From positions 1-26,778 of IMG/VR virus record IMGVR_UViG_3300034375_002340: a DNA stretch of 26,778 nucleotides; one strand, given 5' to 3'. The notes under the pieces were generated by a model. The model was not told the origin of the DNA. It made no database searches and saw only the letters and a program-made list of their open reading frames with translations. This stretch comes from a virus. A program made the position numbers and the translations under genes. Shown here in pieces: positions 1-26,778 of this stretch (its first letter is position 1; each line of letters begins with the position of its first letter).

Positions 1-305
1 TTTCACCAGTTCCTACTGAGGCACACACTATTTCTTTTGATGTTGTTAAGTATCAAGACAAACTTACAAATGCTTCTACAGTTTTAAAAGTACCAGCACA
101 GCCAGTAATACTTGGAGCATGGGCCAGGGCAATAGCAGAAAGAGGTGAAGATGGTGGTACACAATCTAGTCTAATGGCTCAAGAAGCTAATGAAGCACTT
201 AAACAAGCAATTATATTAGATAGCGGTAATACTAAATACGAATCAGATTGGTTTGTAAATGAAAACCATAGTAGTCAATACGCAACAGGATTAAATTTTA
301 GATAA
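1..305 (+). CDS. Tail adaptor / head-tail connector-like protein, C-terminal part only
   Basis: The reading frame is open from base 3 and ends with TAA at 303-305, so about 100 C-terminal residues are visible and the start lies outside the window. The visible part contains VILGAWARAIAERGEDGG followed by a helix and a DSGNTKYESDWFV tail. This arrangement (an ALWRAxxDLGEDGG-like helix, then a helix of regularly spaced acidic and alanine residues) is known to me from short-tailed-phage adaptor or structural proteins that precede a tail-nozzle gene. The stop codon overlaps the next start (TAATG), so the two are translationally coupled. That it joins portal to tail is inferred from position and resemblance, not from a catalytic motif. 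Confidence 0.6.
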   Translation, partial: SPVPTEAHTISFDVVKYQDKLTNASTVLKVPAQPVILGAWARAIAERGEDGGTQSSLMAQEANEALKQAIILDSGNTKYESDWFVNENHSSQYATGLNFR

Positions 306-1909
306 TGGCAAAATCTTTAGCATATCAACCTTTAAATGATTTTGGTGTTAATGGACTTAACACACAAGATAATCCTGCAACATTAGATCAGAGTTATCTG
401 ACTTCTGCTAACAATGTTGTACTTAGAGAGTCTGGAAGAATATCATTTAGAAAAGGTTTTAAACAAAAAGTAGTGCCAACAGGAACAGCTATTGGCTCAA
501 TGATTGAGCATTTTGACCAATCTGTAACTAACGGTGTTAATAAAATATTTGCAAGTTATGGCACAAGCATATACAGAATTGACTTTACTGCACCAAATGC
601 TGCTTTTCCTAGTAGTGGTGCTGATGTTAAACATACTGTAGCTAACTCAACTGGCAACTGGCAATTTGTTAATTTTAATAGCAGATTACATTGCTTCCAT
701 GCTGGAGTTGTTCCACAAAGATATGATGGTAGTTTAAGTTCTGGTTCTAGGTGGACAGCACATGCGACTGATCCTGCTTCTATAAGTACATTATTTGACC
801 CAAGTTGCGGTATGGGATTTTATGGAAGAATATGGTGTGGTGGTGTAGCAGAGGCTAAAGATGTTGTTTATTATTCTAATTTGCTAGATGGTGATGATTG
901 GACAGGTGGTGATACTGGCTTAATTGATTTAAAGAAAGTTTGGGGCGATGATGAAGTTGTAGCACTAGCACCTTTTTATGGAAAATTAGTGATATTTGGA
1001 AAAGAAAACATTGCTATATATAACTCACCACAAACTGTAAGTTCTTTAGCACTTGACGAGGTTATACGAGGTGTAGGTTGTATAGCTAGAGATAGCGTTC
1101 AAGCTATCGGTGATGACCTAGTGTTTTTATCAACAACTGGATTACGCTCACTTGCTCGTACTACAGAAAAAGATAAATTACCTCTGACAGATTTAACTGT
1201 AAATATTAAAGACACAATAATTAGAAATATTGGTCAAAGCACAAATGTTAAAAGCGTGTATGTAGAAAACGAAGGCATATACATAATGACTTTTACTGAC
1301 AAAAACATTACTTATATTTTTGATTTTAAGCATATTACTCCACAAGCTGCACCAAGAATAACAACTTGGTCTTTTGAGTCAGATAGAGAACCTAGTGCAA
1401 TGATATATACAGAGTTATATAGTGGTTTATTAGTTGGTCAAAAAGATGGTGGTATAGCTGGATATGAAGGTTATTTTGATACGGATTTGGCTTGGGTTAG
1501 TTCGGCAGCTAGTTATACTAACTCTGCCTTTACTGCTGATATATCTAGTATATGGATTAGAGTGGGCGATTTAGCTGCTTCTATTCTTAAAAAAATGATT
1601 TTAGTCTTAGAAGGTGGTTCTGGAGCATCTTTAGGTTTAAGGTGGTACAAAGATTTTAGTATGAATTCATCATCTACAACACAAATTGCTTTAGCTCCAG
1701 CAACAACTGGAACAACAGCTTTATGGGGTGCTTCTACTTCTTTATATGGATCAGCTAAATATACACCCATATATGGACTAGAAGAATATAAAACAGCACT
1801 AACAGGTAGTGCAAAACATCTAAAACTTAATATGAGTATTGTATCTAATGGATACGATGTGAGTGTTCAAGATTTAGCAATTATTTCAAAACAAGGAAAA
1901 ATACGATGA
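305..1909 (+). CDS. Tail nozzle / DNA-stabilisation-like structural protein
   Basis: This 534-residue protein has no signal peptide and alternating beta-rich sequence. Residues 23-53 carry the pattern NPATLDQSYLTSANNVVL followed by RESGRISFRKGFK. That 'L-x-x-x-x-A-x-x-A-x-N-x-x-x-R-x-G-x-x-x-x-R-x-G' signature is seen at the N terminus of tail tubular or P22 gp10-like stabilisation proteins, whose beta-propeller closes the head after packaging. Later segments such as WGDDEVVALAPFYGKLVIFGKENIAIY (around residues 213-240) and DLVFLSTTGLRSLAR fit propeller blades that check a displayed value. The start ATG overlaps the stop of the upstream gene and the end overlaps the next start (ATGAG), placing it inside a tail operon. 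Assignment to nozzle rather than another tail protein is inference. Confidence 0.6.
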   Translation: MAKSLAYQPLNDFGVNGLNTQDNPATLDQSYLTSANNVVLRESGRISFRKGFKQKVVPTGTAIGSMIEHFDQSVTNGVNKIFASYGTSIYRIDFTAPNAAFPSSGADVKHTVANSTGNWQFVNFNSRLHCFHAGVVPQRYDGSLSSGSRWTAHATDPASISTLFDPSCGMGFYGRIWCGGVAEAKDVVYYSNLLDGDDWTGGDTGLIDLKKVWGDDEVVALAPFYGKLVIFGKENIAIYNSPQTVSSLALDEVIRGVGCIARDSVQAIGDDLVFLSTTGLRSLARTTEKDKLPLTDLTVNIKDTIIRNIGQSTNVKSVYVENEGIYIMTFTDKNITYIFDFKHITPQAAPRITTWSFESDREPSAMIYTELYSGLLVGQKDGGIAGYEGYFDTDLAWVSSAASYTNSAFTADISSIWIRVGDLAASILKKMILVLEGGSGASLGLRWYKDFSMNSSSTTQIALAPATTGTTALWGASTSLYGSAKYTPIYGLEEYKTALTGSAKHLKLNMSIVSNGYDVSVQDLAIISKQGKIR

Positions 1910-2634
1910 GTGATTATACTTTAGCAGTCAATTGGTCAGGAAAAGATGCTCTCTCAGATAGTGATGCTGCGAAAGTAATATCTGGCTCTGACTTTAATAC
2001 TGAATTTACAACAATAAGAACAGCAGTTAATTCTAAAGCTGATACCAATGGTGATAGCGGAGAAGATTTTGCTATTAATAACGCAACAGTAGCAGGTAAT
2101 ACCACTATAGGTGGAACACTTGCAGTAACAGGAGATACTACAGCACCTACACAAAGTGCTTCTGACAACTCTACTAAAGTTGCAACTACAGCTTATGTTA
2201 CAACAGCAGTAGCAGCAGTTAGCAAGGCAGTTATTAACGGACACGCTTATCCAGTAGGCTCTATATACACATCAGTAGTAGCTACTAATCCTGCTACATT
2301 ATTAGGTGTTGGTACTTGGGCAGCTTTTGGAGCAGGTAAAGTAATGGTAGGTATTGACTCTGGTGATACAGATTTTGATACCGCAGAAGAAACAGGCGGT
2401 GCTAAAACTCATACTCTAACAACAAATGAAATACCTGCACACAAACACTATCAAGAAAATAGTGGTGGTAGCAGTACAGTTACTTGGGCGCCATTTCAAC
2501 CAGCAGGTAACTCTAGATATTCTGATGGTGGTGGACAAGACACAAGTAGGGCTGTTGGTAATACAGGTGGTGGAGCAGCACACAACAACATACAACCATA
2601 TATCGTAGTATATATGTGGAAACGCACAGCATAG
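1906..2634 (+). CDS. Tail fibre with C-terminal phage collar domain
   Basis: The 242-residue protein has a low-complexity Thr/Ala-rich shaft (about residues 55-107, with NTTIGGTLAVTGDTTAPTQ) that is common in trimeric fibres. It is followed by a typical tail-collar domain: AYPVGSIYTS at about 114, HTLTTNEIPAHKH at 169-181 and GGAAHNNIQPYIVVYMWKR ending at 240. The HxH of the PAHKH motif and the final NxQPY are the conserved metal and fold residues of collar domains seen in T4 gp12-type fibres and microcystin-dependent-like proteins. It probably sits at the tail tip and binds the host surface. Its N-terminal part is short, so it may be an adaptor fibre that attaches directly to the tail. The start overlaps the preceding stop by four bases. 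Confidence 0.8.
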   Translation: MSDYTLAVNWSGKDALSDSDAAKVISGSDFNTEFTTIRTAVNSKADTNGDSGEDFAINNATVAGNTTIGGTLAVTGDTTAPTQSASDNSTKVATTAYVTTAVAAVSKAVINGHAYPVGSIYTSVVATNPATLLGVGTWAAFGAGKVMVGIDSGDTDFDTAEETGGAKTHTLTTNEIPAHKHYQENSGGSSTVTWAPFQPAGNSRYSDGGGQDTSRAVGNTGGGAAHNNIQPYIVVYMWKRTA

Positions 2635-2643
2635 GAGAATAGA

Positions 2644-3519
2644 ATGGCAGATAATTACGATAAAGCAGCATATGGGGGGCAAAACCCACGCCCATCAAAT
2701 TCTCGTGGAAACAGAAGGGGAAAATACGGTAGAGCGGAAGGTGGTGGTACAAACTTATACGGACAAAGATATAGTACTGGTGGTGGATTTGGTTTACAAC
2801 AAGGAGGAATGTTTAATATACCTTTAGGTGGTTTTGGTGGTGGAGGTCGTAGAGGCTCTGCTTTTGCTGAAGAAGATTTAAAAAGACAACTTGAATATGA
2901 TAAAGCTATTTGGGAAAGGTCTACCCCTAATGTAAGCGGTGTGGGTGGTAATGTAACTTGGGATAGAGATACAAATACAGTTACAACTAGTTTGACACCA
3001 GAAAACCAAGCTATCTACGATGCAATGACTGAAAGACAGGGTATGTTTGGTGCAAGAGTTAATGATTTATTGGGCGGTGGTTGGGAAGATGCCCAACAAA
3101 AAAGATTTGATCAAATGAGAGGCATGTATACATCTAGTGATGCTAGAGAAGATGCTGCCATGAGAGAAAGACAATTGGCTACTGGTGCTTCTTCTACAGG
3201 TATATATCAACAACTAGCAAATCAAGCAGCTTTAAGAAATGAAAGAAACTTGGGATTACAAAATCAAGCGTTTTTAGAATCTCAACAATTAATTAATTCT
3301 AATTTACAAAGACAACAAGGTGATATAGACACAATGATGAATGTCGGAGAAGTTGCTAACAGAATGAAAGTAATGCCTGTACCTAACACTTCAGGAAATA
3401 TGAATAATGTTAGTAGTGCCTCTACAGCTTGGGCAGATTTACAAGCACTTGAGGCTGCTAAAAAGTCAAAAGGAAGAAGTGATGCGTGGGGTTCTATATT
3501 AGGAAGCCTTTTTAAATAG
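2644..3519 (+). CDS. Virion-associated protein with Gly-rich N terminus (unknown)
   Basis: I do not recognise a named family. The 291-residue protein begins with about 75 residues very rich in Gly, Arg and Asn (NSRGNRRGKYGRAEGG, then GGGFGLQQGGMF), then a short acidic stretch and a long, probably helical Gln/Arg-rich region at about residues 120-235 (MTERQGMF, AMRERQLATGASSTGIYQQL). The helical part resembles P22-like DNA-injection and other internal virion proteins in composition. An AGGAGAATAGA ribosome site lies directly before ATG 2644. Its position between the collar fibre and the two large putative ejection proteins supports a role inside the particle or at the tail tip. The function is inference from context and composition only. 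Confidence 0.45.
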   Translation: MADNYDKAAYGGQNPRPSNSRGNRRGKYGRAEGGGTNLYGQRYSTGGGFGLQQGGMFNIPLGGFGGGGRRGSAFAEEDLKRQLEYDKAIWERSTPNVSGVGGNVTWDRDTNTVTTSLTPENQAIYDAMTERQGMFGARVNDLLGGGWEDAQQKRFDQMRGMYTSSDAREDAAMRERQLATGASSTGIYQQLANQAALRNERNLGLQNQAFLESQQLINSNLQRQQGDIDTMMNVGEVANRMKVMPVPNTSGNMNNVSSASTAWADLQALEAAKKSKGRSDAWGSILGSLFK

Positions 3520-3528
3520 GAGATAAGA

Positions 3529-4998
3529 ATGGCAACAAACTTTACAATGCCAAGTATGTTTGACACAAGATATGCTATGGACAGACAAATGGAACTTGAT
3601 GCTCAAAAGGTAGGACAAGTAGGTGGTGCAGGTAAAAGATACGGAATGTATTACAATTCTTCATTGCTTGGTGATCGAGATAATGCAGCATTAATGAGTC
3701 TGACAGGCATGATGGGTGGTCAAGGTGATCCTAGAATGCAAAAGCAAATGGCTATTGATACTATAATGCAACAATATCCAAGTCCAGAAACTGCTGAAGA
3801 TTTTAAAGCTATATCAAACGCATTAAGACAATCTGGATTGTATGAAGAGGCTGATCGTGCTATGTCTATGGCTAATGATATTATTAAATCAACTCCTGCT
3901 AGAACTAAAACTAAAGCTGCAGATGGTTATTATTATTTTGATGATACTGGTGAAAGAGTATTTGCAGATGTAAAGAAAACTGAAACAGAAATTAATGACC
4001 CTAAAAAATTAGCTTTTTCACTTTTTACTAAAAGTCCAGAATATCTTACTTCTACTAATAAAAGCGAAGCAGTTCTTAAATGGAGTCAAGATTGGGATGC
4101 AAAAAATAATCAAGGCGAAATGTCGTATGCTGAAGAAGTTGCACAAATACAAGAAATGCAAAATCCCGAAACAGGTGAAAAGTATACATATGCTGAAGCA
4201 GTTGAACGATATGATAGAAACAAAAGAGAAACATCACAACAAAAATTGTTAGTTGAAGCAGGAAAAGATGATATTGAATACACTAATAATGCAGTTAGTA
4301 CACTTAATGAAAATGCTGGCACAGCCAGTAGGGCCTTAAAAAGTTATGAAAATATTATTAAAGCCTATGAAACAGGTGGCAAAACAGGCAGATTAGAAAA
4401 AGCATTTTTAGATATTAAAGGAGTTTTAAGAACTTTAGGATACCAAGGCGATATTAGTGAAATTTCTTCTAGTGAAGTTTTGTTAGCTGAATTTAACAAT
4501 ATTGCATTAGACAATATGGCAAAATTATCTGGATCTGCTTCTGATAAAGATGTGGCGTTTGTAGTGTCTGGCGGGCCATCATATGATAAATCACCAGAAG
4601 CTAACCAAATTTTGATTGGTCAAGCAATGCATTTATCAAAAGAAGTAATGAACGCAGCAGCATTTCAAGGTAAATGGGTAAATAATTATTTAAAAAATAA
4701 TAAAAATGTTTATCCTAAACAATGGGAGTTAAATGCAGCAATGTCTGCTTTTGCAAATAGAGGAGATACATCACCAGAAGCATTAGCCAAATACGGAACA
4801 ATTTGGGAAAGTGAAGCATTTAAATCAGTAGGAACAAGAGAAGAGTTAGTTGGAATTTATGGCAACAATATTTACGATGGTTGGGCAAAATACGACAAAA
4901 TAAAACAACAAGATTTAACAGTTGAAAATGAAACAACACAAAACATAAGTATTGTAGATGCAGCTAGATTAATTGCAGAAGAAGATGAGGAAGATTAA
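3529..4998 (+). CDS. Putative internal virion / DNA-ejection protein (489 aa)
   Basis: No catalytic motif is recognised. The protein is strongly helical and charged, with many Met/Gln near the N terminus (MPSMFDTRYAMDRQMELDAQ) and a Lys/Glu-rich middle. A more ordered region around residues 255-400 includes NTGGKTG-like and SGSASDKDVAFVVSGGP segments. The phrase LSGSASDKDVAFV resembles the end of ejection-type proteins in short-tailed phages, where a helical packing motif recurs, but this is a weak match. It has a good AGGAGATAAGA ribosome site. It ends in a run of acidic residues (EEDEED), with the next ATG immediately after its stop. The gene lies in a row of five such proteins after the fibre, which suggests it is loaded into the head or tail lumen. 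Confidence 0.45.
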   Translation: MATNFTMPSMFDTRYAMDRQMELDAQKVGQVGGAGKRYGMYYNSSLLGDRDNAALMSLTGMMGGQGDPRMQKQMAIDTIMQQYPSPETAEDFKAISNALRQSGLYEEADRAMSMANDIIKSTPARTKTKAADGYYYFDDTGERVFADVKKTETEINDPKKLAFSLFTKSPEYLTSTNKSEAVLKWSQDWDAKNNQGEMSYAEEVAQIQEMQNPETGEKYTYAEAVERYDRNKRETSQQKLLVEAGKDDIEYTNNAVSTLNENAGTASRALKSYENIIKAYETGGKTGRLEKAFLDIKGVLRTLGYQGDISEISSSEVLLAEFNNIALDNMAKLSGSASDKDVAFVVSGGPSYDKSPEANQILIGQAMHLSKEVMNAAAFQGKWVNNYLKNNKNVYPKQWELNAAMSAFANRGDTSPEALAKYGTIWESEAFKSVGTREELVGIYGNNIYDGWAKYDKIKQQDLTVENETTQNISIVDAARLIAEEDEED

Positions 4999-7620
4999 AT
5001 GGCTATAGGTCAATTAGAAAACATAAAAAATGTTGCGTTAGATTTTGTAACTCCAGATCCTGATTTTTCTAGGGATGAAATAAATCAAAGAAAACAAAAA
5101 AGAACAACATTGTATTCTGCGTTAGATGAATTAAACAATACATCTATTGGAATTAACGATGAAGGCACAGATTTGTTATTAAAAGATTTACCCAAAAAAC
5201 ATCCGTATTGGAAAACTTCTGAGGGTGCTGAACAAAAAAAACTTATAAAAAAAATTCTTAAATCTTTAGATGGCAAATATGAAATGACTTACCAAGAATT
5301 ATCATTTGATAATGATTGGGTTAATGCTCATAGAAAATTTTATAAACAAGAAACTGGCAACAATTGGACAGGAACAGACTCAGCTTTAACAGAACATTAT
5401 TTTGAAAAATATAATGATTTTACTAATGCTATGGCTAAAACTGCATATCAAGGTTTAACAGATAATTTTTGGTTTTCTAATTTTGATGATGATACTTTAA
5501 AACTTTTATCTCAACAATATGACACTTTTCATAGAACAGATATGACAGGTTTAGGTTCTCGTAATTTTCTTAATCAAGCTGCAGATTTTGTATTGCAATC
5601 TGGAACTGATCCTATAACAATAGGTTCTATATATGCTACAGGAGGTGCATCAACATTAGCATCTAAAGCTGCGGCACCTTTTGTTATGAAAAAATTAGTA
5701 AGCGATACCATAGCCAAAAGAGCATCACAATTAACAGGTGCTAGTGTTGTATCTGGAACAATTGGTGGTGGTATTGATGCCAACTTGCAAATGGTAGAGC
5801 AAAGAATGGAAGGACAAGAAGAATTAAATATTGATCCAGGAGAGGTTGGCACTATGGCAGCCATTTCTGCTGCAATCCCCCCTGTTCTTGCAGGTGCTAA
5901 TGTCTTAGTTAGTAAAGTTACTCCATTTATTGATGATGTAATAGATGTTCCTAGACAAATATTAAGAACTTTAACAAGTCCTGTTAAACAAACTATGAAA
6001 GGCACTACAAGAGGTAGAGGTGCTGCTGGTTTTGGTATGTTAGAGGCACAAGAAAAATCTATTATTAGAGGAAGAACAGGCACTACAAATGAGGATTTTA
6101 CTAAGATTCTTATTGATGATGTTATTAATCCTGCTAGTGCTTCTATACAACAAGGATTTGGCTCTTTAAAATATACAGACATTAATCCTGCTAGTCAAAG
6201 AAAGATAAGTAATTTAATAGCAGATTTTAGGCTTAACAATACTTTAGATCCTAATATAGAAACTAAAGAACTTGATAGAATTTTAAATGTTATGTATGAT
6301 TCAAAATCATTAGATGATTTTGTAGTTGCTAATAAATTAGGAATGATAAATCCAGATAAATGGCCTAAGAAATTTTTAAATATGTCTATTCCTGGATCTA
6401 TGAAATCAAATGTTGCAGGAAATACTTGGAGAGATTTACGCAACGAAGTTTATGATTTAGCACAAAAAGAATTAAGAACAGGAACCAAGAACACATATAA
6501 AAAATATATGCAATTGTATGATGATATTAAAGAAGTTCAAAAAGGTAATTTAGCTAACAAAGGTGAAGTTGCACTTTGGAATTCTTTAAATCAAGCTAAT
6601 AGTAGATTTAACACCATGTTGGAAAACAATAGCATTGGTCAATATTTTGTTAAAATTAAACAGCATAAAGATAAAGCAAGTGCAAATGCAAACAAAGGTG
6701 ATATATTAAATCAAAACCAAGAAATAATTAATGCTCAACTCCAGTCAGAAGAATTATTAACATTTATATTACAAGACAAAAAAGCATATTCATCATTAAT
6801 GCAATTTAAAACCGCTTTAGGAACTGTTGACGAAACAACAACTAATGTGCAAAAAGCTATTAATGCTTCTAATAAAGCAGACATAGAACTTAATGCACAA
6901 AATGCTAAATTAGGCCAAGCACAAATGGATCTAAGACCTAATGTTGATCAACCTGCTACTGCTAATTCTTATAATCAAATAATCGGAACAATTAAAGCAT
7001 CATTAGGTGATTACTTAGATGAACAAGCAGTAAAAGCTGCTGGAACTACTGATGTTCCTTATGCTGCATTAGATGAATTAATAAGTAGACCAAATGGAAT
7101 AAAGTTAATTACAGAATTATTTCCAGAACAAGCAGTTTTTTATAAAGGTTTGGAATCTTTGAAAAAAACATTACAAGAAAAAGTTAATAAAAAAGCGGGC
7201 CAATCTGTCATTATTAATATGACAGTTGCTAGGATGGCTACTGATTTAGGTAGTAGTGCTGCAGGTAAATTTGGTGCTTTTGCTGCTCCTGTAGCTTCTG
7301 TTCCATTACTACAAAGGATGCGTAACACATTAGGTGATGCTAGATGGCAAAGAGCAATGGCACAAACTATACAAAACAATGGTGAAATACCAACTTGGTT
7401 TACTAAGTTCTTACAAAAGACAACTAAGTATAGTGATGCCGATATAACTCAATTACAAAAAGATTGGAACTTACTTACTTATGGAACTGCTGTGCCTAAA
7501 AACCAACAGAATATTGATGAAGAATTAAAAGATAAAGATGGAGGAATGAAAATACCATTTACAGGTTATTCTTTAAAGGAAATGTATGGTGATAGTGCTA
7601 GTAAAATGTTAGGACAATAA
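4999..7620 (+). CDS. Large putative DNA-ejection / internal virion protein (873 aa)
   Basis: This is the longest gene in the window. Residues 1-200 are charged and helical. Residues 205-305 are an Ala/Gly-rich, membrane-compatible stretch with ITIGSIYATGGASTLASKAA and GTMAAISAAIPPVLAGANVL. A long helical, Asn/Gln/Lys-rich section follows, and a second small-residue segment appears near the C terminus (SSAAGKFGAFAAPVASVPL, about 755-780). Ejection proteins that form a trans-envelope channel typically show this layout of long helices and amphipathic glycine/alanine stretches. No lysozyme or transglycosylase motif is visible. It follows the preceding stop without a gap (TAAATGG) and is followed two bases later by the next gene. 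The role is inferred. Confidence 0.5.
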   Translation: MAIGQLENIKNVALDFVTPDPDFSRDEINQRKQKRTTLYSALDELNNTSIGINDEGTDLLLKDLPKKHPYWKTSEGAEQKKLIKKILKSLDGKYEMTYQELSFDNDWVNAHRKFYKQETGNNWTGTDSALTEHYFEKYNDFTNAMAKTAYQGLTDNFWFSNFDDDTLKLLSQQYDTFHRTDMTGLGSRNFLNQAADFVLQSGTDPITIGSIYATGGASTLASKAAAPFVMKKLVSDTIAKRASQLTGASVVSGTIGGGIDANLQMVEQRMEGQEELNIDPGEVGTMAAISAAIPPVLAGANVLVSKVTPFIDDVIDVPRQILRTLTSPVKQTMKGTTRGRGAAGFGMLEAQEKSIIRGRTGTTNEDFTKILIDDVINPASASIQQGFGSLKYTDINPASQRKISNLIADFRLNNTLDPNIETKELDRILNVMYDSKSLDDFVVANKLGMINPDKWPKKFLNMSIPGSMKSNVAGNTWRDLRNEVYDLAQKELRTGTKNTYKKYMQLYDDIKEVQKGNLANKGEVALWNSLNQANSRFNTMLENNSIGQYFVKIKQHKDKASANANKGDILNQNQEIINAQLQSEELLTFILQDKKAYSSLMQFKTALGTVDETTTNVQKAINASNKADIELNAQNAKLGQAQMDLRPNVDQPATANSYNQIIGTIKASLGDYLDEQAVKAAGTTDVPYAALDELISRPNGIKLITELFPEQAVFYKGLESLKKTLQEKVNKKAGQSVIINMTVARMATDLGSSAAGKFGAFAAPVASVPLLQRMRNTLGDARWQRAMAQTIQNNGEIPTWFTKFLQKTTKYSDADITQLQKDWNLLTYGTAVPKNQQNIDEELKDKDGGMKIPFTGYSLKEMYGDSASKMLGQ

Positions 7621-7621
7621 T

Positions 7622-8218
7622 ATGAATGAAATGCAAAGAATGTTGTTATCTGGGATGTCAAATTCAAACATGCCCTTTACCAATCAACAAACAGGAGAGG
7701 TGTTACCAGAGGCTACAGAGTATATAGAAGAGCAACAATTTGATAGTCAAGGCAGACCTATACCTATAAGTGAAACTATGTTAGCAACTGAAGCAGTTCC
7801 TAAATTTATGGATCCAGTAGATGCTGCAAACGACATAGGGCAACAATTATTAAAAGAATGGCAAAAAGGTTTTGCAGATTTTTTTAGTAGCAACAACAAA
7901 GGAATGTTAACTCCAGTTACTAAAAAAGTTGAAGAAAAAAAACAAACAACATTTACAGGTCATCCTTCCGAAATAATTAAAACACAAGAACCTTCTAGGC
8001 CAGGATGGATGTTGCCTAGAGATTCAGAAGGAAACATTAATGGAAATTATTGGAGTGTAAATACAGAAGATCCTTACTGGCAGACACAAGAAGGATATGA
8101 AGAGGCTATGAATCTTTATGGTGAAAAACCTGCATGGGTTAATAAACCAACAGAAGAAGAAGAATTTGTAGATTTAGCAGTACAATCTATTGCACCAAAT
8201 TTGAAAAAATATTTTTAA
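7622..8218 (+). CDS. Hypothetical virion-module protein (198 aa)
   Basis: This gene is not recognised. The protein is rich in Gln, Glu and Pro. It starts MNEMQRMLLSGMSNSNMPF, has a short helix around DAANDIGQQLLKEWQKGFADFF, and ends with a Trp/Tyr-rich segment (WSVNTEDPYWQTQEGYEEAM) and an acidic tail. There is no signal peptide or membrane segment. It starts two bases after the stop of the 873-aa gene, has no separate strong ribosome site, and is followed directly by the next gene, so it should be made together with the large ejection-type protein. A chaperone, accessory or minor virion role is equally possible. Confidence 0.5.
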   Translation: MNEMQRMLLSGMSNSNMPFTNQQTGEVLPEATEYIEEQQFDSQGRPIPISETMLATEAVPKFMDPVDAANDIGQQLLKEWQKGFADFFSSNNKGMLTPVTKKVEEKKQTTFTGHPSEIIKTQEPSRPGWMLPRDSEGNINGNYWSVNTEDPYWQTQEGYEEAMNLYGEKPAWVNKPTEEEEFVDLAVQSIAPNLKKYF

Positions 8219-8219
8219 T

Positions 8220-8558
8220 ATGAAGAACTTTATACAAGATTTTGCAAAAGGTTTATTTAACACAGGTGGTAATTACAAACAAACATTTGCCTCAAACGCA
8301 GGTAAAGGTATTAGAATGTTTAGTAAAAAACATCCTGCAGGTATGATATTAAGTGCTTTAGGAACTGTAGGAACACCTATGGTTCTTAATAGACTAGATG
8401 AACTAGACGAAGATATTGCAAATTATGAACAATTTTGGATAAATAAACAAGGTCATACAGGCGTTCCTAAAATTGAAGATTATAATTCAGAAGATGAATT
8501 TACTGAAGATTTTAAATTATATTGGTCTACAAGACCATTAGATATGGAATATCGTTAA
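8220..8558 (+). CDS. Hypothetical small protein ending the tail module (112 aa)
   Basis: This gene is not recognised. A basic N-terminal half (NAGKGIRMFSKKHPAG) leads into a short hydrophobic stretch, MILSALGTVGTPMVL (about 41-55), followed by a strongly acidic C-terminal half. The hydrophobic stretch is short for a classic transmembrane helix but could insert in a membrane or pack in the virion. It is the last rightward gene of the block. Its TAA at 8556-8558 overlaps the stop of the converging leftward gene. No convincing terminator follows it. The membrane idea is inference. Confidence 0.5.
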   Translation: MKNFIQDFAKGLFNTGGNYKQTFASNAGKGIRMFSKKHPAGMILSALGTVGTPMVLNRLDELDEDIANYEQFWINKQGHTGVPKIEDYNSEDEFTEDFKLYWSTRPLDMEYR

Positions 8559-8731
8559 ATTACAGGTTTTTTTAATGATTGTGCCATTTGTACAGTTAAC
8601 TCTCCATTAATAGCAAACAACTTTAACATAGCAGACCTAGATATTCCTAGCTTATCTGCTTTAGCATCAATAAGAGCCAAGTCTTTAGAATCTACTTTAA
8701 TATTAATTTGATGTATTACGCTTTTTTTCAT
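8555..8731 (-). CDS. Ribbon-helix-helix (Arc/CopG-like) DNA-binding protein
   Basis: This 58-residue gene was read by hand and falls below a 60-aa cut-off. The protein starts MKKSVIHQINIKVD (a short basic strand with alternating residues). A helix SKDLALIDAKADKLG, the turn ISRS and a second helix AMLKLFAINGELTVQMAQ follow. The strand plus the 'L-G-I-S-R-S-x-x-L-K' turn is the hallmark of RHH repressors of the Arc/CopG type, which bind inverted repeats as dimers of dimers. It is the last gene of the leftward operon but appears to have its own promoter, with a perfect TATAAT at 8762-8767 on the minus strand. A 9-bp inverted repeat surrounds that promoter, which suggests self-repression. No Shine-Dalgarno is evident. 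The fold call is from sequence pattern only. Confidence 0.7.
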   Translation of the reverse strand: MKKSVIHQINIKVDSKDLALIDAKADKLGISRSAMLKLFAINGELTVQMAQSLKKPVI

Positions 8732-8747
8732 AGTTTATTTATTCATT

Positions 8748-8788
8748 GTTGTAATACACTTATTATACATTGAGTAAACTATTACAAC
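8748..8788 (-). promoter_or_regulatory. Dyad operator over the promoter of the RHH gene
   Basis: A perfect 9-bp inverted repeat, GTTGTAATA (8748-8756) and TATTACAAC (8780-8788), flanks the minus-strand -10 sequence TATAAT (8767-8762), which lies at the dyad centre. The -35 is poor. A third half-site, TGTATTAC at 8712-8719, lies inside the start of the gene and is the inverse of GTAATACA at 8751-8758. The geometry suits autorepression by the RHH protein encoded just downstream; binding itself is inference. The outer arm overlaps the stop of the upstream gene. Confidence 0.5.
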
Positions 8789-9048
8789 TTACAAACACCA
8801 TCTTCGCAGTCATCTTCTGATGGGGCAGATATGATATATTCGTTATCATTTAACACAGGTTTAATTTTTACAGGATTAGATAAATTACCAACAGTAAATT
8901 GTTGTAGAAGATTCTCATATGTTCTTACACTACATCTCTTAACATACTTATCATAAGCCTCTTCAAATTTAAGGCCCAATACTCTTGCTCTTGTTCCATA
9001 ATCTTTAGCAAGTTCTACTATTAATTCATCTCTGGTAAGTGTTTCCAT
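8782..9048 (-). CDS. Hypothetical protein (88 aa)
   Basis: No family is recognised. The protein is a short helical domain (METLTRDELIVELAKDYGTRARVLG, residues 1-25) followed by a less ordered tail ending EDDCEDGVCKL with two close cysteines. The start has an excellent ribosome site, AGGAGAAAAATG. It overlaps the end of the RusA gene by 28 bases in another frame, typical of this compact operon. The CEDGVC pair could bind a metal or form a disulfide, but two cysteines alone do not define a zinc site. Confidence 0.6.
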   Translation of the reverse strand: METLTRDELIVELAKDYGTRARVLGLKFEEAYDKYVKRCSVRTYENLLQQFTVGNLSNPVKIKPVLNDNEYIISAPSEDDCEDGVCKL

Positions 9049-9461
9049 TTTTCTCCTGTAGGTATCATTTCTATTTTAATATTTGGAGTATCACTCCATC
9101 TCTTGACAGTCATTATCTTAACAACTTGGCGATCATCTAAGTATAAGACACCATTCAGAGAGTCTAAGATAGCTTTCTGATAGTTGTCTAGGTCTACATT
9201 GTTATCGCAATACTGACCATTTTGTTCCAGTTTTTTCTTCTTGGGCCAAGCAGTAGGCATTTTAATATTAAATACCATACCCATAGCAACCAAGTTTTCA
9301 GTAGGAGTAACATCCAACTCACTTGTTAGTGCTAACATATCTTTTTTAAATTGAGTGTACTTCTTTGGGTAGTATGTAGACCATCTGGAAACTCTTGGTC
9401 TGGCGGCAGGAACTGGATTTAGATTAAACTTTAAAGCAATCCTCTTATATTTTTTCCCCAT
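9021..9461 (-). CDS. rusA-like: RusA-family Holliday junction resolvase
   Basis: This 146-residue protein has the RusA layout. An N-terminal basic region carries NPVPAARPRVSRW (residues 15-27), and the catalytic core reads VDLDNYQKAILDSLNGV (89-105) and YLDDRQVVKI (107-116). In RusA the acidic residues of the DxDN and DD(R/K)Q motifs coordinate metal for symmetric cleavage of four-way junctions; the equivalents here are Asp90, Asp92 and Asp109/110. It probably resolves recombination or replication intermediates before packaging. It works downstream of the DnaB helicase and annealing-like genes in the same operon. The start overlaps the previous gene by 17 bases; a GAGGCGAAGAGT ribosome region precedes it. 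Length and motifs are as expected for the family. Confidence 0.85.
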   Translation of the reverse strand: MGKKYKRIALKFNLNPVPAARPRVSRWSTYYPKKYTQFKKDMLALTSELDVTPTENLVAMGMVFNIKMPTAWPKKKKLEQNGQYCDNNVDLDNYQKAILDSLNGVLYLDDRQVVKIMTVKRWSDTPNIKIEMIPTGEKWKHLPEMN

Positions 9462-9633
9462 ACTCTTCGCCTCTTAGGACATCTAGATCTCTTACAACCA
9501 AAGCCAGTAATATTCTTATTTCAACATCCCTGGGTGTGTCCTCTTCTCTTGCTAATTCTAAAGCATCTTTCGTGTTTTCAGTTATCTCATCTAGTATTTG
9601 ATATCTTTTAGCTTTTGTACTATACCTTGCCAT
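9445..9633 (-). CDS. Hypothetical helical protein (62 aa)
   Basis: This gene is not recognised. From ATG 9633 the protein reads MARYSTKAKRYQILDEITEN and continues as a charged helix with many Glu/Arg/Leu (DTPRDVEIRILLALVVRDLD). Longer in-frame starts exist at 9648 and 9675, but they fall deeper in the upstream gene and none has a strong ribosome site. I prefer 9633 because it gives the smallest overlap (14 bases) with the upstream DUF3310 gene. The end overlaps the RusA start by 17 bases. There is no signal or membrane segment; it could be a small partner of a neighbour. Confidence 0.5.
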   Translation of the reverse strand: MARYSTKAKRYQILDEITENTKDALELAREEDTPRDVEIRILLALVVRDLDVLRGEEYGEKI

Positions 9634-9874
9634 TACTGTTAATTTCATCTTGAGCCAACAATTTGTCGATCTCAATCTCGATGTTCTCTATTGCTTTTCG
9701 GAGATCATGGATTCGCCCCTCACCTTTATGTTTCCATCTATACCTAACAAGATACTTAACTGCATTTCCAACTGCCCAAGTCATATCTTGGTCAACAATA
9801 AATGTCTTAGCCTCTATCTTGCCTTGGGTATAGTGTGAGGGGTTTTTGATATTGTCGTGTACTGTATTAGCCAC
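9620..9874 (-). CDS. DUF3310 family protein
   Basis: The protein contains the DUF3310 pattern: NPSHYTQGKIEAKTFIVDQD, then a helix WAVGNAVKYLVRYRWKHKGEGR, then a helix DLRKAIENIEIEI. The 'NP-x-H-Y' motif and the 'Y-x-x-R-x-x-x-K' helix are diagnostic of this phage family; some members are annotated as nucleotide-kinase-like, but the activity is not certain. I favour the GTG start at 9874, which overlaps the stop of the 35-aa membrane gene as GTGGCTAA and gives 84 residues beginning just before the conserved part. A longer GTG start at 9904 is possible and has AGGA three or four bases upstream. A role in nucleotide metabolism during early infection is inferred from family usage. Confidence 0.75.
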   Translation of the reverse strand: MANTVHDNIKNPSHYTQGKIEAKTFIVDQDMTWAVGNAVKYLVRYRWKHKGEGRIHDLRKAIENIEIEIDKLLAQDEINSNGKV

Positions 9875-9974
9875 CGACCCATCCAAAGAACAAAGCGACC
9901 ACACAAATTCCTAGAAAAACTGTTAAAGATCTGTTCTTCAAGATTGTGTTTACAACTTCCATTACCTTTTCCAT
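9867..9974 (-). CDS. Small single-pass membrane protein (35 aa)
   Basis: This gene was read by hand. The protein is MEKVMEVVNTILKNR followed by a hydrophobic helix, SLTVFLGICVVALFFGWVG, and a terminal Gly. It has the strongest ribosome site in the region, AGGGGAGAGAAGT before the ATG. The TAA is shared with the probable GTG start of the DUF3310 gene (GTGGCTAA), which argues for real, coupled translation. Positive residues before the helix suggest the N terminus is cytoplasmic. The function is unknown. Small phage membrane proteins of this kind can block superinfection or alter host membrane functions, but nothing specific is visible. Confidence 0.6.
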   Translation of the reverse strand: MEKVMEVVNTILKNRSLTVFLGICVVALFFGWVGG

Positions 9975-9999
9975 ACTTCTCTCCCCTAGTTATAACAAG

Positions 10000-10066
10000 T
10001 TAGGGTACTCTTCAGTTGGAAGCTACTAAATGTAATGCTAAAAGAATGCATTATTGAATACCCTAA
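10000..10066. promoter_or_regulatory. Nested inverted repeats between lipoprotein and membrane-protein genes
   Basis: An outer perfect 8-bp inverted repeat, TTAGGGTA (10000-10007) and TACCCTAA (10059-10066), encloses an inner 6-bp one, TAATGC (10033-10038) and GCATTA (10048-10053). The roughly 100-bp gap here is the longest non-coding gap inside the first half of the leftward operon. The element could be an RNA structure that sets the expression of the downstream 35-aa gene, or a DNA site. There is no U-tract on the minus strand, so it is not a standard terminator. Confidence 0.35.
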
Positions 10067-10073
10067 TTTCTTA

Positions 10074-10259
10074 CTACTGCTCGATGTATATAGGTTTGTC
10101 ACCTAACCAACCAGTACATTCATTGACCTCTATAGGATGACATTGTAATTGTTCTGATGTCGTATTACAGGCAGTCAATAACCCAATTATAAACAATATA
10201 GATATAACTTTTAAACTAGATTTCATCAAATTCTTATCCATTATTTGTAAACTCGCCAT
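10074..10259 (-). CDS. Small lipoprotein
   Basis: The protein has a lipoprotein signal: basic residues MKSSLK, hydrophobic core VISILFIIGL, and lipobox LTAC. Cleavage before that Cys would leave a mature part of about 31 residues with two further cysteines (QCHPIEVNEC), probably a disulfide in the periplasm. From the first ATG (10259), preceded by GAGAGAAAAATTAC, it has 61 residues; ATGs at 10241 and 10226 are alternatives, the last giving 50 residues and a compact signal peptide. It overlaps the HNH gene by 26 bases. An early-expressed outer-membrane lipoprotein resembles superinfection-exclusion lipoproteins such as T5 Llp in kind. An Rz1-like spanin role is less likely because no Rz partner is adjacent. 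Confidence 0.6.
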   Translation of the reverse strand: MASLQIMDKNLMKSSLKVISILFIIGLLTACNTTSEQLQCHPIEVNECTGWLGDKPIYIEQ

Positions 10260-10731
10260 GTAATTTTTCTCTCAGTTTACATACAGCTATTTGAGCTTTT
10301 TCCAGATCATTAAAATAACCTGCACTATATTCTTTCCTATGTAATTTAACTCTACCTCGCCATTGTTTTGTTGGCTTATGCCAAGTCACACCTTTAACTC
10401 CAGATGTGCTTCGAGAAGACAATCTTGTGTTATGACAATTTTGTGATTGAGTAGCCTCTCTAAGGTTTTGAATACGATTATTTAATTTGTTTCCATCTAT
10501 ATGATCTAATGTCTTAGGTAGACTCCCATACACAAAAAGCCATATTAATCGATGTTCTCTGTATTGACGATAATCTACTTTAAGAACTTTATATCCAGAA
10601 GATTTATGAAGACTAGCACCTCTTCCAACAACTACCCCTGGCCTATTTGTTTTCCAAAACAAACCTTCACTAGTCAATGTAAATAATTCTTTTAATCTTT
10701 CTTGTGTCACATGTTTAATTTTATTTGTCAT
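10234..10731 (-). CDS. HNH homing endonuclease with AP2 DNA-binding domain
   Basis: The 165-residue protein has an HNH nuclease core, EHRLIWLFVYG then LDHIDGNKLNNRIQNLR (59-91), in which His77 of DHIDGN and the Asn residues match the HNH_3 motif. Its C-terminal AP2-like domain carries SGVKGVTWHKPTKQWRGRV, a Tyr/Phe strand, and a helix DLEKAQIAVCKLREKLHG (about 110-160). This two-domain arrangement is typical of free-standing phage homing endonucleases that insert near or inside conserved genes and cut alleles lacking them. It sits directly after the DnaB gene, overlapping by 11 bases. The preferred target would be the corresponding junction in related phages; this is inference. Confidence 0.85.
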   Translation of the reverse strand: MTNKIKHVTQERLKELFTLTSEGLFWKTNRPGVVVGRGASLHKSSGYKVLKVDYRQYREHRLIWLFVYGSLPKTLDHIDGNKLNNRIQNLREATQSQNCHNTRLSSRSTSGVKGVTWHKPTKQWRGRVKLHRKEYSAGYFNDLEKAQIAVCKLREKLHGEFTNNG

Positions 10732-12001
10732 ATATATTTAACTCCTCATCTTGAAATTTAGAATATTGACCTAAGAATTGAGTCTTAACAAAACCTATTT
10801 GACCCATTCTGTTTTTAGATATTATTAACTCAGCTAAACCCCTGTCCTCTGTGTCCTCTGGATTATAATAATCATCTCTATAAACCATCATAATTGTATC
10901 AGCATCTTGCTCAATCTCACCAGAAGATCTTAGATCACTCATAAACGGTCTTTTATTTTCTCTTTGCTCAACACTTCTATTTAATTGTGAAAGCAATATT
11001 ACAGGTAATTGTAGTTCTTTAGACAAATACTTTAACTCTCTACTGATACTACCCAACTCAGAAACTTCTCTCTGTTTATCATATTTAATGATTTGTAGAT
11101 AATCAATCACTATCATATCTAACTTGTTTTGACTGTCTATTTGTCTTGCTCTAGATGTGATGTCGTATATTGACATACCAAACTTATCAACAATAGTCAT
11201 ATTTTGGTGTCCGATCTTATTCATTTGTTTATAAAAATTTTCAGATTCAGCATCATTCATATTCTGGTTAGTAATCTTTGAAAGGTGAACATTAGAATGT
11301 GATGAAGCTAATTTAAGCATTAATTGGACTTGACTCATCTCTAATGAAAAGAACAAAACATTATTAGACTTAGAAACATGATCCGCTATGTTTAAAGCTA
11401 AAGTAGATTTACCCATACTAGGTCGACCTGCAATTACATTAAGTGTTTCTGGACGAAAGCCAGACAATAAAGCATCTAATGATTTAAGACCACTAGACAG
11501 TCCTACTTGATTTGTAGTTAGACTTTGCATGTAATCTACAGTTTTTCCTACAATAGATTTAACATGACTCTCATCTTTATCTTCTAATTCTAACTCGTAA
11601 TTTTGTATTTGAGATACTGTATCTTGATAGTTATCGTATTTAATATCTTTTTTTAGAGCTTCTATTGCATTATTAATACGACACTCTCTCACATGTTTGG
11701 CATAACTTTCAATATTATTAACACCTGTAGAGTTCTCTAACAACAATGCTAAAAATTGAAAATCAACCATCCAGGACCTACTCTTAGGTTGAGGATCGTT
11801 ACTTATAAAATCTCTAACTGTAACAACATCTATTGGTATGTCATCTCGATACATGTTATTGATACATCTAAAAGTGTAACCTAGCTTTTCATCGCTAAAA
11901 TCTTCTTCCGTTAATCTAGTAGCCGCCACCCTATGAACACAAGGCTCTAATAGTAGGCCACCTACGACTGCTCTCTCTGAGTCTAATGAATTGTATTGCA
12001 T
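10721..12001 (-). CDS. dnaB: Replicative DNA helicase, DnaB family
   Basis: The helicase unwinds the fork as a ring and recruits host primase and polymerase, since none is encoded here. Motifs (426-aa numbering) are: DnaB-type N-terminal domain with SLDSERAVVGGLLLEP near the start; Walker A GRPSMGKST (about 192-200); FFSLEM (about 217-222); Walker B IVIDYLQ (about 297-303); LSQLNRSVEQR then SDLRSSGEIEQDAD (about 337-368); and SKNRMGQIG. All are intact and the length suits the family. I chose ATG 12001 because it follows GAGG with six-base spacing; the ATG four codons upstream (12013) contains that ribosome site and has none of its own. A hairpin lies just upstream of the gene. Confidence 0.95.
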   Translation of the reverse strand: MQYNSLDSERAVVGGLLLEPCVHRVAATRLTEEDFSDEKLGYTFRCINNMYRDDIPIDVVTVRDFISNDPQPKSRSWMVDFQFLALLLENSTGVNNIESYAKHVRECRINNAIEALKKDIKYDNYQDTVSQIQNYELELEDKDESHVKSIVGKTVDYMQSLTTNQVGLSSGLKSLDALLSGFRPETLNVIAGRPSMGKSTLALNIADHVSKSNNVLFFSLEMSQVQLMLKLASSHSNVHLSKITNQNMNDAESENFYKQMNKIGHQNMTIVDKFGMSIYDITSRARQIDSQNKLDMIVIDYLQIIKYDKQREVSELGSISRELKYLSKELQLPVILLSQLNRSVEQRENKRPFMSDLRSSGEIEQDADTIMMVYRDDYYNPEDTEDRGLAELIISKNRMGQIGFVKTQFLGQYSKFQDEELNIYDK

Positions 12002-12017
12002 GATTTTCCTCATTTAG

Positions 12018-12043
12018 GGGTATAGCGAGGTTTAGCTATACCC
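12018..12043. promoter_or_regulatory. Perfect 9-bp hairpin upstream of dnaB
   Basis: GGGTATAGC (12018-12026) pairs exactly with GCTATACCC (12035-12043) across an 8-base loop. The hairpin ends just before the ATGAGGAAAATCATG translation-start region of the leftward dnaB mRNA. No run of U follows, so it is not an intrinsic terminator. It may be a processing, stability or translational-control element. A short palindrome TCGAATATTTCGA at 12060-12072 lies beside it. Confidence 0.5.
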
Positions 12044-12094
12044 ATTAAAGTTGCTAGAATCGAATATTTCGAGTCCATTTTTTTTGAAAATGAC

Positions 12095-12307
12095 TTAAAC
12101 AAGCCATCCTTTGCGTAAAGCCTCAAGCCATTGCACTATATAGATCAAACAACTAGCTGATACTATTGCTGATAAAAACGATAAATAAATTAAAAATCTT
12201 TTTATATATCTCATAGTAACTCCTTTAGGTTTTATTGTTTGTTCTTTCATGTATTCAACCCTTTGTTGATGCATTTGCATTTTAGTTCCAAAATATTGTA
12301 TTGACAT
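12095..12307 (-). CDS. Small membrane protein with two strong starts
   Basis: The full form is 70 residues from ATG 12307, preceded by TTAGGAGATATT, an ideal ribosome site. A second ATG at 12214 has an equally good site, AAAGGAGTTACT, and would give a 39-residue protein MRYIKRFLIYLSFLSAIV... with the same transmembrane helix (LIYLSFLSAIVSASCLIYIV). The longer form adds a polar, Met/Gln-rich N terminus (YFGTKMQMHQQRVEYMKEQ). The helix is preceded by Arg/Lys, which suggests an N-in orientation, and is followed by WLEALRKGWLV. This gene is in the early operon, just before the dnaB leader. Function is unknown; a holin-like dual start is conceivable but early position argues against lysis. Confidence 0.6.
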   Translation of the reverse strand: MSIQYFGTKMQMHQQRVEYMKEQTIKPKGVTMRYIKRFLIYLSFLSAIVSASCLIYIVQWLEALRKGWLV

Positions 12308-12315
12308 AATATCTC

Positions 12316-12876
12316 CTAATATAAGTGGCTTTCTATTTGCTCGTAAACAAAACTACTATCATCATTTAGATCATCGTACTCTTCATCAGTTAGTTCTGTT
12401 CCATCATGCCAATTAGCTTCTTGTATATAGCTATCGCAACAGTCGGGCCAATCAATAGTGTCAACAAACATATCTAATACATCGACCAATTCAGTATTAA
12501 TAAATTTTTTTAGTTTTAACTTTTTACCATCTCTTACATATTCATAACCATATTTATCTTTGTCAGTAAAAGCTACTGTCCAATCATCTTTGTTAACTGT
12601 TTTATTACACTTATCACAAACAAGTGCCGTCCATGAAAAATGATATACTGTAGATTTAGCACAACACTCCGAACATACAATTTCTGTACCTTTATGTTTT
12701 GCTCTAGTGTATTTATTAACTGGCATTTTTTTTAAAGACTTAATAACTCTTTGCATTCTCCAACGATGTCTTTGTTTCCAACCTTTATCGGCAGTCATGT
12801 TAGATAGTTTAGTTTCTTGCCTTTTGATGTGATTGTCCATCCATTCAGATCGACTCCATAATATTACCTTACTCAT
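12316..12876 (-). CDS. Zinc-ribbon protein of unknown function (186 aa)
   Basis: The start at 12876 (MSKVILWSRS) has the site GGAGGAAAAATT and overlaps the previous stop as ATGAGTAA; an upstream in-frame ATG at 12996 falls wholly inside the preceding gene and is rejected. Residues 68-90 hold a zinc ribbon, CSEC-x15-CDKC, after a basic helical N terminus (HIKRQETKLSNMTADKGWKQRHRWRMQR). The C-terminal third is very acidic (TDEEYDDLNDDSS). A nucleic-acid- or protein-binding role fits, but no catalytic motif is seen. It lies between the small membrane gene and another Cys-containing gene in the early operon. Confidence 0.65.
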   Translation of the reverse strand: MSKVILWSRSEWMDNHIKRQETKLSNMTADKGWKQRHRWRMQRVIKSLKKMPVNKYTRAKHKGTEIVCSECCAKSTVYHFSWTALVCDKCNKTVNKDDWTVAFTDKDKYGYEYVRDGKKLKLKKFINTELVDVLDMFVDTIDWPDCCDSYIQEANWHDGTELTDEEYDDLNDDSSFVYEQIESHLY

Positions 12877-13210
12877 AATTTTTCCTCCAATCAAATTCTG
12901 TTCCATAAGGGCTTGGTTTTTTTTTCTTGATGTCAAACATTTCCCATTGCCTCTGATTAATAAATGTCTGGAAATGAGGTATGAATTTTTGATCACCCCA
13001 ATCCAAGTACAACCTATTTAATATTTTTAAAACATCTCTCCAATCATGATGCTTCTTGGTAAAGTTTGCCATCTCTGTCATCAAACCACGCTTCTTACCT
13101 TTGTAGTTATCTCTGAATATATCAAACTCAATCAACTCCTCATCAGTTGGTGGTTTTGTTTTTTTGTCCACTTGATATGGTTTATTACAATGTGGGCATA
13201 TTACTTCCAT
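12869..13210 (-). CDS. Hypothetical protein with N-terminal CPHC knuckle (113 aa)
   Basis: The protein begins MEVICPHCNKPY, one half of a zinc knuckle; no second CxxC pair follows, although His residues near position 54 could complete a site. The rest is helical and basic (NYKGKKRGLMTEMANFTKKHHDW, then VLKILNRLYLDWGDQKFIPHFQTFINQRQWEMF). That region resembles replication-accessory or DNA-binding domains in phages in general character, but I cannot name a family. The start has a GGAGAATACT ribosome site. The end overlaps the next gene by eight bases. Confidence 0.6.
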   Translation of the reverse strand: MEVICPHCNKPYQVDKKTKPPTDEELIEFDIFRDNYKGKKRGLMTEMANFTKKHHDWRDVLKILNRLYLDWGDQKFIPHFQTFINQRQWEMFDIKKKKPSPYGTEFDWRKNYE

Positions 13211-13219
13211 AGTATTCTC

Positions 13220-13546
13220 CTATTTAAGCATTAATTTAGTTAAAGGGTCTGTGTACCATTCGTGACTATCGATCATCTCTTTAGGCACTTTAAATCTAGG
13301 CTCAAGAGGTTTTCGATCCCTAGGTTCCCGATAGATTTTTTTCGGATCCGTATATTTTTTAAGCCTTGCTCTGGCACAACTATTAGTACATTCAATGTGT
13401 TCAGATACCATTCTTGCCGTTACCTTACTACCATCGTCTAATGTAAACAACTGTACAAGCTTGTATTCCCATTTTCGCAATGGATTTTGAATGTGTTCAA
13501 CCCCATCAATTAATATGATGGGGGTTTTTGGATCAATGGTTAACAT
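13220..13546 (-). CDS. Hypothetical protein with HTH-like segment (108 aa)
   Basis: The N terminus is beta-like (MLTIDPKTPIILIDGVEHIQN). Residues about 40-66, GSKVTARMVSEHIECTNSCA followed by RARLKKY, look like a helix-turn-helix of the kind that reads 'allow regulator X at site Y' in small phage proteins. The C-terminal part is basic and proline-rich (PRDRKPLEPRFKVPKEM). The ATG overlaps the stop of the SSB-like gene by one base. A DNA-binding regulator or a replication-accessory role is plausible; HTH identification is by eye. Confidence 0.55.
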   Translation of the reverse strand: MLTIDPKTPIILIDGVEHIQNPLRKWEYKLVQLFTLDDGSKVTARMVSEHIECTNSCARARLKKYTDPKKIYREPRDRKPLEPRFKVPKEMIDSHEWYTDPLTKLMLK

Positions 13547-13812
13547 TAAAACGGCACATCATCATCACCAACATCACCGAGTGGACTCTGACTCTGTTCA
13601 CTTGGTTTAGGTATGTTAGGCATACTTGATGGTCGTTGTATTTGAAATCTCAATACAGGAGCCTTAGTGTTGTCAGTTTTGTTTCTCCAAGCAGAGATCT
13701 GAAAGTCTTCACCCTCTACATTTAACTGACCCTTATATTGAGGTGCATTGGGATTGCTATTATCATTTTTCCAAATAGCACCCTTGTTGGTATTGTCATA
13801 ATTTTCACTCAT
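13546..13812 (-). CDS. SSB-like small OB-fold protein with acidic tail
   Basis: The 88-residue protein has the pattern NKGAIWKND-x6-PQYKGQLNV-x5-FQISAW, then a strand VLRFQIQ. This pattern recurs in a small single-stranded-DNA-binding-like family in phages and plasmids. The C terminus, GDVGDDDVPF, mimics the acidic tip (DDDIPF) through which bacterial SSB recruits partner proteins. It probably coats single strands during phage replication or recombination. The neighbouring annealing-like gene supports that. An AAGGAAACGAC ribosome site precedes the ATG. The OB fold is inferred from pattern, while the SSB-like tip is plain to see. Confidence 0.7.
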   Translation of the reverse strand: MSENYDNTNKGAIWKNDNSNPNAPQYKGQLNVEGEDFQISAWRNKTDNTKAPVLRFQIQRPSSMPNIPKPSEQSQSPLGDVGDDDVPF

Positions 13813-13821
13813 GTCGTTTCC

Positions 13822-13947
13822 TTAGTTAATTAAAGGGTCACTTATGGTAGACCCAAGCACCAAACTTATTCTTAACCTAACGACTAAATACCAAAAAGCA
13901 TAAAAAGGTAATGCTTTAACGAGGGATGGTAAGTAACCGATTGACAT
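13822..13947 (-). CDS. Possible small membrane protein (41 aa)
   Basis: This ORF was read by hand. It is MSIGYLPSLVKALPFYAFWYL followed by VVRLRISLVLGSTISDPLIN. One hydrophobic helix (about residues 9-23) is followed by two Arg and a second hydrophobic stretch. It fills most of the gap between the annealing-like and SSB-like genes. The start has only a distant GGGG about eleven bases upstream, so translation is doubtful. A small inverted repeat GGGTC/GACCC (13835-13839, 13850-13854) lies inside it and could mean that the stretch is instead regulatory. Confidence 0.4.
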   Translation of the reverse strand: MSIGYLPSLVKALPFYAFWYLVVRLRISLVLGSTISDPLIN

Positions 13948-13971
13948 TGGAAAGTCAGCCCCAATCAATTC

Positions 13972-14628
13972 TTAAAAATCATCATCTGGTTTAGATGTAT
14001 AGTTTTCTTCTAGATCAGTCAATTGATCTTCAGTCAACAACTCATCCCCTCTGGTGTAAAACTCATCACCAAACTCATTCATTGCTACATTAATAACTGC
14101 AACCCAAGGTGAGTTAGGATTCTCAGCCTCTCGATCTTGCATGTCAGTCATAATTTGTTTGGCTCTGTCTAAACTACAATTTTTGCTTTTAAGTTCTTTA
14201 ATAAGCCTATCAACTTCAATTGCCGTTTGTTGGCTCCTAGTAGGTGCTTTAAAGTCTTCTGACTCATCCTCACCCATATGACCCATTTCGTACAATCCCG
14301 CCAGTTTGAGTACGGCTCTGGACATTGCTCTCTTTTCAGCAATTTCCATTACATACCAAGATATGGTGTTTCCATCACCACCTTTACCTCTCTTACAAGA
14401 CCCAAAAGTTTCTATAGAAGAATCATTCATAGTTGCGAAAGCTTTAACACAAGAAAAATCTGGCTCACATTTGATCACTTCATACTGAACTTTAATGTTA
14501 GCACCTCTCTGGACTTTCTCAATACCACTACGGGTTAAGATAGTGTAGTGTTGATGTTTAAATGTATCTTCTTTTTCTAATCCGAACTTTTTATAGAGTG
14601 TGTTCAACCTCTCTCTGTTTGTAGCCAT
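13972..14628 (-). CDS. Probable ssDNA-annealing/recombination-type protein
   Basis: The start at 14628 follows AGAGGAGTGGCT; the longer in-frame start at 14715 falls inside the preceding gene and encodes an unlikely N terminus. The 218-residue protein has a conserved-looking middle: IKVQYEVIKCEPDFSCVKAF (about 45-64), a Gly-rich turn GKGGDGNT, and helix WYVMEIAEKRAMSRAVLKLAGLYE (about 91-114). The 'A-x-x-R-A-x-x-R-A-x-x-x-x-A' helix recurs in phage annealing and related replication proteins. The C terminus is acidic and ends DDDF. Its position beside an SSB-like gene, with RusA further downstream, supports a recombination module. I cannot prove the family without a profile search. Confidence 0.5.
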   Translation of the reverse strand: MATNRERLNTLYKKFGLEKEDTFKHQHYTILTRSGIEKVQRGANIKVQYEVIKCEPDFSCVKAFATMNDSSIETFGSCKRGKGGDGNTISWYVMEIAEKRAMSRAVLKLAGLYEMGHMGEDESEDFKAPTRSQQTAIEVDRLIKELKSKNCSLDRAKQIMTDMQDREAENPNSPWVAVINVAMNEFGDEFYTRGDELLTEDQLTDLEENYTSKPDDDF

Positions 14629-14653
14629 AGCCACTCCTCTGATAGTTAAACCC

Positions 14654-14866
14654 CTATTTACCAAATTGACCAATAAACTCCCAAAGAAGTTGATAAAAGG
14701 ATTCGGGGTATTCATCCTTAAATCTAATCTTGTCTTCCTTACTTAGGACAGACCCATCTTTATATTTACCACCACGAACAGTAGAAGTATCTAAGTCTGG
14801 GTACTCCCCAAGCTTGTAATAAAAAGTAAGTGATTCAAGATCTATTTGATCAATAAGATTATTCAT
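14654..14866 (-). CDS. Hypothetical protein (70 aa)
   Basis: This gene is not recognised. The protein is a small, charged, Tyr/Asp-rich domain (LTFYYKLGEYPDLDTSTVRGG) with a C-terminal helix ESFYQLLWEFIGQFGK. No Cys clusters, signal or membrane segment are seen. A good GGAGGTCATTCGTA site precedes the ATG, which overlaps the stop of the upstream gene as TAATG, so translation is coupled. A role as a small host-takeover or DNA-binding-modulating protein is possible, but nothing in the sequence points to one. Confidence 0.55.
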   Translation of the reverse strand: MNNLIDQIDLESLTFYYKLGEYPDLDTSTVRGGKYKDGSVLSKEDKIRFKDEYPESFYQLLWEFIGQFGK

Positions 14867-15063
14867 TACGAATGACCTCCAAAAATACTCCTAAATGAGT
14901 AGTTTATTTTTTCAGTATTCATTTGTTCGCCTAATTCAACAATCTTCTTACAATCGTCAATTAGACCCGTTGATGGTAATTCATCTGGTGTAGGATTATT
15001 GTGTTCATCATCCAACAAACCATCTTCTTGCATTTCAATATGCAAATCGCTCATTCTACCCAT
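14866..15063 (-). CDS. Hypothetical acidic protein (65 aa)
   Basis: This gene is not recognised. The first half is very acidic (IEMQEDGLLDDEHNNPTPDE), followed by a helix LIDDCKKIVELGEQMNTEK and a short Ser/Arg/Phe tail. It has the perfect ribosome site GGAGGTTACA. The start overlaps the end of the upstream gene by eight bases and its stop overlaps the next ATG. Such small acidic proteins in early operons often inhibit host enzymes or mimic DNA, but there is no specific evidence here. Confidence 0.55.
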   Translation of the reverse strand: MGRMSDLHIEMQEDGLLDDEHNNPTPDELPSTGLIDDCKKIVELGEQMNTEKINYSFRSIFGGHS

Positions 15064-15361
15064 TGTAACCTCCGTTTTTTTGTTGTCTTTCTATATCCCA
15101 TTGATTGCATGTAACAATTGCATTTTCAACGGCTTCAACTACATCATCTGAGAAATCCCAGACATCGCCAGACATCTCAAATTCTTGATACCTTTGTTTA
15201 GATTCAGCTATGAAATCTTCTAATGAATTAATACTTTGTCTTTCATGTGGTTTGTACAATGAAAGATCTTGTGCAAGATAAAGTTCAAACATCGAATAGA
15301 TTTGCTCATTTCTATCATCTTGATCATAACGAGCATTTAATTGTGATTGGTTGTAGTCCAT
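15056..15361 (-). CDS. Hypothetical protein (101 aa)
   Basis: This gene is not recognised. The protein is helical, Gln/Asp/Glu-rich (NQSQLNARYDQDDRNEQIYSMF) with a helix around INSLEDFIAESKQRYQEFE and a short C-terminal basic/Gly tail. It is the first gene after a 40-bp gap following the methyltransferase, and its start carries the same ribosome cassette, AGAGGAAAAATT, as two other genes in the operon. A perfect -10 hexamer lies just upstream (15385-15390), so it may have its own weak promoter. Confidence 0.55.
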   Translation of the reverse strand: MDYNQSQLNARYDQDDRNEQIYSMFELYLAQDLSLYKPHERQSINSLEDFIAESKQRYQEFEMSGDVWDFSDDVVEAVENAIVTCNQWDIERQQKNGGYNG

Positions 15362-15384
15362 AATTTTTCCTCTGGTTGATTAAT

Positions 15385-15390
15385 ATTATA
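15385..15390 (-). promoter_or_regulatory. Possible internal -10 box upstream of the 101-aa gene
   Basis: TATAAT is present on the minus strand in the gap after the methyltransferase gene. No good -35 lies 16-18 bases upstream, so any promoter would be weak or would need an activator. Confidence 0.25.
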
Positions 15391-15401
15391 CGCTTTTGGT
15401 A

Positions 15402-16925
15402 CTAAACATTAGAACTAAAAGCATTGCTAAGTATATGTTGTATAACGGAAACTGTAAAAGAATTTCCTAAAGCCTTGTACCTTTGAGTATTTGATATACC
15501 CTCAGTATAGCCTATTGGAAATGTTTGTAATTTCTCACATTCTGTAGGTGTTAACTTTCTATAAGTTGGTTGATCCATAACTTTAGCAACATTACTTGCA
15601 ACTATTGTTGGTGATTTTCCATCTTGACTATAAACTCGATCAGCCATATCAAACTTACCATCTCTAACTTCAAAACAAACTATTGACTTGTCAAACTCAT
15701 CAGTCTTAATCACTAACAAATCTTTTAACCTAAACCAAATGTCTTCACTAGGTATTGCAAAACTAGAATCAGTCCTAAACCAATGTTCAACTTTTGTAAC
15801 TGGAACATCTAAAAGATCAGCAAGATTTTTGTTAGTCAAAATTGTCATTTTTTTGTGATCCCGTAATGTCTGTTGCAATTTAGGGATGTCAACTTCATAT
15901 TTCCTTACTTTAACTTTTTGTGGAATGATTAAAACTTTTGGCTCCCGATGTCCACCACCCATAGTAGTTAATGTTGGACTCTTTCCAGAATCAGCATATA
16001 CCCTCTTAATTGATTCATTACCATTAATGTCTGTAGCATTAGCAATATGATGACATTGTGCCTTAGAATCGAAATCTCGGAGTTCACATGGACGATTAAA
16101 TATTAATTGTCTACGACCTTTCTCGAAATAAGATTTTGGATTGCCACCTTTATAATAATTAGCATCAATACAATAACTTTTATCTCGATCAACCCAACCT
16201 ATTACATTGTAAGGAACACCTTTGTGCATAGAGTAAGTCAAAGTATTTGATTTTTGATCTTCATATCTTGCTCTAGCTTTTAGCCTTGGAAGATCTTTTG
16301 TCTTGCTTTCACTTCTTAACATAAAAGCCATTTCTTTTTCAGATAAAGTATCTTCACAACTGTAATCAAGGACATCACGCAACAACAATCCTTGATCTTC
16401 TGGCTGATCAATACCCTCAATGTTAGTCCAATAAAATCTCTTACGATTTTGGGCAGATACTAAAGCTGAATTAATCAGATGTTTATTAACTTTTCCAAGG
16501 GCTTCTTCTGTATGAAAAGTAATGTACTCTTCAAACTCATTTTTCATTCTGACATTTTCCATTAAGAATTTAGCGTTTGGATTTTTCTCAAGTACTAACT
16601 TCATAACATCAAGCATTGTCCAGAATAACATTCCTCGTGGATCTTTATCGCCTTGTTTCAATCCCGCATTTGACCATGCTTGACATGGAAAACCACCGAC
16701 AACAAGATCAATTGAAGACCAATCTAAATTTTGCCTTGTAATTAAATGCCATGTTTCCCAGTTTTTAACATCCCCCAACATAATTGTTGAGGGGTAATTT
16801 TTGAGAGTTGTTTTCATTGCATATTCATCAATCTCTGAGGCATAGTAATTGTTAACTTTAACACCTAAACGATCTAAAGCAACTTGAGTTCCAGAGATTC
16901 CATCAAACAGACTGAGTACATTCAT
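15402..16925 (-). CDS. dcm-like: C5-cytosine DNA methyltransferase with an inserted HTH-like segment
   Basis: All core motifs are present: LSLFDGISG (I, residues 4-12), SEID (30-33), LGDVKNW (50-56), GGFPCQAWS (IV, Cys81 nucleophile), MENV (VI, 122-125), AQNRKRFYW (VIII, 158-166) and LTPTECEKLQTFP plus ALGNSF (IX-X, 458-490). The protein transfers a methyl group from S-adenosylmethionine to cytosine C5 and probably protects phage DNA from host restriction. No cognate nuclease is nearby. The 507-residue length exceeds simple Dcm enzymes. The target-recognition part (about 300-450) contains an HTH-like stretch, LTNKNLADLLDVPVTKVEHW (363-382). It also has a repeated short motif, RVYADSGKSPT (309-319) and RVYSQDGKSPT (430-440). 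The start overlaps the upstream stop by one base. Confidence 0.93.
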   Translation of the reverse strand: MNVLSLFDGISGTQVALDRLGVKVNNYYASEIDEYAMKTTLKNYPSTIMLGDVKNWETWHLITRQNLDWSSIDLVVGGFPCQAWSNAGLKQGDKDPRGMLFWTMLDVMKLVLEKNPNAKFLMENVRMKNEFEEYITFHTEEALGKVNKHLINSALVSAQNRKRFYWTNIEGIDQPEDQGLLLRDVLDYSCEDTLSEKEMAFMLRSESKTKDLPRLKARARYEDQKSNTLTYSMHKGVPYNVIGWVDRDKSYCIDANYYKGGNPKSYFEKGRRQLIFNRPCELRDFDSKAQCHHIANATDINGNESIKRVYADSGKSPTLTTMGGGHREPKVLIIPQKVKVRKYEVDIPKLQQTLRDHKKMTILTNKNLADLLDVPVTKVEHWFRTDSSFAIPSEDIWFRLKDLLVIKTDEFDKSIVCFEVRDGKFDMADRVYSQDGKSPTIVASNVAKVMDQPTYRKLTPTECEKLQTFPIGYTEGISNTQRYKALGNSFTVSVIQHILSNAFSSNV

Positions 16926-17341
16926 TACGAGTCCTCCCCAAACATTCTTTCAATTAAAGAATCTGATGCAACGTACTGTTGACCATTTTCAACACCCTCA
17001 ATAATCCAAGGCTTTTTTCTAGCACGAGATTTGTAACCCACTAATTTGTAAGCAACACTTCTATCCCAAGCAATCTTAGTATCGTCAATTGTTTTTAACC
17101 AATCAGCTTTTCTTCTCATGTCTATTATTTGTTTTAAAGTTTTTTGCTCTGGAGTTAAAGCATCAGCAAGTGAGATTCTGAAACCAGTAAACTTAAATGA
17201 GTCATCATCATAAGTCGCATTACCTAATTCAAATCTTAGGTTGTTATCTTCCATAATAACTGACAATGAATCTTTGATCATCTGGCGAACTTGCTTAATA
17301 GTTTTTGGGTTTATTTCTGTTATGTTATATTTAGTTTTCAT
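16925..17341 (-). CDS. Hypothetical protein heading the leftward operon (138 aa)
   Basis: I do not recognise a named family. The protein starts MKTKYNITEINPKTIKQVRQ, a helical basic region. A mixed region follows (LRFELGNATYDDDSFKFTGFRISLADAL) and then a helix of polar residues (PEQKTLKQIIDMRRKADWLK). It ends with a basic strand segment (AYKLVGYKSRARKKPW) and an acidic terminus (DSLIERMFGEDS). It is the first gene behind the leftward promoter, with ribosome cassette AGAGGAAAAATT, so it is likely among the earliest proteins made. Its stop overlaps the methyltransferase start. A DNA- or nucleoprotein-binding role is only a guess. Confidence 0.6.
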   Translation of the reverse strand: MKTKYNITEINPKTIKQVRQMIKDSLSVIMEDNNLRFELGNATYDDDSFKFTGFRISLADALTPEQKTLKQIIDMRRKADWLKTIDDTKIAWDRSVAYKLVGYKSRARKKPWIIEGVENGQQYVASDSLIERMFGEDS

Positions 17342-17356
17342 AATTTTTCCTCTTAG

Positions 17357-17389
17357 TTAACACCCAACAGGTTTATTGGGATGTGTTAA
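17357..17389. promoter_or_regulatory. Dyad at the leftward promoter start
   Basis: TTAACA (17357-17362) pairs with TGTTAA (17384-17389), and CCCAA (17363-17367) with TTGGG (17376-17380), with a 3-base bulge on the right. The dyad lies between the leftward -10 and the first gene, over the expected transcription start. Its place suits a repressor operator; as RNA it would form only in part. Confidence 0.45.
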
Positions 17390-17417
17390 GTATAAATTAT
17401 GTTGATCTAAAAAGCAA
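17389..17417 (-). promoter_or_regulatory. Leftward early promoter (inferred)
   Basis: On the minus strand, TTGCTT (17417-17412) and TATACT (17394-17389) are 17 bases apart, and the latter matches five of six -10 positions. This drives the 138-aa gene and the methyltransferase. The start of transcription would fall at about 17382. The -35 match is weak (three of six), so an activator binding the nearby iterons is plausible. Confidence 0.45.
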
Positions 17418-17440
17418 ACCTAAAGTGTAGAACGATAAAT

Positions 17441-17502
17441 TAATAACCATAGGTTGTTAAATTAATAACCATAGGTTATAAAGTTTTTAACCATAGGTTA
17501 AA
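17441..17502. repeat. Three 22-bp-spaced iterons
   Basis: AACCATAGGTT occurs at 17445-17455, 17467-17477 and 17489-17499, exactly 22 bases apart, and the flanking bases are similar (TTAATAACCATAGGTTNTNAA). Each core is itself near-palindromic (AACC/GGTT). The two-turn spacing would put all sites on one helix face. Such iterons serve as initiator sites at replication origins or as operators; which of these applies here cannot be told from the sequence. Confidence 0.7.
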
Positions 17503-17545
17503 TGACTGCAGCTCAATCCTGGGAAGGCCTGTAGCAACTTTTGAT
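17503..17545. other. GC-richer island between the iterons and the 9-bp array
   Basis: This stretch (TGACTGCAGCTCAATC and onward) is far less AT-rich than the sequence on either side. It contains two similar 10-mers, GACTGCAGCT and GCCTGTAGCA, about 23 bases apart. No gene is seen. Confidence 0.35.
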
Positions 17546-17551
17546 GGTTTA

Positions 17552-17623
17552 AATTATTTAGGTTATTTAGGTTATTTAGGTTATTTAGGTTATTTAGACT
17601 GTTTAGGTTATTTAAGTCTTTTA
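17552..17623. repeat. 9-bp direct repeat array (GGTTATTTA)
   Basis: Eight successive 9-base units are present. Exact GGTTATTTA units start at 17561, 17570, 17579, 17588 and 17606; degenerate units are at 17552 (AATTATTTA), 17597 (GACTGTTTA) and 17615 (AGTCTTTTA). The repeats resemble initiator-protein boxes and lead directly into a very AT-rich tract. Three further degenerate units recur at 19817-19843. Confidence 0.75.
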
Positions 17624-17639
17624 GGATCAGCCAGTAATG

Positions 17640-17790
17640 TATTTATAAGATATGTATTTAAATAATTTTATGATCCGAAAAAATTTTTAAATAAATAAAT
17701 TTTTAAAAAAATATTTTATAAAAATCTAATCAAATATTAAATAAATAATAGATCTAATCATAAATCCTTTGGTAATACAAAAGTATATAA
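17640..17790. other. Very AT-rich tract, candidate DNA-unwinding element
   Basis: About 150 bp next to the 9-bp repeats are overwhelmingly A/T, with few G or C bases and long A and T runs. ATCTAATCA occurs twice (17724 and 17752). Together with the iterons and the 9-bp array this is the classic order of a theta-type replication origin. No gene is seen. Confidence 0.5.
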
Positions 17791-17828
17791 AAAGCTTTAA
17801 AGGTATTTTTTTACTGTATTATTATTAA

Positions 17829-17842
17829 TGTCAATTTTGACA
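17829..17842. promoter_or_regulatory. Operator-like palindrome before the rightward operon
   Basis: TGTCAATTTTGACA has perfect 6-bp arms (TGTCAA/TTGACA) around two bases. It lies about 20 bases before the first rightward start, downstream of a possible -10, TATTAT (about 17815-17820). It also contains TTGACA, but no -10 follows at 16-18 bases, so I read it mainly as an operator. Confidence 0.4.
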
Positions 17843-17863
17843 ATTAACTATAGAGGTATAAAA

Positions 17864-18004
17864 ATGGAATTAATTTTTAATAGTGTGATAGTGCATTTAC
17901 TAGTATTCTTTTTTGGAATACTTTTTTCATTTGTTATTTTTTCAATGATATTTTTTCCTATATATATGAGAATTTTAGGAATTAAAAAAAGGGGGGTTAA
18001 ATAA
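17864..18004 (+). CDS. Small membrane protein (46 aa)
   Basis: This gene was read by hand. MELIFNSVIVHLL leads into a very hydrophobic Phe/Ile-rich helix, FFFGILFSFVIFSMIFFPIY, followed by the basic tail MRILGIKKRGVK. That indicates one membrane pass with a cytoplasmic C terminus. GAGG seven bases before ATG is a good ribosome site. Its stop overlaps the next ATG (TAATG), so the two small genes are coupled. It is the first gene of the rightward operon ahead of the gp88-like gene. Function is unknown. Confidence 0.6.
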   Translation: MELIFNSVIVHLLVFFFGILFSFVIFSMIFFPIYMRILGIKKRGVK

Positions 18005-18144
18005 TGGATTTAATAACACTTAAATTTTTACAAAGTTTTGTTAATAATAAACTCAACCAAAAGCGATGTGTTGACCCGTTTATGTGGTCAAGGGTTAGCG
18101 ATTATATTAATAAACAAATTAAACTATTAGAGGGTAAAAAATGA
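18004..18144 (+). CDS. Small basic protein (46 aa)
   Basis: This gene was read by hand. The sequence MDLITLKFLQSFVNNKLNQK then CVDPFMWSRVSDYINKQIKLLEGKK is a helical, Lys/Asn-rich peptide without a membrane segment. It starts inside the previous stop (TAATG) and ends inside the next start (AAATGATA). That kind of double coupling is seldom seen in chance ORFs. It is not recognised. A role as a partner of the neighbouring membrane or gp88-like protein is only context. Confidence 0.5.
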   Translation: MDLITLKFLQSFVNNKLNQKRCVDPFMWSRVSDYINKQIKLLEGKK

Positions 18145-18368
18145 TATTCAAACATACCATTTACAGTAGTAAAAAACTAAAAAAATTACTTGATGATAAT
18201 CATAATGTTATTGAATTATTTTCAAATGATGGTGTAAATATAGAAGTTTGTCAAAATGCATTAGCAAAAATATATGAAGTTTATTATGATGATAAATTAG
18301 TTTTGACAACAAAATTATTTCGTTCTATATTACAAAAACTAAAACAATTAAATGTGGGGATAAAATGA
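18141..18368 (+). CDS. Hypothetical protein (75 aa)
   Basis: The protein MIFKHTIYSSKKLKKLLDDN then VIELFSNDGVNIEVCQNALAK is a mixed alpha/beta domain with a helical C terminus (LFRSILQKLKQLNVG). No family is recognised. The start has GAGGGTAAAAA upstream and overlaps the previous stop (ATGA); the end overlaps the next ATG. The gene belongs to the same coupled cluster as the gp88-like gene. Confidence 0.6.
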   Translation: MIFKHTIYSSKKLKKLLDDNHNVIELFSNDGVNIEVCQNALAKIYEVYYDDKLVLTTKLFRSILQKLKQLNVGIK

Positions 18369-19021
18369 ATATACAAAACAATCTAACAATACCAATCAAA
18401 ACATTAAAACAAGCTACTGAAATAATTGGAGGTTATACAGTTACTTCAAAAATGCCGACAATCAGTTATTCAATAAGTGCGAAGGATTGTATAACTGGAA
18501 GTAAATTAAGAAAAATTAAAAATTCTGTTTGTTCGGATTGTTATGCTTTAAAAGGTAATTATGTCCGATATTCAAAAAACATTGAGAAGGCCCAAAATAA
18601 GCGATTAAAAGCGATAACTTCTAAAGACTGGGTCAATGCTATGGTTTATATAATGAAACATCAAAAACAGGTTGTTAATAGTGGTTTATTTCGGTGGCAT
18701 GATAGTGGTGATATCCAAAGCATGGAACACTTACAAAAAATTGTAGATATTGCAAAATCTACACCCAATATAAAACATTGGTTACCTACTAAAGAATCAA
18801 ACATAATTAAAAACTTTAAAGGTGATATACCTAAAAATTTAATTATTCGTTTGAGTGGTTCGTTTATAGATGGTAAAGCGCCTATATATAAAAATACTTC
18901 AACTGTAACAACTGATAAAGATAAAGCGACATGTCGAAGTTTTGAGAATAACGGACAATGTAAAGAATGTCGCAAGTGTTGGGATAGTTCAATTCAAAAC
19001 ATTAGTTATTTAAATCATTAA
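18365..19021 (+). CDS. gp88-family protein (conserved Cys clusters)
   Basis: The 218-residue protein matches the gp88 family known from mycobacteriophages and many environmental phages. It has CSDCYALKGNY (56-66), RWHDSGDIQSMEHLQKIVDI (110-129), PNIKHWLPTKE (134-144) and a C-terminal cluster C190, CKECRKC (199-205) W. Cysteines 42, 56, 59, 190, 199, 202 and 205 could hold a metal or iron-sulfur cluster, and HDSGD is the most conserved core of the family. The layout recalls a shortened radical-SAM-like barrel, but no CxxxCxxC SAM motif is present, so activity is unknown. It is coupled to the gene before it, and a zinc-ribbon gene follows. Confidence 0.8.
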   Translation: MNIQNNLTIPIKTLKQATEIIGGYTVTSKMPTISYSISAKDCITGSKLRKIKNSVCSDCYALKGNYVRYSKNIEKAQNKRLKAITSKDWVNAMVYIMKHQKQVVNSGLFRWHDSGDIQSMEHLQKIVDIAKSTPNIKHWLPTKESNIIKNFKGDIPKNLIIRLSGSFIDGKAPIYKNTSTVTTDKDKATCRSFENNGQCKECRKCWDSSIQNISYLNH

Positions 19022-19035
19022 AGGATAATATTATT

Positions 19036-19242
19036 ATGAGTAAATGTATAAAAAACAATTGTAATGGTAAGTTAGAGTTTAACGAATCCAAAGGGGTCTA
19101 TTCTGAATATTGGTATTGTGTTAAATGTAATACTGATTATTCAGTAAGTGTTGAATTAGTGAGAGATTTTAAAAACATGGAATCAATCGAAGATAGTCTA
19201 AATAATCTTAATATTGGTGCTAGTACTTTTAACTTTCAATAA
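19036..19242 (+). CDS. Zinc-ribbon protein (68 aa)
   Basis: Four cysteines form a simple ribbon: C4-x4-C9 at the N terminus (MSKCIKNNCNG) and CVKC (28-31). The rest is acidic and polar (FKNMESIEDSLNNLN). AAAGGATAATATTATT precedes the ATG. It ends a small operon that is closed by a strong terminator. Proteins of this size can be accessory regulators or metal carriers; a role with the gp88-like protein is possible because both are Cys-rich, but that is inference. Confidence 0.6.
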   Translation: MSKCIKNNCNGKLEFNESKGVYSEYWYCVKCNTDYSVSVELVRDFKNMESIEDSLNNLNIGASTFNFQ

Positions 19243-19261
19243 ATAGTAATAGATTTAAATT

Positions 19262-19290
19262 AAAGGGCTTTTAATTAAGCCCTTTTTTTT
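19262..19290 (+). terminator. Intrinsic terminator after the gp88 operon
   Basis: AAAGGGCTT (19262-19270) pairs with AAGCCCTTT (19277-19285) around a six-base loop. A run of eight T begins at 19283. It closes the rightward operon. The flanking stem bases also allow weaker termination on the other strand. Confidence 0.85.
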
Positions 19291-19346
19291 TAATTAATTC
19301 TTATTGAGATCGAATCTAAATTAATATACAATCGGTATTATTTTAA

Positions 19347-19403
19347 TACCCTTAAAACTATTCTAGTAAATACCCTTGACGATAAAAAAAACTTACCCTT
19401 AAC
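19347..19403. repeat. Three TACCCTTRAM direct repeats
   Basis: TACCCTTAAA (19347-19356), TACCCTTGAC (19371-19380) and TACCCTTAAC (19394-19403) are 24 and 23 bases apart. The third overlaps the second terminator-like hairpin. The spacing of about two helix turns hints at protein binding, with weak support. Confidence 0.4.
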
Positions 19404-19414
19404 GGGAGTTTTTT
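19386..19414. terminator. Second, bidirectional terminator-like hairpin
   Basis: AAAAAACT (19386-19393) and CCC (19396-19398) pair with GGG (19404-19406) and AGTTTTTT (19407-19414), leaving a two-base bulge. A/T tracts on both sides allow use in either direction. It would insulate the late promoter region from the upstream operon. Confidence 0.5.
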
Positions 19415-19668
19415 ATTATCTTAATACTAATAGTTATCTAATTAATTTAATAGCCTTTAAAACTAAAATATAAAGCTTTAAAACTGTATTAGTTTTTAAT
19501 TGGTTTTAGATCTGTTATTAATTCAAATGATATAAAAATATAAAAAATATTCTATATCACACTTTTTTTTATTCAAATTCTAATATTTAATATTATTTTT
19601 CTAGCTATTATTTTTTTACTGGCAATAAATATTATTTATTCTTAATAAAATTTCGGATCTTGTTATTA
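19415..19668. other. AT-rich non-coding stretch
   Basis: No gene, strong hairpin or exact repeat is seen here. The sequence is dominated by A/T runs and lies between the terminator and the 11-bp repeats, so it may be an unwinding or spacer segment. Confidence 0.3.
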
Positions 19669-19740
19669 ACATACTTACTAACAAGTTGTTAACAAGTTTT
19701 CCACATAGTTACTCACAAGTTATTAACAAGTTATTAACAG
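19669..19740. repeat. 11-bp repeats with a DnaA-box-like site
   Basis: Units of the form ACAAGTTATTA begin at 19681, 19692, 19715 and 19726, with degenerate copies at 19669 and 19703. The second unit reads into TTTTCCACA (19697-19705), one base from the E. coli DnaA box TTATCCACA. An eleven-base period is close to one helix turn. This could be a second initiator-binding or origin site. Confidence 0.55.
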
Positions 19741-19758
19741 GGGCCCACCCACCTGTTA
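19735..19758. other. GC-rich hairpin TAACAGG/CCTGTTA
   Basis: TAACAGG (19735-19741) pairs with CCTGTTA (19752-19758) around a ten-base GC-rich loop. It directly abuts the 11-bp repeats and stands out in an AT-rich context. Possible roles include a single-strand initiation hairpin or a terminator for leftward transcripts; neither is proven. Confidence 0.4.
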
Positions 19759-19816
19759 TTAAAACTTTTTGCTTAGGCCTATACCCACTACACAAAAAAC
19801 GAAATTTGAAAAAAAA

Positions 19817-19843
19817 AGTTATTTAGATCATTTAGGTGTTATA
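19817..19843. repeat. Second, degenerate cluster of the 9-bp repeat
   Basis: AGTTATTTA, GATCATTTA and GGTGTTATA follow each other without gaps and resemble the GGTTATTTA units at 17552-17623. The last unit contains the -10 of the late promoter. A shared binding protein for origin and late promoter is inferred. Confidence 0.4.
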
Positions 19844-19864
19844 CTTAACTGAGAATAATTATCA
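19838..19864 (+). promoter_or_regulatory. Extended -10 late promoter overlapped by a Fur-like box
   Basis: TGTTATACT (19837-19845) is an extended -10. Just after it lies TGAGAATAATTATCA (19850-19864), which matches the 7-1-7 Fur operator TGATAATnATTATCA at 13 of 14 fixed positions. The start of transcription would fall inside the box, at about 19852, where a repressor would block it. No -35 is good, as usual for extended -10 promoters. The terminase start (19877) has no ribosome site. Confidence 0.45.
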
Positions 19865-19876
19865 TTTGCATTTAAT

Positions 19877-20341
19877 ATGTCAGAAAGACCACCACCTTTA
19901 GCACCTCAGACACCTTTTGAAGATAAAGAGGATAAGCCTAAGAAAAGAGGTAATCCTAATTTTTATAAAGGGATGCCATCTTTAAATCCTGCAGGTAAAC
20001 CTAAAGGTACGATGAATAAGTATGCAGCTCTATCTAGAGAACTCATGAATGAGAACGCTGTAGAGATCGTAGCAACGGTATTAGCAAAAGCAAAAGAAGG
20101 TGATGTGCATTGTTTGAAGATGTGTATGGATAGAATTTTACCAGTTCAAAAGGCTATAGATCCAAATAGAACTAAAAATGATGCCCAAGTTATTATTAAT
20201 GTAGCTTCTATTGAATCTATTGAACAAAAAGCTAGTGAATATAACGAGGCTGAGTTAGTAGAGCCAGAAGAAAAGAGTGATGATGAAGTTGTAGCTACAA
20301 TAAACACTTCACCTATAGCTGATAAATTTAAAGATGTCTGA
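19877..20341 (+). CDS. Terminase small subunit-like protein
   Basis: The N-terminal region has NPNFYKGMPSLNPAGKPKGT followed by MNKYAAL, a DUF5681-like basic motif. Next is a helix with GDVHCLKMCMDRILP (about 75-89), the part most like small terminases and packaging-associated proteins of environmental phages. Its acidic C terminus could contact the large subunit. It would recognise phage DNA and regulate the large terminase, whose start overlaps its stop by eight bases. Its own start has no ribosome site and lies just behind the late promoter. Identification is by motif and position; the DNA-binding fold is not directly visible. Confidence 0.7.
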   Translation: MSERPPPLAPQTPFEDKEDKPKKRGNPNFYKGMPSLNPAGKPKGTMNKYAALSRELMNENAVEIVATVLAKAKEGDVHCLKMCMDRILPVQKAIDPNRTKNDAQVIINVASIESIEQKASEYNEAELVEPEEKSDDEVVATINTSPIADKFKDV

Positions 20342-21584
20342 ACTTAACATTGATTTGCATCCAGCACAGCTGCAGATCTTTAATTCACAAAAACGATTTA
20401 AAATAGTCGCAGCAGGAAGACGATTTGGAAAGTCCTACCTTTCTGCTTGGTTATTACTCATTAACGCTATACAAAGCGAGTCTAAAGATGTCTTTTATGT
20501 AGGGCCTACTTTTCAACAAGCCAAAGATATTATGTGGGCAATGTTAAAAGACTTAGGTAAAGACCTCATAGCACAAGCCCATGAGAATACAGCAGTACTC
20601 ACTTTGATCAATGGAAGAAAAATCTATTTAAAGGGCAGCGATCGGCCCGACACGCTTCGCGGCGTTGGCTTGGCATACTGCGTACTTGATGAGTATGCTT
20701 CGATGAAGCCTCAAGTCTGGGAACAGATCATAAGACCTACGCTTTCAGATGTGCAAGGTGGTGCTTTATTTATCGGAACTCCTGCCGGGAAGAATCATTT
20801 TTACGATTTGTATAGAGATGCGTTTGAAGATGACGATTGGGATGCGTTTCAATTTACATCAACCGATAATCCGTTTATACCTGACAGCGAAATAAAGGCT
20901 GCTAGTAAAACGATGTCATCTATGTCATTTAGGCAAGAATTTGAGGCATCTTTTGAAACTAACTCTGGCGGCATATTTAAAGAAGAGTGGTTTGAGAAAT
21001 CTGAGGAGCCAGAAGAAGGCTCGTATGTTATAGCAGTCGATCCTGCTGGTTTTGAGTCTATCGAAAAAGAACGCAATTTAAAAAGATCAAGATTAGACGA
21101 AACGGCTATTGCGATAGTGAAAATAGATCGTGATAAGTGGTGGGTCAAAGACATACTACATGGTCGGTGGAATGTAAAAGAAACCGCCAAAAAAATTCTT
21201 TCATCTGCGATGAAGGTAGAAGCAGCAACCGTTGGCATCGAAACGGGATCACTAAGAAACGCTATATTACCTTACTTGGAAGATGAGATGCGTATCGCAG
21301 GACGATGGGTAACTATTGTTGAGCTGCGGCACGGTGGAAAAAAGAAAACAGAACGCATTACTTGGGCATTACAAGGCCGAATGGAACATGGCCAGGTTAG
21401 CTTTAATGACAAAAAAGATTGGAAAGAGTTTCTAGGTCAGCTTAATGACTTTCCAAATCACTTAGCACATGATGACCAACTCGATGCTTTAGCCTATATA
21501 GACCAGGTGAGTGTAGCAGACTTTGCACACAGCATTGAATTGGCTGATGATTGGGAGGTACTGGATGATGTCGCTGGATATTAA
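20334..21584 (+). CDS. terL: Terminase large subunit (packaging ATPase and nuclease)
   Basis: The ATPase half has a classical Walker A, AAGRRFGKSYLS (26-37), a glutamate-bearing Walker B, CVLDEYASM (116-124), and motif III in ALFIGTPAGKNHFYDLY (144-160). The RNase-H-like nuclease half has YVIAVDPAG (Asp236), VGIETGSLRN (Glu303) and HDDQLDALAYI (Asp380/381 and Asp384). This is the full two-domain engine that drives DNA into the capsid and cuts it to length. The 416-residue size is on the compact side. The start overlaps the small subunit gene. Just after it is a short unknown gene, and then the portal protein, the engine's docking ring. Confidence 0.95.
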   Translation: MSELNIDLHPAQLQIFNSQKRFKIVAAGRRFGKSYLSAWLLLINAIQSESKDVFYVGPTFQQAKDIMWAMLKDLGKDLIAQAHENTAVLTLINGRKIYLKGSDRPDTLRGVGLAYCVLDEYASMKPQVWEQIIRPTLSDVQGGALFIGTPAGKNHFYDLYRDAFEDDDWDAFQFTSTDNPFIPDSEIKAASKTMSSMSFRQEFEASFETNSGGIFKEEWFEKSEEPEEGSYVIAVDPAGFESIEKERNLKRSRLDETAIAIVKIDRDKWWVKDILHGRWNVKETAKKILSSAMKVEAATVGIETGSLRNAILPYLEDEMRIAGRWVTIVELRHGGKKKTERITWALQGRMEHGQVSFNDKKDWKEFLGQLNDFPNHLAHDDQLDALAYIDQVSVADFAHSIELADDWEVLDDVAGY

Positions 21585-21819
21585 AGACATATTTGAAGAA
21601 GATATGACTGAGCAAGAAATGATAGAGTTGCTGCAATATAGTGCGGATGATACAACTCTAGCAGAAAGATACATTGTTGCTTGTCAAATTATTAGTAATT
21701 TAACAAAAGATATACCTGATGATATAACCGAAAGAGAAGAGATGGTAGATCTGACAATTTGTAAAATGTTAGTAGATGGTTTAATTGCAGTTGAAGAAGT
21801 AAATCGGTCAATTCATTAA
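21565..21819 (+). CDS. Hypothetical protein between terminase and portal (84 aa)
   Basis: Starting at ATG 21565 (or 21568), after the ideal site GGGAGGTACTGG, the protein is MMSLDIKDIFEEDMTEQEMI and continues as a mainly helical, acidic chain with a hydrophobic middle (LAERYIVACQIISNL) and a second helix near the end (LTICKMLVDGLIAVEEV). An earlier in-frame ATG at 21523 sits inside the terminase gene and is not supported. The helical pattern suits a small adaptor or a packaging helper. It overlaps the terminase end by 20 bases. Function is unknown. Confidence 0.6.
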   Translation: MMSLDIKDIFEEDMTEQEMIELLQYSADDTTLAERYIVACQIISNLTKDIPDDITEREEMVDLTICKMLVDGLIAVEEVNRSIH

Positions 21820-21820
21820 A

Positions 21821-21865
21821 TGAGAACGATTATCACTTGCAATTAAGAATGATTACTGTTAAAAT
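21821..21865 (+). promoter_or_regulatory. Second Fur-like box with a downstream promoter
   Basis: TGAGAACGATTATCA (21821-21835) shares most bases with the box at 19850, and the likeness continues through TTGCA and TTAA in both copies. TTGCAA (21837-21842) and TAAAAT (21860-21865) are 17 bases apart, and the latter is preceded by TGT, so a promoter starts right after the box. It would drive the portal gene. In this copy the box is upstream of the -35, unlike the first copy. Confidence 0.5.
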
Positions 21866-21889
21866 CGGCTAAAATTAATGGAGTAATAA

Positions 21890-21907
21890 ATGAACCCCTA
21901 TGAATAA
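21890..21907 (+). promoter_or_regulatory. Five-codon leader mini-ORF overlapping the portal start
   Basis: GGAG at 21880-21883 is well placed for ATG 21890, which opens MNPYE and stops at 21905-21907, just beyond the portal ATG (21900). The portal ATG itself has no proper ribosome site (16 bases from GGAG). Coupling by re-initiation would explain how the portal is translated. Confidence 0.4.
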
Positions 21908-23861
21908 TCAAGAAAACAAATATCAAGCACTCGCTAGTTGGTTAAGTTATCGTCTTGAAGGGTGGAGAACTCATAGAAATATTAATTACATTCCTATGTG
22001 GGATGAATATTACAGATTGTGGAGAGGTATTTGGTCTGCTGAAGATAAAACTAGAGCAAATGAAAGATCAAAACTTATATCTCCAGCATTACAACAAGCA
22101 GTTGAGTCATCTGTTGCTGAATTAGAAGAGGCAACTTTTGGCAGGGGAAAATGGTTTGATATACAAGATGATTATTTAGACCAGGATCCTAGTGATGCTG
22201 AGTATGTGCGTAATTTATTGCAAGAAGATTTAGAAAAAACAGGTTGTAAAGATGCAATTTGTGAAGTTTTTTTGAATAGTGCTATATATGGCACAGGTAT
22301 TGGCAAGATTGTGGTCAAACAAACTATTGAAAGGGCCCCGGTAGAAGAAACTATTGAAGGCACTATGGCTACAACTCGTACTGTTGTTGAATACCCAGCT
22401 ATTGATGTTCATGTCGAGCCTATATCCCCTAAAGAATTCTTAATTGATCCATCAGCTAACTCAATTAACGATGCTTTGGGGGTTGCTCACGAGGTTATTA
22501 AACCTAGATACCATGTTGTAGAAGGAATACGCTCTGGCATTTATAGAGATGTACCTCTTGATGGTGATTATGAGTCAGTTAAATTCGGTTATGACCCAGA
22601 AACTAAACAAGCAGACGAATCTGACTCTGTAAAAATATGTGAATATTGGGGTTTAGTTCCAAAAAGATTTTTAAAGCCAAGTCAAGACAAAGATGACTTT
22701 GAATATGACAAATCTAGTGCAAATGAATTAGTAGAAGCAGTTGTTACAATGTGTAACGACCAACATATTCTTAGAGTTGAAGAAAATGCGTTTATGATGG
22801 AAGATAGACCATTTATTTCTTATCAACACGACATCGTGCCAAACAAATTTTGGGGTAGGGGTGTTTGTGAAAAGGGATATAATCCGCAAAAAGCATTAGA
22901 TGCTGAAATGAGAGCAAGAATTGATTCTCTGGCATTAACGACTACACCAATGATGGCCGCAGACGCTAGTCGACTACCACGAGGAGTTAAGTTTGAAGTG
23001 AGAGCAGGAAAAACTGTTCTGACCAATGGAAATCCACGAGAAGCTATCATGCCACTCGACATGGGTACAACAGATCCTAATACATTCAATCAGGTTGCCT
23101 CACTTCAAAACATGATTCAGATGGGAACTGGCTCTGCTGATAGTGCTTCACAAGGTGGTGAAACTGCTAGTGGCATGTCTATGATGCAAAGTGCTGCAAT
23201 CAAACGACAAAAGCGTACTTTAATGAATTTTCAAAACACATTCCTTATACCTTTGATAAACAAGGCAATGTGGAGAAAGATACAGTTTGATGTAGACAGG
23301 TATCCTGTAAACGATTACAAATTTATCCCGTATTCAACTATGGGGATTATGGCTAAAGAGTTAGAAATGACTCAAATGGTACAAATGCTACAAACCATAC
23401 CGCAAGATTCACCTGCATTTAATGTTATTTTGTTAGCATTGTTTCAAAACTCATCAATACATAATAGAGATCAGATTGTTAATGCTCTAATGCAAGGTGG
23501 TGAGCCAGATCCACAAATGGAAGAAATGCAACAAATGGGTATGCAAATAGAAATGCAGCAATTACAGGCTAATGTACAGAAAACTTTAGCTCAAGCTAAA
23601 GAAGAAGAGGCACAAGCTATATTACATCAAGCTGATGCTATGAGCAAACAACCAAATGATATAGATGTGCAAGAAAAGATACTTAAATTGCAAAAAGATT
23701 CTATAGCTATCGAAAAAGGCATTGCAGATATTGAAAATATGCGTTCTGAAACTGCCAGAAACATACCAGAAGTAGAACATTTGCAATCTGAAACAATTTT
23801 AAACCTAGCAAAAGCTAGAGAAGCAGGAAAGAAAACACAGGTAACTAATACCGTACAATAA
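21900..23861 (+). CDS. Portal protein (podovirus type)
   Basis: This 653-residue protein would form the dodecameric vertex ring through which DNA enters and leaves. It begins with a helical region (LSYRLEGWRTHRNINYIPMW) and a Trp-rich DEYYRLWRGIWSAEDKTR stretch. The body follows with YGTGIGKIVV and PKEFLIDPSANSINDA, and then a loop-rich region (GSADSASQGGETASGMSMMQ) typical of portal proteins. The long C-terminal coiled coil (about 537-640, MQQMGMQIEMQQLQANVQK) could be the barrel that reaches into the head, as in P22 gp1. It sits in the usual order: terminase, portal, scaffold, capsid. Confidence 0.85.
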   Translation: MNNQENKYQALASWLSYRLEGWRTHRNINYIPMWDEYYRLWRGIWSAEDKTRANERSKLISPALQQAVESSVAELEEATFGRGKWFDIQDDYLDQDPSDAEYVRNLLQEDLEKTGCKDAICEVFLNSAIYGTGIGKIVVKQTIERAPVEETIEGTMATTRTVVEYPAIDVHVEPISPKEFLIDPSANSINDALGVAHEVIKPRYHVVEGIRSGIYRDVPLDGDYESVKFGYDPETKQADESDSVKICEYWGLVPKRFLKPSQDKDDFEYDKSSANELVEAVVTMCNDQHILRVEENAFMMEDRPFISYQHDIVPNKFWGRGVCEKGYNPQKALDAEMRARIDSLALTTTPMMAADASRLPRGVKFEVRAGKTVLTNGNPREAIMPLDMGTTDPNTFNQVASLQNMIQMGTGSADSASQGGETASGMSMMQSAAIKRQKRTLMNFQNTFLIPLINKAMWRKIQFDVDRYPVNDYKFIPYSTMGIMAKELEMTQMVQMLQTIPQDSPAFNVILLALFQNSSIHNRDQIVNALMQGGEPDPQMEEMQQMGMQIEMQQLQANVQKTLAQAKEEEAQAILHQADAMSKQPNDIDVQEKILKLQKDSIAIEKGIADIENMRSETARNIPEVEHLQSETILNLAKAREAGKKTQVTNTVQ

Positions 23862-23862
23862 A

Positions 23863-24105
23863 ATGCCAAAAACAGATGAAAAGTTTTTAGTTGACAGACT
23901 AGAAATGACAGAAACAGAAGGCTTTATAGATTTAGTTGCCGATTTAAAGAATTTAGAAGAAAGTATTGGTAATTTAAACAATATTAATTCTGAACAAGAC
24001 CTTTGGGTAATCAAAGGTCAGTTGCGTATCATAAATTTTATTGTAAATTTAGAAAATGCAACACACCTAGCGTTGGAAGAACTCCAAGACGGAAATTCAA
24101 CATAA
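23863..24105 (+). CDS. Hypothetical small protein between portal and scaffold (80 aa)
   Basis: MPKTDEKFLVDRLEMTETEG is followed by a helical region (DLVADLKNLEESIGNL) and then LWVIKGQLRIINFIVNLENA, a hydrophobic helical end. No family is recognised, but a small helical protein in this place is common in marine podoviral head operons. It could be a portal or scaffold accessory. It begins one base after the portal stop. Confidence 0.6.
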   Translation: MPKTDEKFLVDRLEMTETEGFIDLVADLKNLEESIGNLNNINSEQDLWVIKGQLRIINFIVNLENATHLALEELQDGNST

Positions 24106-24142
24106 ATCAACCTTCACAATCCTGAAGAGGACGGAGAACACA

Positions 24143-24946
24143 ATGAGTGAAAGTATAGTAGTAGATGAAGCACCTTTACAAGAGGAACCGATAACAGAAA
24201 CACAGGAAGAACAAGTAACACAAGAGGCACAGACGGAGGAAACTTCACAATCTGAACCTGAGATTCCTGCAAAGTATGCTGGTAAATCAATAGCAGAGGT
24301 TATTGAAATGCAACAAGAGGCTGAAAAGCTAATGAGTAGACAGGCTGATGAACTCGGCCAACAAAGAAAGTTAGTTCAAAGTTTACTTGATGCACAAAAT
24401 AAAGTAACTGAAACTACTCCACCAGAAGAACCTGTAATACAGGAGGAGAACTTCTATGACGATCCAGTTTCGGCTGTGAATAAAGCCATAGAAAACCACC
24501 CTGATGTTATAAAAGCCAGAGAAGAAAGAATGGGTAACATGCAGAAGCATAATTTGGAAAATTTAGATAAAGCGTATCCAGATTGGCAGAAAACTGTTGC
24601 AGATGCTTCTTTTCAGAAATTTATTGGTGATAGTGCAACCAGAACAGAAATGTTTCGTAAAGCTGATACTGAATATAGATCAGATTTAGCAATTGAACTT
24701 TTTGATTGGTATTCTCAGACACAAATGTCTGGGGCCACACAAGAAGCAGTAGCTGAAGAAAAATCTAAGATTGAGAAACAGATGAAACAAACAAGTTCTG
24801 AAAGCAGGACATCATCAGATTCTGTAGGTGGGAAGAAGATTTACCGTAGAGCTGATTTAATCAATCTACAGGTAACAGATCCTAACCGATACGCATCGTT
24901 GGCAGATGAGATTCAGTCAGCATACGCAGAGGGTAGGGTTAAATAA
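24143..24946 (+). CDS. Scaffolding protein
   Basis: The 267-residue protein is acidic, Glu/Gln-rich and largely helical. It has a disordered N terminus (PLQEEPITETQEEQVTQEAQ), a helix VIEMQQEAEKLMSRQADELG, a middle helical region (ENHPDVIKAREERMGNMQKH) and a more basic C-terminal part (KKIYRRADLINLQVTDPNRY). Charge and order fit internal scaffolds that guide capsid assembly and leave before DNA entry. The start has GGAGAACACA, and its place just before the capsid gene supports the call. No protease domain is seen. Confidence 0.8.
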   Translation: MSESIVVDEAPLQEEPITETQEEQVTQEAQTEETSQSEPEIPAKYAGKSIAEVIEMQQEAEKLMSRQADELGQQRKLVQSLLDAQNKVTETTPPEEPVIQEENFYDDPVSAVNKAIENHPDVIKAREERMGNMQKHNLENLDKAYPDWQKTVADASFQKFIGDSATRTEMFRKADTEYRSDLAIELFDWYSQTQMSGATQEAVAEEKSKIEKQMKQTSSESRTSSDSVGGKKIYRRADLINLQVTDPNRYASLADEIQSAYAEGRVK

Positions 24947-24970
24947 TAATACTATAATAGGAGAAGTAAA

Positions 24971-25891
24971 ATGGCTTTGGGTACAAACCAAGTAACGACT
25001 GCTGTAGCTAATAACTTCATCCCCGAGTTGTGGAGTGATGAAGTAATAGGTGCATATAAGTCAAATCTAGTGGTTGCTAATTTAGTTACTAAGCTATCTC
25101 ACAAAGGTAAAAAAGGCGATACTATCTATATCCCTGTACCTGCGAGAGGAAGTGCAAGTGTTAAAGCAGCAAACACACAAGTAACATTATCAGCAGCTAC
25201 CAACACAAAGGTAACTGTGTCTATCGACAAGCACTACGAATACTCAAAATTAATTGAGGACATCGCAGAGGTACAAGCACTAGCAAGTATGCGTAAGTTT
25301 TATACTGACGATGCTGGTTATGCTCTTGCCAAGCAAGTAGATACTGATTTGTTTGCTCTTATAGAGGGTTTACAAGGTGGTACAGTAGGCGGTACTGGTG
25401 CAGCAGCATTTGAAAATGCTGTTATCGGTGGTAACGGTTCTACTGCATATACTGGTAATTCAACTAATGCCTCTGACATTACTGATGCTGGTATTCGTAG
25501 AATGCTTCTAACTCTTGATGATGCAGATGTACCGATGGACAATCGTGTAATGGTAGTTCCACCAATCTGTGCTAATGACATGCTTGGAATCAACAGATTT
25601 ACAGAGCAACAGTTTATTGGTTCTGGTGATGCTATCAAGACTGGTAAGATTGGACAGATTTATGGTGTAGATATTTATATCTCATCTAACTGCCCAACTC
25701 CTGCGGGTACTGACAGAGCAGGTGTACTAATGCACAAAGATGCTCTAGTTCTAGCGGAACAGGTGGGCGTCAGGAGCCAGACTCAATATAAACAGGAGTA
25801 TTTAGGTGATCTATTCACTTCAGATACTATTTATGGAGTTGCAGAACTTCGTAATGATGCTGGTGTTGCGTTTGTAGTTCCAGGATCTTAA
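24971..25891 (+). CDS. Major capsid protein
   Basis: This 306-residue protein would form the shell. It opens with MALGTNQVTTAVANNFIPEL and WSDEVIGAYKSNLVVANLV, then shows the long strand and loop region KGDTIYIPVPARGSASVKA and the helix-rich YSKLIEDIAEVQALASMRKF. The middle has Asp/Ala-rich DDADVPMDNRVMVVPPICAND, and the end has TSDTIYGVAELRNDAGVAFVV. This arrangement is that of HK97-fold capsid proteins in environmental short-tailed phages (P22 coat-like and N4-like in character). The ribosome site TAGGAGAAGTAAA is strong, and a TATAAT lies just before it. No N-terminal protease site is seen. Confidence 0.9.
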   Translation: MALGTNQVTTAVANNFIPELWSDEVIGAYKSNLVVANLVTKLSHKGKKGDTIYIPVPARGSASVKAANTQVTLSAATNTKVTVSIDKHYEYSKLIEDIAEVQALASMRKFYTDDAGYALAKQVDTDLFALIEGLQGGTVGGTGAAAFENAVIGGNGSTAYTGNSTNASDITDAGIRRMLLTLDDADVPMDNRVMVVPPICANDMLGINRFTEQQFIGSGDAIKTGKIGQIYGVDIYISSNCPTPAGTDRAGVLMHKDALVLAEQVGVRSQTQYKQEYLGDLFTSDTIYGVAELRNDAGVAFVVPGS

Positions 25892-25906
25892 TAGTTAATT
25901 AAGATG

Positions 25907-25930
25907 TAACCCCTTCTCACGAGGGGGTTA
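25907..25930 (+). terminator. Terminator-like hairpin after the capsid gene
   Basis: TAACCCC (25907-25913) pairs with GGGGTTA (25924-25930). Only a few T follow (TTCTG), so termination is probably partial, letting the capsid gene be expressed above the genes behind it. Confidence 0.6.
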
Positions 25931-25953
25931 TTCTGAGTTAATTAGGAGTTTAC

Positions 25954-26175
25954 ATGCCTTTCTACGATTTTAAATGTGAAGATAATCATGTGAGTGAAGA
26001 ATTACGCTCTTATGATGAAATGAAAAAGGGTATTGAATGCCCTAAATGTGGCAAACCTGCCAAAAGAATATTCTCAATTAACGATGTTAGACCTAGTTAT
26101 GGATATGAAATGACTAGATTTGCTATGCGAGAAAAGAAAAGACTAAGCAAGGATAAATTTAATGGACATATTTAA
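25954..26175 (+). CDS. FmdB-like zinc-ribbon protein (73 aa)
   Basis: MPFYDFKCEDNHVSEELRSY then GIECPKCGKPAKRIFSIND is the FmdB-type ribbon, usually written MPIYEYxCxxGH...CPxCG. The likely ligands are Cys8, His12, Cys29 and Cys32. The basic C-terminal tail (REKKRLSKDKFNG) suggests nucleic-acid contact. Members of this family occur in many phages in the head region with unknown purpose. The start has AGGAGTTTAC. It overlaps the next gene by 14 bases. Confidence 0.75.
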   Translation: MPFYDFKCEDNHVSEELRSYDEMKKGIECPKCGKPAKRIFSINDVRPSYGYEMTRFAMREKKRLSKDKFNGHI

Positions 26176-26722
26176 CGATACATCTACTACATTAGAACTA
26201 GAAAGGTTTAAAGCTAAGATTAGAGAAATCTGGTCAAGAATGCTAGATGAAAGTTATGACCAAATACATGATGAAGAAGATGAAGATTGTCCATCAAGAG
26301 AAGAGTTTATGTTAATGAACGCTTTAAAATTTGCTGATGAACCACAAGAAGAAACTGAAATTGATTCACTTATGAATATGCTTGATGGTCTTATGGATAA
26401 AGATGAAGAATTAGAAAGTGTACAGTCAGAAGGTAAAGCACCTAAATATGGCACATCTAATCTTAAATCTAATAATGAACAAGGTAAAAAAGAAACAACA
26501 ACTTATGAATATAAACACACAACTACAAAAACTCCGAGCGAATCTCATTCTGGAATTAAAGGTGGCTCGTATATGGGTACGCCATCTAGTCAAATCGGTA
26601 AAGCAAAAAACGACAAAGTTACTATTAAATATTCGCCATTAATAGAACAAATCAAAGACGAGTTAAAAGATTTGGCATCAAGACAAAAGATTGGTAGAAG
26701 AAAACTTAGGTTTAGACTCTAA
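26162..26722 (+). CDS. Hypothetical protein (186 aa)
   Basis: The first 100 residues are acidic and helical (LERFKAKIREIWSRMLDES then HDEEDEDCPSREEFMLMNAL and a leucine/methionine helix SLMNMLDGLMD). The second part is Ser/Thr/Lys-rich and probably flexible (TTTYEYKHTTTKTPSESHSG), and the C terminus is basic (SRQKIGRRKLRFRL). That charge polarity could suit a head-completion or packaging protein, but no family is recognised. It begins inside the FmdB-like gene with AAGGATAAATTTA as a moderate ribosome site. It ends over the next ATG (TAATG). Confidence 0.55.
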   Translation: MDIFNDTSTTLELERFKAKIREIWSRMLDESYDQIHDEEDEDCPSREEFMLMNALKFADEPQEETEIDSLMNMLDGLMDKDEELESVQSEGKAPKYGTSNLKSNNEQGKKETTTYEYKHTTTKTPSESHSGIKGGSYMGTPSSQIGKAKNDKVTIKYSPLIEQIKDELKDLASRQKIGRRKLRFRL

Positions 26723-26778
26723 TGGCTACACAAAGAAATTGGAGAAAGAAAAAAACTATTGGGATGTACCTGAATAGG
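26722..26778 (+). CDS. Start of a further protein, cut by the window end
   Basis: ATG 26722 overlaps the previous stop and opens MATQRNWRKKKTIGMYLNR to the window edge. Nineteen codons give no family. The basic start and its place after the head genes fit a head-tail joining protein. It does not continue in frame into position 1. Confidence 0.45.
   Translation, partial: MATQRNWRKKKTIGMYLNR

Follow-up and report, generated by a model that had tools for sequence, protein, structure and literature searches.

Two late promoters of an uncultured, apparently marine phage, one before its terminase genes and the other before its portal, scaffold and capsid genes, carry a 21-bp sequence that is identical to host Fur boxes, stands in a defined geometry with the promoter elements and is conserved in relatives of the phage. 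From these sequence comparisons we put at about 70% the probability that both are true Fur boxes, through which iron-loaded Fur (Fe-Fur) of the host represses the packaging operon and the portal-scaffold-capsid operon. Because the boxes stand at packaging and capsid promoters and have been kept in relatives, the virus probably ties the assembly of its particles to the iron state of the infected cell.

Gene layout of the window

The window, by which we mean the whole stretch of DNA analysed (IMG/VR record IMGVR_UViG_3300034375_002340), is 26,778 bp long with a G+C content of 34%, and may be less than a complete phage genome. Its early block, with genes for a DnaB-type helicase, RusA, HNH and a C5-methylase, runs leftward and faces a rightward late block in which the terS, terL, portal, scaffold-like and capsid genes follow one another (Table 1). 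An intrinsic terminator closes the upstream rightward transcript and separates it from terS, which therefore needs a promoter of its own. No recognisable lysogeny genes are present in the window phage. The portals of the closest isolates are only 21–28% identical to that of the window, and megablast returned no match; the phage appears to be marine, a judgement based on its relatives and on the bacteria with which it shares the box rather than on sample data.

Table 1. Promoter elements, predicted Fur sites and genes around the late promoters, in window positions
Feature	Position	Strand	Remarks
Intrinsic terminator	19262..19285	+	closes the upstream rightward transcript
Extended −10 of the predicted terS promoter, TGT TATACT	19837..19845	+	TG 19837–38, TATACT 19840–45; kept in close relatives
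Site 1, 31-bp repeat TTAACTGAGAATAATTATCATTTGCATTTAA	19845..19875	+	holds predicted 21-bp Fur box TGAGAATAATTATCATTTGCA at 19850–19870
terS, small terminase subunit	19877..20341	+	assigned by position and family DUF5681
terL, large terminase subunit	20334..21584	+	phrog_2, 3.5e-48
83-aa ORF without assigned function, terL-portal interval	21568..21819	+	stop codon extends into the first bases of repeat 2
Site 2, 31-bp repeat TTAAATGAGAACGATTATCACTTGCAATTAA	21816..21846	+	holds predicted 21-bp Fur box TGAGAACGATTATCACTTGCA at 21821–21841
−35 of the portal promoter, TTGCAA	21837..21842	+	within the Fur box extension
Extended −10 of the portal promoter, TGT TAAAAT	21857..21865	+	TAAAAT 21860–65; predicted transcription start ~21872
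Portal protein gene	21900..23861	+	phrog_1216, 2.6e-79
Scaffold-like gene	24143..24946	+	downstream of the portal promoter; phrog_19777, 4.5e-5
Major capsid protein gene	24971..25891	+	downstream of the portal promoter; phrog_267, 2.6e-62

Two repeats with predicted Fur boxes

The cores of the two sites, TGAGAATAATTATCA at 19850–19864 and TGAGAACGATTATCA at 21821–21835, match the 7-1-7 Fur consensus TGATAATnATTATCA (GATAAT hexamers) at 13 and 12 of the 14 fixed positions, the same counts that a sequence-only reading of this DNA had given. That reading had also noticed a likeness reaching beyond the core, and it does: the similarity extends over 31 bp, with 26 of 31 bases identical between the repeats. 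Against GATAATGATAATCATTATC, on the better strand, site 1 agrees at 15 and site 2 at 14 of 19 positions. No third copy of the 31-bp pattern occurs in the window with up to three mismatches allowed, and none occurs in shuffled sequences. The core by itself is moderately to weakly informative, since a scan of the window with up to three mismatches returns 12 places against 6.2 expected, among them an intragenic one at 16150 with two mismatches. It is the 21-bp form with TTGCA that is decisive, not the 7-1-7 core alone.

A matrix learned from bacterial iron genes

As the 7-1-7 core is only weakly informative, we built a matrix from DNA that contains no phage sequence at all. Genes for Fe3+-binding proteins of the sfuC/fbpA type were chosen through protein similarity in 30 SAR11 genomes, and a 21-bp motif, TGAGAATGATTATCAATCGCA, was learned de novo from the DNA upstream of these 30 genes. 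SAR11 has a gene for Fur in its genome and induces sfuC 16-fold when iron is limiting (PMC2864753). Scored with this matrix, the two best places in the window are 19850–19870 (24.7 bits) and 21821–21841 (22.3 bits); the next non-overlapping place reaches −1.2 bits, more than 20 bits below both, and the best score in 200 simulated order-2 Markov windows is 15.8 bits. The concern attached to the sequence-only reading, that a matrix might score as well at other places, is thus set aside, there being no comparable place in the window.

As a positive control, a softened version of the matrix was applied to the fep-ent region of E. coli (18 kb). The top three places fall in the divergent intergenic regions fepB-entC (624836, 13.4 bits), fepA-fes (612653, 11.4 bits) and fepD-entS (622207, 9.7 bits), all of which are known Fur-controlled promoters. 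On the same softened scale the phage sites score 24.6 and 24.3 bits, above the E. coli fep/ent places and above the box of the E. coli prophage gene nohA (19.0).

The 21-mer in bacterial genomes

We scanned 84,980 prokaryote genomes for TGAGAAYNATTATCAYTTGCA, found at least 80 loci and read the neighbouring genes by eye from their N-terminal sequences. Among the matches listed, the exact 21-mer precedes iron genes in Pelagibacteraceae, SAR86 and other Gammaproteobacteria: it stands before the gene for the Fe3+-binding protein in many Pelagibacteraceae single cells, before genes for TonB-type receptors in SAR86, and before bfd (L171, L203) and feoB (L179, L215), with one Fur-family gene beside it (L198), while a few of these matches are intragenic or lie beside non-iron genes. 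The 21-mer of site 1 recurs letter for letter in a member of the Pelagibacteraceae (L184), before an iron ABC transporter gene. The TTGCA extension therefore belongs to the cellular Fur box; what had looked like an oddity of the phage sites is part of the box, TTGCA included, before bacterial iron-uptake genes.

Promoter geometry

The sequence-only reading had laid the first site over the likely start of the terminase transcript and the second next to the portal promoter, and both placements hold. At site 1 the extended −10 is followed after 4 nt by the box, which covers the predicted transcription start and ends 6 nt before the terS ATG. The box of site 2 abuts or overlaps the TTGCAA −35, which is followed after 17 nt by TAAAAT with a TG ahead of it. 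Relative to the predicted transcription starts, the portal box, which merges with the −35, lies at about −44 and the terS box at about +5, an arrangement that fits a repressor excluding polymerase and does not fit an activator at both promoters. The promoters themselves are supported by their conservation in relatives, described below; a generic promoter scan of the window (23 found against 24.0 expected) adds nothing of significance.

Three other kinds of element were considered and rejected. A sigma-54 promoter with TTGCA as its −12 element would need a GG 10 nt upstream of the GC, and there is none. For a promoter of a phage RNA polymerase, no such polymerase is recognised among the window ORFs searched, and what is conserved is an extended −10 of the sigma-70 type. 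An RNA hairpin or riboswitch finds no Rfam match, and the palindrome pairs at only 6/7 and 5/7 positions.

Conservation in phage relatives

Relatives were collected through the portal on 80 contigs, of which 79 are usable; L016 was left out, as its match starts inside the gene. A site of at least 16 bits precedes the portal gene in 30 of the 79 relatives, 69–92 nt from the portal start, or 240 nt in L044, whose portal start may be misplaced. Upstream of terS such a site is found in 17 relatives. Close relatives thus carry the sites at the same places; their absence there would have counted against the sequence-only reading. Elsewhere in the 535 kb of relatives only two sites reach 16 bits, with about 0.8 expected by chance in all, and one of these two is an overlapping array that a close relative carries in its divergent early control region (L008:4155–4187, TGAGAATCGTTATCATTATCATTATCATTTGAA).

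The portal site occurs in 17 distinct versions, and in all 17 the box is fused to the −35 and lies 15 nt from an extended −10, the latter in the form TGTTAAAAT, TGTTATAAT or TGTTATACT. The geometry in relatives is TTGCAW, 17 nt and TAAAAT, the −35 being the tail of the Fur box. Across these versions the mean column entropy is 0.24 bits in the site and 1.0 bits in the spacer to the −10, and the main variable columns of the box (4, 7, 11 and 16) include the G/T and C/T variation of cellular boxes. At terS the order in relatives is the reverse of that at the portal: the extended −10 TGTTATACT comes before the box, and the box before the start codon. The true pattern is found in 74 stretches, against no viral contig for a reversed control pattern.

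On the portal tree the presence of the site requires about five changes, four of which are forced by well-supported branches, so the portal site has been gained and lost. More distant members of the family are without the sites (48 of the 78 tree rows), which indicates that the control is dispensable, and many box-less relatives keep a good −10, for example TATAAT.

Regulator and host

No Fur homologue (PF01475) is found in the Pfam-scanned ORFs of the window, and no iron gene is recognised among the window ORFs searched. Given that no Fur-family gene is recognised there, the regulator would be that of the host. A portal relative is found in none of 397 SAR11 genomes and in none of 136 genomes of the SAR116-type order; weak matches of 23–28% identity are present once among 203 genomes of the SAR86 order (26%) and four times among 385 Alphaproteobacteria. 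The best hint of a host is a portal of about 55–56% identity in a gammaproteobacterial genome (G1098, contig 2, L403). This contig is a member of the wider phage family, with 61% identity in terL, 55% in the portal and 80% in the capsid protein; it lacks the Fur-box site, and its place in a gammaproteobacterial assembly could be a binning error.

Proposed mechanism and its alternatives

Under the mechanism that we propose, Fe(II)-Fur of the infected proteobacterium would bind each box and block sigma-70 RNA polymerase, at terS by occupying the transcription start just downstream of the extended −10, and at the portal by masking the −35, which forms part of the box. Both late operons, that of the terminase and that of portal, scaffold and capsid, would be held down in an iron-replete cell, and would be released once iron drops or once replication has produced more phage DNA copies than there is Fur to bind them. 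We infer the binding, repression in preference to activation, the response to iron and a benefit to the phage from the sequences compared.

The nature of the reader is the point on which the sequence-only reading had wavered, between host Fur and a phage regulator with a Fur-like site. Host Fur is strongly favoured by the present comparison, because the site with its extension equals the motif of iron-uptake genes and no Fur homologue appears in the scanned ORFs. A phage-encoded regulator could still be hidden among the several window ORFs that have no assigned function, including several early ORFs with no Pfam match, and another host regulator of the Fur superfamily (Zur, Mur or Irr) might be suggested by the ZnuA-like genes found behind the 21-mer among the matches listed (L157, L162). 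Nevertheless, the genes behind the 21-mer among these matches are mostly iron genes, and the motif itself was learned from an iron transporter; together with the empty search for a Fur-family protein, this makes a reader other than Fur very unlikely. Should the reader be Fur, it could act on the portal promoter as an activator, so that iron-replete cells would favour capsid synthesis. The site centre at about −44 resembles the position of activators adjoining the −35, and activation by direct Fur binding is reported for hilD of Salmonella (PMC3089636). At terS, however, the site lies over the transcription start, a position from which Fur could not activate, and at site 2 a bound Fur dimer would reach into the −35; we hold activation to be highly improbable.

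Another possibility is that the block is mere promoter sequence, a −35 with an upstream element, and that its likeness to a Fur box is incidental. The TTGCA of site 2 is indeed the −35, and its 15-nt spacing to the −10 is invariant, but the terS 21-mer has no −10 at 17 nt downstream and sits after its promoter, box-less relatives retain a −10, and the 15-bp palindrome ahead of the −35 corresponds to no sigma-70 element and fits a Fur matrix learned independently, which leaves this explanation scarcely credible. Titration is a further alternative, and it would time the late genes within the repressor model too. Here the boxes would be decoys that soak up host Fur as the genomes multiply and thereby switch on host iron uptake, the control of terS and portal being secondary or a replication-coupled timer for late genes. 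Other phage contigs (L091, L115, L135) carry multiple Fur-like boxes in non-coding DNA with no obvious target, and L008 has its overlapping boxes in the divergent early region. On the other hand, the boxes of the window are few and keep a fixed geometry at two late promoters, which is needless for a pure decoy, and with two sites per genome only a small pool of Fur could be drawn off; we regard the decoy as unlikely.

Precedents and wider meaning

Iron control of packaging genes had been called unusual in the sequence-only reading, a fair description, although not in the sense of lacking precedent: nohA, the packaging gene of the Qin cryptic prophage of E. coli, has been published as a target of Fur, and Table 4 of PMC3688515 counts it among the Fur-repressed genes with reference to Chen 2007 and Vassinova 2000. 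We located its box, TGATAATGATTATCA, at K-12 1636593–1636607, about 225 bp upstream of the gene. The resemblance lies in a Fur box upstream of a gene homologous to the terminase small subunit. nohA, however, belongs to a remnant lambdoid prophage, with one box beside a cos-like region and none known at the portal, whereas the window phage is unrelated and marine and has boxes at two late promoters.

In the lambdoid phages phi80, 434, mEp237, HK225 and their relatives a Fur box lies at cosQ or beside it, ahead of Nu1/terS. A Fur-box-like sequence occurs near a terminase gene in up to 91 phage records, and in enterobacterial phage and prophage contigs Fur boxes lie 136–241 bp before several different TerS-like ORFs, Nu1 and others; such contigs include L092, L104, L120, L349, L356, L371 and L381, as well as phages phi80 (L408) and 434. 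A gene of phi80 is annotated as 'putative Fur-regulated protein'. The lambdoids thus share with the window a Fur-box-like sequence near the terminase gene, but theirs is at the packaging signal cosQ, while the window shows no sign of a cos site and its boxes overlap promoters.

Host control of phage genes by nutrient regulators is described for cyanophage S-PM2d, where host PhoBR controls phage genes (PMC10976474). There too, a host nutrient regulator acts at core-gene promoters (DNA polymerase) of a lytic marine phage, but through phosphate and PhoB instead of iron and Fur, and packaging genes are not the target. Phage-borne DNA under host Fur is likewise represented by sitABCD, which coliphages carry with an upstream Fur box (PMC6969025), and by Shiga-toxin expression (PMC5552940); both are cargo useful to the host or lysogen, unlike phage assembly genes. 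In the open-access literature searched we found no paper on Fur control of packaging genes in a lytic phage, and the main text of the E. coli Fur pan-regulon paper (PMC10164565) makes no mention of phages. What is new here is an unrelated marine family with two promoters per genome, of the terminase and of the portal-capsid genes, and the conserved fusion of Fur box and −35.

Considered jointly, nohA, the cosQ boxes of lambdoids and the family of the window suggest a general phage strategy, where nohA alone might have passed for a peculiarity of Fur regulation in E. coli. A more far-reaching and tentative idea is that phages have recurrently adopted host Fur as a master switch for assembling virions, unrelated phages (this marine family, the lambdoids with boxes at cosQ/Nu1, and other marine phages) having placed boxes at their terminase or portal genes independently. 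If this were true, packaging would wait for a drop in free iron or for the titration of Fur by replicated phage DNA, and titration would be a host-repressor clock replacing a phage late-gene activator. The control proposed for the window phage would by itself place the assembly genes of a marine phage family, apparently a common one, under a host iron sensor, and would link virus production to iron, a nutrient limiting in large ocean areas.

Other repeats and conserved elements

At least two close Fur-like boxes in non-coding DNA are present at L091:1959–2024, L115:6438–6481 and L135:3376 and on L347 and L374, which makes these loci candidates for Fur titration. The divergent early region of the window has other repeats where L008 has its overlapping boxes: about seven 9-bp tandem repeats TTATTTAGG and three 22-bp repeats TAATAACCATAGGTT, at 17548–17625 and 17436–17501, which may serve as operator or origin elements. 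A candidate replication origin lies directly upstream of the terS promoter, at 19662–19762, where iteron-like repeats AACAAGTTATTAAC surround a DnaA-box-like TTTTCCACA. Box-less relatives, too, conserve ACAAAAAACGAAATTTGAAAAAAAA, the sequence found upstream of the terS promoter at 19791–19815.
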